Assembly (NCBI RefSeq): GCF_030812675.1
Contig: NZ_JAUSTE010000001.1
Span: 620,001-684,000, forward strand
Direction of reading: 5' to 3'
Length of the DNA: 64,000 nt
DNA from: Sinomonas atrocyanea
Lineage (GTDB): Bacteria; Actinomycetota; Actinomycetes; Actinomycetales; Micrococcaceae
This document shows, piece by piece, positions 1 to 64,000 of this stretch (its first letter is position 1; each line of letters starts with the position of its first letter). A program made the translations under genes and the position numbers. The notes under the pieces are model-generated. The model was given only the letters and a program-made list of their open reading frames with translations, did not search any database and was not told the DNA's origin.

Positions 1-461
1 TTGAGCACGTTCGTGACGTACTGCTGTGTGAGCGTCGACGCTCCCTGATGGCCTCCCCCGACGTCGCTCGCCAACGCGCGCAGGATCCCCATCGGGTCGA
101 TCCCGCCGTGCTGGTAGAACCGGTAGTCCTCGATGGCGACGATCGCGTCGCGCATGCTCTGCGAGACCTGGTCGAGGGGCACACTGGTGCGGTTCTCGCT
201 GAAGACGTTGCCGATCAGGGAGCCGTCCGCGGCAAGGATCCTCGTCACCTGCGCCGGCGGTGTGACCTCGAGTTCGCTCGGAAGGCTGTCGAAGAACTGA
301 ACCGATCCCTCCGCCGCCCCGCCTGCGAGAGCCACGGCGGGCGACATCAGGCCGGCAGTCAGGACTCCGCAGAGGAGGCTCACCGCCAGGAAGGACAGGA
401 TCCTCCCCACGCCGATCGAGGTGGAGCGGAGCACTTTCCTGCCAGAAGCCATGGGCGCCAT
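1..461 (-). CDS. Class A penicillin-binding protein, N-terminal part (runs off the window)
   Basis: Reading leftward from ATG at 459-461 (a second in-frame ATG lies at 450-452) the frame stays open to the window edge. It encodes a short basic N-terminus, one membrane anchor (about residues 17-42), then the start of a GT51 peptidoglycan glycosyltransferase domain. The motifs AIVAIEDYRFYQHGG and QGASTLTQQYVTN are visible; the Glu of EDYRF is the family's catalytic residue. The transpeptidase half lies outside the window. The protein is closely similar to the complete PBP at 18034-20337, including the anchor, so the two are paralogues. It would polymerise lipid II on the outer face of the membrane. 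There is no strong ribosome-binding site before either start. Confidence 0.85.
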   Translation of the reverse strand, partial: MAPMASGRKVLRSTSIGVGRILSFLAVSLLCGVLTAGLMSPAVALAGGAAEGSVQFFDSLPSELEVTPPAQVTRILAADGSLIGNVFSENRTSVPLDQVSQSMRDAIVAIEDYRFYQHGGIDPMGILRALASDVGGGHQGASTLTQQYVTNVL

Positions 462-610
462 GCTAGCGGCGTCTCATGGGAGCAACGCTGTGTGTCTTCC
501 CGGCCGTGGCGGGGTGCCGTGGTCGGGCGGGCTGCCCCGCTGTGTGGGGTCCAGCGCTCCCGGTCGGGTCCTCGGGTGCCTGTCGGCCGCGGGTGATGGC
601 TGTTGGGGTG

Positions 611-1429
611 TCAGGCGGCCATCTTGCGGCGCATGCGGTCCAGGAGCCGGCGCAGCAGGCGCGAGACCTGCATCTGGGACACCCCCAGCTCCGCGGCGAT
701 CTCCGACTGGCTCATCTCCTCCACGAACCGGAGCCGCACCAGCCGCCGCTCCTGCTCGCTCGCCCCCTCCAGCGCGCACGCGACCATCTGCCGCAGCTCC
801 ACCTGCTCGAACCCCGCATCGACCACCGGCACCAGATGCGCCGTCCGCTCCCCCTCCGCATCCGAGGACGCATCCAGCGGCTCGATCGCCACCGCCGTCA
901 TCGCCGACTCCACCGACCGCGCCTCCGCGACCTGCTCGGCCGTGGCGCCGGTCGCCTCGGCCAGCTCTCCCAGCGACGGCTCCCGGCCCAGCTCCTGCAC
1001 CAGCCGCCCCCGGGCCTCCTTCACCCCCAGCCGCAGCTCCTGCAGCGACCGCGGCGGACGCACCACCCACGACTGGTCCCGCAGGTACCGCTTGATCGTC
1101 CCCGAGATCGTCGGCACCGCGAACTGCACGAACCCGTGCCCGGCACCCTCCCGGTACCGCTGCGCCGCCATCACCAGCCCCAGCCGCGCCACCTGCCGCA
1201 GATCCTCGAAATCATGCCCCGGCACCCGGAACCGACGCGCCAAAGCATCCGCCAGCCCCAGATGCTCCACCACCAGAGCCCCCGCCCTGGCATCCACGGC
1301 GGCACCCGCAGCAGAACCGGCACCGCCAGCAGAAGCGCCGGCGGCAGCACCGCCGTCGGCCTCCACACCAGGCTCCCCGGCGACGACCGCCAACCGGCTC
1401 TCCCGCTCCATCACAGCTGACTCGCCCAC
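611..1429 (-). CDS. SigB/SigF-family RNA polymerase sigma factor
   Basis: 272 aa with a GTG start at 1429 behind a GAGGG-type ribosome-binding site. After an Ala/Gly-rich N-terminus of about 50 residues come region 2 (DFEDLRQVARLGLVMAAQRY), the segment FAVPTISGTIKRYLRDQSW with RPPRSLQEL that marks the SigB/SigF/SigG group, region 3, and a C-terminal region 4 helix-turn-helix (MSQSEIAAELGVSQMQVSRLLRR). Such factors direct RNA polymerase to stress or developmental promoters and are usually held by an anti-sigma factor. No anti-sigma or anti-anti-sigma gene is adjacent. It is divergent from the tetR gene at 1578, and the TetR operator region lies between them. Positions 462-610, downstream of it, hold nothing recognisable. 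Confidence 0.88.
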   Translation of the reverse strand: MGESAVMERESRLAVVAGEPGVEADGGAAAGASAGGAGSAAGAAVDARAGALVVEHLGLADALARRFRVPGHDFEDLRQVARLGLVMAAQRYREGAGHGFVQFAVPTISGTIKRYLRDQSWVVRPPRSLQELRLGVKEARGRLVQELGREPSLGELAEATGATAEQVAEARSVESAMTAVAIEPLDASSDAEGERTAHLVPVVDAGFEQVELRQMVACALEGASEQERRLVRLRFVEEMSQSEIAAELGVSQMQVSRLLRRLLDRMRRKMAA

Positions 1430-1500
1430 AGCGACCTACCCTCTCTCACCGCCCCACGGCGGCTCCCGATGATGATGCTGGCTACCTCGAAGTCCTTACG

Positions 1501-1557
1501 AGACAGACCTGTCTGTTCCGTCTGAGACGTATATATATGAGACAGACCAGTCTGTCT
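1501..1557. promoter_or_regulatory. Two TetR-type operator palindromes around an AT-rich promoter core
   Basis: Site 1 is ACAGAC-ct-GTCTGT at 1503-1516. Site 2 is the perfect palindrome AGACAGAC-ca-GTCTGTCT at 1540-1557. Between them lie a third small palindrome, CGTCT-g-AGACG (1519-1529), and an alternating TATATATA tract (about 1530-1538) that could serve as a -10 element. The spacing between the two main centres is about 39 bp. The region is shared by the divergent sigma factor gene and the tetR gene, so the regulator probably represses itself and may also control the sigma factor. The palindromes are direct observation; the regulation is inferred. Confidence 0.75.
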
Positions 1558-1577
1558 ACCGTGCTACGATCCTGATC

Positions 1578-2255
1578 ATGGTCGGTCCTACTGACGGCCG
1601 GGCCCCCGAGGCCGCGGCACGCAAACCTGCCCGAGAACGGATCCTTGAGACCGCCTACGGGCTCTTCGCCAGACGCGGCATACGAGACGTCGGCGTCGAC
1701 GAGATCATCGCCCATTCCGGGGTCGCCAAGGCGACGTTCTACCGGCACTTCCCCTCGAAGGAAGCCCTCGTGCTCGCCTACATGGACCGCTGGTACCAAG
1801 TGCGCGAAGACGCGATCGAGGAGGCCATCGCCCACGCGCACAATCCCGACGACGCGATCCTGGCGGCGTTCACGGTGCTGGACGACTGGTTCAGCCGAGG
1901 CGCGGCCGAGGTCAACACGTTCCTCCACGTGGTGATCGAGTTCGGGCCGGGCCACCTTGTCGGCCGGGCGGCGATGAGGCACCTTACCGACATCCGCGAG
2001 CGCCTGTGCGCCCTCGCAGAGGCGGCGGGGCTCGAGGATCCGGTGGGCTTCGCCTGGTCCTTCCACATCCTCACCAAGGGCGCGATGGTCGCCTCCATCG
2101 AAGGGGACCAGCGGGCCGCGGCCCGCGCCCGCAAACTGGCACGGGCCCTCATCGACCTGCACCGGCCGGCCGCCCCCGGCCGTCGTGCACAGGCCCGTGA
2201 GGACGACAAGCGCCAGATCGAGCTCCGCCGTCGCGAGAAGGCGAACCAGAACTAG
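1578..2255 (+). CDS. TetR/AcrR-family transcriptional regulator
   Basis: 225 aa, ATG at 1578. Residues about 18-65 form the TetR DNA-binding domain (RERILETAYGLFARRG, then VGVDEIIAHSGVAKATFYRHF, then SKEALVLAYM), followed by an all-helical ligand-binding domain and a charged, basic C-terminal tail. Its start lies 20 bp after a perfect TetR palindrome, which points to autorepression. It is a paralogue of the next gene (2412-3059): the HTH and the C-terminal segment EGDQRAAARARKLA versus EGDQHAAARAKDLA match closely, so a tandem duplication is likely. No transporter or enzyme that would be the usual target adjoins it. The ligand is unknown. Confidence 0.9.
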   Translation: MVGPTDGRAPEAAARKPARERILETAYGLFARRGIRDVGVDEIIAHSGVAKATFYRHFPSKEALVLAYMDRWYQVREDAIEEAIAHAHNPDDAILAAFTVLDDWFSRGAAEVNTFLHVVIEFGPGHLVGRAAMRHLTDIRERLCALAEAAGLEDPVGFAWSFHILTKGAMVASIEGDQRAAARARKLARALIDLHRPAAPGRRAQAREDDKRQIELRRREKANQN

Positions 2256-2311
2256 GCTCCGCCCCGGGCCGGCCCTGCCGTTCCCCGGCTCTCTGTCCTG
2301 CACCCGACCCC

Positions 2312-2340
2312 CTGCGCCCAGGCCCCCGGCCTGGGCGCAG
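2312..2340 (+). terminator. Rho-independent terminator after the first tetR
   Basis: A perfect 13-bp stem (2312-2324 with 2328-2340) closes a 3-base loop and is followed by TTTCGGTT. It separates the two tetR paralogues, so they are probably transcribed independently. Confidence 0.75.
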
Positions 2341-2411
2341 TTTCGGTTGCCACGGCGCCGGGAAACCTACTGTCCACGATGTCAGGAAGTTGGCAGTGGG
2401 AGGGGGCGGGC

Positions 2412-3059
2412 ATGCATCTACCGGTCGCAGTCGCGGCAATGGGTCTGGGGCTCGCCGCCCCGCGGCGCCCCCGGCAGTCCTCGAGGGCGCGCATCCTCTC
2501 GGCCGCCCAGGGCCTCTTCGCGACCCGGGGCATCCGGGCTGTCGGGGTGGACGAGCTGATCGCCCGGTCAGGGGTGGCGAAGTCCACGTTCTACCGGCAG
2601 TTCCGGAGCAAGGACAAGCTGATCATGGCCTGCCTCGAGGCCTGGGGCCGCGCGCGCGCGGGGCTGGTGCGGACAGCCAGGGACAGCCACGGCAGCGGGC
2701 GGGAGGGCCTGCTCGGAGTGTTCGACGACCTCGACGACCTGATCCTCCGCGGGGATCCGCCGGGCCCCCTCGAGCGGGTGATCGTGGAGATGGGTGCCGA
2801 GCACCCCCTCAGCCTGGCGGCCGCGGAGCAGCTCGACCCGAGCCTGGCCCACCTCGAGGAGTTCGCGGCGGAGGCCGGGGTCGAGGACCCCGGTTCGGTG
2901 GCGCGCACCCTGCAGACCCTGATCTGCGGCACCTTCGTGGCGGCCGCGGAGGGCGACCAGCATGCCGCGGCCCGCGCCAAGGACCTCGCGGCTGCGGTGC
3001 TGCAGCCCTCGCCCGACGGCGAACTTGCGGCCAGCAGCCCGGACCCGCCGGGACTCTGA
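2412..3059 (+). CDS. TetR/AcrR-family transcriptional regulator (paralogue of the preceding gene)
   Basis: 215 aa from ATG 2412, chosen because a GGGAGGGGG ribosome-binding site sits just before it; an upstream in-frame ATG at 2379 has none. The N-terminal HTH domain reads RARILSAAQGLFATRG, VGVDELIARSGVAKSTFYRQF and SKDKLIMACL. The remainder is the helical effector domain typical of TetR_C families. It ends 69 bp before the convergent nnr gene. No palindrome like those before the first tetR is visible upstream, so its regulation may differ. Confidence 0.88.
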   Translation: MHLPVAVAAMGLGLAAPRRPRQSSRARILSAAQGLFATRGIRAVGVDELIARSGVAKSTFYRQFRSKDKLIMACLEAWGRARAGLVRTARDSHGSGREGLLGVFDDLDDLILRGDPPGPLERVIVEMGAEHPLSLAAAEQLDPSLAHLEEFAAEAGVEDPGSVARTLQTLICGTFVAAAEGDQHAAARAKDLAAAVLQPSPDGELAASSPDPPGL

Positions 3060-3128
3060 CGGCCCGGGCGCCTCACTCCTCGGGGCCCCTGTCCCCCGGA
3101 CGCCCCGGACCCTCAACGACCCCTGCCC

Positions 3129-4583
3129 TCAGCGTTTCGGGGCCGGCCACGGGACGGCCGGAGCCGCCGCGGGCCGCAGCCGCGCGACCGCCTCCCGCAC
3201 CGCAGGGGCGAGCGCACCGGCGCCGAACGGGCCCGACTCGGCCGCGACGCGGCCGGCCATCCCGTGGACGAACGCCGCAAGCGCCGCCGCCTCCACCGGC
3301 CGCAGCCCTTGGGCGGTTGCCAGCAGCGCTCCGAGGATCCCGGTGAGCGTGTCCCCGCTGCCGGCGGTGGCGAGGTAGGGGTGGCCCTCCCCCTGCACCA
3401 ACGCGGCGCCGTCGGGCGCCGCGCAGACGGTGGCCGGGCCCTTCAGCAGCACCGTCACGGCCAGCCGGCCCGCAGCCTCGCGGGCCCACCGCACCGGCTG
3501 CGCCTCGATCGCCTCTCGCGACGGACCACCGAGGAGCCGCTCGAGCTCCCCCGCGTGCGGGGTGACCACCACATGCTCTCCGGCCACCCGGCCCAGAAGC
3601 TCCGGCAGCACGTCGAGGGCGGAGGCGTCCACCACCGTGGGCAGCCCGGACTCGAGGGCCACGGCGAGCGCGCGGCGCTGCGCGGCGTCGTCCGCGATGC
3701 CGGGGCCGGCCGCCCAGGCCTGCACCCGCCCCGACGGCTCCGAGGAGCCCACCACCTCCGGGTGGGCCGAGAGCACGAGCCGGCGCACGGCGTCGGGCGC
3801 AACGATCCGGACCATGCCGACGCCCGTGGCGAGCGCACCAGCCGTGGCGAGCACCGCGGCGCCCGGGTACGGCTCCGAGCCCGCCACGAGGCCCAGCACG
3901 CCGCGGGAGTACTTGTGCCAGTCGTCGCGCGGCGCCGGGAGCAGCGAGGCCGCCGCCGCGACGTCGAGGGAGCGCACGTCCGGGTCCGGCAGGTGCGGCC
4001 CGAGGCCGATGTCCACGACCTCCACCCGCCCGGCCAGCGCCCTGCCGCGGCCCGCGAGGAGTCCGGCCTTGAGCGCCCCGAAGGTCACGGTGAGGTCGGC
4101 CCGCCACACGCCGGGGCCGGCCGCGCCGGTGTCCGCGTCGAGGCCGGAGGGGAGGTCGCAGGCCACCACGAGCGCGTCCGGGCGCGGGAACGGGGGCGCG
4201 TACTCGCCCGAGAAGCCGGTGCCGAGCACCGCGTCGACCACGAGGTCCGCGGCCTCGAGCCGTTCCGTGGTGCGGCCGCCGGCGCGGGCGAACGCTTCGA
4301 GCCCGGCCGGGTGCGCCCGACCGCCTGTGAGCACCGCGGTGGTCCGCGCCCCGCGGCGTGCCAGCTCGGCGAGGGCGAACAGCGCGTCGCCGCCGTTGTT
4401 GCCCTTCCCCACGAGCGCCGCCACCCGGGCTCCTGCCACCCTGCCGCCCTCCCGCTGGATCAGGCGGACGACGGCGAGCGCGAGCCCGTGCGCGGCCCGC
4501 GCCATGAGCTCGGGGCCGCGGCCAGCCTTGAGGAGCGGCGTCTCCGCCGCGCGGACCTGGGTTCCGGTGAAGGCCTCGGTCAT
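3129..4583 (-). CDS. nnr: Bifunctional NAD(P)H-hydrate epimerase / ADP-dependent NAD(P)H-hydrate dehydratase
   Basis: 484 aa from ATG 4583; an in-frame TTG 21 bases earlier is an alternative start. The N-terminal YjeF_N epimerase domain (roughly residues 1-210) shows ALVGKGNNGGDALFALAELA and a later CDLPSGLDADTG. The C-terminal domain is the ribokinase-like dehydratase, with VVTPHAGELERLLG, VLLKGPATVCAAPDG and HPYLATAGSGDTLTGILG (nucleotide-binding and catalytic Asp). Together these repair hydrated NADH and NADPH in the cytosol. Length and two-domain order are normal. In actinobacteria nnr commonly lies near acpS and glmS; here acpS is about 0.6 kb away on the same strand, with one opposite-strand gene between. 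Confidence 0.93.
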   Translation of the reverse strand: MTEAFTGTQVRAAETPLLKAGRGPELMARAAHGLALAVVRLIQREGGRVAGARVAALVGKGNNGGDALFALAELARRGARTTAVLTGGRAHPAGLEAFARAGGRTTERLEAADLVVDAVLGTGFSGEYAPPFPRPDALVVACDLPSGLDADTGAAGPGVWRADLTVTFGALKAGLLAGRGRALAGRVEVVDIGLGPHLPDPDVRSLDVAAAASLLPAPRDDWHKYSRGVLGLVAGSEPYPGAAVLATAGALATGVGMVRIVAPDAVRRLVLSAHPEVVGSSEPSGRVQAWAAGPGIADDAAQRRALAVALESGLPTVVDASALDVLPELLGRVAGEHVVVTPHAGELERLLGGPSREAIEAQPVRWAREAAGRLAVTVLLKGPATVCAAPDGAALVQGEGHPYLATAGSGDTLTGILGALLATAQGLRPVEAAALAAFVHGMAGRVAAESGPFGAGALAPAVREAVARLRPAAAPAVPWPAPKR

Positions 4584-4639
4584 GGGGCGATTGTAATGAG
4601 ACAAAGTGGGAGTGGCGGTCCACTCATGTGAATGTAGAA

Positions 4640-4723
4640 TTGACGAGGTGTTACTGCTTTCACTCTAGTAACGCAAGTCACGACACGCCCTGTTCACGCG
4701 GGGCAAATCAATGGGGGGCATTG
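4640..4723 (+). promoter_or_regulatory. AT-richer structured leader before a small membrane protein gene
   Basis: The 140-bp gap between nnr and the next gene is visibly less GC-rich than its surroundings. It holds TTGACG (4640-4645, -35-like), an inverted repeat GTTACT (4650-4655) / AGTAAC (4667-4672) with an 11-base loop, and a second short stem GCCC (4687-4690) / GGGC (4701-4704). A run of Gs (4713-4718) acts as ribosome-binding site for ATG 4724. It looks like a promoter plus structured 5' leader. Whether it is a regulatory RNA cannot be told from one copy. Confidence 0.35.
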
Positions 4724-5128
4724 ATGGGGGAATTTCTGGACCGCAGGGCTCGGGTCTCTGCAGTCGTCGCGGCGGCCGTCATCCTGGCCTCGGCAGTGGC
4801 AGCAGCCCTGTCCGAGGAGACCGGCATCGTCGTCTGGGCTGCCAGCGGGGTCCTCGGCCTCGTCTACGGATTCTCCGTGGTGTGGTCCGTCAGGCGGTCC
4901 TCTCGGGCACGCGCCGCCACCCCCGCAGTCGCCCCCACCGCGGCCGTCGCCGTCGACGCCTCGGCGCAGGCCGTCGCCGCCGCGGAGCAGGTGCTCGCCG
5001 AGGCGGTCTCGGACGCAGCCCCTTCGGCTCCCACGCAGCCAGCACCCGCCCCCGGCAGCCGCCTCGCCGGCGGCTTCCCGACCTCGGCGGGCCACTCGGG
5101 CGTCGTCGCCCAGCCGGCCTCGGCCTGA
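4724..5128 (+). CDS. Small membrane protein of unknown function
   Basis: 134 aa from ATG 4724, which is preceded by a GGGGGG ribosome-binding site; an upstream in-frame start at 4628 would add an unlikely Cys/His-rich extension. Two predicted membrane helices (about residues 12-29 and 37-56) form a hairpin with a very short acidic loop (SEETG). An Ala/Pro/Val-rich low-complexity tail of about 75 residues follows, probably cytoplasmic because RRSSRAR borders the second helix. No family is recognised. It sits alone on the plus strand between nnr and acpS, behind a structured leader. Confidence 0.6.
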   Translation: MGEFLDRRARVSAVVAAAVILASAVAAALSEETGIVVWAASGVLGLVYGFSVVWSVRRSSRARAATPAVAPTAAVAVDASAQAVAAAEQVLAEAVSDAAPSAPTQPAPAPGSRLAGGFPTSAGHSGVVAQPASA

Positions 5129-5150
5129 GGCTTCCCTCCGGGCCGCGAGG

Positions 5151-5501
5151 TCAGCGCTCGGCGACGACCATCGCGGTGGCGATCCCGCCGTCGTGGCTCA
5201 TGCTCAGGTGCCAGGACCGCACCCCGCGCTCCTCGGCGACGGCCAGCACGGTGCCCTTGACCTGGATCTCGGGGCCGGCCGGGCCCAGGCCGATCCAGCA
5301 GTCCTGCCAGTTCATGCCCGCCGGGGCGCCGAGGACCTTGGCCACCGCCTCCTTCGCGGCGAACCGCGCGGCCAGGGAGCGCACGTGCAGCTCGCGCTCT
5401 GCGGGGACGAACAGCCGGTCCCGCAGGCCCGGGGTCCGCTCGAGCTGACGCTCGAACCGTGCGATGTCCACAACGTCCACGCCGATGCCGATGATAGCCA
5501 T
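5151..5501 (-). CDS. acpS: Holo-[acyl-carrier-protein] synthase
   Basis: 116 aa, the usual AcpS length. [16 protein letters not shown] carries the metal-binding Asp of the GVD motif. [13 protein letters not shown] carries the second metal ligand Glu and the phosphopantetheine-site Lys. The C-terminal [17 protein letters not shown] is also typical. The enzyme transfers 4'-phosphopantetheine from CoA to acyl carrier protein in the cytosol. It starts 4 bp after the stop of the diguanylate cyclase gene, so the two are probably cotranscribed. Confidence 0.95.
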
Positions 5502-5505
5502 GCGG

Positions 5506-6660
5506 CTACTCTAACGGGGCCGCGCCGCTGACCATGACGCAGTTCCGCCCGGCCGACTTCGCGCCGTACAGGGCCGTGTCCGCGCTCGCGATGAGCGCGC
5601 CGAGGTCGTCCCCGTGTACCAGGCTGTCCGCCACCCCGAAGCTCGCGGTGGGCACGGTGTGCCCGTCGAGGAGGATGCGCTGGGCCGAGAGGACGAACTG
5701 GATGCGCTCGGCGACCGCCACGCCGTCGGCAGCGGAGGAGTCGGCGAGCGCCATGATGAACTCCTCGCCCCCGAACCGGCCCACGAGGTCCCGCGAGCGC
5801 ACCGACTGCCGGCAGGCCACGCCGAAGGCGCGGATCACCTCGTCCCCGGTGAGATGGCCGAAGTCGTCGTTGATCGACTTGAACTTGTCCAGGTCCGCCA
5901 TGATCACGGTGACCACGGTGCCCTGCTCGTGCGCCCTGCTGAGCATCTCGCCCGCCCGGCGCATGAACTCGGTGCGGTTCAGCAGGCCGGTGAGGGCATC
6001 CTTCGTGGCGAGCTGCTGGAAGTGCGCCGTGCGGGTAGCGCTCGTGAGCGCGGCCAGGCTCGTCGCGGCCGCCACGATGAGCACGATCGCCGCGAGCAGC
6101 GAGAAGCCCTGGCCGAACACCGCCCGGAAGGCGGGGCTGTTGCCGCCCAGGGCCGCGAGGGCGAGGGCGCGCACCAGGTCGTACACCCCCGTGATCACGG
6201 CGATCACCGCAAAGTTCCGCGCCGTCCGCCACGGCACCGTGCGCTGGCGCCGCAGCTCGACGAAGATCGCTGCGCAGAACCCGCCGGAGAGCAGCAGGAG
6301 CACCACGGCTCCCCACTGATAGGGATCGATGAAGCGGGCAGCGAATCCCACGAACCCGGCGGCGAGCACTCCGAGAACGAGGTACACGGCGGGGGTGTCC
6401 GGGTCACGGAGCCGACGCACGCCGGCCCACATCGAGGCCACGCCCACCACCATGAGGCCCTGGCCGACGAGGCTGACGATCGCCACGCCCCCGTCATTGA
6501 GGATGCCGGCGGCGCACAGCGTCGCGAGCGCGAGGCACCACCAGCGGGCGGGACCCGTGGGATTCGCGCGGTAGGCGTCGAAGTAGAACAGCACGAGCAC
6601 GCACAGCGAGACGACCGCCATCACGACGGTGAGCGTGCCCAGGTCCAGAGCGCCCCCCAC
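5506..6660 (-). CDS. Membrane-bound diguanylate cyclase (GGDEF)
   Basis: 384 aa from GTG 6660, chosen because GGGGAGG precedes it at good spacing; longer in-frame starts run antisense into neighbouring genes. About six to seven hydrophobic helices fill residues 5-215. A GGDEF domain follows, with [33 protein letters not shown] and the active site [12 protein letters not shown] near residue 298. RSRD lies five residues before GGEEF, so the allosteric inhibitory I-site is present. The protein should make c-di-GMP at the membrane in response to an unknown signal sensed by the membrane domain. It lies immediately upstream of acpS and is divergent from a second c-di-GMP gene group. Confidence 0.9.
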
Positions 6661-6786
6661 AGTGTTCCTCCCCGGGCCCGTCAGCGGGCACCTCCCGTGG
6701 GCCCAGCGTACCGGCCGCCGGGCAGGCCCCGGGGTATGCTCCCAACGTGGCGCCGCCGTGGCGCCAGTGCGGCAGAGAGGAGCGGC

Positions 6787-7182
6787 GTGGATCCCCAGCA
6801 GAGCCCCCAGGGGACCGACTCGGGCATCAGCTCGCTCTCCTTCGATGACGCCGGCGTGCTCCGCCTCGTGTGGGAGCGCGGCGTGGACATCGACGCGCCC
6901 CAGGCCGAGGCCGCCATGGCCCACGTCAACGCCGCCGCCGGCCAGGACCGCGTCCCGCTCCTGATCGACATGGCCACCACCTCCTCCGTGAGCCGCTCGG
7001 CCCGGGCCGTGTTCGCACGCCCCTGCGCAGCGGCCGCGATCGCCCTCCTCGGCGCCTCCGCCGTGGACCGCGTGCTCGCCAACTTCTTCCTCGGCGTCTA
7101 CAAGGCGCCCTGCCCCACCAAGTTCTTCACCGACGAGGCCCGCGCCGTCGCCTGGCTCGCGGAGGCCGCCGATGGCAGCTGA
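6787..7182 (+). CDS. SEC14/STAS-like small protein
   Basis: 131 aa with a GTG start at 6787 behind GAGAGGAGCGGC. The pattern LSFDDAGVLRLVWERGVDID, then VPLLIDMATTSSVSRSARAVF, and a final CPTKFFTDEARAVAWL matches the STAS/SEC14-like small proteins common in Arthrobacter-type genomes. Their biochemical role is unknown to me, and the family name is from memory of their pattern. The gene overlaps the GGDEF-EAL gene by 11 bp, which suggests translational coupling and a role linked to c-di-GMP signalling or the downstream glycosyltransferase. Confidence 0.7.
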   Translation: MDPQQSPQGTDSGISSLSFDDAGVLRLVWERGVDIDAPQAEAAMAHVNAAAGQDRVPLLIDMATTSSVSRSARAVFARPCAAAAIALLGASAVDRVLANFFLGVYKAPCPTKFFTDEARAVAWLAEAADGS

Positions 7183-8728
7183 GCCGACGGATGACAGGCT
7201 CGAGAAGCTCATCGACCTGATCGTGCGGCTCTCGGCCGGAGACCTCTCCCAGCGGATGGAGACCTCCCCCGCGCGCGACTCGATCGACGCCGTCACGACG
7301 GGCATCAACCTCCTCGCCGAGGAGCTCGAGACCCTCTACGACCAGCTCGAGGCGCGCATCGCCCACCGCACCGAGCTGCTCGAGCGCGCCCAGAACGAGC
7401 TGCGCCGCCTCGTCGACACCGACGAGCTGACGGGCCTCGCGAGCCGCCGGCTCGTGCGCGAGCGGATCGACGCCGGCCTGCAGACGGCCGACGACGGCGG
7501 GCTGGCCGCCGTCGTGATCCTCGCCCTGCGCGGGTTCCGCCTCATCAACGACACCTTCGGCCACTCGGCGGGCGACGCCGTGCTCGTCGAAGTGGCTCAG
7601 CGGCTCCGGGCCGCGATGGGCGATGCCGGGAGCGGCGGCCACCTCGTGGGCCGGCTCGGCGGCGACGAGTTCGCGGTGCTCGTGACCGGGCAGGACCCCG
7701 AAGGCGTGCTCTGGACCGCGCGGACCGTCCTGGACACGCTCAGGCAGCGGGTCGTGGTCAACGGCATCCAGATCAGCCTGCGCGGCAACGTCGGCATCCG
7801 GTACGCCGAGCGGCAGCTGGCGGTCGAGGAGATGCTCCGCGACGCCGACGCCGCGCTCGAGGCCAGCAAGGCCAAGGGCCACGGCAGCATCAGCGTGTTC
7901 AACCCCGCCATGCACGAGGTCGTCGCCCAGCGCGTCCGCGTCGCGTCAGAGCTGCGGGCTGCGTTCCCCAAGGGCGAGATCGAGGTCTTCTACCAGCCGA
8001 TCATCGGGCTCGCCGACGCCACGCTTGCCGGCGCCGAGGCGCTCGTGCGCTGGCGCCACCCCGTCCGGGGCCTGCTGCCCCCGTCCACGTTCCTCGACAT
8101 CGCCGAGGACGCCGGGCTCATGGTCGAGCTCGGCCGGTGCGTCCTGACCCAGGTGGTCGAGACGGCCGGCGAGTGGGCCCACGACCCCGGCCTGCCCGAG
8201 CACTTCAGCCTGCACGTGAACATCTCCCCCGCCGAGCTCGCCCACGGCGACCTCACCGCCCACATCCGCAGGCTGCTGGACGACGCCGGGCTGCCCGGGC
8301 CGCGCCTGACCGTGGAGATCACCGAGTCGGCCATCATGACCGGCGGCCCCGACAGCCGGCAGACCCTCCGCTCCCTCGGGGAACTCGGGGTCCCCATCGA
8401 GATCGACGACTTCGGCACCGGCTACTCCTCCATCAGCTACCTCCGGACCCTCCCCGCGGTCCGGGCCAAGATCGACAAGTCGCTCGTCGACACCATCGCC
8501 AGCGACCCGACCCAGGTCGCGTTCGTCGACGCCATCGTGCGGCTCATCCACGCCGCCGGGCTGACCGTGGTGGCCGAGGGCATCGAGGACGAGGCCCAGG
8601 CCGGGCTCCTGCGCGAGCTGGGCTGCGAGTACGGCCAGGGCTACCTGTTCGCCCGGCCCATGCCGGCCGCCGAGCTGGGCCGGCTCCTGCGGGCCGTGCA
8701 GGAAGGAGACCAGCATGCCGCTCGGTGA
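7172..8728 (+). CDS. GGDEF-EAL c-di-GMP turnover protein
   Basis: 518 aa, soluble, with no membrane segment. Residues about 1-85 are a helical, coiled-coil-like N-terminus (HAMP-like ETSPARDSIDAVTTGINLL, then EELETLYDQLEARIAHRTEL). The GGDEF domain has DTDELTGLASRRL and an intact GRLGGDEFAVL near residue 163, without the upstream RxxD I-site. The EAL domain has GAEALVRWRHP (near 288), NISP, EITESAI, DDFGTGYSSISYL, KIDKSLV, VAEGIED and QGYLFARPMP, so all expected metal and catalytic residues are present. Both synthesis and hydrolysis of c-di-GMP are possible. The gene overlaps its upstream neighbour by 11 bp and its downstream neighbour by 14 bp. Confidence 0.92.
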   Translation: MAAEPTDDRLEKLIDLIVRLSAGDLSQRMETSPARDSIDAVTTGINLLAEELETLYDQLEARIAHRTELLERAQNELRRLVDTDELTGLASRRLVRERIDAGLQTADDGGLAAVVILALRGFRLINDTFGHSAGDAVLVEVAQRLRAAMGDAGSGGHLVGRLGGDEFAVLVTGQDPEGVLWTARTVLDTLRQRVVVNGIQISLRGNVGIRYAERQLAVEEMLRDADAALEASKAKGHGSISVFNPAMHEVVAQRVRVASELRAAFPKGEIEVFYQPIIGLADATLAGAEALVRWRHPVRGLLPPSTFLDIAEDAGLMVELGRCVLTQVVETAGEWAHDPGLPEHFSLHVNISPAELAHGDLTAHIRRLLDDAGLPGPRLTVEITESAIMTGGPDSRQTLRSLGELGVPIEIDDFGTGYSSISYLRTLPAVRAKIDKSLVDTIASDPTQVAFVDAIVRLIHAAGLTVVAEGIEDEAQAGLLRELGCEYGQGYLFARPMPAAELGRLLRAVQEGDQHAAR

Positions 8729-9497
8729 CAGCATCCGGCTCGCCTCCCGCGTGGCGATCCTCTCCGGACGGGTCCCCCGCAGCCCCTCCGCGGCGTGGGA
8801 GCGGTTCTGGGCGGGCATCGCCGAGGGCACGCTCCCGGAGGACGTGCTCTGGGAAGGTGACCCGCACTCCGAGGCCGGCGAGCATGTGACCCGCGGGATC
8901 GACCATCTCGATCCCTCCCTGCCCGTGGTCGACGTGGGCTGCGGGTCCGGGTGGCTCTCCGCCGCCCTCGCCCGGGCGTTCCCCCGCGTGCTCGGCCTCG
9001 ACGCCTCCGCCGCCGCCGTCGACCTCGCCGCGCAGCACCACGGGGAGCCGGGGCGCGTCGACTTCCTGGCCGCCGACGCGACTGATCCCGAGACCAGCGA
9101 GCGGCTCCACGGGGAGCTCGGGGACGCGAACGCCGTCGTGCGCGGGGTGCTCCACGTCCTCACCCCGGCCAAGCAGCGCGCCCTCGCCGCGGGGCTCCGC
9201 ACGCTCGTGGGGACGCGGGGACGGGTGTACCTCGTCGAGACCAACGTGCCCGGCGGCGGACTCGGCTACCTGCGCGCACTCGGGGCGAGCGGGGAGTCCA
9301 TCCCCGCCCCGCTCGCGCAGGCGATCCGCACGCTGCCGCAGCCGGGCCACTTCGGCCCCGCCGAGCGGGCGCGGGCCTTCCCCGAGGACCAGTGGCGGCT
9401 CGAGGCGGACGGGTCCACGGCGCTGGCGCTCGCGCTGCCCGCGGACGGCAGCCACCTCCGCGTCCCGGCGTACTGGACAGTCGCCTCCGCCCGGTAG
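8715..9497 (+). CDS. SAM-dependent class I methyltransferase
   Basis: 260 aa. The start overlaps the end of the GGDEF-EAL gene by 14 bp, with AGGAAGGAGA as ribosome-binding site inside that gene. Motif I is LPVVDVGCGSGWLSAALA, followed by RVLGLDASAAAVDLA (motif II Asp) and DFLAADATD. The C-terminal half is less conserved and could set substrate specificity. The substrate is unknown. Position between a c-di-GMP enzyme and a processive glycosyltransferase suggests modification of a polysaccharide or its lipid carrier, but this is inference. Confidence 0.8.
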   Translation: MPLGDSIRLASRVAILSGRVPRSPSAAWERFWAGIAEGTLPEDVLWEGDPHSEAGEHVTRGIDHLDPSLPVVDVGCGSGWLSAALARAFPRVLGLDASAAAVDLAAQHHGEPGRVDFLAADATDPETSERLHGELGDANAVVRGVLHVLTPAKQRALAAGLRTLVGTRGRVYLVETNVPGGGLGYLRALGASGESIPAPLAQAIRTLPQPGHFGPAERARAFPEDQWRLEADGSTALALALPADGSHLRVPAYWTVASAR

Positions 9498-9506
9498 CAT
9501 GCCCCC

Positions 9507-11033
9507 ATGGGGAGATGGTTCCAGAGGCTCGTGGGCCTCCTGATCGTCGCGGCCGTGACCGGCGCCGCGCTGCTGCTGTGGTGGGGGGTGGCCGCGAGCC
9601 AGCCGCCGCCGCTCTGGCAGCCCGCCAAGGTCTCGATCGGCGGTGTGTGGAGCGTCTTCTACGACGCCCACGCGCCGCACTGGCGCGTCGTCCTCGTCTC
9701 CGTGGCCGCCGCGATCCTGCTCGGGGCAGGCGTTGCACTCCTCGACCGGGCCATTGCCACCCGCTCGCGCCGGGCCTCGGCGCACGTGCAGGCGAAGCCG
9801 CTGGCGCCGAAGACCATCATGGCCGCCACCCGCGGCGTCTTCGCCGGGCCGGTGACCGTCACCGTGCTCATCCCCGCGCACAACGAAGAGGCATCGCTGC
9901 CCGCGACGCTGGCCTCGCTCGACGCGCAGGCCCTCCGTCCGGACCGGGTGATCGTGGTCGCGGACAACTGCACCGATCGCACCGCCGAGATCGCGCGGGC
10001 CGCCGGCGCCGAGGTGTTCGCCACCGAGGGCAACACGGACAAGAAGGGCGGCGCGCTCAACCAGGCGCTGCGCACCCTGCTGCCCGGGCTCGCCGACAAC
10101 GACGTGGTCATGGTGATGGACGCGGACACCAAGCTCGGCGGCCAGTACCTCGCCGAGGCGGTGCGGCGGTTCACCGACGACCGTGCGCTCGTGGCCGTGG
10201 GCGGCCTCTTCTACGGCGAGGAGGGGCACGGGCTCATCGGCCAGTTCCAGCGCAACGAGTACATCCGCTACTCGCGCGAGATCCGCCGGCGGCGCGGGCG
10301 CGTGTTCGTCCTGACAGGGACCGCATCCGTGTTCCGGCCGGTGGCCCTGCGGGCCGTCGCCGACGCCCGAGGCACCCAGCTTCCCGGCCGGCGCGGCGAC
10401 GTGTACGACACGGCCGCGCTCACCGAGGACAACGAGCTGACGATTGCGCTCAAGTCCCTCGGGGCGCTCATGGTGTCGCCGCCCGAGTGCACCGTGGAGA
10501 CCGAGCTCATGCCCACGTGGCGGATGCTCTGGGCGCAGCGGCTTCGCTGGCAGCGCGGGGCGCTCGAGAACCTCGGCGCCTACGGCGTCACGCCGCAGAC
10601 CGCGCGGTACTGGTTCCAGCAGCTCGGGATCGGCTACAGCGTGATCGCGCTCGGGACCTACCTGTCCCTCATCGCCCTGATGGCCCTGTCCATGGATACG
10701 TGGATCTGGTTCCCGTTCTGGCTCGGGCTGGGGTTCTGGTTCACCCTCGAGCGGCTCGTCACCGCCTGGGGCGGGGGCTGGCGCGCCCGGCTCCTTGCCG
10801 CCTGCCTGTTCCCCGAGCTCGTCTTCGACATGTTCCTGAACGTGGTCTACCTCAAGGGGATCGCGGACATCACCGCGGGGCGCAAGGCCGCGTGGAAGCA
10901 CCTCGTGCGGCCGCCGGGGGTCGAGGCCGCTTCTGGCGCTGCCAGCGTGAGGGCCGCTCCCGGCGGCCCTGGTGTGGCTGCTGCCCCTGCCGCCGCTGCC
11001 CCTGCTGCCGCTGCCGAGGAGGCGGCGCGGTGA
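9507..11033 (+). CDS. Processive membrane glycosyltransferase, family 2 (BcsA/HAS-like)
   Basis: 508 aa. Two N-terminal membrane helices (about 7-28 and 53-74) precede a GT-A domain. Motifs are VTVTVLIPAHNEEASLPATL, VADNCTDRT, the DxD metal site in VVMVMDADTKLGG, the acceptor motif TEDNEL, and QRLRWQRG (the Q-x-x-R-W signature of processive synthases). Further C-terminal helices follow, then a Pro/Ala-rich tail of about 50 residues. No PilZ domain is visible. It should polymerise and perhaps export a beta-linked exopolysaccharide. Linkage with a GGDEF-EAL gene suggests c-di-GMP control through another partner. Its stop overlaps the next start (GTGA). Confidence 0.88.
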   Translation: MGRWFQRLVGLLIVAAVTGAALLLWWGVAASQPPPLWQPAKVSIGGVWSVFYDAHAPHWRVVLVSVAAAILLGAGVALLDRAIATRSRRASAHVQAKPLAPKTIMAATRGVFAGPVTVTVLIPAHNEEASLPATLASLDAQALRPDRVIVVADNCTDRTAEIARAAGAEVFATEGNTDKKGGALNQALRTLLPGLADNDVVMVMDADTKLGGQYLAEAVRRFTDDRALVAVGGLFYGEEGHGLIGQFQRNEYIRYSREIRRRRGRVFVLTGTASVFRPVALRAVADARGTQLPGRRGDVYDTAALTEDNELTIALKSLGALMVSPPECTVETELMPTWRMLWAQRLRWQRGALENLGAYGVTPQTARYWFQQLGIGYSVIALGTYLSLIALMALSMDTWIWFPFWLGLGFWFTLERLVTAWGGGWRARLLAACLFPELVFDMFLNVVYLKGIADITAGRKAAWKHLVRPPGVEAASGAASVRAAPGGPGVAAAPAAAAPAAAAEEAAR

Positions 11034-11242
11034 GTCCCGTGCGTGTGCCGCTCGGCCTCCTGTTCGACGAATCGATCCTGCAGAGTCCGTTCATCAACGT
11101 GCTCGCGACGTTCGTGGCCCTCAACACCCTCATGTACGCGGCGCTCGCGGTGGCCCGGGTGCTCCCCCGACCCCGCCTGCCCTGGCGGCGCCGGTACCAG
11201 CGCGCCGAGACCCGCAGCATCTACCCCGACGGCCGCGTCTAG
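11030..11242 (+). CDS. 70-aa membrane protein coupled to the glycosyltransferase
   Basis: GTG start at 11030 overlaps the glycosyltransferase stop (GTGA), with GAGGAGG (11016-11022) as ribosome-binding site inside the upstream gene. It encodes one membrane helix (about residues 20-42, INVLATFVALNTLMYAALAV) followed by a strongly basic segment (RPRLPWRRRYQR) and a short soluble end. The coupling and size fit an accessory subunit of the GT2 synthase, but no family is recognised. Confidence 0.75.
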   Translation: MSPVRVPLGLLFDESILQSPFINVLATFVALNTLMYAALAVARVLPRPRLPWRRRYQRAETRSIYPDGRV

Positions 11243-11304
11243 GGTGCGGCTGCTCCGGAGCGCGGTGGGCGGGTCGCGGGTTGCGGCGCTCCTTCTGGGC
11301 TGAC

Positions 11305-12096
11305 CTAGGTGAGGGTCCAGGACCTCTTGGACAGCCCGAACCAGAAGCCCTCGATCGCGGTCTTCGCGTCGATCCCGCCCGACGCCGAGGCCGCGCCGAG
11401 GGCCACGTACAGCGGGGCCCAGTGCTCCGAGCGCGGGTGCGCCTCGCGGGCGGCCGGGGCCTTGTGGATGAAGTCGAGGATGGAGTCCACGTCCCCGCGG
11501 GACATGGCTTCTTCTGCCCAGTGGTCGAACTCGGAGGACGCCGCGGGCGGGGCGGCGTCGGCACCGGCGTGCGGGTTGAACCAGCGCAGGTTGTGGGTGG
11601 TGAAGCCCGAGCCCACGATCAGCGTCCCGCGGTCGCGCAGGGGTGCCAGGGTCCGGCCCAGCTCGAACAGGCCCCGCGGGTCCAGGGTCGGCATCGACAT
11701 CTGCACCACGGGGACGTCCGCTCCCGGGAAGAGCTCCTTGAGCGGGACGTACGCGCCGTGGTCGAGGCCGCGGGTCTCATCGCGTTCCACATGGTGGCCG
11801 TGCTGGGAGGTCAGCCGGGCCACCTCGTTCGCGAGCTCGGGGGCGAGGGGGGCCTCGTAGCGCACGTCGTAGTACTTCTGCGGGAAGCCCCAGAAGTCGT
11901 AGACGAGCTCCTGCGGGCGCTCGGTGGCGCTCAGGGTCACCGGCGCGTTCTCCCAGTGCGCCGAGACCATGAGGATGTCCTTGGGCTTGGCGAACGTGCC
12001 GGACCACTCGTGGAGCTGGCGGGTCCATGTGGCGTCGTCGGCGAGCGGCGGCGCGCCGTGGCTGAGGAACAGGACGGGGGGCTGGGCTGCGGTCAT
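11305..12096 (-). CDS. LigB-type extradiol dioxygenase (DODA/YgiD family)
   Basis: 263 aa from ATG 12096. Family features in order are PPVLFLSHGAPPL with an active-site His, ILMVSAHWEN with a metal-ligand His, YDFWGFPQKYYDVRYEAP, LDHGAYVPLKELFPGADVPVVQMS, TLIVGSGFTTHNL, and HWAPLYVALGA near the C-terminus. These are single-domain class III ring-opening dioxygenases related to 4,5-DOPA dioxygenase, using a divalent metal on catechol-type substrates. The physiological substrate is unknown. It is convergent with the glycosyltransferase operon. An operator-like TTGA-tact-TCAA dyad sits 24 bp upstream of its start. Confidence 0.9.
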   Translation of the reverse strand: MTAAQPPVLFLSHGAPPLADDATWTRQLHEWSGTFAKPKDILMVSAHWENAPVTLSATERPQELVYDFWGFPQKYYDVRYEAPLAPELANEVARLTSQHGHHVERDETRGLDHGAYVPLKELFPGADVPVVQMSMPTLDPRGLFELGRTLAPLRDRGTLIVGSGFTTHNLRWFNPHAGADAAPPAASSEFDHWAEEAMSRGDVDSILDFIHKAPAAREAHPRSEHWAPLYVALGAASASGGIDAKTAIEGFWFGLSKRSWTLT

Positions 12097-12117
12097 GCAT
12101 CCAGCGTAAGACCGTTT

Positions 12118-12133
12118 AGTTGATACTTCAAGT
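12118..12133 (-). promoter_or_regulatory. Operator-like dyad upstream of the dioxygenase
   Basis: TTGA-tact-TCAA (12120-12131), extended by one or two bases on each side, is a near-perfect dyad in a short AT-rich stretch just upstream of the dioxygenase start. It resembles sites of MarR/YodB-type regulators that often control quinone and catechol dioxygenases. No MarR gene is in the window, so the regulator is unknown. Confidence 0.4.
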
Positions 12134-12156
12134 AAAAATCCGGGGCGATCTCTCCC

Positions 12157-12250
12157 CCGTCCGCTCCTGCCCACTTTGCGCCCGCAGGCTCGCGAGGAGC
12201 CAGCGTGTCGCGGCCGACGCGCGGGCGGGGTCCGGTGAAAGTGGGCAGGA
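12157..12250. repeat. Inverted-repeat dyad 1, upstream of the DUF559 gene
   Basis: TCCTGCCCACTTT (12165-12177) and its exact reverse complement AAAGTGGGCAGGA (12238-12250) flank a 60-bp GC-rich spacer. The left arm with its flank (12157-12178) recurs as a 22-bp direct repeat at 13195-13216, beyond the other end of the DUF559 gene. It is not a normal terminator: the spacer is long and there is no T-tract. Confidence 0.85.
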
Positions 12251-12354
12251 AGGAACGGGGCCATTCGCCCCCAACAGGCGCCGCCCTCGGCGAGTCGTCC
12301 ACATGGGAGCGGGACTCACTGCCCGGATCGGCCCCGCACGGCTGGCATAGCACC

Positions 12355-13185
12355 ATGGATGCTCTCAACTACCTCAGATCGCTGGGCGGTGTTGCCCGTA
12401 CAGCCACCCTCCTCCGGGCCGGAGCGACAAAACGCGAGGTCGCAGCGCTCGCCGGGCTGGGCACCAGGCCGGCCCGGGGAATCGTCGCCCTTCCGGGCTG
12501 CAACCCGGACTACCTCTTCGCACTCGTCCACAACGGGGTGCTCACCTGCGGGTCGGCCGCCACATCGCACGGGCTCTGGATCAGGGAAGCCCCTCCCCGC
12601 AGGCATCTGGCGGTGGCCCACTCGCGCGTCACCGCGTTCACGGCGCACCGCATCCTCAGGTTCCCCACCCACGATGTCCTGCCCATCGCCTCGATCGAGG
12701 ACACCGTTCTCCACGCGCTGAACTGCCTCCCCCTGTCCGAGGCCGTGTCCATGGCAGAGTCGGCCATCAGGGCTGGAAAGGTCCATCGAGCCCTGCTCGA
12801 GGACATGGTCCACGCGCCCCGCAGCGCACGGGCACGCCATGCCCTCTCCCTCGTCACGGCCGCTGCCGAGTCGCAGCCCGAAGTGGAAGCGAGGCTGCTG
12901 TTCGTGGCCAGGGGCTGGCGGGTTGAAGCGCAGGCACGCATCCCGGGCGTCGGCAGAGTCGACCTCCTCATCGAGGGTCTGGTGATCGTGGAGATCGACG
13001 GGCACGCCTTCCATGCGGACCGAGCAGCCTTCGTCGAGGACCGGCGCCGGCAGAACGAGGCCCTGCGGCAGGGCTACCCGACGCTGCGGTATCCCCCGGA
13101 GGTTGTCTGGCGCGACCCCGATCGGCTCCTGCGCGATGTGGAGGAACTGCTCAGGAGCTGGGGTCGTCTCCCTTTCCGCCCTTAG
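12355..13185 (+). CDS. DUF559-domain protein with AbiEi-like N-terminal winged helix
   Basis: 276 aa from ATG 12355; no clear ribosome-binding site. Residues about 1-50 resemble the winged-helix of AbiEi-type antitoxins ([38 protein letters not shown]). The C-terminal DUF559 domain resembles a Vsr/PD-(D/E)XK nuclease fold, with VEARLLFVARGW, GVGRVDLLIEGLVIVEIDGHAFH and a basic RRRQNEAL. Asp, Glu and a second Asp occur in a nuclease-like order. Function is unproven; such genes are often multicopy in actinobacteria. It is bracketed by near-identical dyads and has a paralogue at 61787-62632, which suggests mobility. Whether it is an antitoxin, a nuclease or part of a repeat-mobilising unit is open. 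Confidence 0.8.
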   Translation: MDALNYLRSLGGVARTATLLRAGATKREVAALAGLGTRPARGIVALPGCNPDYLFALVHNGVLTCGSAATSHGLWIREAPPRRHLAVAHSRVTAFTAHRILRFPTHDVLPIASIEDTVLHALNCLPLSEAVSMAESAIRAGKVHRALLEDMVHAPRSARARHALSLVTAAAESQPEVEARLLFVARGWRVEAQARIPGVGRVDLLIEGLVIVEIDGHAFHADRAAFVEDRRRQNEALRQGYPTLRYPPEVVWRDPDRLLRDVEELLRSWGRLPFRP

Positions 13186-13194
13186 GTCGGCCGG

Positions 13195-13289
13195 CCGTCC
13201 GCTCCTGCCCACTTTGGCCGTGGACCTCCGGCGTGGCGACCGCGGCGCGCCGCCCCAGCAAGACCGCCAGCGCGCCAAAGTGGGCAGGA
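13195..13289. repeat. Inverted-repeat dyad 2, downstream of the DUF559 gene
   Basis: TCCTGCCCACTTTGGC (13203-13218) and GCCAAAGTGGGCAGGA (13274-13289) form perfect 16-bp arms around a 55-bp spacer. The arms share the core of dyad 1, but the spacer sequences of the two dyads do not match. The dyad starts 10 bp after the DUF559 stop codon, so the gene is bracketed by the two elements. Confidence 0.85.
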
Positions 13290-13354
13290 AAACACAGCCC
13301 CCATGCGCCCGCGCCCCTCCCGGCCCACGGGCGCCGGGGAATAGTGTGGGCAGC

Positions 13355-13918
13355 ATGAGTGCAGACCAGAACTGGGCCACGGACCTCCTGCTGGACGGCT
13401 TCGGCAGGGTACAGGAGTCGGTGGAGCACGCGCTCCTGGGCCTCTCCCCCGAGCAGCTGCTGCAGCGCCCCGGCCCCCACGCCAACCACGTCGCCTGGCT
13501 CGTGTGGCATCTCACCCGCGTCGAGGACGACCACATCGCCGCCCTCGCCCACGTCCTCGAGCGCAATGACCCGCCCAAGACCCGCGCCCGCGAGGTTCCG
13601 CCCGGCCAGCTCTGGCCCCAGTGGCGCGAGCGGTTCGCCCTGCCCTACGGCGACTGGGCCACCGGCTACGGGCAGTCCAGCGACGAGGTCGGGGCCTTCC
13701 CCGCCGTGGACGCCGAGGTTCTGCGCGGCTACCACGACGCGGTCCACGCCCGCGTCACGGAGGTCGTCAAGGGCCTGGCCCCCGAGGACCTCGGACGCAT
13801 CGTCGACGAGCGCTGGTCCCCGCCGGTCACCGCGGCGGTCCGCCTCGTGAGCCTGCTCAACGACGCGACCCAGCACGTGGGCCAGGCCGCCTACGTCCGC
13901 GGCCTGGTCCTCGGCTGA
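13355..13918 (+). CDS. DinB/DUF664-family (mycothiol-dependent-type) protein
   Basis: 187 aa from ATG 13355. It shows the DinB-like four-helix pattern: LLLDGFGRVQESVEHALLGLS, PGPHANHVAWLVWHLTRVEDDH with putative metal-ligand His residues, and a final VSLLNDATQHVGQAAYVRGL with the third His. This arrangement (H in WHL, H in DDH, H in TQHVGQ) fits metal-dependent DinB proteins. In actinobacteria many of these use mycothiol as a thiol cofactor, but the substrate is not evident here. The gene stands alone between the DUF559 locus and a polysaccharide deacetylase. Confidence 0.85.
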   Translation: MSADQNWATDLLLDGFGRVQESVEHALLGLSPEQLLQRPGPHANHVAWLVWHLTRVEDDHIAALAHVLERNDPPKTRAREVPPGQLWPQWRERFALPYGDWATGYGQSSDEVGAFPAVDAEVLRGYHDAVHARVTEVVKGLAPEDLGRIVDERWSPPVTAAVRLVSLLNDATQHVGQAAYVRGLVLG

Positions 13919-13982
13919 GCCGACCAAAGTCCCTCGCGCCCCCGCCGCCGCGGGCGTACCGTCGTGACCGAGGGGGTTGCAC

Positions 13983-14906
13983 ATGGCGGCACTCGGCAGG
14001 CGACGGCTCACGGTCATCATCGTGGCCGCGGTCGTGCTCGTCCTCGCCGCCACCGCGCTCGTGATCACCCTGACCCGCTCCACCTCGCAGCCGACGCCGG
14101 CCGCGCCGCCCACCGCCTCCGGCTCGCCCACCGCGTCCCCCACCGCCACGGGGTCCGCCCCGCCGACTCCCACCCCCACCGGCAGCGGGCCGTCCACAGC
14201 CGGCACCCCCTCGAGGCCGCCGTCCAAGCCCACCGCCACTGCGGGGCCGCCCCTGCCCCCGCTGGCGCTGCCGCCGAACCTGCGCGGGCAGGACATCGAG
14301 CGGATCCCCACCCAGGAGAAGGTGGTGGCCCTGACCTTCGACGCGGGCGCCAACGACGCCGGGCTCGCGTCCATCCTCTCGACCCTCGCGGCCGAGCACG
14401 TGCCCGCGACCTTCTTCCTCACGGGCGCGTGGGCGAAGGCGCATCCGGCCGACGTCGCGAAGATCGCGGCGGGCGGCCACCGGGTCGGCAACCACTCGAT
14501 GACCCACCCGGACATGACCACCCTGACCGACGCGCAGATCGCGGCCGAGCTGTCCGCGGCCCAGGCGGCCATCCGGGCCGACGGTGTGGACCCGCGCCCG
14601 TTCTTCCGCTTCCCCTCCGGCGCCCGCAACGCCCGCACCATCGCCGCGGTCAACGCGAGCGGGTACGCGGCGATCCGCTGGACCGTCGACTCCCTGGGCT
14701 GGCAGGGCACGGTGGGCGGCACGCGGGGGGCGCCGTCGGTGATCCAGCGGGTCATGAACGCGATCCAGCCCGGCGAGATCGTGCTCATGCACGTCGGCTC
14801 CAACCCCGACGACGGCTCGACCCTCGACGCCGCCGCCCTCCCGGGCATCATCGACCAGATGCGCACGGAGGGCTTCACCTTCGTCACCCTCGACGCCCTG
14901 ATCTGA
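13983..14906 (+). CDS. Exported polysaccharide deacetylase (NodB domain)
   Basis: 307 aa from ATG 13983 behind GAGGGGG. A basic start and one membrane helix (about residues 8-30) are followed by a Pro/Thr/Ser-rich linker of about 60 residues, then a NodB homology domain. Visible motifs are VVALTFDAGAND (motif 1, catalytic and metal Asp), GNHSMTHPDM (HxxxH metal site), FFRFPSGARN (motif 3) and IVLMHVG (motif 5). It is a cell-surface CE4 enzyme likely to de-N-acetylate peptidoglycan or an exopolysaccharide. Motif 1 reads TFDAG where TFDDG is the common form. It is convergent with glmS. Confidence 0.9.
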   Translation: MAALGRRRLTVIIVAAVVLVLAATALVITLTRSTSQPTPAAPPTASGSPTASPTATGSAPPTPTPTGSGPSTAGTPSRPPSKPTATAGPPLPPLALPPNLRGQDIERIPTQEKVVALTFDAGANDAGLASILSTLAAEHVPATFFLTGAWAKAHPADVAKIAAGGHRVGNHSMTHPDMTTLTDAQIAAELSAAQAAIRADGVDPRPFFRFPSGARNARTIAAVNASGYAAIRWTVDSLGWQGTVGGTRGAPSVIQRVMNAIQPGEIVLMHVGSNPDDGSTLDAAALPGIIDQMRTEGFTFVTLDALI

Positions 14907-14940
14907 CCGCGCCGGCGCACCTCGGGCGGCCGCCCTGCGG

Positions 14941-14989
14941 ACGACGACGGCCGGCCGCCTCCCAGCGGGAGGTGACCGGCCGTCGTCGT
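14941..14989. terminator. Bidirectional hairpin between the deacetylase and glmS
   Basis: A perfect 14-bp stem (14941-14954 with 14976-14989) encloses a smaller hairpin CCTCCC-agc-GGGAGG. It lies between convergent genes and probably ends transcription from both, although no strong T-tract follows. Confidence 0.65.
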
Positions 14990-15054
14990 ACTTCGGGGCC
15001 TGCGTACCCGGAAGCCCGAAAGGGCGACGAGATGCGTACCCGAGATGGAGGTGG

Positions 15055-16944
15055 CTACTCGACCGTGACGGACTTGGCGAGGTTGCGCGGCTGGTCCACG
15101 TCGTAGCCCTTGGCGGATGCGAGCTCGGCGGCGAAGATCTGCAGCGGGACCGTGGTCAGCAGCGGCATGAGCAGCGGCGGGGTCTGCGGGACGTAGAAGA
15201 CGTACTCGGCGTAGGCGCGCACGGCCTCGTCGCCCTCCTCCGCGATCACGAGCGTGCGGGCGCCGCGGGCGCGGACCTCCTGGATGTTGGAGACCACCTT
15301 GGCGTGCAGCGAGTCGCGGCCCTGCGGGGACGGGACCACCACGAAAACGGGCTGGCCCTCGTCGATCAGGGCGATCGGGCCGTGCTTGAGCTCGCCGGCC
15401 GCGAAGCCCTCGGCGTGGATGTACGCGATCTCCTTGAGCTTGAGCGCGCCCTCGAGCGCCACCGGGTAGCCCACGTGGCGGCCGAGGAACAGCACGGACT
15501 TCTCGTCCTTCATGCTGCGGGCGAGCTCGCGGAGCGGCCCGGCGGCGTCGAGCACGGTCTGGATCTTCTCGGGGATCTTGTTCAGGTCCGCGAGGACGTC
15601 CCGGATCTGGCCGGAGAAGATGTTCCCGCGCAGCTGGGCGAGGTACAGGCCCAGCAGGTACGCGGCGGTGATCTGGGCCAGGAACGCCTTGGTGGAGGCG
15701 ACGGCGATCTCGGGGCCGGCGTGCGTGTACAGGACGGCGTCGGACTCGCGCGGGATCGTGGAGCCGTTCGTGTTGCAGATCGAGACCGTCTTGGCGCCCT
15801 GCTCGCGGGCGTAGCGCACGGCCATCAGGGTGTCCATGGTCTCGCCGGACTGGCTGATGGAGACGACCAGGGTGTGGGCGTCCACGATCGGCTCGCGGTA
15901 GCGGAACTCGTGCGCGAGCTCGACCTCGGTGGGGATCCGGCACCACTTCTCGATCGCGTACTTGGCCACGAGGCCCGCGTAGGCGGCGGTGCCGCACGCG
16001 AGGACGATGATCTTGTTGACCTGCTTGAGCTCCTCCGGGTCGATGCGCAGCTCGTCGAGGACGAGGCGGCCGGAGGCGTCGGAGCGGCCCAGGAGCGTGT
16101 CGTGCACGGCGGCGGGCTGGTCGTTGATCTCCTTCTCCATGAAGGAGTTGAACCCGCCCTTCTCGGCCGAGGCGGCGTCCCACGAGACCTCGAACTCCTT
16201 GCCGGACGCCGGGGCGCCGAAGAAGTCGGTCACCTCGAAGGAGTCCGGGGTGATCGTGACGATCTGGTCCTGGCCGAGCTCCACGGCGCGGCGGGTGTAG
16301 TCGATGAAGCCGGAGACGTCGGACCCGAGGAAGTTCTCCCCGTCGCCGAGGCCGACGACGAGCGGCGAGTTCCGCCGGGCCGCCACCACGACGCCGGGCT
16401 GCTCCGCGTGCACGGCCAGCAGGGTGAAGGCCCCCTCGAGCCGCTGGCAGGCGAGCTGCATCGCGCGGGTGATGTCGCCGTCGGCCTCGCCGCGGTAGTA
16501 GTCGCCGATCAGGGCGGCGGCGACCTCGGTGTCCGTCTCGGACAGGAACGGGACGCCCTTGGCCGTCAGCTCGGCCTTGAGGGAGGCGTAGTTCTCGATG
16601 ATGCCGTTGTGGATGACGGCCAGGCGGCCGCCGTCCGCGAGGTGCGGGTGCGCGTTCGCATCGGTGGGACCGCCGTGGGTGGCCCAGCGGGTGTGCCCGA
16701 TCCCGGTGACGCTCTCCGGGAGGGGACGCTCGGCGAGCTCCTTCTCGAGGTTCTTCAGCTTCCCGGCCTTCTTCCGGGACTCGATGGCCCCGTCCGCGAC
16801 GACGGCCACGCCCGCGGAGTCATAGCCGCGGTACTCGAGGCGCCGCAGGCCCTCGATCACGACGTCAAGGGCACTGTGACTGCTGTTCCCGTCCGCGGCT
16901 GCGAGCGCGCGGGCGGTACCGACATAGCCGACGATTCCACACAT
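15055..16944 (-). CDS. glmS: Glutamine-fructose-6-phosphate aminotransferase (isomerizing)
   Basis: 629 aa. MCGIVGYVG gives the N-terminal nucleophile Cys2 of the glutaminase domain. [19 protein letters not shown], and later HNGIIENY, are glutaminase motifs. The C-terminal half has two SIS domains ([37 protein letters not shown]) and ends [13 protein letters not shown], the conserved C-terminal loop that closes the sugar site. It makes glucosamine-6-phosphate for peptidoglycan, feeding GlmM, which is encoded about 11 kb away. It is divergent from coaA (74 bp between). No glmS ribozyme-like structure was noticed upstream. Confidence 0.97.
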
Positions 16945-17018
16945 GCGTCACATCCTACCGGCGCGCCCACCCACCCCTGCAGTTCGCGCAGTGCCGCCTC
17001 AGTTGGCAGAATGCACGG

Positions 17019-17984
17019 GTGAGTCTGCAGAGAAGCGAGTCCGCCGGCGATGGCGCGTCCCCGTTCGTCGAGCTCGACCGCGCCACGTGGGCCCGCCTCG
17101 CGGACCGCATGGAGCAGCCCCTCAACCAGGACGACATCGACCGCATCCGCGGGCTCGGCGATCCCCTCGACCTGCGGGAGATCCGAGACGTCTACCTGCC
17201 GCTGAGCAGGCTCCTCTCCCTCTACGTCGAGGCCTCGGGCGAGCTGCACACGGCCACCCAGACGTTCCTCGGCGAGTCGACGCAGCGCACCCCGTTCGTG
17301 ATCGGCGTGGCCGGGTCCGTGGCCGTGGGCAAGTCCACCATTGCCCGTGTGCTGCGGGAGATGCTCCAGCGCTGGCCGTCCACCCCGAACGTGCAGCTCG
17401 TCACCACCGACGGCTTCCTGTACCCCCTCGCCGAGCTGACCCGGCGGGGCATCCTCGAACGCAAGGGCTTCCCGGAGTCCTACGACCGGCGCGCGCTCCT
17501 CCGCTTCGTCGCCGAGATCAAGTCCGGCGCCGAGGAGGTGCGGGCGCCCTGGTACTCGCACCTGACGTACGACATCGTGCCCGGCCGTGAGGTCGTGGTC
17601 CGCCGGCCCGACGTGCTGATCGTGGAGGGCCTGAACGTCCTGGCGCCCGCAAGGCCCCGCGGAGACGGGACCACCGGGCTGGCGCTGAGCGACTTCTTCG
17701 ACTTCTCGCTCTATGTCGACGCGAAGACGAGCTACATCGAGCACTGGTACGTGGAGCGGTTCCTCAAGCTGCGCTCGGGCGCGTTCGCGCAGCCGGAGAG
17801 CTACTTCCACCGCTACGCCTCGCTGTCCGACGACGAGGCAGTCACCACGGCGCGGAGCATCTGGAAGCGCATCAACGAGCCGAACCTCATCCAGAACGTC
17901 CTGCCCACCCGCGGCCGCGCCCAGCTCGTGCTGACCAAGGACGCGGACCACTCCATCCGGAGGATGCTGCTGCGCAAGGTGTGA
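17019..17984 (+). CDS. coaA: Pantothenate kinase, type I
   Basis: 321 aa with a GTG start at 17019. Walker A is [17 protein letters not shown] (about residues 93-109). Further CoaA motifs are [56 protein letters not shown] and [19 protein letters not shown]. The enzyme phosphorylates pantothenate in the first step of CoA synthesis. Length and start are normal for actinobacterial CoaA. It is divergent from glmS, a common actinobacterial arrangement. Confidence 0.96.
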
Positions 17985-18033
17985 GCCCGGCCCTCACAGC
18001 TTGCATTTAGGCGGGCCGCATACGCTACACCGC

Positions 18034-20337
18034 ATGTCCTCTGGCAGCAAGAAGTACTTCGACACGACCACAACCCTCGGCAGGATCCTCGCGTTCCTCG
18101 CCGTGAGCGGGCTGTGCGGCGTCCTCGTGGCCGGGCTCATGACCCCCGCCGTCGCCCTCACGGGGAACGCGGCGAGCGGGGCCACGGAGACGTTGAGCAC
18201 CGCGGTGCCGTCGAACCTGACCGAGGCGCAGCCAGGCCAGGCGTCGAAGATCGTCGCGGCGGACGGGTCAGTGATCGCCACGCTCTTCAGCGAGAACCGC
18301 ACCGACGTGCCACTGGACAAGATGTCGCCGAACATCAAGAACGCGATCGTCGCCATCGAGGACTACCGCTTCTACCAGCACGGCGGCGTGGACCCGCTGG
18401 GCATCCTCCGCGCCCTCGTCACCGACGCCGGCGGCGGGCGGCAGGGCGCCTCCACGCTCACCCAGCAGTACGTCACCAACGCCCTCAACGAGCAGCTCAT
18501 CGCCCAGGGGCAGAGCGCGGACATCGTGCTCAACGGGCAGAAGAGCGTCAGCGACAAGCTGCGCGAGATGGAGCTCTCGATCGGCCTCGAGCAGAAGTTC
18601 TCGAAGGACCAGATCCTGGCCGGCTACCTCAACATCGTCCCGTTCAACGCCAACGCCTACGGGATCCAGGCCGCGAGCCAGTACTTCTTCTCCGAGGACG
18701 CGAAGGACCTCACCCTGCCCCAGGGCGCGCTCCTCGCCGGCCTCGTCAACGGGCCCGCGTACTTCGACCCCTCCCAGCACCCGGACCGGGCCAAGGACCG
18801 GCGCAACCTCGTGCTCGACGCCATGCTCCAGCACGGCTACATCACCAAGAGCCAGCACGACGACGCGGTCAAGTCCCCGATCCAGCTCAAGCTGAACCCG
18901 CCCAGGCAGGGCTGCCCCTACTCCACGGCCCCGTACTTCTGCGACTACGTCCTGCACCAGATCCTCAACGACCCCGCCTACGGCAAGGACACCACCGCCC
19001 GGCTGCAGAAGGTCATGCTCGGCGGACTGACCATCAAGACGACCCTCGACCCCCGCCTCCAGGGCCCCGCCCAGGCGCAGGTGGACGCCACGGCGGGCTC
19101 CAACCCGGACCAGTGGGGCGCCTCGCTCGTCACCGTCCAGCCGGGCACCGGGCAGGTCCTGGCGATGGCGCAGAACAGCCGCATGGTGGACGGCCAGGGC
19201 TCCGGGTTCGTCACTTCCTACAACTTCAACGTCGACTCGACGGACCCGGGTGGCAGCGACCTCGGCGGCGCCGGCGGCTACCAGCCAGGTTCAACGATGA
19301 AGCCGGTGACGCTCGCGGCCTGGCTGAACGAGGGCAAGCCCACCAACCAGGTCGTGGATGCCTCGCAGCGGCGCTACGGCGCCGACTTCCCGTGGAAGTC
19401 CACGTGCGGCCCGGTCCACGGCGTCTTCGACAGCACCGTCCCCGGCTCCACCGACCTGCAGAACGACTCCGAGGGCTACTACCGCCCCATGACCGTCCGG
19501 GCCGGCATCTACAACTCGATCAACACGGCCACCTTCGCCTCGGCCGCGGACCTGAACGACTTCTGCGACATCCAGCGCGCCGCGGACGCCATGGGGATGC
19601 ACGACGGCGCGGGGTCGGGCAAGAAGCTCGACCTCTCCACCCTCGGCAACCTCCTCGGCGGCACCAACGTCGCCCCGATGACCATGGCCAACGCGTTCGC
19701 GACCTTCGCCAGCGGCGGCACCTACTGCGCCCCGATGTCCATCACGGAGGTGGACGACGTCAAGGGCCAGAAGATCGGCGGCCAGACTAGCCAGTGCCAG
19801 CCGGGTGCCCTGAGCAAGGACGTGGCGGCCGCGGCCACGAACGTCCTCCAGGACGTGGCGACCAAGGGCTCGGGCCTGCTCATCCCCCAGAAGCTGGATG
19901 TCCCGGACGCCATGAAGACCGGCACCAACAACGAGAACAGCCAGACCTGGGTGGTGGGCTACACGCGGGGGCTCGCGACGGCGTCGTACTTCGGCGAGGC
20001 CCTCAACGGCCCGAGCGCCCGGATGGGCCGCGACGTCACCGTCAACGGGAAGTTCTACCCGGTGGTCGACGGCGCGTACATCGCCGGTCCGCAGTGGGCC
20101 ACCTACATGCAGCAGGTGGCCCAGTACTACGACCACGGCGACTTCGACACCCCGCCGCAGAGCCTGATCACCGGCGATGCCGGGACCGCCGACGGCGGCA
20201 CCGGCACCCAGCCCAGCACCGGAACGACCGACGGCGGCTCCGGCACCCCCAGCCCGGCCAACGGCACCGACACCGGCACCACCGGACCCGGAAACGGAAA
20301 CGGCAACGGAAACGGGAACGGGAACGGCAACGGCTGA
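18034..20337 (+). CDS. Bifunctional class A penicillin-binding protein
   Basis: 767 aa from ATG 18034. One membrane anchor (about 14-40) is followed by the GT51 domain with IEDYRFYQHGGVDPLG (catalytic Glu near 109) and QGASTLTQQYVTNAL. The transpeptidase domain has STMK (Ser near 420), SIN (near 495) and KTGT (near 628), the three expected active-site motifs. The C-terminus is a Thr/Gly/Asp-rich tail ending in a run of Gly-Asn pairs (about 20289-20334), probably a flexible extracytoplasmic extension. It polymerises and cross-links peptidoglycan. It is a paralogue of the truncated PBP at the left edge. Its start is 49 bp after coaA. Confidence 0.95.
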   Translation: MSSGSKKYFDTTTTLGRILAFLAVSGLCGVLVAGLMTPAVALTGNAASGATETLSTAVPSNLTEAQPGQASKIVAADGSVIATLFSENRTDVPLDKMSPNIKNAIVAIEDYRFYQHGGVDPLGILRALVTDAGGGRQGASTLTQQYVTNALNEQLIAQGQSADIVLNGQKSVSDKLREMELSIGLEQKFSKDQILAGYLNIVPFNANAYGIQAASQYFFSEDAKDLTLPQGALLAGLVNGPAYFDPSQHPDRAKDRRNLVLDAMLQHGYITKSQHDDAVKSPIQLKLNPPRQGCPYSTAPYFCDYVLHQILNDPAYGKDTTARLQKVMLGGLTIKTTLDPRLQGPAQAQVDATAGSNPDQWGASLVTVQPGTGQVLAMAQNSRMVDGQGSGFVTSYNFNVDSTDPGGSDLGGAGGYQPGSTMKPVTLAAWLNEGKPTNQVVDASQRRYGADFPWKSTCGPVHGVFDSTVPGSTDLQNDSEGYYRPMTVRAGIYNSINTATFASAADLNDFCDIQRAADAMGMHDGAGSGKKLDLSTLGNLLGGTNVAPMTMANAFATFASGGTYCAPMSITEVDDVKGQKIGGQTSQCQPGALSKDVAAAATNVLQDVATKGSGLLIPQKLDVPDAMKTGTNNENSQTWVVGYTRGLATASYFGEALNGPSARMGRDVTVNGKFYPVVDGAYIAGPQWATYMQQVAQYYDHGDFDTPPQSLITGDAGTADGGTGTQPSTGTTDGGSGTPSPANGTDTGTTGPGNGNGNGNGNGNGNG

Positions 20338-20417
20338 CCCGCCGGCCATGTTTGGCCCGGCCCACGCCGGGGATGGTGCCCTGAGGACAACCGCACCGAC
20401 AGGCAGGAGGAGTCCTC

Positions 20418-21551
20418 ATGAAGGCAGTCGTGTACAAGGGACCGCGGGAACTGGCCGTGGAGCAGGTCGATGATCCGAGGATCGAGGAGCCGCTCGACGC
20501 GGTCATCCGGATCACCACCGCGAACATCTGCGGCTCGGACCTGCACCCCTACGAGGGGCGCGCCCAGCTCGATTCAGGGATGGTCCTCGGCCACGAGAAC
20601 ATGGGCATCGTCGAGGAGGTGGGGCCCGGGGTCAACCGGATCAAGGTCGGCGACCGCGTGTCCGTCCCGTTCAACCTCGCCTGCGGCACGTGCCGCAACT
20701 GCAACGACGGCTGGACGTCGGCGTGCCTGCGGGCCAACCCCTCGGGGGACCCGGGCGCCGGCTACGGCTACCCGAAGATGGGGCCCTACTGGGGCGGCCA
20801 GGCGGAGCTCCTGAGGGTCCCGTGGGCGGACTTCAACCTGCTCAGGCTCCCGGCGGGCAACGAGCACGAGAACGACTACACGATGCTCTCGGACATCTTC
20901 CCCACCGGCTACCACGGCGCCACGATGGCCCAGGTCTCCCCCGGGAAGACCGTCGCCGTGTTCGGTGCCGGCCCCGTAGGCCTCATGGCCGCCTACAGCT
21001 CCCTGCTCAAGGGCGCCGCGCGGGTCTTCGTGGTGGACAAGGAGCCGGACCGCCTCGACCTCGCCACGCGCATCGGCGCGACCGCCGTCAACTTCGCCGA
21101 CGTGGACCCGGGCCTGGCCATCATGGACGCCACGGACGGCTTCGGGGTGGACTGCGGCGTGGAGGCCGTGGGCTACCAGGCCCACGATCCGGCCGGCGAG
21201 GAGCATCCCGAGATGGTGCTGGACAACCTCATCGAGGTGGTCCGGGCCACCGGCCACATCGGGGTGGTGGGCGTCTACGTCCCCGAGGATCCCGGCGCGG
21301 CGTACGGCCTCGCGAAGCAGGGCCGGCTCCCCTTCGAGTACGGGCAGGCCTTCACCAAGGGCATCAGCCTGGCGGGCGGCCAGTGCCCGGTGAAGAGGTA
21401 CAACCGCGAACTGCGCGACCTCATCACCGCCGACCGCGCGGCGCCGTCCTGGATCGTCTCCCACGAGGTGGCCCTCGACGACGCGGTGGACGCCTACGCC
21501 AAGTTCGACGCGCGCGAGGACGGCTACACCAAGGTGCTGCTCCACCCGTAG
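20418..21551 (+). CDS. Zinc-dependent alcohol/formaldehyde dehydrogenase (MDR family)
   Basis: 377 aa, ATG 20418 behind AGGAGGAG. The N-terminal GroES-like domain has ANICGSDLHPYEG (catalytic zinc Cys) and LGHENMGIVEEVG. The structural zinc loop is CGTCRNCNDGWTSAC. The Rossmann motif is TVAVFGAGPVGLMAAY. Overall it resembles glutathione-independent formaldehyde dehydrogenases (the FdhA type with YGYPKMGPYWGGQAELLRVP and SDIFPTGYHGA). The substrate may be formaldehyde or another small aldehyde or alcohol. It precedes mscL by 20 bp and could be cotranscribed with it, but no functional link is evident. Confidence 0.9.
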   Translation: MKAVVYKGPRELAVEQVDDPRIEEPLDAVIRITTANICGSDLHPYEGRAQLDSGMVLGHENMGIVEEVGPGVNRIKVGDRVSVPFNLACGTCRNCNDGWTSACLRANPSGDPGAGYGYPKMGPYWGGQAELLRVPWADFNLLRLPAGNEHENDYTMLSDIFPTGYHGATMAQVSPGKTVAVFGAGPVGLMAAYSSLLKGAARVFVVDKEPDRLDLATRIGATAVNFADVDPGLAIMDATDGFGVDCGVEAVGYQAHDPAGEEHPEMVLDNLIEVVRATGHIGVVGVYVPEDPGAAYGLAKQGRLPFEYGQAFTKGISLAGGQCPVKRYNRELRDLITADRAAPSWIVSHEVALDDAVDAYAKFDAREDGYTKVLLHP

Positions 21552-21571
21552 ACCCGTCTAAGGTGGTCCCC

Positions 21572-21967
21572 ATGCTCAGTGGATTCAGAACCTTCATCAT
21601 GAAGGGCAACGTCATTGACCTTGCCGTCGCCGTGATCATGGGCGCCGCGTTCGGCGGGGTGGTGGATGCCCTCGTCAAGAGCGTCCTCATGCCCGCCATC
21701 TCGGTGCTGATCGGCCAGCACGACTTCAACAACTTCCTCGTGGTCGGCCCGGTGAAGTTCGGGGTCCTGCTGACAGCGATCGTGAACTTCCTGCTCATCG
21801 CGGCGTCGATCTACTTCGTGATCATCGTCCCGATGAACAAGATGATCGAGCACCGCAACCGCAAGCTCGGCATCAAGGAGAAGTCGGCGGAGACGCCGGT
21901 CGACCCGCAGATCGCCCTCCTCACGGAGATCCGAGACGCCCTCAAGTCGCCCGAGCGCGAGCTCTGA
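21572..21967 (+). CDS. mscL: Large-conductance mechanosensitive channel
   Basis: 131 aa from ATG 21572. It begins GFRTFIMKGNVIDLAVAVIM (N-terminal amphipathic helix and TM1) with GAAFGGVVDALVKSVLMP, then a periplasmic-type loop. TM2 is LLTAIVNFLLIAASIYFVII, followed by the basic/acidic cytoplasmic helix ending LLTEIRDALK. All are standard MscL features. The channel opens under membrane tension to release solutes on hypo-osmotic shock. Confidence 0.97.
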   Translation: MLSGFRTFIMKGNVIDLAVAVIMGAAFGGVVDALVKSVLMPAISVLIGQHDFNNFLVVGPVKFGVLLTAIVNFLLIAASIYFVIIVPMNKMIEHRNRKLGIKEKSAETPVDPQIALLTEIRDALKSPEREL

Positions 21968-21986
21968 CCCGGTTCTCCCCGCGCGC

Positions 21987-22027
21987 GACGCCGGCCCCTC
22001 ACCTCGCGGAGGTGGGGGGCCGGCGTC
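21987..22027. terminator. Strong bidirectional terminator between mscL and a methyltransferase
   Basis: A 19-bp stem (21987-22005 with 22009-22027) with one T/G wobble closes a GCG loop, between convergent genes. It ends 9 bp before the methyltransferase stop codon. Confidence 0.8.
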
Positions 22028-22036
22028 GTCCTCGCC

Positions 22037-23113
22037 TCAGGGGACCACGAGCTCGACGATCCCGTAGGCGCCCGTGTCCAGGACCCGCCCCGGCCGGAAG
22101 CCCGCCGCGTCCCCGAGCGCGAGGTGCTCGGCCGCGGAACGCTGGCGGCCCTCGGTCTGGGCGAGCATCATGACGTCCGAGATCGAGACGGGGAACTCGG
22201 CGGTGTTGGGCTCCTGGAGCCACTCGAGGACCAGCACCCGGGCGCCGGGGCCGGCGGCCGCCCGGACGGTGCGCAGGATCTGCTCGCACTGGGCGTCGTC
22301 CCAGTCGTGGAGCACGTCCTTGAGCAGGTACACGTCCGCGGCCGCCACGAAGCCGGCGAAGATGTCCCCCTCGACCGTGCGCACCCGGCCGCCCACGCCC
22401 CGGCCGGCGAGGTACTCCCGCGACGCGGCGAGGGGACCCGCCAGGTCCACCAGCACGCCGTCGAGCGCGGGACGGGCGGCGAGGACCGAGGCGAGCATGG
22501 CGCCCACGCCTCCGCCCACGTCGCACACCGTCCCCCGCTCTGGCCACGGGTAGGCGGCGACGATCAGCGGGGCCGCGAGGAGGGTGAGCTCGTGCATGGT
22601 GCGGGCGAAGCCGGCCTCCTCGTCCGGGTGCTCGGCGAGGTGGTCCCAGAGGCTCTTGCCCGCGGCGGCATTGAAGGCCGGCCTCCCGTCGGCCAGGGTC
22701 TCGGGCAGGCGGAGCCAGCCGGCCAGCACGGCGTCCGAGGTCGCGTACCGCACCCAGCCGGCCATCGACCGCGGGTGCTCCTCGAGCAGGAGCCTGCCGG
22801 TGGCGGTGAGGGCGAACGCGCCGCGGCGATCCAGGGTGACGAGGCCGTAGACGGCGAGGCCGCGGAGGATCCGGTGGGCGGTGTCGGCGTGCAGGCCGAG
22901 CTCGTGGGCCACCTGCGCGGCGGTGCGGCGTCCCGCGGCGAGGGGCTCGACGAGCCGGGTGCGGACGGCCGCCCGCATGAGCGCGATGGCCGCGACTCCC
23001 CCGGAGACCTCGAGGAAGCGCGCCTGCGGTGGCTGGAGGGCGGCGCCGGCCCGGGTGAGGGCCCTGCTGAGGCGCTGGACGGCCCGGACGGCGGCAGGCG
23101 GGGGCGTGCGCAT
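22037..23113 (-). CDS. O-methyltransferase with winged-helix dimerisation domain
   Basis: 358 aa. The N-terminal half is a plant-type O-methyltransferase dimerisation/winged-helix domain (RTAAQVAHELGLHADTAHRILRGLAVYGLV). The C-terminal half is the SAM-binding domain with TVCDVGGGVGAMLASVLA (motif I), GVLVDLAGPL, and VYLLKDVLHDWDDAQCEQIL, where the H-D-W motif supplies the usual catalytic His. The pattern matches hydroxyneurosporene, carminomycin or small-phenol O-methyltransferases. The substrate is unknown and no secondary-metabolite cluster adjoins. It starts 41 bp after the decayed GT87 gene on the same strand. Confidence 0.88.
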   Translation of the reverse strand: MRTPPPAAVRAVQRLSRALTRAGAALQPPQARFLEVSGGVAAIALMRAAVRTRLVEPLAAGRRTAAQVAHELGLHADTAHRILRGLAVYGLVTLDRRGAFALTATGRLLLEEHPRSMAGWVRYATSDAVLAGWLRLPETLADGRPAFNAAAGKSLWDHLAEHPDEEAGFARTMHELTLLAAPLIVAAYPWPERGTVCDVGGGVGAMLASVLAARPALDGVLVDLAGPLAASREYLAGRGVGGRVRTVEGDIFAGFVAAADVYLLKDVLHDWDDAQCEQILRTVRAAAGPGARVLVLEWLQEPNTAEFPVSISDVMMLAQTEGRQRSAAEHLALGDAAGFRPGRVLDTGAYGIVELVVP

Positions 23114-23154
23114 GAGGCGAGCGTACCTTGCTGCCCACCTTTGGCTCGTAGCCC

Positions 23155-23539
23155 CTAGACGAGGACGACGTCGTGATTCCTGCTGGGGGCGAACCCCGGA
23201 TCACAACGTGCGAGCGGTGAAGCGGCACCGTCGTCGAGCGATAGACGCGGTATGGCGAGAAGGGCCGCTAATGGCGAGACTCCGCCGAACACCGGGGACG
23301 CCAGCAACAGAGCCGGAGCAAGCAGCCATGAAGCGTTGGTCCGTGCTCCGAAGACCACGAGGACCGCCGCGAGGACGGCCCGCACCGCATAGCTGATCGG
23401 GCCGTCAGTGGCTCGGCCACGACTAGTGACCAGGCATGCGAACCGAGCGTTCCATGCGCCGGGGTCAGTCGCATAACCCACCAGCACAACGAGGAGGGTG
23501 GCTCCGATACCGAGGAGCCGGGCACGCCAGTCCCTCCTC
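23155..23539 (-). pseudogene. GT87/DUF2029 membrane glycosyltransferase copy, C-terminal fragment
   Basis: The minus-strand frame ending at 23155 encodes RRDWRARLLGIGATLLVV, then GYATDPGAWNARF and APALLLASPVFGG. This aligns with the last third of the intact gene at 26793-27716 (GYAIDPGAWNAWF, APAMFLATPVLAG). The upstream two thirds lie at 26216-26757. The two pieces are separated by the IS21-type element at 23540-26215. Removing that element and one copy of the 6-bp duplication joins them in frame. Confidence 0.9.
23534..23539. repeat. Target-site duplication, left copy
   Basis: CTCCTC directly borders the left TG end of the IS21-type element. The same six bases follow its right end at 26216-26221. 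The pre-insertion sequence is one copy, in the AGG-AGG codons of the GT87 paralogue. Confidence 0.85.
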
Positions 23540-23589
23540 TGGCTATGTCAACCCGAACGAGGACCAGGGTGACGGCTTGATTCGGGACC
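23540..23589. repeat. IS21-type left end with subterminal repeat
   Basis: The terminal unit TGGCTATGTC...GAGGACC (23540-23565) is followed by GTGACGGCTTGATTCGGGACC-type repeat at 23569-23589. The second matches the right-end repeats with one base different. Confidence 0.85.
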
Positions 23590-23895
23590 AGTCCGGGGTG
23601 CTGTGCCGGTGACTGGGATGTTGCGCTCGTCGTGCGCTCACCGTGCATCTCATCGCGCCGGGCAAACGCTCCTCCGATCCGCCCGAGCCTGTCACGAACA
23701 GTGGGGCGTGCGGCAGGGCGCGTTGGTCGGCCGCCGATAGTGAAGGCTTCGGGCTGGTCGCAGAAGGTTGAATCCGACCATCTAGTGCTACGCAAGACGT
23801 GCCACTTATCCCCGCGACCGACACGCGGGTCCCGACGAAAGGCGAAGAGCCGTCAATCCAAGCGGCCGGAGTGTCCGCTGTGGTATAGCTAGCTC

Positions 23896-25326
23896 ATGGG
23901 GGATGAAGGGAGGGAACTTGTTGGACAAGGCAGCCACGCTGCCTTTCACCCAAGGACGAAGGCGCGGAAAAAGTTCTGGATTCTGACATGGTTGGCATTC
24001 CTACCCTTCGTCTTGATTCGGTCCGAGAATCTAGCCGAATCCGATACGTTCTGGGAGGTTCGCACAGGGCTCTTTACGGTCTCCCAAGGCCGAATTCCCT
24101 CTGTCGATCCGTTCTCGTGGACCGTCAGTGGAAAACCATGGACCCTAAACTCTTGGGCGTTCGACGTCATCCTGGGCTTGTTCTACGATGCAGCCGGCTT
24201 GGTCGGCGTTGCTCTTGTATGCGCATGTCTTATCGCCGGAATCGGCGCACTGGTGCTGGTTCTCGCCCGGCAGCTCGGAGCATCCCCGGTGGCGTCCGGG
24301 TGGATGCTCGTGATCGGGGCGCCCTTATTGACACTATTCCTGTCGGCGCGGCCCCAGCTTGTTGACTACATCGCTGTTCTGGCACTCGTGGTGGTCCTAC
24401 GGCGACTTGTAGAGGCGCGTCAGCGGACTCCGCGGCTGCTCGCTATCGCCATCATTACTGTGCTGTGGGTCAACTTGCACGCAGGAGCTTTGCTAGGTGT
24501 GGCCATAGTAGCTGCCAGTGGCCTTTTGGTCTTCTTGAGGCGAGGCACGCGTGGGCGTGCCGGCTGGCTTCTGGCTGCACTATTGATAACAGCGGTCTGC
24601 TCACTTCTGAATCCTTACGGCACGGGGCTGCTCACCCAGACGCTCCAAGTTAGGCGTGAATCGGCCGTCATAGCCGAATGGCAGCCATTCAACCCGGCCG
24701 ACCCCCTACAGCTCATCATGTTCACCCTCGGTCTTCTTGGCCTCGGCACAGCGGCACGACGCGGGGATCCGGTCTTCACGGCCGCCATAGGGGTCGCAGC
24801 TGGCGGATCTGTGGCTGCAATGCGCATCCTTCCCGTCCTCGTCTTGCTCGCGTTGCCGGTCTTGGCGGCTCTTGCATCCCACGAGGTGGTTCTGCGCTAC
24901 CTTGCTAGTCGTCGTCGCATGTTTGCCCAAGCTGCCGCCGGCATCTTCGTGGTCGCAGGGGGGCTGGCAGTTTTCAATCTTCCTTTCTTTGGTCGCCCGG
25001 ATCCGACGCATTTCCCTAGCTCATCCATTAGGGTCATTCCCGCTGGATGCAAGCTGTTCAATGATTATCAGCTTGGCGGACTGGTGATCTTGGAGAGGCC
25101 CGATGTGCTGGTATCCATTGATTCGCGAAACGACCTGTATGGCGCAGATCGGGTTGCACAATCCTTGCGTACAGTTGACGCTCAAGGCGATCTGAACAAA
25201 GGGCTGGCCGGTGCAGACTGCGTCTTGGTTCCTCCGACGACAGGCCTGGCCCGCTGGCTACACACAAGTCCCGATTGGGATCTCAAGTCCTCCGAAACGA
25301 CAGCAGAATTGTTCGTCCGCCGTTGA
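23896..25326 (+). CDS. Polytopic membrane protein (GT-C-like), passenger of the IS21 element
   Basis: 476 aa from ATG 23896. A basic N-terminus leads to about ten hydrophobic segments over residues 27-365, then a soluble C-terminal domain of about 110 residues. After the first helix comes ESDTFWEVRTGLFTVSQG and VDPFSWTVSGKPWTLNSW, a D-x-F-W / D-P-F-S-W pattern seen in membrane proteins resembling GT-C glycosyltransferases (PMT/ArnT-like first loop). Function is not established. Its DNA is clearly less GC-rich than its surroundings, and it lies inside an IS21-type element in place of istB, so it was probably acquired from elsewhere. A hairpin follows its stop codon, so it looks like a complete gene. 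Confidence 0.75.
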   Translation: MGDEGRELVGQGSHAAFHPRTKARKKFWILTWLAFLPFVLIRSENLAESDTFWEVRTGLFTVSQGRIPSVDPFSWTVSGKPWTLNSWAFDVILGLFYDAAGLVGVALVCACLIAGIGALVLVLARQLGASPVASGWMLVIGAPLLTLFLSARPQLVDYIAVLALVVVLRRLVEARQRTPRLLAIAIITVLWVNLHAGALLGVAIVAASGLLVFLRRGTRGRAGWLLAALLITAVCSLLNPYGTGLLTQTLQVRRESAVIAEWQPFNPADPLQLIMFTLGLLGLGTAARRGDPVFTAAIGVAAGGSVAAMRILPVLVLLALPVLAALASHEVVLRYLASRRRMFAQAAAGIFVVAGGLAVFNLPFFGRPDPTHFPSSSIRVIPAGCKLFNDYQLGGLVILERPDVLVSIDSRNDLYGADRVAQSLRTVDAQGDLNKGLAGADCVLVPPTTGLARWLHTSPDWDLKSSETTAELFVRR

Positions 25327-25348
25327 TTCTCGAACTCGCGTTCGAGAA
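25327..25348 (+). terminator. Hairpin after the passenger gene
   Basis: TTCTCGAAC (25327-25335) and GTTCGAGAA (25340-25348) form a perfect 9-bp stem with loop TCGC. It begins immediately after the passenger stop codon and probably ends its transcript, although the downstream T-tract is weak. Confidence 0.6.
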
Positions 25349-25439
25349 GCTCTCTACATTTCTGCGGAATTTTCTCTGCTGGACCGAGCGTCGGGCCGCT
25401 GGCTGAGCGACTCACGGCCTCGCGGAGCGCCGCGGACGG

Positions 25440-26081
25440 GTCGATCGCGACGGATCAGGTGGCGAGTCGTGGCGGATGTTCCGGGCCGGGACGCCGCCGA
25501 ACTCCTCGAACGCCCCGATGGCCCTCGAGGAAGGCCTCCTGTGCCTGCGAGAGGCAGATCCGGTGCACGGCGCGACCGCTGTGGCTTAGGCGCATGACGA
25601 ACATGTGACACTTCGTCTTCACCCCGCCCAGCACCACCCAGAGCTCGCCGAAGTCCACCTCGGCCTCCGCCCCCAGGGCGTGCTCCTGCGGGACGAACAC
25701 CTCCACCCTCCTCCCCGCGGCGAGATCGATCTGCGCCCGGCGGAGGCGGACGTAGTCCCGCACCGTCGAATACGACAGGTCCCTGGCCCCGTACTCGTCG
25801 GCGAGCCGGGCCAGGATCCTCGTGGCGGTATGCCGCTGCTTCCTCGGCGCCTCGAGGTCCTCGCGGAGCATCGCGTCGATCGCGTCCTTGAACGGGCCAA
25901 GCGTGGACGAAGCCCGCACCGGGGTCTTCCGCGGCGGTGGCTCCGCGCGCGAGAGGGCCGTGCGGACCGTGTCCCGGCCCACCCCGTGCCGACGGGCCAG
26001 GGCCCGGATACCGAGGCCCTCGACCCGGACATCCCGCCGGATCCGGGCGAACAGCTCCACACGACTTCCCATCCGAACCAC
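25440..26081 (-). pseudogene. IS21-family transposase istA, 5' remnant (frameshifted and truncated)
   Basis: From GTG 26081 the frame gives an IstA N-terminus: ALARRHGVGRDTVRTAL (helix-turn-helix), then RILARLADEYGARDLSYSTVRDYVRLRR, and the start of the DDE integrase core (AEVDFGELWVVLGGVKTKCHMFVM, first catalytic Asp). At about 25510 the frame shifts: the continuation AFEEFGGVPARNIRHDS is found in another frame. Homology then stops near 25440, where AT-richer sequence begins. A normal IstA is about 400-550 residues and is followed by the ATPase IstB, so this gene is dead. Confidence 0.88.
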
Positions 26082-26122
26082 CTCACGTAGGCAAACCCCT
26101 CGGGCATCCCACCGTCAAAGGT

Positions 26123-26215
26123 GGTCCTGAATCAAACCGTCACAACACGCCGGTCCGCAGGCAGGTGGTCCTGAATCAAGCCGTCACACCGGTCCTGAAT
26201 CAAGCTGCATAGTCA
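26123..26215. repeat. IS21-type right end with three subterminal repeats
   Basis: Three related units lie at 26123-26143, 26167-26187 and 26191-26215 (core GGTCCTGAATCAAGCCGTCA and variants). The last runs to the terminal TGACTATG when read inward. They mirror the unit at the left end. Confidence 0.88.
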
Positions 26216-26757
26216 CTCCTCGCGAAAGGCCAGAGGAGCCCCACCCCGCTGGCCACCTTGACCAGAGCTGCAAAAGACCACAGGGCAGGCATTCGCGCGG
26301 GGAGGACCAGAACGACGGCGAGGAAGAGATAGATGTTGCCGACAAGCATCTCGTGCAACGCAAAGAGGGACTACGGCGCGGACCACTTGACGGGGAGAGG
26401 CCACAGGAGCCAGAACAGCGCAATGGCTTGGAAGAGCATCCACAGAAGACGGAAGGCCGGCCACGGTAGCAGCCCGAGAGGCTTGACCAAGGCGACGAAG
26501 GCCGGTGAGTAGAGGTAGGCATCCGCTTCGCCGGGCATCCTGCTGTAGTCGAGCGGCCCTTGAGCGGCCAGCCAGTATGCGTGCGAGTCAATGCCCACCG
26601 GCAGGCGCCCCGTTAGGAAGTAACCGAACCCGTAAAGGAGTGACAGGCTCAGAGGCCAGATCAGGATGGTCGCGGCGCCATCCGCGAGTGCCTGGTGATC
26701 CGCGAAATCGCTGAAGGCGCCCTATCGTTGGCTGAGCCGGACACCACCATTACCCAT
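26216..26757 (-). pseudogene. GT87/DUF2029 membrane glycosyltransferase copy, N-terminal fragment with two in-frame stops
   Basis: From ATG 26757 the frame meets TAG at 26722-26724 after 11 codons. It then reads on in the same frame through ILIWPLSLSLLYGFGYFL, RLPVGIDSHAYWLAAQG and YLYSPAFVALVKPLGLLPW. A second in-frame TAG (26371-26373) follows, and then LFALHEMLVGNIYLFLAVV and ALVKVASGVGLLWPFAR up to the IS21-type element. Every block aligns with the intact gene next door. The fragment is a tandem duplicate that carries two nonsense codons as well as the insertion. Its rest is at 23155-23539. Confidence 0.9.
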
Positions 26758-26792
26758 ATGTTTCCCCAAACCAGTAGATGCCGGAGCTCGAG

Positions 26793-27716
26793 CTAGACCA
26801 AGTTCGGCTGCGGCGTCGGCTCCTGCGTTGATTCGGCCACGTGCGGTGCCAGTGGAGCGGCAGCGCCATCAGCCATCAGCAGTCTTGGAATCATCAGGAA
26901 GAGCGCGAGCGGCCCCATCCCTGCGAGGACCGGCGTGGCCAAGAACATCGCGGGGGCGAGTAGGAACGACCAGTTGAGCCGCGCTCCCAGGACCACGAGC
27001 CCCACAGCGAGGAGGGTGCGAATGACGTAGTTCGTTGTGCTGTCCGGGGTTCCACTACGGTGCGAGAGGAGAAACTCGAACCAGGCGTTCCACGCCCCGG
27101 GATCGATAGCGTAACCCGCAACGAAGATCGCCACGGTCGTACCCGCCCCAACGCCAAAGGACTTCCAGTCGCCCCGAGCCAGCGGCCACAGCAGCCCAAC
27201 CCCCGTGGCGACCTTGGTGAGCGCCCCGAATGCCCACACTCCGGGCGCCCGCGCCGCTACTACGGCAGCAGCGGCCAAGAAGAGGAAGATATTGCTTCCG
27301 ATCAGCTCCGGGATGGCTGCGACAAACAGCGGTATTGCCCACGTTGGCCTGAGGGGGCGGAGGAGCCAGAAGAGCACAGCGGACTCCAGCAGGATCCAGA
27401 GAACCTCGAAGACCGGCCACGGAAGCACTCCAAGCGGCCTGATGGCGGAGAGGAAGGCGGGTGAGTAGAGATACGCGTCGATCTCGCCCGGAACCCTCGT
27501 GTAGCTCAGCGGCCCCTGCAGTGCTAGCCAGTATGCGTGGGAATCCGTTCCCACCGGCTGCCGCTCCTCGACTAGGAAACGATAGACCGGGAAGAGGGTT
27601 GCCAAGCCCATGGGCCAGATGAGGAACCCGGCCATACGTCCGATGACCGGGTACTGCGCAGCGTACTCACTGAACGGGCCGAATCGGTGCCCCCGGTCGG
27701 GCGCAGTAAAGGCCAT
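26793..27716 (-). CDS. GT87/DUF2029-family polyprenol-phosphate-dependent mannosyltransferase-like membrane protein
   Basis: 307 aa from ATG 27716, preceded by GGGGGAT; a further in-frame ATG lies 27 bases upstream. It is hydrophobic throughout, with about eight to nine membrane helices. After helix 1 comes PVGTDSHAYWLALQGPLSY, where the Asp is in the position of the GT-C catalytic Asp, then EIDAYLYSPAF and RPLGVLPW. These match the DUF2029/GT87 family, whose known members use polyprenol-phosphate-mannose for cell-wall glycans. It is shorter than typical GT87 proteins (about 400 aa). It is downstream of glmM on the same strand, and upstream of its own decayed tandem copy. Confidence 0.82.
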   Translation of the reverse strand: MAFTAPDRGHRFGPFSEYAAQYPVIGRMAGFLIWPMGLATLFPVYRFLVEERQPVGTDSHAYWLALQGPLSYTRVPGEIDAYLYSPAFLSAIRPLGVLPWPVFEVLWILLESAVLFWLLRPLRPTWAIPLFVAAIPELIGSNIFLFLAAAAVVAARAPGVWAFGALTKVATGVGLLWPLARGDWKSFGVGAGTTVAIFVAGYAIDPGAWNAWFEFLLSHRSGTPDSTTNYVIRTLLAVGLVVLGARLNWSFLLAPAMFLATPVLAGMGPLALFLMIPRLLMADGAAAPLAPHVAESTQEPTPQPNLV

Positions 27717-27758
27717 GAGATCCCCCATCCATCTCGAGGCCACGCCTCGCTTTCATCG

Positions 27759-29108
27759 CTAGGCGAGGGCCAACTGACTTTGTACCACGGCGGCGAGGCG
27801 CGCGGCGATGGCCTGGGCGGTCTCCTCGTCGGCGGCCTCGACCATGACCCGGACCACGGGCTCGGTGCCCGAGGGGCGCAGGAGCACGCGGCCGGTCTCC
27901 CCGAGCTGGGCCTCGGCGTCGGCCACGGCGGCCGCCACGCCCGGGTCCGCGGAGACGCGGGCCTTGTCCACGCCCTTGACGTTGATGAGGACCTGCGGGA
28001 GGCGGGTCATCACGGCCGAGAGCTCCTTGAGCGTCTTGCCCGTCCGCGCCACCTGGGCCGCGATCTGCAGGCCCGTGAGCACGCCGTCGCCGGTGGTCGC
28101 GAAGTCGGAGAAGATCACGTGCCCGGACTGCTCGCCGCCGAGCGAGTAGCCGCCGGCGCGCATCTCCTCGAGCACGTAGCGGTCCCCCACGGCGGTCTCG
28201 CGGATGGTGATGCCCGCCTCGCGCAGGGCGATCTTGAGGCCGAGGTTGCTCATCACGGTGGCAACGAGCACGTCGTCGCGGAGCTTGCCGGCGTCCTTGA
28301 GGGCGAGGCCGAGGATGGCCATGATCTGGTCGCCGTCCACCACGGTGCCCTCGTGGTCCACGGCGAGGCAGCGGTCGGCGTCGCCGTCGTGGGCCACGCC
28401 CAGGTCGGCGCCGTGCTCCACGACCGCGGCCTGGAGCTTCTCGAGGTGGGTGGAGCCCACGCCCTCGTTGATGTTGAGCCCGTCCGGGTCGGCGCCGATC
28501 ACCACGACCTCGGCGCCGGCGTCCTTGAACACCTGCGGCGAGCAGCCGGATGCGGCGCCGTTGGCGCAGTCGAGCACCACGGTGAGCCCGTCGAGGCGGT
28601 GGGGGAGGGTGGTGAGCAGGTGGACGATGTAGCGGTCCTCCGCGTCGGAGAAGCGCTGGATGCGGCCCACGCCGGGGCCGGTGGGGCGGTGCGGCTCGCT
28701 GGCGAGGAGCGCCTCGATCTGGTCCTCGACCTCGTCGGGGAGCTTCTGGCCGCCGCGGGCGAAGAACTTGATGCCGTTGTCCGGGGCCGGGTTGTGGCTC
28801 GCGGAGATCATCACGCCGAAGTCGGCGCCGAGGTCCGCCACGAGGTAGGCGGCGGCGGGGGTCGGGAGGACGCCGGCGTCGTACACGTCCACGCCCGCGC
28901 TCGCGAGGCCGGCCTCGACGGCCGCACCGAGGAACTCGCCGGAGGCTCGGGGATCGCGGGCGACGACGGCGCGCGGCCGGGTGCCGTCCGGCACCTGCTG
29001 GTGGCCGAGGACGACGGCGGCCGCCTGGGAGAGCTTGAGGGCGAGCTCGGCGTCGAGGAGGCCATTGGCCAGCCCGCGCACGCCGTCAGTACCGAAGAGC
29101 CTAGTCAC
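27759..29108 (-). CDS. glmM: Phosphoglucosamine mutase
   Basis: 449 aa with GTG start at 29108. Family motifs are [15 protein letters not shown], the phosphoserine loop [17 protein letters not shown], the metal loop AHDGDADRC, the sugar-binding GGEQSGH, and the C-terminal phosphate site [15 protein letters not shown]. It converts glucosamine-6-phosphate to glucosamine-1-phosphate for UDP-GlcNAc. In related genomes glmM follows rplM-rpsI; here it is separated from rpsI by about 7 kb of other genes. Confidence 0.97.
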
Positions 29109-29213
29109 CCGCCCTAGTTTACTGGGCGCGGGAAACCCGATGGTCGGGCGGAGCCGGAACCCTCACTCCAACCGGCCCTATCGCGCGCCATGTGCCCCGC
29201 CCACAATGGCCTC

Positions 29214-30618
29214 ATGCGCAGATCTGCCCGCCTGACCGCGTTCGGGGTCCTGCGGGACGCGCGGCGGGCGCTTCGGGGCGGGCGCGCCGCCGTCGAGGCG
29301 CGGCAGCGGGAGCGCCTCGCGGCCCTGCTGCAGCACGCCCGCGCCCACTCGGCCTTCTACGCGGAGCTGTACGCCGGGCTCCCGCAGCACCCCGATCTGG
29401 GGTCGCTGCCGCCGGTGACCAAGGCCCAGCTGATGGGCCACTTCGACGCGTGGGTGACCGATCCCGAGGTCACCAAGGACGCGCTCCTGCGCTTCACCGC
29501 GCGGCAGGACACGATCGGGACCGACTTCCTGGGCCGCTACGTCGTCTTCACCACCTCGGGCTCGACCGGCGAGCCGACGCTCCTCGTGCAGGATGCCCGC
29601 GCCCTGGCCGTCATGAATGGACTGGCCTACGGCCGGCCGCCGTACATCAGCCGGCAGGTGCTGCTCCGCATGCTGGCCAAGGGGATCCGCGGGGCCGCGG
29701 TCTTCGCCTCCGGCGGCCACTTCCTCACCGCCGTCATGTACACGCGCCGGATTCGCTCGGTGCCGCTCCGGCGCCGGTACGTGCGCTTCTTCTCCGTGCT
29801 GGAGCCGGTCGCGCAGCTGGTCGAGGAGCTGAACGCCTACCGGCCGGCGATGCTCGAGTCGTACGCGAGCGGGCTGGAGGTGCTGGCCGAGGAGCAGGCC
29901 GCGGGGCGGCTGCGCGTCGCCCCGGCCCTCGTGGCCTGCGGCGGAGAGCAGCTGCTGCCGGCCGTGCGCCGTCGGATCGAGGAGGTGTTCGGCTGCCCGC
30001 TGCTCGAGCTGTACAGCGCCTCGGAGGCGAGCCCTCTCGCCCTCCCCTGCCGCTACGGCGAGCAGCACGTGAACGCGGACTGGTTCATCCTCGAGCCGAT
30101 CGACAGCGCCGGCAGGCCCGTGCCCGGGGGGGGCGCTCTCGCACTCGGTGCTGCTGACCAACCTGGCCAACTTCGTCCAGCCGATCATCCGCTACGAGCT
30201 CGGCGACTCCGTGCGCCTCGGTGCGCAGCAGTGCCGCTGCGGGAGCCCCCTGCCCACCGTCCGCATCGAGGGCCGCACCGACGAGGTCCTCCGGTTCGAG
30301 GGACCCGCGGGCACCGTGGCCCTGCTGCCCATGGCCCTGGGCACGGTCGTGGAGGAGACCCCCGGCGTGCACCGGTTCCAGGTGCTGCAGACGGGTCCGG
30401 ACGCCCTGGCCGTCCGCGTCGAGGTCCTGCCCGGGCACGAGCAGCACTCGGTGGAGGCGGAGGTGCTTGCGCGACTGCGCTCCCACCTCGATGACCAGGG
30501 ACTCCCGGGCGTCGGCGTGGCGCTCGATCCCGAGCCGATCCGCCTGAATCCCAAGGGCGGGAAGCTGCGCCACGTGCTCCACGCGCCGGCCGCGCCGCCG
30601 GCTGTGGACGCGACGTAG
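29214..30618 (+). pseudogene. Phenylacetate-CoA ligase-like adenylate-forming enzyme, frameshifted
   Basis: From ATG 29214 (or 29190) the frame encodes an ANL-type enzyme: KAQLMGHFDAWVTDPEV, VVFTTSGSTGEPTLLVQD (ATP-loop), VACGGEQLLPAVRRRIEEVFG, LYSASEASPLALPC. At a run of eight Gs (30126-30133) the frame is lost. The family continuation ALSHSVLLTNLANFVQPIIRYELGDSV and the C-terminal domain (RIEGRTDEVLRF, LNPKGGKLRHVLHA) follow in the +1-shifted frame to 30618. Seven Gs would give one reading frame. So either the gene is inactivated, it is phase-variable, or the homopolymer was misread. The family (PaaK/CoF-synthetase-like) activates carboxylates as adenylates; the substrate is unknown. Confidence 0.8.
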
Positions 30619-30631
30619 CCCCGGCATGCGG

Positions 30632-30663
30632 CGGCGGGAGGGGCCTGAGGCGCCCTCCCGCCG
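30632..30663. terminator. Bidirectional hairpin between convergent genes
   Basis: Perfect 11-bp arms (30632-30642 with 30653-30663) with a short inner GCC/GGC pairing lie between the ligase-like gene and the coiled-coil gene. Confidence 0.65.
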
Positions 30664-30692
30664 TCGTGCGTCACGCCCCGCCGGGCCCAGCG

Positions 30693-33044
30693 TCAGGCGA
30701 GGCAGCCGCCGTTGGCGATGGTCCCGTCGATCGAGGCGATCTGGGACTGGACGGCCGCGAGCTGCGACTGGAGGCCGGCCACCACGGTCTTCTGGAGGGC
30801 GATCGCGCCGGCCTTGCTGCCCTTCTGGGATTGGAGGTCCCGCAGGGTCGCCTGCGCCGCCGTGACCTGGGAGTCCAGGCTGACGGACTGCTGCTGGAGG
30901 GATGCGATCTGCTGCTCCGTGTCCGAGATCTGCTGGTTCAGCCCGTCCAGCTGGGTCAGGAGCGGGGCCACCTGGCTCTGCAGGGTCAGCACGCCCTGCT
31001 CGGCGGTGGCGATCCGCGCGTTCAGGTCCTTGAGCTGGGCCACGAGCGCGTCGCTGGCCGCGTTGAGCTGGGCGAGCTCGCTCTGCTTCGAGGCCACGGC
31101 CGCGTTGGCTTGGTCCACCGCAGCCTGGAGCGCCGGAAGCTGGCCCTGCAGCGTGGCGAGCTCGGCCTGCTTGTCAGTCACGGCCTGCTGTGCCGCTGCC
31201 AGGGCGTGGTTGGCGGCGGCCAGGTCGGACTGCTTCTGCGTGAGCACGCCCTGCTGCGCCGCGAGGTCCGTCAGGGCCGCGTCCCGGTTCTCGATCAGGC
31301 CCGGCAGCGCCGCCTCCAGGTTCGCGACCACCGTGGCTTGCGCGTCCACCGCGGCCTGCGCGGCGGCCGCGGCGTCCTGAAGCGTCCCCAGGTCCGTCTC
31401 GAGGCCCGCGAGCTCGGTCTGCTTCGACGCCACGGCCGCGTTCGCGGAGTCGAGGGAGGACTGCAGGGCGGGGAGCTGGCCCTGGAGGGTGGCGAGATCG
31501 GCCTGCTTGGAGGCCACCGCGGTGTTCGCGGAATCGAGGGCTGCCTGGAGCGGAGCGGCCTGCTGCTGGAGGGCGCTGCTGTTCTGCTGGGCCGTGAGCA
31601 GCTGGGAGTTGAGCGTGGAGACGTTCGCCTGCAGGGTGGCGAGGTCCCCCTGGAGCACCGCGATCTGGCCGCTGGTGGTGGTGATCTGGTTGTTCAGGCT
31701 GGCCAGCTGGGTCTGATCCTTGGCGAGCTGTGCCTGCGCGTCCAGCTTCTTCTTGGCATTGGAGGTCGACGGGTAGGAGTCGATGATGGCCTGCTGGGCG
31801 GCGATGTCGCTCTGCAGCTGGGTCTTCTGCTGCTGCAGGGAGGCGAGGGTGGCCTGGGCCGCGCTGAGCTCGGCCTGCTTGGCGGTCACCGCCTGCTGGG
31901 CGGCCGCGAGCTGGGTCTGGAGGTTCGCGATCGATGCCTGCGCATCGGCGATGGCCTTGGTGTTGGCGGCGACGGCGTCCGCAGCCCGCTGCGCGGCGGC
32001 CTGCAGCGCGGCGAGGTCCGTCTGGGCCTGCGCGATCTGGGACTTCTTGCCGGCGAGTGCGTCCGCGGCCTGCTGCGCGGTGGCCTGCAGCGAGGTCAGG
32101 TCCGTCTGGGCCTGGGCGATCTCGGCCTTCTTGGCGTCCACGGCGGCCGCTGCGTCGGCGGCGGCCTTCTGCTTCGCCGCGAGGTCCGCCTTGGCGTCTG
32201 AGACGGCCTGGAGCTGCGCGTCGAGCGTCGCCTGGGCCGTGTCCGCGACGCCCTGGAGCCGCGTCAGTTCGGCCTGGGCGGCCGCGACGGCCTGTTGGGC
32301 GGCCGTCACGTTCGAGGCTGCGGTCTGCGCCGCCGCCTCCAGGTCCGCGAGCTCGCCCGTCGCGGTATCGATCTGGGTCTGCTTCGCGGCGAGGGCTGAG
32401 GCGGCGTCGTCGGCGGTCTTCTGCAGGGCCGCGAGCTCGGTGTTCGCGACGGTGATCTCGGCGTTCTTGGCGTCGAGCGCGGACTGCGTGGTGCTGGCCT
32501 GGGTCTTCAGGTCGGCGGCTGCCGCCTGGGCCGTGGTGAGCTGCTCCTGCAGGGGTGCCAGCTGGGCCGTCACGTCGGCCTGCTGGGACTGGAGCGCCGC
32601 GAGGGCAGAGGTGGCCTTGTCGATCTGCTGCTGCGTGCTGCTCTGCTGGGCCGTGAGCGAGTCGAGGTTCGCCTGGGCGGTCTGGATCTGGCCGTCGAGC
32701 GCTGCGAGCTCGTCGTCAGCCTGCTTGATGGTCGCGTTCAGGCCGGCCATCTCGGTGGTGAGCGCGTCCGCCTGGCTCTGCAGCGTCGCCTTCTGCGTTT
32801 GGAGCGCCGCGATGGCGTCCGCGTTGCGCTTGGTGGCCGCCTTGAGGAGGTTCTCCTGGACGGTGCCGCGGTGCGCGAGCTGATTGACGACGCCGTTGCA
32901 GATCCCCGGCGTTTCAGCCGGCGGCGCGGCCTCGGCCGGCAGGCCCACGGCCACGAGGGCGCAGGTGATGCCCGGGACGAGGACGGCGGCCGAGAGGGCG
33001 CGCAGGCGAGACGTGGTTGGTCGGTTCATGGTGCGATGGCGCAC
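30693..33044 (-). CDS. Secreted giant coiled-coil protein
   Basis: About 783 aa. GTG 33044 is preferred because GGGGG lies 8 bp before it; ATG 33062 and ATG 33029 are alternatives. A signal peptide (basic start, hydrophobic core, cleavage near AEAA-PP) is followed by a short head with one Cys (ICNG). About 700 residues are then almost pure Ala/Gln/Leu heptad repeats with few charges and essentially no Pro, apart from a break at SYPSTSNAKKKL. Near-identical blocks recur (VASKQAELATLQGQLPALQ types). The end is a second Cys in NGGCLA. If continuous, the coil would be of the order of 100 nm long. No LPXTG anchor or lytic domain is seen. It may be a surface spacer or a polar scaffold; no family is assigned. 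Confidence 0.8.
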   Translation of the reverse strand: MRHRTMNRPTTSRLRALSAAVLVPGITCALVAVGLPAEAAPPAETPGICNGVVNQLAHRGTVQENLLKAATKRNADAIAALQTQKATLQSQADALTTEMAGLNATIKQADDELAALDGQIQTAQANLDSLTAQQSSTQQQIDKATSALAALQSQQADVTAQLAPLQEQLTTAQAAAADLKTQASTTQSALDAKNAEITVANTELAALQKTADDAASALAAKQTQIDTATGELADLEAAAQTAASNVTAAQQAVAAAQAELTRLQGVADTAQATLDAQLQAVSDAKADLAAKQKAAADAAAAVDAKKAEIAQAQTDLTSLQATAQQAADALAGKKSQIAQAQTDLAALQAAAQRAADAVAANTKAIADAQASIANLQTQLAAAQQAVTAKQAELSAAQATLASLQQQKTQLQSDIAAQQAIIDSYPSTSNAKKKLDAQAQLAKDQTQLASLNNQITTTSGQIAVLQGDLATLQANVSTLNSQLLTAQQNSSALQQQAAPLQAALDSANTAVASKQADLATLQGQLPALQSSLDSANAAVASKQTELAGLETDLGTLQDAAAAAQAAVDAQATVVANLEAALPGLIENRDAALTDLAAQQGVLTQKQSDLAAANHALAAAQQAVTDKQAELATLQGQLPALQAAVDQANAAVASKQSELAQLNAASDALVAQLKDLNARIATAEQGVLTLQSQVAPLLTQLDGLNQQISDTEQQIASLQQQSVSLDSQVTAAQATLRDLQSQKGSKAGAIALQKTVVAGLQSQLAAVQSQIASIDGTIANGGCLA

Positions 33045-33258
33045 GATGATTACCCCCTTCATCGTGATGTCAGGGGCATCCTTGCCCCCATGACGACGCT
33101 ATCGAGGAAGTGCGACCTCGGCACCACTTGTCTTTCGGGGTCGAGTACTCAATGTGGCCTCGGTGCGGTACTTGGAAACTACGTAGTCAAGAAAACGGCT
33201 ACGTGAATTCATCGGTCTGGGTAGAGACGACCACTGGAGCAGACTTAATCTGCTTCGC

Positions 33259-34500
33259 ATGGAATTCGCTCACGGGGGACCGGAAATCGACGTTGTCATT
33301 CCGGTGTACAATGAAGAAATTTCTCTTGCCTCCTCAGTTAGGAAACTTGCGGCCTACCTGACAGCGGAGGTGCGTGCCACGTGGCAGATCACGATCGCCG
33401 ACAACGCGAGCACCGATGGAACCCGGCTCATTGGAGAGTCCCTGGCTGCGGAGCTCGAAGACGTCACCTACATGAGGCTCGAGCAGAAGGGCCGCGGCCG
33501 CGCGCTCAAGCAAGCATGGCTGGCGTCGGACGCGGACGTCGTGGTGTACCTCGACGTCGACCTCTCCACGGACCTCGCAGCGCTACCACCGCTCATCGCC
33601 CCGCTCCTCTCGGGCCACTCCGACGTTTCGATCGGCACCCGACTCGACCGGACCTCCCGCGTGGTGCGTGGCCCCAAGCGCGAGTTCATCTCCCGCACCT
33701 ACAACACGATGCTCCGCAGTAGCCTGGGCGTCCAATTCTCGGACGCCCAGTGCGGATTCAAGGCCATGCGCAGGGACGCCGCCCGAGCGCTCCTGCCGCA
33801 CGTCGAAGATACAGGGTGGTTCTTCGACACAGAGCTCCTGGTCCTAGCTGAGCGTGCTGGCCTCCGGATCTATGAGGTCCCCGTAGACTGGACCGATGAC
33901 GCGTCCAGCACCGTCAACATCTTGCAGACGGCAGTGGATGACGTGCGTGGGATCATCCGGGTCGCCACGTCGCTTGCTTTTCACCGGCTTCCACTTGCCG
34001 CGGTCTACGCAGAGCTGGGCCGCCGCCCTCTCCAGCCGCCGCGTGCCCGGTCGTTCTTCGGACACGCTCTCAGGTTCGCCGCCGTGGGTATCGTTTCGAC
34101 GATCGCCTACGCCATGCTGTACCTCATGCTGCAGCCTGCTTTCGGTGCCCAATTAGCCAACTTCGGCGCGCTCCTCCTCACCGCTGTGCTCAACACCGCC
34201 GCCAACCGCCGCTTCACGTTCGGCATCCGGGGCCATAAGGACTACACGCTCCACCAGGTCCAAGGCCTGATCGTGTTCGGTCTCGCATGGGGCCTGACAT
34301 CGTCGTCGCTGCTGATCCTCCACGGCTTCGCGACGGCACCCGGCCCGACCGCTGAGCTCGCAACCCTCACGTCGGCGAACGCGTTGGCCACCCTTCTGCG
34401 CTTCGCGCTGCTGAAGTACTGGGTCTTCCGCGCTCACAAGACCGTGCGGAGTCCCATTCGCAAGCATGTCCTCGGAGCTCGCGCACTGGATTCAGTGTGA
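33259..34500 (+). CDS. Glycosyltransferase family 2 fused to a GtrA-like membrane domain
   Basis: 413 aa, ATG 33259. Residues about 10-235 are a dolichol-phosphate-sugar-synthase-like GT2: IDVVIPVYNEEISLASSV, IADNASTDGT, KGRGRALKQAWL, VVVYLDVDLSTDL (DxD), GTRLDRTSRVVRGPKREFISR, SDAQCGFKAMRRD. The C-terminal 150 residues have four hydrophobic helices and ANRRFTFG, the GtrA/DPMS flippase-like domain. It probably loads a sugar onto polyprenyl phosphate and helps flip it. The 214-bp gap upstream is divergent promoter space shared with the coiled-coil gene. Its stop overlaps the next start, so the product likely feeds the GT39 enzyme. Confidence 0.9.
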   Translation: MEFAHGGPEIDVVIPVYNEEISLASSVRKLAAYLTAEVRATWQITIADNASTDGTRLIGESLAAELEDVTYMRLEQKGRGRALKQAWLASDADVVVYLDVDLSTDLAALPPLIAPLLSGHSDVSIGTRLDRTSRVVRGPKREFISRTYNTMLRSSLGVQFSDAQCGFKAMRRDAARALLPHVEDTGWFFDTELLVLAERAGLRIYEVPVDWTDDASSTVNILQTAVDDVRGIIRVATSLAFHRLPLAAVYAELGRRPLQPPRARSFFGHALRFAAVGIVSTIAYAMLYLMLQPAFGAQLANFGALLLTAVLNTAANRRFTFGIRGHKDYTLHQVQGLIVFGLAWGLTSSSLLILHGFATAPGPTAELATLTSANALATLLRFALLKYWVFRAHKTVRSPIRKHVLGARALDSV

Positions 34501-36461
34501 GTGCGCTGAGCACGCTGGCAGCCAGCCTCAAGGCGCCGCGAGCCGTAGTGCGCAGTAGGTGGGAGACCGCCGCGCTCCTTGGTGGAACTGCGGTGCTGTA
34601 CCTGTGGAACCTCAGCATCAACGGATGGGCCAACGCGTTCTACTCGGCTGCCGCCTTCGCGGGCGCGGACAATCTCACTGCATTCTTCTTCGGCTCCTCT
34701 GACCCCTCCAACGGGATTTCGGTCGACAAGCCGCCGCTCGCCCTCTGGGTCATGAGCCTGAGCGTGAAGATCTTCGGATTGAACCCGTGGAGCATTCTCG
34801 TGCCTCAGGCCCTCATGGGAGTCGCTACCGTCTGGCTCGTCTACAGGATGGCCGCTCAGCACCTCGGGCACCGCTGGGGTCTTCTCGCTGGCGCGCTGAT
34901 GGCACTCATGCCTGTCTCCACCGCCGTGTTCCGCTACAACAACCCGGACGCATTGCTGACGCTGCTCATGACCTCGGCTGCCGCTGCCACCCTGGCAGCT
35001 ATCAGAACTCAGCGTCAGAGGCTCCTTGGCCTTGCTGGCGTGATGATCGGCGCGGGGTTTCTCACTAAGCAGCTCCAAGTGGCACTTGTGGCACCGGCTT
35101 TGCTCACGGCCGTACTGTGGCTAGGGCCTTGGTCTCTTCGTATCAGGCTGCGCGGGGTCTTCATAGCTCTCGGCGCCGCGGTAGCGACGGCGGGCAGCTG
35201 GCTCGCCGTCGCTACCCTGACGCCCCCGAGCTCGCGTCCGTTCATCGGGGGGACCCGGAACAACAGCTTCTGGGAGCTCACGCTGGGCTACAACGGCATG
35301 GACCGTCTCACAGGCCTTGACGCGGAGCGCACACAGCTGGGCAGCTTTTCTGGTTCAGGGGAGGCACTTCCTGCTGGGCCCATTCGATTTATCTACCCTC
35401 AGCTGGCTGCACAGGTCCTCTGGGTGCTCCCGCTGGCAGTCGCGGGTGTGGTCATGGCAGTCATGCTATGGAGGAGGGCGAGCCTGCGCGAGCGGAACTT
35501 CCTCATCATCAACGTGCTGTGGTTCATCTGCTCAAGCGCTGTACTCGCGTCCATGTCCGGCATCATGCACCCTTACTACGCCCTAAGCGTCGTCCCATCG
35601 GCGGCGTGTTTGGGGGCGACTGCCTTGAAACACCTGATTGAGCTACGGAGGCGCGGGCTCTTCCGCGTCCTGCTTGGAGTCTCGTTGGCGGCCACTCTGA
35701 TCTTCGACGATGCCAATGCTCTCCGCGCATCCGAGACGTTCCCGTGGTACTCGATAGCCACACTGCTAGTGGGCTCGCTTGCGATCGCTTGGGCCGTCCT
35801 TCCGCCCATCCGTGCCTTTGCTCCCGCGGGTGTGACGATGTGCCTCTGCCTGGTCCTCTTGGGCCCGCTCCTGTGGTCCGCGAGCACGGTTGCCAGTGCG
35901 CACGAAGGTGCGGCGCTTGCGGGCGGCCCGCCGCTCAACGGCTATAGGACCGACGATCCTGCCGATCCCCTGATGCATGGAAACACCACACCAGTGTTCG
36001 CCGCAACCATCTTTGGGGACGGGGTCGAGCCGGATGCAGTGCGCGATCTCAGGCTCGTGCCCGAAGGTAAGAGATGGCCGGGCGCCACCATCGGATCTGC
36101 TAGTGCGGCCCGGTATCAACTCGCAACCCAGCGAAGCGTCCTCGCAATCGGTGGGTTTGACGGAACCGACCCGTTCCCGACCCTCCGCGACTTTCAGAGC
36201 AAAGTGGAAGCTGGTCAGGTCGGCCTGCTCATCGTTGGCAACGTTCCACCGGCTGCGAGCCTCGGCCAAGGCGAGTCCGCGAAGATCCTCGCCTGGGTGA
36301 AGACAGCGTACCGTTGCGAACCCGCAGGGCATGCCTGCGTCTACCACCTCCAGCCTCCCCACAAACAAAACGACGAGGCCCGCCCCACTGTAGTGGGACG
36401 GGCCGCCGGAAGGGCTGGGATCAGCGCTTCGAGTACTGCGGAGCGCGGCGGGCCTTCTTGA
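34497..36461 (+). CDS. GT39/ArnT-like membrane glycosyltransferase
   Basis: 654 aa, GTG start at 34497 overlapping the upstream stop (GTGA). It has about eleven to thirteen membrane helices. The first extracytoplasmic loop has [26 protein letters not shown] and [12 protein letters not shown], the D-K-P-P signature of ArnT/PMT-type enzymes. It also has [13 protein letters not shown] and a soluble C-terminal domain. It should use the polyprenyl-linked sugar made by the overlapping GT2-GtrA protein to glycosylate a wall component or protein. The last 41 bp overlap the 3' end of convergent rpsI. Its final codons run through the rpsI terminator hairpin, so its native C-terminus may be an extension of the family's usual end. 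Confidence 0.9.
36361..36404 (-). terminator. rplM-rpsI terminator, inside the 3' end of the GT39 gene
   Basis: On the minus strand a 13-bp stem (36404-36392 with 36389-36377, one U/G wobble, 2-base gap at the tip) is followed by the U-rich TTTTGTTTGT. It is 17 bp past the rpsI stop. The wobble pairs only in the minus-strand transcript, which supports that direction. Confidence 0.85.
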
Positions 36462-36921
36462 GACCGGCCTTCTTGCGCTCGACCACGCGGGCATCGCGGG
36501 TCAGGAAGCCGGCCTTCTTCAGGGCCGGACGGTTGTTCTCGACGTCGATCTCGTTGAGCGCGCGCGAGACACCGAGGCGGACAGCGCCGGCCTGGCCGGA
36601 GGGGCCACCACCGTGGATGCGGACGATCACGTCGTAGGCACCCTCGAGGTCGAGGAGCTTGAACGGGTCGTTCACCTCCTGCTGGTGCAGCTTGTTCGGG
36701 AAGTAGTTCTCGAGCGTGCGGCCGTTGATGGTCCACTGGCCGGAGCCGGGGACGACGCGGACGCGGGCCACGGCCTCCTTGCGGCGGCCGACGGCCGCAC
36801 CGGCGACAGTGAGGGCCGGGCGCTCGCGCTGGGCGGTCTCGGCCGCGGCCGGGGCGCTCTCGGAGGTGTAGCTGGTGAGGTTCTCCTCAGCCGCGGTGTT
36901 CAGCTCTTCGTTCTGAGCCAC
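36421..36921 (-). CDS. rpsI: 30S ribosomal protein S9
   Basis: 166 aa with GTG start at 36921 behind AAGGAGAACACT. An actinobacterial acidic/Ala N-terminal extension (about 40 residues) precedes the S9 fold: [43 protein letters not shown] and the C-terminal [17 protein letters not shown], whose last residues reach the P-site tRNA. It follows rplM by 38 bp in the usual order. Confidence 0.97.
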
Positions 36922-36959
36922 AGTGTTCTCCTTGATGAATTCTTGAGTAGTGGCCAGGA

Positions 36960-37403
36960 CTACTGGGCAACCTGGTTGATCTCGAAGGTCTTGGGCTGCT
37001 GGGCAGCGTGCGGGTGGTTCGGGCCCGCGTAGACCTTGAGCTTGGACAGCTGCTGGGCGGCCAGCTTGTTCTTCGGGAGCATGCCCTTGACGGCCTTCTC
37101 CACGGCGCGGACCGGGTTCTTCTCGAGCAGCTCGGCGTAGGTCACGCTCGTGAGGCCGCCCGGGAAGCCCGAGTGGCGGTAGGCGCGCTTCTGCTGGAGC
37201 TTGGCGCCGGTGAGGGCCACCTTGTCCGCGTTGATGATGATGACGAAATCGCCCATGTCCATGTGGGACGCAAAGGTCGGCTTGTGCTTCCCGCGCAGCA
37301 GCGTTGCGGTCTGGCTGGCAAGACGACCCAGAACGACGTCGGTGGCGTCGATGACGTGCCACTGACGGTCGGCGTCGCCGGGCTTCGGAGTGTACGTACG
37401 CAC
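36960..37403 (-). CDS. rplM: 50S ribosomal protein L13
   Basis: 147 aa with GTG start at 37403, GAAGG upstream. Signature stretches are [60 protein letters not shown] and [22 protein letters not shown]. First gene of the rplM-rpsI operon. Normal length. Confidence 0.97.
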
Positions 37404-37797
37404 AGTTATTGCCTTCGTTTCTTGGTCTGGTGGGATGCCGGTGAGATACACCCCGTGCTTCGGTGCGCTACCGGACCAGAGGTGAGGGCTCCCAGACCAG
37501 TTATCCCTTGCATCTCGAATGCGCCCGGAAGCTGGCGTCCTGCAACTGGACACTCCCGAGGCGCGTTCCATCGAGTCAGGACACGCACAACGACTATCAA
37601 GACTATCCCGGCGCGGCGTGCCGGGTCAAAGCGGGCCATCTGGTGCCTCCGGAGGGGCCCTTCCGAGGTGTACTCACCCGCCGAAGTGGACGTGTCCATC
37701 GCGCAAGTAGCCCGGAGGTTCGCCACTGAGTACTCCCCACGGGGTGCGGCGGGTGGGCGGCAGGTACATCGCCGAGCGGAGCAGGGGTATTCAGACG

Positions 37798-37826
37798 TTG
37801 TCAAAACACTCGTATTTACGTATCAA
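37798..37826 (+). promoter_or_regulatory. Candidate promoter of Tad cluster 1 in a 543-bp divergent gap
   Basis: The gap 37404-37946 between rplM and the first pilin holds no recognisable gene. Within it TTGTCA (37798-37803), a 17-bp spacer and TATCAA (37821-37826) form a plausible plus-strand promoter in a conspicuously AT-rich stretch, about 120 bp before the first pilin. The rplM promoter must lie in the same gap but is not clear. Confidence 0.35.
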
Positions 37827-37946
37827 CCCTTATGGTGCCGGCCTCCTGGAGGTGGGAGATTTGTGGCACGGGCAGGAATACCGGGGGTGGCCCGACACAA
37901 AGACCCCTTTTTACAAAATGCTCCATCTCATGAAAAGGACATCGCC

Positions 37947-38135
37947 ATGGAAAAGGTCTTCATCTCCGTTCTCGCCTTCTGGAACGGCATTGTGAACGAC
38001 GAGAAGGAAAAGGGAGCGACGGCCGTTGAATACGGACTTCTGGTCGCTCTCATCGCCGCGGTCATCATCGGCACGGTCGTGACGCTCGGCGGCCAGATCA
38101 ACAGCGCCTTCCAGACCATCTCCACCAAGCTCTGA
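37947..38135 (+). CDS. Flp-family type IVb pilin (cluster 1, first copy)
   Basis: 62 aa, ATG 37947 behind AAGGA. A short charged leader ends at the prepilin peptidase motif G-ATAVEYG (cleavage after Gly), followed by one hydrophobic helix (LLVALIAAVIIGTVVTLGG) and a short Gln/Asn/Ser-rich end. These are the features of Flp major pilins, which polymerise into thin adhesive pili after cleavage. The mature part is almost identical to that of the next gene. Confidence 0.93.
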   Translation: MEKVFISVLAFWNGIVNDEKEKGATAVEYGLLVALIAAVIIGTVVTLGGQINSAFQTISTKL

Positions 38136-38174
38136 CGCTGCCGGCGCCGGACGCTCGAAAGGACACGGATCATC

Positions 38175-38363
38175 GTGAACCAGCTCGTGACTTCTCTGCT
38201 CGTCCTCTGGAACGACCTGACCCGAGACGGTCGAGAGAAGGGTGCGACCGCGGTCGAGTACGGCCTCCTGGTCGCGCTCATCGCCGCAGTCATCATCGGG
38301 ACTGTCGTCACTCTGGGGGGCCAGATCAACTCGGCGTTCACCACCATCAGCAGTCAGCTCTGA
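38175..38363 (+). CDS. Flp-family type IVb pilin (cluster 1, second copy)
   Basis: 62 aa, GTG start at 38175 behind GAAAGGA. Same layout as the first copy: leader, G-ATAVEYG cleavage site, identical helix, and INSAFTTISSQL against INSAFQTISTKL. Leaders differ, so cleavage products are nearly the same protein. It ends before a long hairpin. Confidence 0.92.
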   Translation: MNQLVTSLLVLWNDLTRDGREKGATAVEYGLLVALIAAVIIGTVVTLGGQINSAFTTISSQL

Positions 38364-38392
38364 CGGCACTCAGCACCATCGGTGTTGCCCTC

Positions 38393-38432
38393 CCCGGTTC
38401 GTGGACGCCGGACACGGCGTCCACGAACCGGG
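38393..38432 (+). terminator. Perfect 17-bp hairpin between pilin genes
   Basis: Arms 38393-38409 and 38416-38432 pair without mismatch around the loop GGACAC. It follows the second pilin and precedes the third. No T-tract follows, so it may be a partial terminator or an mRNA-stabilising end that keeps major pilin transcript above that of the machinery genes. Confidence 0.65.
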
Positions 38433-38468
38433 AAATCCAAGACGCACGACCCTTCCCAAGGAGGAGCG

Positions 38469-38612
38469 ATGGCCGAGAGCCGACAGCGAGGCGCAACGTC
38501 AGTCGAGTACAGCCTCCTGGTCTTCCTAATCGCCTCGGCGATCTTCGGCGCCGTGGCCCTGATCGGCCCAGCGCTCGTTCCTGGCTTCCAGACCGTGGTG
38601 AGCGGGTTGTGA
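38469..38612 (+). CDS. Flp-like minor pilin (cluster 1, third)
   Basis: 47 aa from ATG 38469 with a strong AAGGAGGAG; upstream in-frame starts lie in the hairpin and are unlikely. A six-residue leader, then RGATSVEYS as cleavage motif, helix LLVFLIASAIFGAVALIG and a short end. It diverges from the two major pilins and lacks their C-terminal Gln/Ser block, so a minor pilin role is likely. Confidence 0.8.
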   Translation: MAESRQRGATSVEYSLLVFLIASAIFGAVALIGPALVPGFQTVVSGL

Positions 38613-38615
38613 ACG

Positions 38616-38993
38616 ATGAAAGAGACTTCTCACCGCCGTGAACGAGGCGCCGTGGCCGTCGAGTTCGCCCTCGTCCTGCCCCTGCTCCTCGGCCTCGTTC
38701 TAGGCATCGTGGAGTTTGGGCGCATCTACAACGCCCAGGTCCTCGCGACCAACGCGGCCCGAGAAGCCGCCCGAACGGTGGCTATCGGGAACAGCCAGAG
38801 TCAGGCGATCACCAACGCCCAGAGCGTCGCTCCCGGCTACACCATCTCCGTGACCGTGCCGACGAGCTGTACCCCGGGAACCGAGGTCCAAGCGACAGTC
38901 ACCACCAATGTCCAGACAGTATCCGGCACATGGTTCGGGCTGCCCAATCCGGTCAACGTGAACGGGACAGGAGCCATGCGATGCAACGGCTGA
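38616..38993 (+). CDS. TadE-like pseudopilin (cluster 1)
   Basis: 125 aa. RERGAVAVEFALVLPLLLGLVLGIVEFGRIYNAQ is split by the G-AVAVEF processing site and one membrane helix; an extracytoplasmic domain of about 80 residues with two Cys follows. This is the TadE layout; such pseudopilins help build or tip Flp pili. Starts 3 bp after the minor pilin stop. Confidence 0.88.
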   Translation: MKETSHRRERGAVAVEFALVLPLLLGLVLGIVEFGRIYNAQVLATNAAREAARTVAIGNSQSQAITNAQSVAPGYTISVTVPTSCTPGTEVQATVTTNVQTVSGTWFGLPNPVNVNGTGAMRCNG

Positions 38994-40027
38994 TACGGCG
39001 CTCGCAACGTGGCCACGACGAACGTGGGGCCGCAGCCATACTGGTCGTCGTCCTAGCGTTCGTCCTCGTGGGCATGGCATCCTTCGCGGTCGACACAGGC
39101 CTGATGGTCTCGACGAAGGCCCAGCTCCAAAACGGAGCGGACGCCTCGGCGCTTGCCCTCGCCCAGTACTGCTCCGTGAACGCTCCGACGAGCTGCAGCA
39201 CTGCCTACGACGCGACCTTGGCGCCCCTGTACACAAAGGACAGCTCCTTGGACGGGTCCGCTCAGGTTCAAGGAATCACCTGGCCGTCAGCGGGCCAGGT
39301 GGCCGTGACGACGACGACCCCGCCCGCGGGACTGAAACTGATCCTCGGCGGGATCTTCGGCACTCCTTCGGTCCAAGTCACGGCCAGCGCCACCGCGAGG
39401 TGGGGCGCTCCCGGCTACGGCAAGAGCTTCCCGCTCGCACTCTCCGCAAACTGCTGGGACCTGACCCCGACAACCAAGGTGGGCGTCGTTCAGACCTTCG
39501 AGTACAAGCCCGGTCAGACATGTACGAGCCCTTCAGGCTCAAGCGGTCCCGGCGGCTGGGGATGGCTAGTGCCAGACAGCGGAACCTGCCAGACGACCAC
39601 CACCGCAGGCACTGTGGTCACGGGAGCCTCCGATCCAGGGAACAACTTTCCGAACGCCACATATTGCTCACCGGTCCTCACGAGCTGGGTCAACACGATT
39701 ACCGCCGGCAACGAACAAGACGTTACGTTCCCGGTCTTCACCTCGACGACCGGTTCGGGCAACAACATGACCTACGCCATCTCCGGCTACGCGACGCTCC
39801 AGATCTACGGCTGGAAGCTTCAGCAAGGAAACAACAGTGCGCCCGGAGCCTTCCGCAATCAGGCCAGCGACCTCGCGGCCCAGGGCCTGAGCACGAACCT
39901 CGCTTGCAGCGGTGGCGTTGACCGCTGCGTGATCGGCCGATTCATCAGGTTCGACATCACCGACCCCAACATCGGCGGCAGCGGCGGAACCGACTACGGA
40001 TCTACCTCCGTGAAGCTCATCAAATAA
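38981..40027 (+). CDS. TadG-like pilus assembly protein (cluster 1)
   Basis: 348 aa from ATG 38981, overlapping tadE by 13 bp, with AGGAG before it. ERGAAAILVVVLAFVLVGMASFAVDTGLM gives the Tad/TadE-like N-terminal helix, followed by STKAQLQNGADASALALAQ, the hallmark of the Flp pilus assembly TadG N-terminal family. The rest is a large Ser/Thr/Gly-rich extracytoplasmic domain with several Cys. It lacks an obvious VWA MIDAS motif. A closely similar protein is in cluster 2. Confidence 0.82.
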   Translation: MQRLIRRSQRGHDERGAAAILVVVLAFVLVGMASFAVDTGLMVSTKAQLQNGADASALALAQYCSVNAPTSCSTAYDATLAPLYTKDSSLDGSAQVQGITWPSAGQVAVTTTTPPAGLKLILGGIFGTPSVQVTASATARWGAPGYGKSFPLALSANCWDLTPTTKVGVVQTFEYKPGQTCTSPSGSSGPGGWGWLVPDSGTCQTTTTAGTVVTGASDPGNNFPNATYCSPVLTSWVNTITAGNEQDVTFPVFTSTTGSGNNMTYAISGYATLQIYGWKLQQGNNSAPGAFRNQASDLAAQGLSTNLACSGGVDRCVIGRFIRFDITDPNIGGSGGTDYGSTSVKLIK

Positions 40028-40050
40028 GCAAAGCAGGAAAGGGGATTCCC

Positions 40051-40815
40051 ATGAGGACCCGCCTACTGGGAGGCGTGGCTGCTCTGATTGTTGCAATCAT
40101 CGGCGCCGTGCTCCTCATCACCTACGTCAACAGCGCCGATCAGCGCGCCTACGCCGGCACGGAGACCCAGGAGGTCTACGTGGTGCAGAAGCCGATTCCC
40201 GCCGGAACTGCCGGAACCGCCATCTCTGACAGCGTGGCGAAGAAGCCCATGCCGAAGGGCATGGTTCCCTCCGATGCCGTGGCCGACCTCTCGAGCCTCT
40301 CGGGGAAGGTCACCTCGGTCAATCTGGAGGTGGGCGAGCAGCTGATTGCCGGACGCTTCGCAGACCCGTCAACACTCCACGCTCCCGGCCGCGTGGATGT
40401 GCCGGCCGGGATGCAGGAAGTCACTGTCCGTCTCCCCATCGAACGGGTTGTCGGCGGCGCCCTCTCCGCAGGCGACCTGGTCGGCGTCGCTCTGTCCTTC
40501 CCCAAGGAAGACGCAACTCCTGCCCAGACCCGGCTCAGTTACAACAAGGTCCTCGTCACCGGATTGCAGGTCTCGTCCGGCGCTACGGCCCAGAACAACG
40601 CCACAGCACCTGCCCAGAACGGCGGTGGTGGTGTTGGCTCGGCCAGCCAGAACGCCAGCAACGGCGAATACCTCGTCACCTTGGCCCGTCCCGCCGCCGA
40701 TGCAGTGCGCATCGTCTACGCGGCCGAATTCGGCAAGGTCTACCTGACCAAGCAGTCGTCGGCCTCGCAGAATGGCGACGGCGGCATCCTTGACCGGACG
40801 AAGGTGTTCCAGTGA
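40051..40815 (+). CDS. CpaB/RcpC pilus assembly protein with SAF domain (cluster 1)
   Basis: 254 aa. N-terminal membrane helix (about 5-27), then VYVVQKPIPAGTAGTAISDSV and the SAF-type segment VNLEVGEQLIAGRFADP, and the RcpC-like VDVPAGMQEVTVRLPIERVVGG. An Asn/Gln/Gly-rich loop precedes the C-terminal strand region. Its family acts in the cell envelope with the secretion pore in Gram-negatives. In actinobacteria, with no secretin, the role is less clear. It overlaps the next gene by 4 bp. Confidence 0.85.
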   Translation: MRTRLLGGVAALIVAIIGAVLLITYVNSADQRAYAGTETQEVYVVQKPIPAGTAGTAISDSVAKKPMPKGMVPSDAVADLSSLSGKVTSVNLEVGEQLIAGRFADPSTLHAPGRVDVPAGMQEVTVRLPIERVVGGALSAGDLVGVALSFPKEDATPAQTRLSYNKVLVTGLQVSSGATAQNNATAPAQNGGGGVGSASQNASNGEYLVTLARPAADAVRIVYAAEFGKVYLTKQSSASQNGDGGILDRTKVFQ

Positions 40816-42014
40816 GCAGGTTCGCAGTTATCACCGAGGACGCCGGCTTTGAAGATCGGGTCCGTCTGGCCGCCGTGATGCTGCCAGGTGCCCTGCAGGC
40901 CTTCCACGCGGGGTTCCTGCCGAAGAACATCGACGACGTCTTCGGGCAACTGGAGGGGGAGCCGCTTGAGGTCCTCGTCCTCGGTCCGGACCTCCCTGCC
41001 GAAGAGGTGTTCGCGTTCTCTGCCGCGGTTGACGTCTGCCACCCCCAGGTGAGCGTCGTGTACGCTGCCCCCGCAGCGCCTGAAGTGGCTCTCCGTGCGA
41101 TGCGGGCCGGTGTGAGGGACCTCATCGGCCCTGAGACCGACATCGAGACGTTGAGGGGCCACCTCGATCAGGCAGCCACTGCAGCGGGATCGCGCCTCGC
41201 GGCCATGCCTCCGCTGTCGGCCGACCAAGCTGCCGTCGGCAACCGGAGCGGTCGAGTCATTGCGGTGATGTCACCCAAGGGAGGCGTGGGGAAGACGACC
41301 ATCGCCACCAACATCGCAGTCGGGCTTGGCAAGGCCGCGCCGATGTCCGTGGTCATCGTCGACCTCGACCTCCAGTTCGGCGACGTGGCCAGTGGGCTCA
41401 TGATGACCCCCGACCGCACGGTGCTCGACGCGGCGGAGGGACCGATCGACGCGTTGTCCCTCAAGACCTATCTGACCGCCCACAGCACCAACATCTATGC
41501 GCTCTGCGCACCCCGCAATCCCGCCGATGCCGACAGGATCTCGGCCAGCAAGATCTCGGAGATCATCGAGAAGCTTGCCGCTGAGTTCCAGTACGTCGTC
41601 ATCGACACGTCGCCCGGTCTCGGAGAGCACGTTCTCGCGACCCTAGACCAGGCTACCGACGTCGTCTGGGTCTGCGGAATGGACATTCCCAGCGTCCGCG
41701 GCCTTAAAGCAGGACTCGACATCCTCCAGGAGCTGCGCATGCTGCCCGAGCGCCGCACCCTCGTCCTGAATATGGCGGACCGCAAGTCCGGCATCACCGT
41801 CCAGGACATCGAGGCAACGATTGGGGTTCCTGTCGACGTCGTCCTGCCGAGGTCCCGCGCCCTCCCTCTCGCGACGAACCGGGGCATTCCGGCGCTCCAG
41901 GACCGCCTTCGCGATCCTGCTGTGAAGGGCCTGAATCAGCTTGTGGAACGGTTGAAGCCGCAGTGGGAAGAGCGCGAACGCAAGCAGCTCCATCGACGGG
42001 CGGTGTTCCAGTGA
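40812..42014 (+). CDS. CpaE/TadZ-like ParA-type ATPase (cluster 1)
   Basis: 400 aa, GTG start overlapping cpaB. Residues 1-130 resemble a degenerate receiver-like domain. The ParA/MinD ATPase follows with deviant Walker A AVMSPKGGVGKTTIATNIA (near residue 154), VVIVDLDLQFGDVASGL and VVIDTSPGLGEHVLA. CpaE/TadZ proteins position the pilus machine, often at a pole. It is colinear with its counterpart at 50309-51532. Confidence 0.92.
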   Translation: MSRFAVITEDAGFEDRVRLAAVMLPGALQAFHAGFLPKNIDDVFGQLEGEPLEVLVLGPDLPAEEVFAFSAAVDVCHPQVSVVYAAPAAPEVALRAMRAGVRDLIGPETDIETLRGHLDQAATAAGSRLAAMPPLSADQAAVGNRSGRVIAVMSPKGGVGKTTIATNIAVGLGKAAPMSVVIVDLDLQFGDVASGLMMTPDRTVLDAAEGPIDALSLKTYLTAHSTNIYALCAPRNPADADRISASKISEIIEKLAAEFQYVVIDTSPGLGEHVLATLDQATDVVWVCGMDIPSVRGLKAGLDILQELRMLPERRTLVLNMADRKSGITVQDIEATIGVPVDVVLPRSRALPLATNRGIPALQDRLRDPAVKGLNQLVERLKPQWEERERKQLHRRAVFQ

Positions 42015-43504
42015 ACCTCTTCAAGCGGCTTGAGGACGCCCGACGCGACGAGGGCGCCGGCGACCCGACGCTTCCCACCGAAGGGTTTGACGAGAGACAC
42101 CCGGACCAGACTGGTCAGAGGGAATCCTCGACGCTCAACACGCGCGTTCTCGCAAAGGCGGCAGCCGATGCCGAGGCGCGGCACTCCGGTCGGGATATCG
42201 TCACTACGACGGATGTCCGCGCAAGCCTCGCCATCCGCGAATTGAAGTCCAAGGTCACCGCTGACCTGTATGAGCGGGTGGGAACGCGGATTTCCGATCC
42301 CACCCTCAGCGAGGAGGACCTTCAGCGTTACGTGCGTGACGAGCTCCGGTCAGTCGTCGCCGAACAGTCCGTACCCCTCACATCGAGCGAACGGGACCGG
42401 CTCATTGACGAGGTCATCGACGATGTCCTCGGTTTGGGGCCGATCCAGCGGTACATCGACGATCCGTCTGTCACCGAGGTGATGGTCAACAGTGCAGACC
42501 AGGTGTACGTCGAGCGCAACGGCCAGCTCTTCCTCACCGAAACGACCTTCGAGTCTGAGGAGCAGCTGCGCAGGGTCATCGAGCGCATCGTGTCGAGGGT
42601 CGGGCGCCGGATTGACGAATCGTCGCCGCTGGTCGATGCGAGGCTGCTGGACGGATCGCGCGTCAACGCGATCATCCCCCCTCTTGCCGTGAGCGGTTCC
42701 TCGCTGACGATCCGCAAGTTCTCCCGGGAGGCTCTCAGCGTCGCACGGTTGATCGAGCTGGGGACCATGAACCCCGAGATGGCCGAGCTCCTGCACGCCT
42801 GCGTCCAAGCGCGGCTCAATGTCATCGTCTCGGGCGGCACGGGCACCGGCAAGACAACTCTGCTCAATGTCCTGTCCTCGTTCATCCCCCGCGATGAGCG
42901 CATCATCACCATCGAAGATGCCGTGGAGCTCCAGCTTCAACAGGACCACGTGGTCCGCCTCGAGAGCCGCCCTCCAAACATCGAAGGACAGGGCGCCATC
43001 ACCATCCGCGACCTCGTTCGCAACTCACTTCGCATGCGGCCTGACCGCATCGTGGTCGGCGAGGTCCGCGGCGGTGAGACGCTGGACATGCTCCAGGCCA
43101 TGAACACCGGTCACGACGGTTCGCTGTCCACCGTGCACGCGAACTCCCCCCGGGATGCGATCGCCCGTCTCGAGACCCTCGTGCTCATGGCCGGCATGGA
43201 CCTGCCTCTGCGCGCTATCCGAGAACAAGTGTCCTCGGCGGTGAATCTGATCGTGCACCTCAGCCGACTCCGTGACGGCACACGCCGGGTGACCCACGTG
43301 ACCGAGGTTCAAGGCATGGAGGGAGACGTGGTCACGCTCCAGGATGCCTTCATCTTCGATTTCAGCGCCGGCGTCGACGTCAACGGCAGATTCCTCGGGA
43401 AGCCGATCCCCACCGGGGTCCGGCCACGATTCATGGAGAAGTTCGCAGACCTTGGCATCCACGTCAGTCCGTCCCTGTTCGGCCCCCGATTTGGAAGGGC
43501 GTGA
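42011..43504 (+). CDS. CpaF/TadA pilus assembly ATPase (cluster 1)
   Basis: 497 aa, GTG 42011 overlapping the previous stop. After a helical N-domain come [20 protein letters not shown], the Walker [18 protein letters not shown] (near residue 274), [20 protein letters not shown] (Asp box), [19 protein letters not shown] (Walker B) and [19 protein letters not shown] (His box). A cytosolic secretion ATPase that powers Flp pilus extension, and probably retraction. Confidence 0.95.
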
Positions 43505-44454
43505 CGGCTGTGGACTCTCCGATCGTCCTCGCCCTCGGCCTGGGTGCCGTCTATGCAGGACTGACGGCGCTAATCGTCCTGCTCACCAAGCCCCGACGCA
43601 CGGTGTCTCCCGAACGGCGGCGCCCAGGAGGGAAGGATCAGTCAAACGCCGCGCTCGCCCGGTTCACCGACGCAGCCGTCGGTGCAATCAACCGTTCCCT
43701 CCACGGGCGCGAACTCCGGCTCGTCCGCAGCGACAAGCTCCAGCAGGCCGGGCTCAAGCTGAGCCGAGGAGACTTCCTCTTCACCTGCGGCGGAGGCTCC
43801 CTTCTCGCCGCAATCCTGGGGTTTGTCCTCGCGGGGCCGGGGTTGGGCATCCTGCTGCTCGTGCTCGTCCCGGCCGGCATGCTCGCGTGGCTGAACATCA
43901 AGGCCTCACGTCGTCAGGCGAAGTTCGCGACCCAGCTCCCCGACACTCTGCAGATGCTCGCTGGCAGCATGCGGGCCGGTCACAGCCTCCTCCGGGCCCT
44001 CGACGGAGCCAGCCACGAATGCGAAGAGCCCATGGGGGCCGAGCTGAGCCGGGCGCTCAATGAGGCTCGTATCGGCCGTGACCTCACCGAGTCCCTCGTT
44101 GACCTCGCCGGTCGAATGAAGAGCCAAGACTTCCTGTGGACGACCCAGGCCATCGAGACCCAACGGGAAGTCGGCGGCAACTTGGCCGAGATCCTCGAGA
44201 ACGTGAACGACACCATCAGGGACCGCGCCCAGCTGGCACGGCAGGTGTCCGCCCTGAGCGCCGAGGGGAAGCTCTCCGCCTACATCCTGATCGGGCTCCC
44301 GATCGCCTTCCTCATCATCCTGTCATTCATCAATCCGCTCTACGCCACGGTGTTCTACACCACCTTGCCCGGGTGGGGCATGCTCGCCGTCTGCGCCATC
44401 CTGCTCGGCGTCGGCTCGCTGTGGCTCTTCCGGATGATCAAGCCGAAGTACTGA
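43501..44454 (+). CDS. TadB-like pilus inner-membrane platform protein (cluster 1)
   Basis: 317 aa, GTG overlapping tadA by 4 bp. An N-terminal helix, a second helix pair around residues 100-135, the T2SF domain (LPDTLQMLAGSMRAGHSLLRALDGASHE, AIETQREVGGNLAEILENVNDTIRDR) and two C-terminal helices. It forms the membrane platform with TadC. Confidence 0.92.
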   Translation: MTAVDSPIVLALGLGAVYAGLTALIVLLTKPRRTVSPERRRPGGKDQSNAALARFTDAAVGAINRSLHGRELRLVRSDKLQQAGLKLSRGDFLFTCGGGSLLAAILGFVLAGPGLGILLLVLVPAGMLAWLNIKASRRQAKFATQLPDTLQMLAGSMRAGHSLLRALDGASHECEEPMGAELSRALNEARIGRDLTESLVDLAGRMKSQDFLWTTQAIETQREVGGNLAEILENVNDTIRDRAQLARQVSALSAEGKLSAYILIGLPIAFLIILSFINPLYATVFYTTLPGWGMLAVCAILLGVGSLWLFRMIKPKY

Positions 44455-44464
44455 GGAGGATCAC

Positions 44465-45343
44465 ATGTCACCCATCGCCATGGCCGCGGTCCTTGCCATC
44501 GTGCTGCCAGCCGCCTATCTGGTCTGGTCCGTGATCGCCACGGACCGGACCACCCGCAAGGCCATCGAGATCAACCTCGGCCTGGCGCAGGCCGGATCCA
44601 AGCAAACGACGTGGACGATTCCCGAGCGGCTGCAGGAGCTCGCCCGAAGGATCACGCCCAAGGGCTACGCCGCATTCCTCGACAAGCGCCTGGCGGCAGC
44701 CGGGCGCCCGGGGTCATGGCCCCTCGACCGGGTCCTCGTCCTCAAGCCCATTCTCGCTCTGGTCGGGCTCGGATTCGGGCTCTTCATCCTCAAGAGCAGC
44801 TTCTCACCGCTCCTCGTGCTCTTCACCATCGCGGCCTGCGTCCTGTGCTACTTCCTTCCGGACCTCCTGCTCCAGAGCGCCGGCCAGAAGCGCCGCGAGA
44901 GCATGCAGCGGTCAATGCCCAATATGCTCGACCAGATGCTCATCTCGGTCGAGGCCGGGGTCGGTTTTGAGGCCGCTATGGCCCGTGCAGCTGAGAACAG
45001 CACCGGTCCGCTGGCCGAGGAGTTCATCCGCACCCTGCAGGACATCCAAGTTGGACGAGCGAGACGTGAGGCCTACCTTGCGCTCGGCGAGCGCGCGTCA
45101 TCCCCGGACCTAGGCTCATTCATCAGGGCCGTCGTCCAGGCCGACCAGTACGGCATCGCAATCGCGAAGGTCCTCCGCGCTCAGGCCAAGGAGATGCGCA
45201 CCAAGAGGCGTCAGCGCGCTGAAGAGCAAGCCATGAAGATTCCGGTCAAGATTATCTTCCCGCTCATGCTCACCATCCTTCCGGCACTGTTCATCGTTGT
45301 GATGGGTCCTGCCGTCATGAACATCGTCAAGATGTTCTCCTGA
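44465..45343 (+). CDS. TadC-like pilus inner-membrane platform protein (cluster 1)
   Basis: 292 aa, GAGGAG before ATG 44465. Helices near the N-terminus and around residues 85-135; the T2SF domain shows SMPNMLDQMLISVEAGVGFEAAMARAAE and VVQADQYGIAIAKVLRAQAKEMRTKRRQRAEEQAMK, then a final hydrophobic helix. Last gene of cluster 1; two terminator hairpins follow. Confidence 0.92.
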   Translation: MSPIAMAAVLAIVLPAAYLVWSVIATDRTTRKAIEINLGLAQAGSKQTTWTIPERLQELARRITPKGYAAFLDKRLAAAGRPGSWPLDRVLVLKPILALVGLGFGLFILKSSFSPLLVLFTIAACVLCYFLPDLLLQSAGQKRRESMQRSMPNMLDQMLISVEAGVGFEAAMARAAENSTGPLAEEFIRTLQDIQVGRARREAYLALGERASSPDLGSFIRAVVQADQYGIAIAKVLRAQAKEMRTKRRQRAEEQAMKIPVKIIFPLMLTILPALFIVVMGPAVMNIVKMFS

Positions 45344-45345
45344 TC

Positions 45346-45383
45346 GTGCCCCCGCGGGCCATGCAGCTGGCCCGCGGGGGCAC
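45346..45383 (+). terminator. Terminator after Tad cluster 1
   Basis: A perfect 15-bp stem (45346-45360 with 45369-45383) and 8-base loop begin 2 bp after the tadC stop. It ends the cluster 1 transcript; a second hairpin follows at once. Confidence 0.8.
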
Positions 45384-45390
45384 CCAAACC

Positions 45391-45427
45391 GGGTCCCCTC
45401 CCGATGCCCAGAATCGGGAGGGGACCC
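45391..45427. repeat. Hairpin repeat copy 1, before the NERD-like gene
   Basis: A perfect 15-bp stem (45391-45405 with 45413-45427), loop GCCCAGA. Its inner part CCTCCCGA-TGCCCAGA-aTCGGGAGG recurs at 46375-46413, on the other side of the next gene. Confidence 0.8.
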
Positions 45428-45451
45428 TCAACGAAGTGTCAGGAGGTTCCC

Positions 45452-46345
45452 ATGAGCAGCGACATCGGCGTCCAGATTCCCGAGGTTCATCCAGTCGACT
45501 GGGCGTGGTACCGCGAGTTCGGCGGCATGGCCGCTGTGCCTCCCGCCGTCCGGCTCCGGAACCGGCGGATCACCCGCCGGGCGCTGGCCAAGGCCGGCGC
45601 GCTCGCCGCCGCCGTCGGCGGGATCGCACTCGGGTCGGGTCTGCTGTGGGCCCGCGGGGACATCTCCTGGCGCCCGGTGCTCCTCATCGCCCTCTGCGGT
45701 GCCGCCGGCATGGCGCTCTACACCCGTGACGTGACTCGCCGGGCCGTGACGGCGCGGCGCCGCAATGTGGCAGCCGCCGTCAGGGCCGCCCGGGCGGACC
45801 GGATCTTCGGCATCCCGTACGTGGCCGCCGCGCAGGGCTCCCGCCAAGGCTTCCCGATCCCAGCATTGCGGGCCGCCCGGACCACCGCGGCGCTCCTGGA
45901 TCTGCTCCTCGCGGTCCCCGGCCCGTCAGTCTTCCACCGGATAGGCACGCCTGGCGGCAGTACAGCCGACCACGCCGTGGCGTGCGGTAACGCCGTGTTC
46001 CTCGTCGACTCGGCCAATTTTGGGGGCGGAATGTGGGAATGGGCGGCGGGCACCCGTGACATTGCCATTCCCACATTCCGCGGGAGCAAGCCGAGGCCCC
46101 AGTCCCTGCACGAGGCTGCCGACGAGCTCCGCTGCCTCCTCGGGCCGGAGATCGAGGTCATCCCCATCGTCCTGGTCCACGGCGCCAGAGTGGCTCGCGG
46201 GAGCACAAGCCTCTCACCGAACGGCGTCCACCTGCTCACGGCCTCCGCGGCCCTCGAGCGCATCGGCAACACGTGCGCGTACGGCTTCGCCGGTACTGCG
46301 CGAATGCCCGGCCTGCAGGAGGCGCTCCAAGAGCTGCTCGTGTAG
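45452..46345 (+). CDS. Membrane protein with NERD-like nuclease-related domain
   Basis: 297 aa from ATG 45452 behind AGGAGG. Residues about 50-105 contain two hydrophobic helices flanked by Arg-rich loops. The C-terminal half resembles a NERD domain: VFHRIGTPGGSTADHAVACGN, then AVFLVDSANFGGGMWEW, where the spacing of Asp/His and the Asp-Ser-Ala-Asn correspond loosely to the D-H-V-V...D-S-K-N core. The usual Lys of that core is Ala here, so catalysis is doubtful. The gene lies between Tad cluster 1 and truA and is bracketed by two copies of the same hairpin. No function is assigned. Confidence 0.6.
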   Translation: MSSDIGVQIPEVHPVDWAWYREFGGMAAVPPAVRLRNRRITRRALAKAGALAAAVGGIALGSGLLWARGDISWRPVLLIALCGAAGMALYTRDVTRRAVTARRRNVAAAVRAARADRIFGIPYVAAAQGSRQGFPIPALRAARTTAALLDLLLAVPGPSVFHRIGTPGGSTADHAVACGNAVFLVDSANFGGGMWEWAAGTRDIAIPTFRGSKPRPQSLHEAADELRCLLGPEIEVIPIVLVHGARVARGSTSLSPNGVHLLTASAALERIGNTCAYGFAGTARMPGLQEALQELLV

Positions 46346-46374
46346 GCCGCCGGACCGGCGAGGTCCCCCAAGCC

Positions 46375-46413
46375 GGAGTTCCCTCCCGATGCCCAGAGTC
46401 GGGAGGGAACTCC
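46375..46413. repeat. Hairpin repeat copy 2, after the NERD-like gene
   Basis: A perfect 15-bp stem (46375-46389 with 46399-46413) around TGCCCAGAG. It shares about 27 bases with the hairpin at 45391-45427, differing mainly in the outer stem where both arms have changed together. It probably terminates the NERD-like gene. Confidence 0.75.
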
Positions 46414-46576
46414 TCACTGCGGTCGCGGCCATTGCCCGCCGGCCGAGCCAGCGCTTACGCTGGGGGTCACCTCTGGGACATCTGGGCAGGCTACCCCGAG
46501 GCCGCGTTCTTCTGGATGGAGAAGACATGGGCCGCGACACCCAGACCTCTGCTGGCGCAATGACGGGGCGGCTGCC

Positions 46577-46744
46577 ATGAGGGCCGTCATCACCGCGCTC
46601 ATCGCCTACGGCACGGCGATCAACGGCCTGCTCCTCGGACTCTGGCTGGCCGCGAAATGGCCCGCCCCGCGGCTGAAGCACTTCGCGATGATGGGCTGGG
46701 TGTTCCTCGGCCTGAACGTCGGGATGCAGATCCTCATCGCGTAG
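46577..46744 (+). CDS. 55-aa two-helix membrane protein
   Basis: ATG 46577 to TAG 46744. It encodes two hydrophobic helices (ITALIAYGTAINGLLLGLWLA and MMGWVFLGLNVGMQILIA) joined by a short basic/Pro loop (AKWPAPRLKHF). The codon pattern is normal for this genome. An upstream 16-codon frame (46528-46579) ends ATGA across its start and could be a coupled leader. It is convergent with truA. No family is recognised. Confidence 0.55.
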   Translation: MRAVITALIAYGTAINGLLLGLWLAAKWPAPRLKHFAMMGWVFLGLNVGMQILIA

Positions 46745-46758
46745 GGTTTCGACTCCGC

Positions 46759-47646
46759 TCAACCACCGGATCCGGGGATCTCCTCCCGCAGCGCCCGCGT
46801 CAGCTCCGCCCGCTTTGCCATGTCCGCCCCCGACTCCGGGTACCCGACCTCCTCGAGGACGAGCGGGTGGGCCGGCGCCAGCCGCGTCTTCGCGTCCCGT
46901 ACCCGGGCGAGCATCCGCTCGTGCAGCCACCCCGCGGGCTCGAGCCCCTCCCCCACGCGCAGCGCCGAGCCGATCAGGGCACGCACCATGTTGTGGCAGA
47001 AGGCATCGGCCCGCACCCGGGCCACAACCACGCCGCTGTCCGTCCGCTCGAACGCGAACTCCTGCAGCGTGCGCACGGTGGTGGACCCCTCGCGCGGCTT
47101 GCAGAACGCCAGGAAGTCGCCAAGCCCGAGCAGCTGGTCTGCCGCGGCGTTCATCCGCCCCACGTCCACCCCCGTGCGGTGCCACAGCGTGATCCCGCGC
47201 AGCACCGGATCCCGGTCCTCAGGCCGGTCCGCGATCCGGTACGAGTAGCGCCGCCACAGCGCCGAGAACCGCGCGTCGAACCCGGCGGGAGGCACGACGG
47301 CGCTGCGCACCTCGAGCGCGCCCGTCTCCTCGCCGAGCACCCGGCTCAGCGCCCCGCGCAGCCGCCGGACGAGGACCTCCTCGGGGGCGTCGGAAGAGCG
47401 CCGCGCGAGCCCGACCCACTCCGCGGGCGCGAGGTCCAGGTGCACCACCTGCCCGCGGGCGTGCACGCCGGCGTCGGTGCGGCCGGCCACGACCACCCGG
47501 ATCGGCCGGCGCAGGATCAGCGCGAGCGCCTCCTCGAGGGCCCCTTGCGCCGTGCGGAGCCCGGGCTGCACCGCCCACCCGCTGAACGGGCCGCCGTCGT
47601 AGGCCAGATCGAGGCGCACACGCACCGTGGAGGGCTCGGAAGTCAT
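46759..47646 (-). CDS. truA: tRNA pseudouridine(38-40) synthase
   Basis: 295 aa. Features are RVRLDLAYDGGPFSGWAVQPGLRTAQG, the catalytic Asp in VVAGRTDAGVHARGQVVHLD, RYSYRIADRP, and FLAFCKPREGSTTVRTLQEF. It modifies the anticodon arm of tRNAs. In related genomes truA directly follows rplQ; here Tad cluster 2 and a two-component system, about 10 kb, separate them. Confidence 0.96.
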   Translation of the reverse strand: MTSEPSTVRVRLDLAYDGGPFSGWAVQPGLRTAQGALEEALALILRRPIRVVVAGRTDAGVHARGQVVHLDLAPAEWVGLARRSSDAPEEVLVRRLRGALSRVLGEETGALEVRSAVVPPAGFDARFSALWRRYSYRIADRPEDRDPVLRGITLWHRTGVDVGRMNAAADQLLGLGDFLAFCKPREGSTTVRTLQEFAFERTDSGVVVARVRADAFCHNMVRALIGSALRVGEGLEPAGWLHERMLARVRDAKTRLAPAHPLVLEEVGYPESGADMAKRAELTRALREEIPGSGG

Positions 47647-47825
47647 GCCTGCCAGTCTAAGGATTCGCGCAGCAACACCACCGCGGAAACGCAGGAATCA
47701 CCCCGAGCTCGAGGCTTCCGCGAGCTTCGCCCCAGATGCGTACCCGCGCCACCGACGGATCCGTACCTTCGATGGTGAGGCAGGCAAACGGCCGGCCGTC
47801 ACCCCTCGAAGATCCAGGAGCAACC

Positions 47826-48032
47826 ATGCTTTCCATCGTCGCAACCCTCCACACCCTCGGCCTCAAGCTCAAGGAGCGCGCACTCTCGGGCGAGAAGGGC
47901 GCCACCGCCGTCGAGTACGGCATCATGGTCGCGCTCATCGCGGTCGCCATCATCACGGTCGTCGGGCTCCTCGGCGGCCAGCTCAACACCATCTTCACCG
48001 ACGTCAAGAACTCGCTCGTCCCGGCCGCGTGA
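47826..48032 (+). CDS. Flp-family type IVb pilin (cluster 2)
   Basis: 68 aa from ATG 47826 behind CAGGAG. A longer leader (LHTLGLKLKERALSGEK) leads to the G-ATAVEYG cleavage motif and helix IMVALIAVAIITVVGLLGG, ending LNTIFTDVKNSLVPAA. It is the single pilin of cluster 2, related to but clearly different from the two cluster 1 pilins. Confidence 0.92.
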   Translation: MLSIVATLHTLGLKLKERALSGEKGATAVEYGIMVALIAVAIITVVGLLGGQLNTIFTDVKNSLVPAA

Positions 48033-48118
48033 CCTCGGGATGGTCTCGGGCAGCCGCTGGGTTGCTGCCCGAGACTGCCCGTGCAGTCATCGTGCCGCCA
48101 ACCGCTCAAGGAGCCACC

Positions 48119-48517
48119 ATGCGCACCAGCGACAGCGAACGCGGCGCGGCAGCCGTCGAGTTCGCGCTCGTGCTGCCCGTGCTCATCCTGATCGTGCTCG
48201 GGATCGTCGACTTCGGCCGCGTGTTCAACGCCCAGCAGACCCTCACCTTCGCGGCCCGCGCCGGAGCCCGCGCCATGGTGCTGCAGAACAGCACCTCGGC
48301 GGCGATCACGGCCGCCCAGAACGGGGCCTCAACTCTCGGCACTCTCCCTGCCTCTGCCTTCACCATCTCCCCCTCGGCCTGCCCGGCACCTGGCCAGACG
48401 CCGGCCGGCACCGTACCGCCGAGCATCACCTTCACCGCGAACTACACGTTCGCGGGCACCGGTTTCTTCGGCAGCTTCGCCCTCCAGGGGAAGGGAGTCA
48501 TGCTGTGCGGCGGCTAA
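48119..48517 (+). CDS. TadE-like pseudopilin (cluster 2)
   Basis: 132 aa, ATG 48119 behind AAGGAG. SERGAAAVEFALVLPVLILIVLGIVDFGR gives the cleavage site and helix; an extracytoplasmic domain with two Cys follows. Colinear with the TadE of cluster 1. Confidence 0.88.
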   Translation: MRTSDSERGAAAVEFALVLPVLILIVLGIVDFGRVFNAQQTLTFAARAGARAMVLQNSTSAAITAAQNGASTLGTLPASAFTISPSACPAPGQTPAGTVPPSITFTANYTFAGTGFFGSFALQGKGVMLCGG

Positions 48518-49563
48518 TCCTCCCGCCGCGCGCCGCACAGGCGCTCGACGGCAGAGCGCCCCGCGAGCGCGGGGCGGTCGCCGTCCTCACCGCCATCCTC
48601 ATGGTCGTCCTGCTCGGCTTCGCGGCGCTTGCAGTCGATGGCGGGATGCTCTACGCGAAGCGCGCCGAGCTGCAGAACGGCGCCGACGCTGCCGTCCTCG
48701 CGGTGGCACAGCGGTGCGCGGCTTCGCTCACCGATCCGCAGTGCTCGACGACCTCCACTCTGGCCAGCGGGCTCGCGCAGTCCAACGCGCAGGCGAGCCA
48801 GGCGGGGATCGCCTCGCTCGCGATCAGCACCACCTCCCGCACCGTCACGGCCACGACCCAGCCCCTCCAGCCGGGCTCCCAGCCGGGCTCTGTGTCGCTG
48901 TTCTTCGCCCGCGCGCTCGGCATCACGAGCGCAACGGTCGGCGCCAGGGCTCAGGCGGCCTGGGGCAGCCCCAGCACCGGCATCGCGGCCTTCCCGCTCG
49001 CGTTCTCCGTGTGCCAGCTCCAGGGCACGGCCATCGACGGCGCCACCCAGCTCATCCAGTCCTTCGGGTCGGGGGTGAACCCCAGCTGCACCTACGGCAC
49101 CCCTGGCCAGCCGAGTCAGGTGGTCCCGGGCGGCTTCGGCTGGCTCCAGCAGAACTCGAACCAGTGCGGGGCGTCCATCAACGTGGCCTCCTCCATCGGC
49201 GGGAGCCAGCCTGGCTCAAGCGGTCCCAGCTACTGCGACGCGATCTATTCCAGCTGGATCTCCGCGCTGCAGGCCGGACAACGCGCCATCGTCCTGCTGC
49301 CCGTGTTCACGACAGTCACCGGCACCGGCAAGAACGCGATCTACACGATCGCCGGATTCGCAGCCTTCAGCGTCAAGGGCTGGAACTTCGGCGGACAGTC
49401 CTACTACAACAACACTCCTCCCGCCGTCGACGCCTCGCTCAGCTGCAGCAACAACTGCAAGGGCATCATCGGCCAGTTCATCACCTTCGTCGACCTCGAC
49501 AGCGCCTACCAGGTCGGCCCGTCCACCGCCTTCGGCGCCACCATCGTCCGCCTCGCACAGTAG
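48505..49563 (+). CDS. TadG-like pilus assembly protein (cluster 2)
   Basis: 352 aa from GTG 48505, overlapping tadE by 13 bp, as in cluster 1. ERGAVAVLTAILMVVLLGFAALAVDGGML, then AKRAELQNGADAAVLAVAQRC, the TadG N-terminal pattern, and a large Ser/Gly-rich outer domain ending FITFVDLDSAYQVGPS. The architecture matches the cluster 1 protein over its length. Confidence 0.82.
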   Translation: MRRLILPPRAAQALDGRAPRERGAVAVLTAILMVVLLGFAALAVDGGMLYAKRAELQNGADAAVLAVAQRCAASLTDPQCSTTSTLASGLAQSNAQASQAGIASLAISTTSRTVTATTQPLQPGSQPGSVSLFFARALGITSATVGARAQAAWGSPSTGIAAFPLAFSVCQLQGTAIDGATQLIQSFGSGVNPSCTYGTPGQPSQVVPGGFGWLQQNSNQCGASINVASSIGGSQPGSSGPSYCDAIYSSWISALQAGQRAIVLLPVFTTVTGTGKNAIYTIAGFAAFSVKGWNFGGQSYYNNTPPAVDASLSCSNNCKGIIGQFITFVDLDSAYQVGPSTAFGATIVRLAQ

Positions 49564-49583
49564 AACCCAGGAGCCCTCCCCGC

Positions 49584-50312
49584 ATGAAGTCACGACTCAT
49601 CGCCGGCGCCGCCGCGCTCGTCGCGGCCATCATCGGCATCGCCCTCGTCCTCTCCTACGCCCAGGGCGCCGATGCCCGCGCGATGGCGGGTATGCAGCCG
49701 GCGCAGGTGCTCGTGGTCGTCAAGCCCGTCCCGGCGGGCACCGCAGCGGACAAGCTCGCCGACTTCATCCAGGCGCGCACCCTCCCGGCCGAGGCGATCG
49801 CGCCCTCTGCGCTGCACACGCTCGACGGGACGGCGGGCAAGGTCACCACGGCCGACCTCCAGACTGGCGAGCAGCTCCTTGCCGAGCGGCTCGCTGACCC
49901 TCAGTCCCTCGTCAAGCCTGGAACCGTCCGCGTCCCCGCCGGGCTCCAGGAGGTCTCCTTCCAGCTTGACCCGCAGCGCGCCGTCGGCGGCCTCCTGGCC
50001 GCAGGGGACACCGTGGGGCTCTTCCTCTCCTTCGACAAGATCGGCACGTCCGCCGGAGCCCAGAGCACGGACCTGTCGATGACCGGGATGCTCGTGACCT
50101 CTGTCCAGCAAGCGGGGAAGACCTCGGACTCCTCGGCGTCGCCGACGTCCGCACCGACCACTCCGCTCATCGTCACTGTCGCCGCGAACGCCGCCCAGGC
50201 ATCGCGGATCGTGTTCGCGGGCGAGTTCGGCAAGATCTGGCTCAGCAAGCAGCCCGCCGGTGCCACCCAAGCCGGGCCCGGGCCCATCGACGGCGGAAAG
50301 GTCTACCAGTGA
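49584..50312 (+). CDS. CpaB/RcpC pilus assembly protein (cluster 2)
   Basis: 242 aa from ATG 49584 (CAGGAG before it). Membrane helix about 5-27, VLVVVKPVPAGTAADKL, the SAF-like LQTGEQLLAERLADP and VRVPAGLQEVSFQLDPQRAVGG. Same layout as 40051-40815. It overlaps the next gene by 4 bp. Confidence 0.85.
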   Translation: MKSRLIAGAAALVAAIIGIALVLSYAQGADARAMAGMQPAQVLVVVKPVPAGTAADKLADFIQARTLPAEAIAPSALHTLDGTAGKVTTADLQTGEQLLAERLADPQSLVKPGTVRVPAGLQEVSFQLDPQRAVGGLLAAGDTVGLFLSFDKIGTSAGAQSTDLSMTGMLVTSVQQAGKTSDSSASPTSAPTTPLIVTVAANAAQASRIVFAGEFGKIWLSKQPAGATQAGPGPIDGGKVYQ

Positions 50313-51532
50313 GCGGCTTCGTCCTGATCTCCCCGAGCCCCGAGTTCGCCGAGCGGATGCGTGCCGCGGTCGACGGCGCCCTCCCCGGCTCCGTGCACGC
50401 CGTCGCTACCGCGGAACTCCCCGAGCAGCCGGAGCAGGTCTTCGCGCGCCTCGGCGGCGCGCAGCCGGACGCGCTCGTGCTCGGCCCCGGCGTCCCGCTC
50501 GACGGCGCGCTGCGCCTCGCCACCGTGTTCGATGTCCGCTACCCCGCAGTTGCCGTCCTCCTTGCCGCCGACGCCGACGCCGAGCTCATGCTCCAGGCGA
50601 TGCGCGCCGGGATCCGCGACGTGGTCTCCCCCGAGGTCGGGCCCGAGCAGCTGCGCGTCGTGCTGCAGCGCTCGGTCCAGGCCACCGAGGGCCGCCGCCG
50701 CGCCGTATCTCCCGCAGGCCCGGACGGTGCCCCCGACCCCGGGGACGGCCCGCGCGGCCGGGTGATCGGCGTCTTCTCCCCCAAGGGCGGGGTGGGCAAG
50801 ACCACCCTCGCGACCAACATCGCTGTGGGCCTGGCCAAGGCCGCCCCGATGGGGGTCGCGATCGTGGACCTCGACCTGCAGTTCGGCGACGTCGCCTCGG
50901 GCCTCGACCTCGACCCCGAGCACACCGTCACTGACGCGGTCTCCCCGGCCGCTGCCCGCGATGCACTCGTCCTCAAGGCCTTCCTCACGCTCCACCCCGC
51001 TGGGCTGTACGCGCTGTGCGCGCCCAAGAGCCCGGTCGAGGCGGACGCGATCACTCCGGAGAAGGTCGGCCACCTGCTGCGTCAGCTCGCCGCCCAGTTC
51101 GACTACGTCATCGTGGACACGGCCCCAGGCCTCGGCGAGTGCACCCTCTCCGCGCTTGAGCACTGCACCGACGGCGTCTGGGTCACCGGCATGGACGTCC
51201 CCGGCGTGCGCGGGCTGCGCTCGAGCCTCGATGTGCTCGGCCACCTCGGTCTCCTGCCGGAGGTCCGCCACCTCGTGCTGAACATGGCGGATGCGAAGTC
51301 CGGGCTCACCGTCCGCGACGTCGAGGCCACCGTCGGCGTGCCCGTAGACGTGAGCGTGCCGCGCTCCAAGCTCGTGGCCTACTCGACCAACCGCGGCATC
51401 CCCGTGCTCCAGGCGACCCGCAAGGACGGCGCCACCGCCGCGCTGGGAAAGGTCGTGGAGCGGATTTCCCCCTCTGCCAAGGCCAAGCCCGCCGCGCGCC
51501 GCCGGGCCCACCGCCGGGTGGTGGTCGCGTGA
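50309..51532 (+). CDS. CpaE/TadZ-like ParA-type ATPase (cluster 2)
   Basis: 407 aa, GTG start. A receiver-like N-domain, then VFSPKGGVGKTTLATNIAVGL, VAIVDLDLQFGDVASGL and VIVDTAPGLGECTLSAL, ending in a basic tail. Closely parallel to 40812-42014; it probably positions the second Tad machine. Confidence 0.92.
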   Translation: MSGFVLISPSPEFAERMRAAVDGALPGSVHAVATAELPEQPEQVFARLGGAQPDALVLGPGVPLDGALRLATVFDVRYPAVAVLLAADADAELMLQAMRAGIRDVVSPEVGPEQLRVVLQRSVQATEGRRRAVSPAGPDGAPDPGDGPRGRVIGVFSPKGGVGKTTLATNIAVGLAKAAPMGVAIVDLDLQFGDVASGLDLDPEHTVTDAVSPAAARDALVLKAFLTLHPAGLYALCAPKSPVEADAITPEKVGHLLRQLAAQFDYVIVDTAPGLGECTLSALEHCTDGVWVTGMDVPGVRGLRSSLDVLGHLGLLPEVRHLVLNMADAKSGLTVRDVEATVGVPVDVSVPRSKLVAYSTNRGIPVLQATRKDGATAALGKVVERISPSAKAKPAARRRAHRRVVVA

Positions 51533-53073
51533 AGCTCTCGGAGCGGATCAGCCTCGCCGACGGCGCCGGCCTCGCCCTTGCCCAGATCCCCGCGGCGGAC
51601 TCGGCGCCCGCCGACGCGACGGAGACTGCCGTAGCCGCGTCCCCGCCCGCCCCTGTCGCGGCGGGGTCCGCGTGGGCGAGCCTGTCCGCGCGCGCCGCCG
51701 CCGCGCCGTCGTCCGCGGCCTCAGGCTCCCCGGCCCCCGCCCCGGCCCCGACCGTGGCCCAGGACGCCTTGACCGGCCTCAAGCAGCGCGCCGCCACGGC
51801 CTTGTTCGAGCGCATGGGCCAGCGCTTCGGGGACGCCGAGGCCACCGAGGACGACCTCCGCAGCGCGGCCCGCGAGGAGCTCACCCGCATCATCGACGAG
51901 GAGCCTGTGCCCCTCAGCGCCCCCGAGCGTGTGCGGCTCCTGCGCGAGGTCGAGGATGACGTGCTGGGCTACGGGCCGCTCCAGCGCCTCCTCGACGACG
52001 ACGCCGTCACCGAGATCATGGTCAACCGCCACGACCAGATCTACATCGAGCGCAAGGGCCACCTCACCCTCTCCGAGTTGCGCTTCACCTCGGAGGAGCA
52101 GCTGCGTGCGGTGATCGAGCGGATCGTCTCCCGCGTGGGCCGGCGCATCGACGAGTCCTCGCCGCTCGTGGACGCTCGTCTCGCCGACGGCTCACGCGTG
52201 AACGCCGTCATCCCGCCGCTCGCGGTGGGCGGCTCTTCGCTCACCATCCGAAAGTTCGGCAAGACCCCGCTGACTGTGCGCGACCTCATCGGCTTCGGCA
52301 CCCTCACCCCGGACATGGCTGAGCTGCTGCAAGCATGCGTCGAGGCCAAGCTCAACGTGATCGTTTCCGGCGGCACCGGCACCGGCAAAACCACGCTCCT
52401 CAACGTCCTCTCCGGCTTCATCCCCCAGGGGGAGCGGATCGTGACCATCGAGGACGCCGTGGAGCTGCAGATCCAGCAGGAGCACGTGGTCCGGCTCGAG
52501 AGCCGGCCGCCCAACACCGAGGGCAAGGGTGAGGTGACCATCCGCGACCTCGTCCGGAACTCCCTGCGTATGCGGCCCGACCGTATCGTGGTGGGCGAGG
52601 TCCGCGGCGGCGAGTCGCTGGACATGCTCCAGGCCATGAACACCGGCCACGACGGCTCTCTCTCGACCGTGCACTCCAACTCGCCCCGGGACGCAATTGC
52701 CCGACTCGAGACGCTCGTGCTCATGGCCGGCATGGACCTGCCCCTGCGCGCCATCCGGGAGCAGATCGCGTCCGCGGTCAACCTCATCGTGCAGATCTCC
52801 CGTCTGCGCGACGGCACCCGCCGCATCACTCACGTTACCGAGGTGCAGGGCATGGAGGGGGACGTCGTGACGCTCCAGGACGCCTTCGTGTTCGACTACG
52901 CCGCCGGCGTCGACGCCTCCGGCCGGTTCCTCGGAAGGCCCATCGCCACCGGGGTGCGGCCGCGCTTCCTCGAGCGCTTCGAGGACCTCGGGCTGCACGT
53001 GCGGCCGGGCATCTTCGGCCAAGTCATGGGACCAGGCGCCGGAGCGGGCGCGAAGGAGGGTCCGTGGAGCTGA
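51529..53073 (+). CDS. CpaF/TadA pilus assembly ATPase (cluster 2)
   Basis: 514 aa, GTG overlapping the previous stop. A poorly conserved Ala/Pro-rich N-terminus of about 75 residues precedes the shared core: [19 protein letters not shown] (Walker A), [38 protein letters not shown] and [19 protein letters not shown]. The core is nearly identical to that of the cluster 1 ATPase, which shows common origin. Confidence 0.95.
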   Translation: MKLSERISLADGAGLALAQIPAADSAPADATETAVAASPPAPVAAGSAWASLSARAAAAPSSAASGSPAPAPAPTVAQDALTGLKQRAATALFERMGQRFGDAEATEDDLRSAAREELTRIIDEEPVPLSAPERVRLLREVEDDVLGYGPLQRLLDDDAVTEIMVNRHDQIYIERKGHLTLSELRFTSEEQLRAVIERIVSRVGRRIDESSPLVDARLADGSRVNAVIPPLAVGGSSLTIRKFGKTPLTVRDLIGFGTLTPDMAELLQACVEAKLNVIVSGGTGTGKTTLLNVLSGFIPQGERIVTIEDAVELQIQQEHVVRLESRPPNTEGKGEVTIRDLVRNSLRMRPDRIVVGEVRGGESLDMLQAMNTGHDGSLSTVHSNSPRDAIARLETLVLMAGMDLPLRAIREQIASAVNLIVQISRLRDGTRRITHVTEVQGMEGDVVTLQDAFVFDYAAGVDASGRFLGRPIATGVRPRFLERFEDLGLHVRPGIFGQVMGPGAGAGAKEGPWS

Positions 53074-53996
53074 TGCTCGGTTGCGGCCTGATCCTCGGCG
53101 CGGGCGGCGCCGCCGCGATCATCGCCCTCCAGCCCGGCAGCCCCGCGCTGCCCGCCAGCCGCCGCCGGCCCACGGCGGCGTCGCGCGGCTCCCTGCTCGG
53201 CCGCGCCCGCCGTGGGGCTGCCGATGCGCTCCAGGGGTGGCTGACCGGCCACCGCGTGCGCCTCGTCTCCCCTGAGCAGCTCGAGCTGGCGGGCCTCAAC
53301 GTCCGCCAGGCGGACCTCGTGCTCATTGTCGGAGGCGCGATGCTGGCCGCACTCCTGATCGGCGCCGTCGCGGGAGTGCTGCCGCTGGGCATCCTCGCGG
53401 CGCTCGTCGCGCCCGTGCTGCCGCGCGTCGTTGTGCGCTCGAAGATCGCCGCGCGCCGGAAGCGGTTCGACGGCCAGCTCGGCGACACCCTCCATCTGCT
53501 CTCGGGCGGTCTCCGCGCCGGGCACAGTATCCTGCGCGCGATCGACGCCGCCGCGGCGGAGAGCCCCGAGCCCACCGCGCACGAGATGCGCCGTGTGGTG
53601 CGGGACACCGCCCTGGGCCGGGATCTCCTCGCCTCGCTCGAGGAGACCTCGGTGCGGATGGCGAGCGAGGACTTCGTGTGGGTGGCCCAGGCGATCCAGA
53701 TCAACCGCGAGGTCGGCGGGAACCTCGCGGAGGTCCTCGACCAGGTCAACGAGACCATCCGCGAGCGCGGGGAGATCAAGGGACACATCGCGGCGCTCGC
53801 CGCCGAGGGCAAGTTCTCCGCCTACATCCTCATGGCGCTGCCCGTGGGCATCGTGGCGATGCTCATGGTCGTCAACCCGAGTTACATGACGCCCCTGTTC
53901 ACGAGTGTGCTCGGCTGGGTCATGGTCGGGGCCTCCGTCGTGCTCATGGCCATCGGCGGCCTCTGGCTACGCAAGATCATCGATATCAAGTTCTAG
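53064..53996 (+). CDS. TadB-like pilus platform protein (cluster 2)
   Basis: 310 aa, GTG 53064 behind AAGGAGGG inside the end of tadA (10-bp overlap). T2SF motifs are LGDTLHLLSGGLRAGHSILRAIDAAAAE and AIQINREVGGNLAEVLDQVNETIRER, with two C-terminal helices. Confidence 0.92.
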   Translation: MELMLGCGLILGAGGAAAIIALQPGSPALPASRRRPTAASRGSLLGRARRGAADALQGWLTGHRVRLVSPEQLELAGLNVRQADLVLIVGGAMLAALLIGAVAGVLPLGILAALVAPVLPRVVVRSKIAARRKRFDGQLGDTLHLLSGGLRAGHSILRAIDAAAAESPEPTAHEMRRVVRDTALGRDLLASLEETSVRMASEDFVWVAQAIQINREVGGNLAEVLDQVNETIRERGEIKGHIAALAAEGKFSAYILMALPVGIVAMLMVVNPSYMTPLFTSVLGWVMVGASVVLMAIGGLWLRKIIDIKF

Positions 53997-54004
53997 GAGG
54001 ACCT

Positions 54005-54895
54005 GTGACCGTCCCGCTCCTGGCCGCGGCGCTCGTGGCCCTCCCCGTCGCTGCCCTGCTATGGAGCGTGCTCTCCACCGACAGGGGCGAGATGCGCGCC
54101 GTGCAGGCCAACCTCTCCCGCGGCTTGGCCGCCGACCCCGCGGCGGCACAGAAGGCGGGGCTCTCGGGGGCACTCGAGGCCCTCGGCCGCCGAATCACCC
54201 CCGCCTCCTACATCCGCCGGCTCGACTCCCTGCTCGCACGGGCCGGGCGCCCCTCTTCACTCCCGCTGGGCCGGCTGCTCGCCGCGAAGCCTGCGCTGGC
54301 CGGTGCGGGCCTCGCGGTGTCGGTCCTCATGCTCTCCGGCAGCCCGCAGCCGATGATCCGGCTCGTCGCGGTGTTCCTGCCCGTCTTCGGCTACGCAGTC
54401 CCCGACCTTCTTCTCTACAGCCGCGGGCTCGAGAGGCAGACGGCGATCCAGCGCGAGCTGCCGAATACGCTCGACCAGCTCCTCATCTCGGTCGAGGCCG
54501 GCCTCGGCTTCGAGGCCGCCGTGTCCCGCGCCGCCGCCACAGGCCGTGGGCCGTTCGCGCAGGAGCTCTCCCGCACGCTGCAGGACATGCAGGTGGGCCG
54601 CACCCGCCGCGCCGCGTATCTCGGGCTCGCCGAGCGGAGCACCGTCCCCGAGGTCCGCAGTTTCGTCCAGGCCGTGGTGCAGGCCGACGCCTACGGGATC
54701 GCCATCTCCCAGGTGCTCCGGGTCCAGGCCAAGGCCATGCGCGTCAAGCGCCGCCAGCGCGCCGAGCAGCAGGCCATGAAGCTGCCCGTGAAGGTCCTCT
54801 TCCCCCTGCTGTTCTTTATCTTCCCCGTGCTGTTCATCGCGATCCTCGGGCCCGCGGTCATCAATGCCATCGCCACCTTCCAGGGGTCACATTGA
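54005..54895 (+). CDS. TadC-like pilus platform protein (cluster 2)
   Basis: 296 aa, GTG 54005 behind TAGGAGG. ELPNTLDQLLISVEAGLGFEAAVSRAA and VVQADAYGIAISQVLRVQAKAMRVKRRQRAEQQAMK are the T2SF signatures, followed by a terminal hydrophobic helix. Its stop overlaps the start of the HPt-like gene. Confidence 0.92.
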   Translation: MTVPLLAAALVALPVAALLWSVLSTDRGEMRAVQANLSRGLAADPAAAQKAGLSGALEALGRRITPASYIRRLDSLLARAGRPSSLPLGRLLAAKPALAGAGLAVSVLMLSGSPQPMIRLVAVFLPVFGYAVPDLLLYSRGLERQTAIQRELPNTLDQLLISVEAGLGFEAAVSRAAATGRGPFAQELSRTLQDMQVGRTRRAAYLGLAERSTVPEVRSFVQAVVQADAYGIAISQVLRVQAKAMRVKRRQRAEQQAMKLPVKVLFPLLFFIFPVLFIAILGPAVINAIATFQGSH

Positions 54896-55299
54896 GCCTT
54901 CCTCTCATCGACCCCACTGTCCTCCGGCGACTCGCCGCCGAGATCGGCGAGCCCGCCGCCGCGAGGTTCGCACGCGGCGTCGTGCGTCTGTGGCCGCAGC
55001 GCCGCGCGCGGCTCGCCGCGGCCCTCACCCTCGGGGACACCGCCGCCGCGGTCGACGCCGCCCTGAGCCTGCGCACCGCGGCGTCCATGGCCGGGGCGGT
55101 GCGCCTCGCCGACGCCGCGGACCGCATCGTGGGGCGTGTGCGGGCGGACGGTACCCGGGCCGCGAGGCCACTGCTGCCGCAGGCCCTTGCGTGCGGGGAC
55201 GTTACCGCCGTGGTCCTGGCCCGCGGGCTCCCCACCGAGCCGGCCGCCGCAGCCGCCGCGCGCGGTCAGCGCACTCAGCCGGCCGGCCGCAGCCGGTAG
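54892..55299 (+). CDS. HPt-like helical protein lacking the phospho-acceptor histidine
   Basis: 135 aa with a TTG start overlapping the tadC stop. The pattern LIDPTVLRRLAAEIGEPAAARFARGVV, RLAAALTLGDTAAAVDAALSL and AGAVRLADAADRIVGRV follows the histidine phosphotransfer (HPt) four-helix fold. Where HPt proteins have A-H-T-L-K-G-S, this reads A-L-S-L-R-T-A, so the acceptor His is Leu. It cannot be a normal phosphorelay intermediate and may be a binding partner or phosphorelay decoy. Its 3' end overlaps the convergent response-regulator gene by 25 bp. Placement at the end of the Tad operon suggests a link between pilus and signalling. Confidence 0.6.
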   Translation: MSLPLIDPTVLRRLAAEIGEPAAARFARGVVRLWPQRRARLAAALTLGDTAAAVDAALSLRTAASMAGAVRLADAADRIVGRVRADGTRAARPLLPQALACGDVTAVVLARGLPTEPAAAAAARGQRTQPAGRSR

Positions 55300-56126
55300 C
55301 CCACGCCCCGGACGGTCAGGAGCCAGCGCGGCGCTCGGGGGTCGTCGCCGAGCTTGCGGCGCAGGTTCCCGATGTGGACCTCGACCGCGCGCTCGTCCGC
55401 CTCGCTGACGTAGGCGTCGTCGCGGAACCTGTCTCCGCGGGCCACCCGGACGAGCTCCGCCCGGGTCAGCACCCGGCCGCCGGCGCGCAAGAGTACGTGC
55501 AGCAGGTCGAACTCGCTGCGCGTGAGCTCGAGCTCCGTCCCCGCCACGGAGGCCGTGCGGGTGTTCGGGTCCAAGGCCAGGGCGCCGTTGCGCAGCAGGC
55601 GGTCGCCGGGCTGGGGCGGCGTCGGCGCGGGGTAGGGCCGGACGGGGTCCTGCTGCCTCGGCGCAGCCTCGGGCCGGGGCACCCACCCATGGGCGTGGGC
55701 CGTCTGGGCTGACCGCGGGTCCGTGAACGGCGCGGCAACGTGCCCTGAGTGCCCCGCCCGGGGGCGGCGCAGCATCGCACCGATGCGGGCGCGCAGCTCG
55801 CGCGGACGGAACGGCTTGGTGAGGTAGTCGTCCGCCCCGGACTGGAGCGCGAAGAGGGCGTCGGGCTCCTCGTCGCGGCCGGAGACCATCACCACGTAGG
55901 CGTCGCTCGCCCCGCGGATCCGCCGGAGGACCTCGAAGCCGTCGATGTCCGGCAGCCCCACGTCGAGCGTGACCACGGTGGGGTGCTCGGTACGGGCCAA
56001 TTCGGCGCCCTCCCGTCCCGTCGAGGCCGTCCGCACGTCGAACCCCGCGTGACCCAGCACATCCTCGAGGAGGCCGCGCACATCCTCGTCATCCTCCACC
56101 ACCAGCGCAATACCCAGACCGTTCAC
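55275..56126 (-). CDS. OmpR-family response regulator
   Basis: 283 aa, GTG 56126 behind GGAGGG. The receiver has the acid pair in VVEDDEDV (residues 12-13), phospho-acceptor Asp55 in LDVGLPD, Ser82 and Lys104 in LTKPF. An unusually long Pro/His/Gln-rich linker (about residues 120-175) leads to the winged helix: LTRSEFDLLHVLLRAGGRVLTRAEL, VEVHIGNLRRKLGDD and LLTVRGVGYRLRPAG. It is divergent from the histidine kinase at 56249, its likely partner. Confidence 0.93.
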   Translation of the reverse strand: MNGLGIALVVEDDEDVRGLLEDVLGHAGFDVRTASTGREGAELARTEHPTVVTLDVGLPDIDGFEVLRRIRGASDAYVVMVSGRDEEPDALFALQSGADDYLTKPFRPRELRARIGAMLRRPRAGHSGHVAAPFTDPRSAQTAHAHGWVPRPEAAPRQQDPVRPYPAPTPPQPGDRLLRNGALALDPNTRTASVAGTELELTRSEFDLLHVLLRAGGRVLTRAELVRVARGDRFRDDAYVSEADERAVEVHIGNLRRKLGDDPRAPRWLLTVRGVGYRLRPAG

Positions 56127-56159
56127 AGTGACCCTCCATACGACCGGGAAGCGACAAAA

Positions 56160-56172
56160 GTGTCATCGACAC
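56160..56172. promoter_or_regulatory. Dyad in the response-regulator/kinase divergent promoter region
   Basis: GTGTC-atc-GACAC is a perfect dyad in the 122-bp gap between the two divergent genes. The gap is AT-richer near the kinase start (TGATAAATAAG). It may be a binding site for the response regulator or another factor; this is inference. Confidence 0.4.
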
Positions 56173-56248
56173 GATGCTCCGATGTCACAGTATCCGTCAT
56201 GCGTGATAAATAAGTGAAGGGGGACGTCTCACGTATCCGGGAGGGATC

Positions 56249-57907
56249 GTGTCTGTCAAGGAGCTGGCCACTGCCAGCAAGGTCCTCCGCTATGTGGACC
56301 GGATCGGGGCGCGCACGCGCGTGCTGCTGTGCCAGCTGCCGCTCACCGTGGCCGTGGCCGTCATCGCCCTCGCCGCGCCCAGCGCCTGGGCCGACGCCGC
56401 CGCCGCCCCGCTGTTCGCCGCCGGCATCCTCGCGCAGATGGTGGCGGCAGTCCTGTGCCTGGTTCTGCCATGGGAGCAGCTGGGCGCCGGCGCGGCCCTC
56501 TGGATCCCGGCCCTCGACCTCGTCTCCGTGTGGCTGCTGCGCAACGGCGGCCCGCACGGGGCGCTCACCGGCACCGGCGCCCTCGCCGTGTTCCCGGTGA
56601 TCTGGATCGCCGGCTCGGCGCTCTCGGCGCGCATCGCCCTGTCCACGGCCCTCCTCGGCCCGCTCCTCATCACGCTGCCCACGCTGCTGGCGCCCGGCGC
56701 GGCCGGCCACGCCGCCTTCACCGATGCCCTCCTGCTGCCGCTCCTCATGCTCACGGTCGCGGTTGCGATCCGCGCCGCCGGAGCGGGCCTGCGCCTGCAG
56801 GAGCGGCAGCTGCGCGCGCACCAGGCCAAGCTCAAGCAGCTGCTCGAGGACGCCATGGAGAAGGAGGCCCTCCTGGGCACGATCCTCGACGCCGCGAGCG
56901 TGGGGATCGTCGCCGTGGACGCCGGCGGACGGCCGGTGCGCTGGAACGAAGCCTTCCGATCCCTGCTCGAAGGGGTGGGCTGGGAGTCCCCTGCCGACTT
57001 CGACATCGCCGACCGCGCCTTCCCCGTGTTCACGAAGGACCGCCGCGCGCGCGTCGACCCCGACCGCCGGGTCCTCCACCGCGCCGCCCGCGGCGAGGCG
57101 ATCGACGGCGAGATGGTGTGGCTCGGCTGGGGGCCCCGCGCCCGGGCCCTCCAAGTCGTCGCGCGGCCGGTCGACGGCGACCGTGGGGGCGCGGTCGTCT
57201 CCTACACCGACGTCACCCAACTGGCCCAGACGGCCGAGGACAAGGCCGAGCTCGTGCGCACGGTGGCCCACGAGTTCCGCACCCCCCTCACCTCCGTGCT
57301 CGGCAACCTCGACCTCGCGCTCGAGGCCGAGCTCCCCGCCGCGGCGCGGGGCCGGCTGGAGATTGCGCAGGGCAACGCCGAGCGTCTCATCGAGCTCGCC
57401 CGCGACCTCATGGCCTCCTCCGAGGTCACCCTCCCGATCAGGCCCACTCGGATCGATCTCTCCGCGGTGCTCGCCGCCCGCGCCGAGGCCGTGCAGACGG
57501 CGGCCGACGACGCGCGGGTGCGCCTCGTCGTCGACCTCCCCCCGAACCTGTGGGTGCAGGCGGACCCGCTGCGCATCGGGCAGGCCGCCGACAACCTGCT
57601 CTCCAACGCCGTCAAATACTCCCCCGACGGCGGCGTGGTCACCCTCCGCGCGGCCGCGGCCTGCGGCTGGGCCACGGTCGAGGTCGCCGACACCGGCATC
57701 GGCATCTCCGCCGACGACCGCCCGCATATCTTCGACCGGTTCTTCCGCACCGACGCCGCCCGGGACCTCGACATCCCGGGGGTGGGCCTCGGGCTGTCCT
57801 TCACACGGATGGTCGCCGAGCGCCACGGCGGCCGGCTCGAGGTCCAGAGCGAGCCCGGCTCCGGCAGCGTCTTCTCGCTCGTCCTCCCCATGGCCGGGCC
57901 CAGCTAG
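56249..57907 (+). CDS. Membrane sensor histidine kinase
   Basis: 552 aa, GTG 56249 behind GGGAGGGA. Five to six membrane helices (about 25-180), a coiled-coil linker (RLQERQLRAHQAKLKQLLEDAMEKE), a PAS-like domain (LGTILDAASVGIVAVDAGGRPVRWN), then the dimerisation/phospho domain with AHEFRTPL (His341). The ATPase domain has NLLSNAVKYSPDGG (N box), DTGIGIS (G1), FDRFF (F box) and GVGLGLSF (G2). It probably phosphorylates the divergent response regulator. The signal is unknown. Confidence 0.93.
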   Translation: MSVKELATASKVLRYVDRIGARTRVLLCQLPLTVAVAVIALAAPSAWADAAAAPLFAAGILAQMVAAVLCLVLPWEQLGAGAALWIPALDLVSVWLLRNGGPHGALTGTGALAVFPVIWIAGSALSARIALSTALLGPLLITLPTLLAPGAAGHAAFTDALLLPLLMLTVAVAIRAAGAGLRLQERQLRAHQAKLKQLLEDAMEKEALLGTILDAASVGIVAVDAGGRPVRWNEAFRSLLEGVGWESPADFDIADRAFPVFTKDRRARVDPDRRVLHRAARGEAIDGEMVWLGWGPRARALQVVARPVDGDRGGAVVSYTDVTQLAQTAEDKAELVRTVAHEFRTPLTSVLGNLDLALEAELPAAARGRLEIAQGNAERLIELARDLMASSEVTLPIRPTRIDLSAVLAARAEAVQTAADDARVRLVVDLPPNLWVQADPLRIGQAADNLLSNAVKYSPDGGVVTLRAAAACGWATVEVADTGIGISADDRPHIFDRFFRTDAARDLDIPGVGLGLSFTRMVAERHGGRLEVQSEPGSGSVFSLVLPMAGPS

Positions 57908-57968
57908 GCCCCTCCCCAGCCTCGCCGTCCCCGCCTCACCATCCCAGCCGTCCGGCCCGGGACGCAGC

Positions 57969-58004
57969 AGGGCCCCCGTTCCCTGGAGGGGGAACGGGGG
58001 CCCT
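57969..58004. terminator. Hairpin between the kinase gene and rplQ
   Basis: A perfect 15-bp stem (57969-57983 with 57990-58004) with loop TGGAGG lies between convergent genes and probably serves both. Confidence 0.75.
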
Positions 58005-58048
58005 GAGCGGATCAGACGCCCCGGCGGTGCGGGACGGCTGGAAGGCGA

Positions 58049-58630
58049 CTACTTGGCGTCGTCGGCCTTCTCCTCAGCGGGAGCCTCGGCGGCGTCCTCG
58101 GCCGGAGCCTCGGTGACCTCTGCCTCGGCGGGAGCCTCAGCAGCGGTCTCCTCGGCGGCGGTCTCCTCGGCCGGGGCCTCGACGGTGGCGTCGGCCTTCG
58201 GCGCGCTCTTCTCGGCGGCCTTCTCGGCCTCCTTCACCACAGCCTGCTTCGCCGAGACCGGCTCGAGCACGAGCTCGATGACAGCCATGGGGGCGTTGTC
58301 GCCCTTGCGGTTGCCGATCTTGGTGATGCGGGTGTAGCCACCGTTGCGCTCCGACAGCTGGGGGGCGATCTCGGTGAAGAGCTCGTGGATGATGCCCTTG
58401 TTGGTGTTCGTGCGAGCCGAGATGGCCGCCTGGACACGGCGGCGCGAGGCGAGGTCGCCGCGCTTCGCGAACGTGATGAGACGCTCGGCGACCGGGCGGA
58501 GGCGCTTGGCCTTCGTCACGGTCGTGGTGATGCGCTTGTGCTCGAAGAGCGCAGCGGCGAGGTTGTTGAGCATGAGGCGCTCGTGCGCCGGGCCACCGCC
58601 CAGACGCGGACCCTTGGTGGGTGCAGGCAT
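58049..58630 (-). CDS. rplQ: 50S ribosomal protein L17 with acidic C-terminal tail
   Basis: 193 aa. The L17 core (about 120 residues) has [40 protein letters not shown] and [25 protein letters not shown] tail of about 65 residues, rich in Ala, Glu and Pro, follows; such extensions occur in actinobacterial L17. Last gene of the alpha operon here, 57 bp after rpoA. Confidence 0.96.
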
Positions 58631-58687
58631 GTCGTTTCTCCTGTTGTGGACCGCTGCCGGCTCTCACCGGCGGCGGGCAAATTCTTC

Positions 58688-59701
58688 TTAGAGCTCGTCG
58701 TCGCTGTACGCGGCATCGTCCTCGTCGCCCGCGGCAGCGCGCGCAGCGAGGGGATCGAACCCGACCGGCGAATCCTTGAGCGAGAGGCCCAGCTCGAGGA
58801 GCTTGGCCTTGACCTCGTCGATCGACTTGGCACCGAAGTTGCGGATGTCCATCAGGTCCGCCTCGGAACGGGCCACGAGCTCACCCACCGTGTGGATGCC
58901 CTCGCGCTTGAGGCAGTTGTACGAACGGACGGTGAGGTCCAGGTCCTCGATCGGCAGGGCCATGTCCGCAGCGAGCGCGGCGTCCGTCGGGGACGGGCCG
59001 ATCTCGATGCCCTCGGCGGCGGTGTTCAGCTCGCGGGCGAGGCCGAACAGCTCCACGAGCGTGGTGCCGGCCGACGCGACGGCGTCGCGCGGCTTGATGG
59101 CCGGCTTCGTCTCCACGTCGACGATGAGCTTGTCGAAGTCGGTGCGCTGCTCGACACGGGTCGCCTCGACGCGGAAGGTCACCTTCAGCACCGGGGAGTA
59201 GATCGAGTCGACCGGGATCCGGCCGATCTCCGCGTCCGCGGACTTGTTCTGCGCCGCGGAGACGTACCCGCGGCCACGCTCGATGGTCAGCTCGAGCTCG
59301 AACTTGCCCTTGGAGTTCAGGGTGGCGATGTGCAGATCCGGGTTGTGGATCTCCACGCCGGCCGGCGGGGCGATGTCCGCGGCCGTCACGACGCCGGGGC
59401 CCTGCTTGCGCAGGTACGCGACGACGGGCTCGTCCTGGTCGGAGGAGATCGAGAGGCTCTTGAGGTTCAGGATGATCTCGGTGACATCCTCCTTGACCCC
59501 CTCAACCGTGGTGAATTCGTGCAGCACGCCGTCAATCCGGATGCTGGTGACGGCAGCCCCCGGGATCGAGGACAGCAGGGTGCGGCGCAGCGAGTTGCCG
59601 AGGGTGTAGCCGAAGCCCGGCTCCAGCGGCTCGATGACGAAGCGGGAGCGGTTCTCGGATACTACTTCTTCAGACAGGGTGGGGCGCTGTGCAATGAGCA
59701 C
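58688..59701 (-). CDS. rpoA: DNA-directed RNA polymerase subunit alpha
   Basis: 337 aa, GTG start at 59701. The N-terminal dimerisation domain has [31 protein letters not shown]; the C-terminal domain has [22 protein letters not shown] and [20 protein letters not shown], which contacts UP elements and activators. The last about 25 residues are acidic. Standard length. Confidence 0.98.
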
Positions 59702-59799
59702 TGGGTTTTCCTTTCAGGAAGCATCCGCTATATGACGCAACACAGATGGATGGAAAGGTCTGAACTAAGTAATGAAGCCGGGCGGGGCAGGCCGCGGGA

Positions 59800-59852
59800 G
59801 GCGAGCCGCGCCGTCGTGCGTTGTCTGTGACGCACGACGCCGTGGGCTCGCC
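59800..59852 (-). other. Hairpin in the rpsK-rpoA spacer
   Basis: CGTCGTGCGT (59812-59821) pairs exactly with ACGCACGACG (59830-59839) around an 8-base loop, and GGCGAGCC (59800-59807) with GGCTCGCC (59845-59852) extends it. It may set the ratio of rpoA to ribosomal protein transcripts by processing or partial termination; this is inference. Confidence 0.55.
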
Positions 59853-59887
59853 TCGGGCGGACCGGCCCCGCCGGCCCCGGCAACCTG

Positions 59888-60292
59888 TTAGACGCGGCGG
59901 CGCTTCGGCGGGCGGCAGCCGTTGTGCGCGCTCGGGGTCACGTCCTGGATGGACCCGACCTCGAGGCCAGCGGCCTGCAGCGCGCGGATGGCGGTCTCGC
60001 GGCCCGAGCCCGGGCCCTTCACGAACACGTCGACCTTGCGGAGGCCGTGCTCCTGGGCACGCTTCGCGGCGGACTCGGCGGCCTGCTGCGCGGCGTACGG
60101 GGTGGACTTGCGCGAGCCCTTGAAGCCGACCTCACCGGCGGAAGCCCAGGAGATCACAGCACCGGACGGGTCCGTGATGGACACGATGGTGTTGTTGAAG
60201 GTGCTCTTGATGTGCGCCTGACCGAGCGCGATGTTCTTCTTGTCCTTGCGGCGCGGCTTGCGGACCGACGTCGCACGAGTCTTTGGGGGCAT
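59888..60292 (-). CDS. rpsK: 30S ribosomal protein S11
   Basis: 134 aa, ATG 60292. [56 protein letters not shown] and the C-terminal [18 protein letters not shown] are diagnostic. Alpha operon, 36 bp after rpsM. Confidence 0.98.
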
Positions 60293-60328
60293 GTAGCTTC
60301 TCCTACCTAAAGTTTTGGGTGACCGCTA

Positions 60329-60706
60329 TCAGCGGCCGGCCTTCTTCTTGCCTGCGACGGTGCGCTTCGGGCCCTTGCGGGTACGAGCGTTGGTCTTGGT
60401 GCGCTGGCCGCGGACCGGCAGGCCCCGGCGGTGGCGCAGACCCTCGTAGCTGCCGATCTCGACCTTGCGGCGGATGTCGGCGGCCACCTCGCGGCGGAGG
60501 TCACCCTCAACCTTGTAGTTGCCCTCGATGTAGTCACGCAGCTGGACCAGCTCAGCGTCCGTCAGGTCCTTGACCCGGACATCCGCGCTGATGCCCGTGG
60601 CAGCGAGCGTTTCCTTCGCACGGGTGCGACCCACGCCGTAGATGTAAGTGAGCGCGATTTCCAGCCGCTTTTCGCGGGGAATGTCAACGCCAGCGAGACG
60701 AGCCAT
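60329..60706 (-). CDS. rpsM: 30S ribosomal protein S13
   Basis: 125 aa. The start is ATG 60706 ([26 protein letters not shown]); a longer in-frame start has no support. [25 protein letters not shown] is the conserved C-terminal RNA-binding segment. Normal length and order. Confidence 0.98.
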
Positions 60707-60865
60707 ATCGGCGGTTCTCCTTGTGCTATCCGGAGGTCGTAGGCAGGACACCCGCTCCGTTCTCGAGCGGCCCCAGCCTCCGGGCCGGGGGTCAGCTGTC
60801 CGGGCCCATTCGTCCCAGCGCAGCTTGTGCTGCCTTCTCTAGTTATTGCGTGGGCGTTGCCCGGC

Positions 60866-60895
60866 CTGATCCTCTCCCTCGCGGGAGGGGATCAG
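60866..60895 (-). terminator. Hairpin overlapping the rpmJ stop codon
   Basis: Arms 60866-60878 and 60883-60895 form a 13-bp stem with one T/G wobble and loop TCGC. The right arm includes the rpmJ stop codon (60892-60894), so terminating ribosomes would melt it. No T-tract follows, and the operon continues to rpsM. Confidence 0.55.
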
Positions 60896-61005
60896 CCCTG
60901 GCGCTGCTTGTGGCGCGGGTTCTCGCAGATCACCATGACCCGCCCATTGCGGCGGATCACCTTGCACTTGTCGCAGATCTGCTTGACGCTCGGCTTGACC
61001 TTCAT
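60892..61005 (-). CDS. rpmJ: 50S ribosomal protein L36
   Basis: 37 aa, start at 61005. [19 protein letters not shown], then [15 protein letters not shown]. Cys11, Cys14, Cys27 and His32 form the zinc-binding C+ form of L36. It lies between infA and rpsM. Confidence 0.97.
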
Positions 61006-61072
61006 GGCTGTGTCCTTTGCGTGTTCTGCAGGTGGTCAGCATTGACGCCCGGGTGCCCCCGGGCGCGGCTGC

Positions 61073-61294
61073 TTACTTGTAGCGGTAGACGATCCGGCCG
61101 CGGGTCAGGTCGTACGGGCTGAGCTCCACCACGACGCGATCCTCCGGGAGGATGCGGATGTAGTGCTGGCGCATCTTGCCAGAGATGTGAGCGAGAACGA
61201 CGTGCTTGTTCGTCAGCTCAACGCGGAACATCGCGTTGGGCAGCGCTTCAGTCACGACGCCCTCGATCTCGATGACACCGTCCTTCTTGGCCAT
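61073..61294 (-). CDS. infA: Translation initiation factor IF-1
   Basis: 73 aa from ATG 61294. [40 protein letters not shown] and [20 protein letters not shown] span the whole OB-fold. First gene here of the infA-rpmJ-rpsM-rpsK-rpoA-rplQ group. Confidence 0.98.
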
Positions 61295-61786
61295 AGCCTC
61301 CGCTAACTTTCTCTGCCGCCGGGCGCAATGGGCCCCCGGCGGACGTGTATGGTTTGACGACTGGCGGGCCCGCACGCTCCAAATGGGCATGGGAGGGCCG
61401 ACAGCCAACACACAACTGTACGCCACGTGGCCGCGGAAGTTAAATCCGCCCATAGTACACGCCGTGCCCACCCCGCCCCCGGACGGGTCCGCGTTTCCTG
61501 CCCTTGGTCCGGCTGTCCGCCCCCCTCCCCGCCCTTCTGCGCACTCCTCCCCACCCTCGGTAGCGCTCCTCCCCTGCTTTGGCCGTGCTGGCCGGCACCG
61601 ACGGTGGGAAGGCCCGCAGAGACCGGCCTTCTCCTGCCGGATCCGCCCGGCACAAGCCCCAAAGCCGGGGACGGCTGCAGCAAAGGTGGGAAGGACTTCA
61701 GACGCTCGGGCCGGCCAGAGGGCCATTGTTTCCACATACCGCCCGAGCCCGGGCCACTTTCCTTGGCCGCCCGGCGACGATCGAGC
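61295..61786. other. 492-bp divergent gap between infA and the second DUF559 gene
   Basis: No gene is supported. It must hold the infA promoter (minus strand). It also contains degenerate relatives of the dyads around the first DUF559 gene: CTCCTCCCCTGCTTTGGCCG (about 61567-61586) and, inverted, CGGCTGCAGCAAAGGTGGGAA (about 61671-61691, written here in part). The match to the earlier arms is partial. Confidence 0.35.
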
Positions 61787-62632
61787 ATGGACCGAGTCGT
61801 CGATGCCCTCCGCGCCCACGAGGGAGTGGCGCGCCGCTCCGAGCTGCTCGCGGCGGGCGTGAGCCGTGGCGCCCTGGCCTCGGCGTTCCGCGACGGGAGC
61901 GTGCTCCGCCCGGCGCGGGGCATCGTCGCGCTGCACGACGCCGATCCGCTACTGGTCCGCTGCCTGGCCACCAACTCGCTGCTCACGTGCGTCTCGGCGG
62001 CGCGGCGGCAGGGGCTCTGGGTGCTCGAGGACCACAGAGAGGTCCACCTTCTGAGGCCGGACGGCAGGCTGGCCTCAGACCGGGCCGTGGTACACCGGGG
62101 TTCGTGGGCGCCTGCGAGCCCGCGGAGCCGGACCACCTCGATCCTCGACACCGCAATGCACGCGTTGCACTGCCTGCCGGAGATGGAGTCGCTGGTCATT
62201 GTCGAATCTGCCCTGCAGAAGGGGCTGTCACGCGAGCTGCTCGAGAGCCTGCTCACCGGGCCGCGCAACGGGCCGGCCCGCGCGGTCCTGGCCATGGTGG
62301 ACCGCGGCGCCGACTCACTCGCGGAGACCCTGGCCCGGGAGCACCTGCGGAGGGCTGGATTCCTGGTCGAGCCGCAGGTCGCGGTGGACGGCGTGGGGTC
62401 GATGGACCACATCGTCGAGCGCTGCCTCGATCTCGAGGTCGACGGCAAGACCCACCAGCAGCCGGAGAGCCGGTACAGCGACTACCTGCGCGACGGGGCC
62501 GCCCAGGCCCGCGGCTTCGCGACACTCCGGGTGAGCTACGGCGAGGTGGTCCATCGGACGGAGCAGATGGTGGCCCGCGTCGGGGCGGTCGTCGCCGCCC
62601 GCTTGGCCCAGGGCAACCTTCCCGTCTACTGA
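61787..62632 (+). CDS. DUF559-type protein (paralogue of 12355-13185)
   Basis: 281 aa from ATG 61787. [21 protein letters not shown] and [16 protein letters not shown] match the AbiEi-like winged-helix start of the first copy. [16 protein letters not shown] corresponds to its GVLTCGSAATSHGLWI. The C-terminal half has [41 protein letters not shown] with a nuclease-like order of acidic residues, then a basic helix region. The central D-L-L seen in copy 1 is D-H-I here. Function is unknown. It ends 8 bp from the convergent SRPBCC gene, so there is no room for a downstream dyad. Confidence 0.75.
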
Positions 62633-62640
62633 CGCGCCGC

Positions 62641-63549
62641 CTACAGCCCGGCCCCGGCCTCTGCCTTGGCCTTGATGCCGGCCAGCAGCTCCTCCTGGCT
62701 GCCCTCCGACATCTTGATGACCAGTGAGTCGACCGCGGCGTCCGCCCAGTTCGCGGGCACCACGTCCGAGCGCATGCTCAGGCGGGTGCCGCCGTCCTCC
62801 GGAGCGACGGCGACCACGAAGACCGGACCCAGCGCGGCCTTCGAGGTGAAGTGGTCATGCGGGACGAACTCGGTGTACTCGTGGGTGGTCCGGAGCGGGA
62901 TGCCCAGGACACGCCACGACGCCTCGAAGGTTGTTCCGACGCCCTCCGGCGCGACGCGGAGGTCAGAGATCCGCACATCCGGCCCCAGCCACACGGCCGG
63001 GTCCTTGACGAGGTCGAACACGCGCTCCACCGGGGCGTGGATGCTGACGGCGCCGGACCAGGTCAGCGTGTGGGCGAGCCTCTTCTCGGGTTCGAGGACC
63101 GTCTTCTGGCCGGTCTCCACGAGGCTCTTGATGTTGGCGACGAGGCCCTCGATGTCGTCCTCGGCCCACCGGGTGAAGAGCGCCTGGAGCGGGACCCGTA
63201 CAAGCGGGGTCTCGATGTCCAAGCCCTGCTCGACACTCAGCACGGTTCCGGCGCCCTGGGGCGCGAGGGAGAAGGTGAGGACCGGGCCGGCCGTGGCCTT
63301 CGAGACGATCCGCTGGTTGTGGACCACCTCCCGGTACTCGTGGGTGACGGACATGTGGACGCCGAAGATCTTCGCCGCCCATTTCGCCGACGTGCCGACT
63401 CCGTCCGGGGTGATAAGGACGTCCGTGACCTCGCTGTCGCCGGGGAACGCGAGCATCCACCGCGTCGGGTCGCTGAGGAAGGTGAAGACCGTGTCCACCG
63501 GCGCGTTGATCTCCATCGTCTTCACGAGGTTCTCGACCATCGCTTCCAT
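62641..63549 (-). CDS. Tandem SRPBCC (polyketide cyclase/START-like) protein
   Basis: 302 aa made of two homologous SRPBCC domains of about 145 residues. Copy 1 has MEINAPVDTVFTFLSDPTRWM, GVGTSAKWAAKIFGVHMSVTHEYREVV; copy 2 has VSIHAPVERVFDLVKDPAVWL, GVGTTFEASWRVLGIPLRTTHEYTEFV. The fold binds hydrophobic ligands or acts as a chaperone; no catalytic residues can be named. An internal duplication of the domain is evident. It starts 69 bp after the P1-type peptidase gene, on the same strand. Confidence 0.8.
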   Translation of the reverse strand: MEAMVENLVKTMEINAPVDTVFTFLSDPTRWMLAFPGDSEVTDVLITPDGVGTSAKWAAKIFGVHMSVTHEYREVVHNQRIVSKATAGPVLTFSLAPQGAGTVLSVEQGLDIETPLVRVPLQALFTRWAEDDIEGLVANIKSLVETGQKTVLEPEKRLAHTLTWSGAVSIHAPVERVFDLVKDPAVWLGPDVRISDLRVAPEGVGTTFEASWRVLGIPLRTTHEYTEFVPHDHFTSKAALGPVFVVAVAPEDGGTRLSMRSDVVPANWADAAVDSLVIKMSEGSQEELLAGIKAKAEAGAGL

Positions 63550-63618
63550 CCCCTCTCCCGGCCCGGATCCCTGCTCCCAGTCAATCGGGCGGGGGCGCGG
63601 CCGGCCCAGAGGTGCACC

Positions 63619-64000
63619 TCACGGCACGGGGAAGCGCTCCCACGTCCCCGCCGGCGTGGTCACCGGCGTCGCCGAGCGGACCCCGTCGAGGATGGCCTCC
63701 CGGACCGCGTTGGCCGCCGCCACCTGCACCGACATGAGGCCGACGACGCGCCCCGCCTCCGAGGAGCGGTCGAACTCGACCGCCCGAGTCGACAGCCCGA
63801 AGACGGTGTCCCCGTCCACGAGCGTGTGGCTCGGGTCCAGGGCGCGGGCCAGCCCGGCGTGCGCCGCGGTGGCCAGGCGCTTGCACTCGGCCGGAGTGAG
63901 GGACGCGTTCGTCGCCACCACCACGAGGGTCGTGTTGAGCGCGTCCGGAGCGACGGATCCCCGCGCGCCACCGCCCTCTCCGGCCGCGGCCGCCTCCTGG
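63619..64000 (-). CDS. P1/DmpA-family peptidase, C-terminal part (runs off the window)
   Basis: The minus-strand frame is open from the window edge to a stop at 63619. LNTTLVVVATNASLTPAECKRLATAAHAGLARAL, then HTLVDGDTVFGLSTRAVEF and AVREAILDGV, matches the C-terminal part of P1-family (DmpA-like) aminopeptidases. These self-cleave at a residue in the N-T-T segment to release the N-terminal nucleophile. The N-terminal two thirds lie outside the window. The Ala/Gly-rich segment before N-T-T is a likely surface loop. Confidence 0.8.
   Translation of the reverse strand, partial: QEAAAAGEGGGARGSVAPDALNTTLVVVATNASLTPAECKRLATAAHAGLARALDPSHTLVDGDTVFGLSTRAVEFDRSSEAGRVVGLMSVQVAAANAVREAILDGVRSATPVTTPAGTWERFPVP

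Follow-up and report, generated by a model that had tools for sequence, protein, structure and literature searches.

A passenger-carrying IS21 derivative in a GT87-like gene of Sinomonas atrocyanea and its cargo-bearing relatives

We analysed a 64,000-nucleotide stretch (hereafter the window) of the draft genome of Sinomonas atrocyanea (4.12 Mb, 32 contigs), in which an IS21-derived element of 2,676 base pairs (bp) occupies positions 23540–26215. The element starts with the bases TGG and ends with TCA (left tip TGGCTATG, right tip CATAGTCA), and the two halves of a GT87-like gene lie on either side of it (Table 1). Inside are a non-coding left stretch, a complete passenger gene with a hairpin behind it, a piece of an ISL3-family gene, an istA remnant and a right end rich in repeats. 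An earlier note made from the sequence alone had listed TG/CA ends, subterminal repeats shared by the two ends and a flanking pair of CTCCTC copies, and all were confirmed.

Table 1. Features of the element and its insertion site, with positions in the window
Feature	Positions	Strand	Remarks
Interrupted GT87-like target gene, 3' half	23155–23533	-	Named from paralogue; no own Pfam match
Target-site duplication, left copy CTCCTC	23534–23539	.	Joined flanks restore GT87 frame
Left end: TGGCTATG tip, subterminal repeat GTGACGGCTTGATTCGGGACC, ~190-bp non-coding stretch	23540–23733	+	
Passenger gene, 476-aa multi-pass membrane protein	23896–25326	+	No named-family match above cut-off
Perfect 9-bp hairpin past passenger stop	25327–25348	+	Possible terminator, no T-run
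ISL3-family transposase gene fragment, 41 bp	25413–25453	-	90% to two open ISL3 genes of the genus
istA remnant	25466–26081	-	188/559 residues in frame; istB absent
Right end beside istA: three GGTCCTGAATCAA(A/G)C repeats, CATAGTCA tip	26082–26215	-	
Target-site duplication, right copy CTCCTC	26216–26221	.	Sequence
Interrupted GT87-like target gene, 5' half	26222–26740	-	Start uncertain; Pfam GT87 match below cut-off
Tandem GT87 paralogue, intact	26793–27743	-	Pfam GT87, E 3e-10; internal guide to the uninterrupted gene

The termini have the organization expected of IS21, with TG...CA tips and multiple subterminal repeats at both ends. An inverted repeat of 31 nucleotides pairs 23560–23590 with 26166–26196 (90% complementary), and copies of the right-end motif start at 26123, 26167 and 26191. 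The corresponding score of 28/31 is the top 31-mer match between both 100-bp ends, while 150 random pairs of the same spacing in this window gave at most 22. A 6-mer repeated at exactly the element's spacing is found at 51 of 61,100 window positions (0.08%). The left ~190-bp stretch is common, whole or in part, to other Sinomonas units, with 79–85% identity to genomes G002, G001 and G003, 79% over 131 bp to G004 and 78% to a unit on contig 9 of the same genome, which has IS21-type ends without a transposase. An Rfam scan of 23000–27800 returned nothing at gathering thresholds.

Joining 23539 to 26222, which keeps a single CTCCTC, yields a single GT87-like frame across the junction, and both of its sides match the neighbouring intact GT87 gene, one at 49% over 189 residues and the other at 52% over 110. 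Because the joined flanks form one frame that matches a tandem paralogue, the locus is read as a single clean insertion with a 6-bp target duplication. The name GT87 for the target is taken from that paralogue, neither half passing the Pfam cut-off, and the gene contains one in-frame TAG (26371–26373), so that it was, or later became, a pseudogene. A coincidental origin of the ends and of the duplication, through chance or misassembly, is barely credible: short direct repeats by themselves are weak evidence, but the end similarity exceeds all 150 controls, an exact-spacing 6-mer is rare, the same kind of ends recurs in the genus and the target frame is continuous over the joined flanks, which together already refute such an artefact, save for long-read proof of contiguity.

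The methyltransferase gene at 22037–23113 adjoins glmM, with 48 bp to ~1.1 kb between them, in all 12 other Sinomonas loci compared (12 of 14 other genomes, G014 and G007 being left out), and at this locus the GT87 genes and the element had no match in any of the 12. The locus therefore looks strain-specific and, the whole target region being absent, no uninterrupted empty site was readable among the 12 loci.

The passenger gene is complete, lies opposite to istA and is AT-richer than its surroundings, as previously noted (59.0% GC versus 69.8% for the window; GC at third codon positions, GC3, 0.63 versus 0.97 for glmM). Its foreign origin, in contrast, draws little from composition, since homologues in the same genus are AT-rich too (60–62% GC, GC3 0.67–0.69) and nearby glycosyltransferase genes likewise have a GC3 of 0.74–0.78. 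The hairpin behind the gene had been described as its own terminator: the structure is there (z −2.5; an equally good fold in 5 of 200 shuffles), but a terminator scan did not call it and no T-run follows, leaving that role only possible. A crude hydropathy scan gave nine membrane segments, partly overlapping. Neither Pfam, at its cut-offs, nor NCBIfam or PADLOC had a match for the protein, and among solved structures a profile of 12 sequences hit none at E ≤ 1. Going by general resemblance, it is most likely a putative GT-C-like membrane protein of glycosyltransferase type, presumably acting at the cell surface.

Homologues of the passenger were detected in 8 of 395 family genomes, own included. 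They are full or near-full length, at 52–57% identity, in G191 and G259 (genus g9, which we take to be Arthrobacter-like) and in the Sinomonas genomes G014 and G007, in pieces in G043 and G373, and reduced to one short match in G159; at class level, matches came from 16 of 394 genomes, again counting its own, with the others at no more than 38%. By eye, the interval from rpsI to glmM harbours two homologues, and three others lie between tuf and rpsJ or next to these genes. The two rpsI–glmM loci belong to other Sinomonas genomes, and in the window this interval lies just across glmM from the insertion. We considered the passenger as a local Sinomonas gene and rejected this as the main reading, since the homologues sit elsewhere and those of Sinomonas are no closer to the window copy than others.

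The remains of istA lie in the usual place and orientation, with the gene's start adjoining the right end as in the G004 layout, and there is no istB, in agreement with the earlier note. The remnant is 91% identical to residues 1–188 of the 559-residue IstA of G004 and then runs out of frame; its DNA is likewise 91% identical to the cargo-bearing G004 element. Thus, the element has neither the full-length istA nor any open reading frame for istB (PF01695) that an autonomous IS21 would contain. The truncated IstA retains the N-terminal part of the protein. Of the five long istA matches in the genus search, four (those to G004, G006 and a pair of identical G014 copies) begin their DNA homology at 25466, and the fifth, to a more distant G014 copy, begins 52 bases further in. 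Adjoining this break is the ISL3 fragment, whose gene has copies in the genus that carry the Pfam ISL3 transposase domain. To judge from these sequences, it looks as if a later deletion next to the ISL3 fragment removed the final two thirds of istA together with istB, although the 41-bp match could have no connection to it.

We searched for a transposase that might act on the element from elsewhere. A search of its own genome with the IstA remnant matched only the remnant itself, and an IstB-model search gave four hits, of which three were below the cut-off and the one above it was a DnaA domain; a full-length relative elsewhere in this genome, a possibility raised by the earlier note, was thus not found by either search of the 32-contig draft. 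With no IstA or IstB helper found in the draft, this copy is probably stranded, although a helper could still be hidden in a contig gap. Among the 11 of 14 other Sinomonas genomes taken in by the IstA search, one (G004) has a close, intact istAB pair, while istA is frameshifted in G006 and the intact istAB copies of G014 are more distant (70%). The ends, the duplication, the passenger, the broken istA and the missing istB support the earlier view of a non-autonomous, passenger-carrying IS21 derivative, that is, an IS21-derived unit inserted with target duplication, with a passenger on board and no working transposase of its own.

To place the unit in context, we collected 39 relatives with both istA and istB, and called their ends purely by motif, choosing the first left-end motif to follow istB. 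Sources included 16 of 40 plasmid rows among the matches listed (4,331 records matched) and 20 stretches chosen among the matches listed by a family search; the end motif was tuned on early examples and widened once, after a narrower form had missed ends already known. Both ends were called at 35 of the 39 loci (L037 has no right-end motif; L051, L065 and L135 no left-end motif) and both flanks were readable at 32 (excluding L050, L055 and L063). A Mu-type C-terminal domain is present in the relatives' IstA proteins, whose rve match falls just short of the cut-off, and their IstB proteins match PF01695. In Sinomonas itself, 12 of the 15 genomes of the genus search, the element's own among them, had matches, a few limited to the ISL3 piece or a short stretch; paired ends occur there at several spacings, and solitary or unpaired IS21 end matches are also present.

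A direct duplication of 5–7 bp flanks 25 of the 32 relatives (24 of 31 without L124, which is the same insertion as L121), compared with 4 of 992 control cross-pairings of right flanks with other loci's left flanks. The remaining seven motif-called pairs show no duplication, and one of them (L035) is also a plain form. The named loci with ends and duplications are those of Propioniciclava flava, Microbacterium paulum and Arthrobacter sp. AK04, besides twelve on plasmids, of which two represent one insertion. Because the motif was widened and the loci were chosen by relatedness, the duplication and cargo fractions describe this sample and are not a census.

Nearly all duplication-bearing relatives carry additional genes. 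In 23 of the 25, an additional 502–7,179 bp separates istB from the left end, with less than 3 kb of cargo in 20 of these 23, and only L036 and L126 have no such extra DNA. With the window's own included, 31 cargo units (eight without a shown duplication: L050, L055, L060, L063, L064, L069, L122 and L123) fall into 24 unrelated groups, including merA, lactococcin-972, trpS, GT87, ECF sigma and RHS genes, or 25 if L134, which joins the merA group through a MerR-type HTH at 28% identity, is kept apart; cargo frames were picked by a simple chooser, so some short ones may be spurious. The G004 element (L033; 6,613 bp, duplication TTTCGC) combines open istA and istB with a lactococcin-972-type bacteriocin gene, an ABC ATPase and a 666-residue protein that weakly matches a bacteriocin-associated membrane family. 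The G006 element (L034; 4,056 bp) holds an ECF-type sigma factor and a neighbour gene beside its frameshifted istA, while the plain form in G014 (2,699 bp) consists of istA and istB alone. On plasmids, merA and a regulator are carried in Paenarthrobacter, Arthrobacter sp. ZXY-2 and Pseudarthrobacter phenanthrenivorans, a GT87 gene in P. psychrotolerans and a GNAT gene in Frondihabitans; the unit in Gordonia measures 9 kb. In this slot, L057 and L058, which are 91.5% identical in istAB, have unrelated cargo, and related ECF-sigma cargo (46%) is found in L034 and L060, from two separate IstB clades. The window's passenger most likely occupies this same established slot. The earlier note held that it had replaced the transposase genes, which is not supported: relatives keep cargo in a separate slot beside open istA and istB, which makes replacement by a foreign gene less likely than slot cargo followed by deletion.

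The same passenger has not been met a second time in this setting. The search for related ends suggested by the earlier note recovered other passengers and intact istAB; no second copy of this passenger lay between such ends, and none of the six passenger-homologue loci examined had them, an absence that the note had named in advance as telling against its reading. The reading survives this, since such ends are found around many other passengers.

Comparison of near-identical elements suggests that cargo-bearing units transpose as units. L127 and L129 contain the same 4,884-bp merA element (99.9% identity) with the duplications CCTCC and GGCGG, respectively, and their flanks had no match within 1 kb on either side (all such flank comparisons covered one strand). 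L058 and L128 have the same 3,115 bp at 99.9%, with dissimilar flanks and the duplications AACGC and CCGCA. In two bacterial families, L054 and L056 have 4.0 kb in common at 91.5% (ACGCGC and GCTGG), and L130 and L131 have 3,547 bp in common at 98.8% at different sites, with a duplication in L131 alone. Near-identical cargo-bearing elements at unrelated sites with different duplications indicate that the units move whole. For units that are free of transposase genes there is no such proof of movement, since no duplication was found by eye around three of them in Sinomonas (L006, L040 and L041).

The locus is best explained by a transporter-type IS21 that inserted into a GT87-like gene, with a subsequent loss of istB and of the greater part of istA. 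The ancestor would have had the order left end, cargo, istB, istA, right end, with different genes in the cargo slot in related elements, as the comparison shows; going by their family, IstA and IstB would have mobilized the whole unit through its TG/CA ends, and its insertion, which the sequence records, duplicated CTCCTC. The later deletion, of istB and all but the first third of istA, probably accompanied an ISL3 insertion of which 41 bp are left, and the resulting unit, ends plus passenger, would resemble a mobile insertion cassette (MIC), movable only if a related IstA/IstB pair enters the cell. We consider this course of events, from a cargo-carrying insertion through loss of the transposase to a MIC-like unit, highly probable as a whole; we infer the order of cargo first and deletion afterwards.

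The order could also have been reversed, if an ordinary istA–istB element inserted first and the passenger recombined in later, in place of istB and most of istA. The duplication and the restored frame date the ends alone and not the arrival of the cargo, and a local donor is conceivable given the two Sinomonas homologues in the rpsI–glmM interval, just across glmM. We nevertheless regard this order as unlikely: extra genes in precisely the same slot are the rule among the sampled relatives, the ~190-bp left stretch that precedes the cargo recurs in other cargo-bearing units, and the passenger's identity to the Sinomonas homologues (52%) does not exceed that to the genus g9 ones (54–55%). More improbable still is that two solitary IS21 ends flanking a gene came to be used together, so that no autonomous parent ever bore this cargo. 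Solitary ends in the genus would fit this, as would units with ends and without any transposase, such as that on contig 9, but the istA remnant sits beside the right end in the normal arrangement, so at least the right side came from an autonomous element.

The unit and its relatives can be compared with several known systems. The relatives resemble the IS21 family (for example, IS21 and IS5376) in their IstA/IstB domains, multiple terminal repeats and 5–7-bp duplications. IS21 members are described as a pair of genes, istA and istB, enclosed by the ends, and IS5376 as having several terminal repeats and CA at its terminus (PMC10122671), while three IS21 elements of ~2.5 kb are listed in PMC3281130; the relatives here are 0.5–7.2 kb larger, and the window copy lacks istB and most of istA. 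Transporter IS (tIS) are defined as IS with passenger genes (PMC9330008, PMC3129680 and PMC7986276, in excerpt), a definition that fits relatives with open istA, istB and passengers, such as L033, L054 and L127. The window copy falls outside it, having a passenger but a broken transposase. The carriers named in those excerpts are IS6, IS481, ISL3 and ISNCY members, with IS21 not among them. Like MIC or MITE-like derivatives, the window and contig 9 units have IS ends and no functional transposase, around a passenger in the window; in contrast to such derivatives, the window unit keeps a readable istA remnant, is a single copy and has no helper that we found in its genome.

Unit transposons of the Tn7/Tn5053 type similarly move diverse cargo with a transposase and an AAA+ helper, and TnsC and TniB are relatives of IstB. 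The relatives described here differ in having two transposition genes only and mostly small cargo, and no target-selector or resolvase gene was noticed in the annotated slots, as seen from annotation. Among the matches listed from the openly licensed literature, we recognized no paper on IS21 passengers, although ISfinder may already include such elements. The remark in the earlier note that such derivatives are rarely noted for IS21 therefore agrees with the literature searched, yet extra genes are common in the clade sampled here.

IS21 elements are usually described as plain two-gene insertion sequences. If this clade routinely carries exchangeable cargo, genes for mercury resistance, bacteriocin systems, a tRNA synthetase and glycosyltransferases on actinobacterial plasmids and chromosomes would be passing in annotations for unrelated plasmid genes, and a path of gene transfer would go unnoticed. 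We see about an even chance that these actinobacterial IS21 elements form a general cargo-shuttling family, in which the contents of a dedicated slot between istB and the left end outpace transposase divergence, perhaps through recapture via alternative or solitary left ends, and in which the stranded window copy might, through its truncated IstA, bind ends and repress relatives. Given how small istAB is and how well its biochemistry has been studied, the gain and exchange of cargo by a simple transposase and its AAA+ helper becomes directly testable. Relatives in soil bacteria carry many passengers, mercury resistance included, and simple IS21-type elements can thus work as gene shuttles.

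The IS21-derived element splits one of two GT87-like genes that lie in tandem in the window, a pair missing at all 12 of the other Sinomonas loci examined. The segment holding this pair, with a methyltransferase gene on one side and glmM on the other, is apparently a strain-specific block. Elsewhere, homologues of the passenger, a membrane-protein gene, recur in the neighbourhood of ribosomal-protein or translation genes in two genera, either between rpsI and glmM (L105 and L106) or near tuf and rpsJ (L103, L104 and L108; all gene names assigned by eye).

Contig 9 of the same genome carries another such unit, in which 5.3 kb separates a left from a right end of IS21 type and both istA and istB are absent; it contains GyrI-like, RibD_C, transglycosylase, GNAT and LysM genes. 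Inverted copies of GGGAGTCACCTCCTG flank this unit, and inspection of its flanks by eye found no target-site duplication.

Coordinates of the target block, transposase-less units, unusual cargo and single ends (L, comparison locus)
Feature	Locus	Position	Remark
Tandem GT87-like pair	window	23155-27743
Second transposase-less unit	L006	about 6184-11552	own genome
Transposase-less stretch from IS21-type left end	L041	5022-9447
Same	L039	from 6249
Tryptophanyl-tRNA synthetase gene, IS21 cargo	L123	11501-12613	Microbacterium sp. No. 7 plasmid
RHS/YD-repeat gene, 1,112 aa	L057	8226-11561	in 9.8-kb IS21 element, duplication GGGAG
Single IS21-type end match, Sinomonas	L007	~5560
Same	L044	~3425
Same	L045	~4228
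Same	L046	~2095
Same	L047	~4564
Same	L048	~4777

Cargo in relatives includes a tryptophanyl-tRNA synthetase gene, at a locus where no target-site duplication was found; one guess is that this gene encodes a spare or inhibitor-tolerant enzyme. The element with the RHS/YD-repeat gene holds two more, shorter ORFs that by eye resemble spare RHS ends.

Both transposase-less stretches that begin at a left end have a relaxase-like gene alongside and a GNAT-like gene close by (both by eye), the latter ending at the left end itself in L041. The solitary end matches in Sinomonas are possible raw material for new cargo capture.
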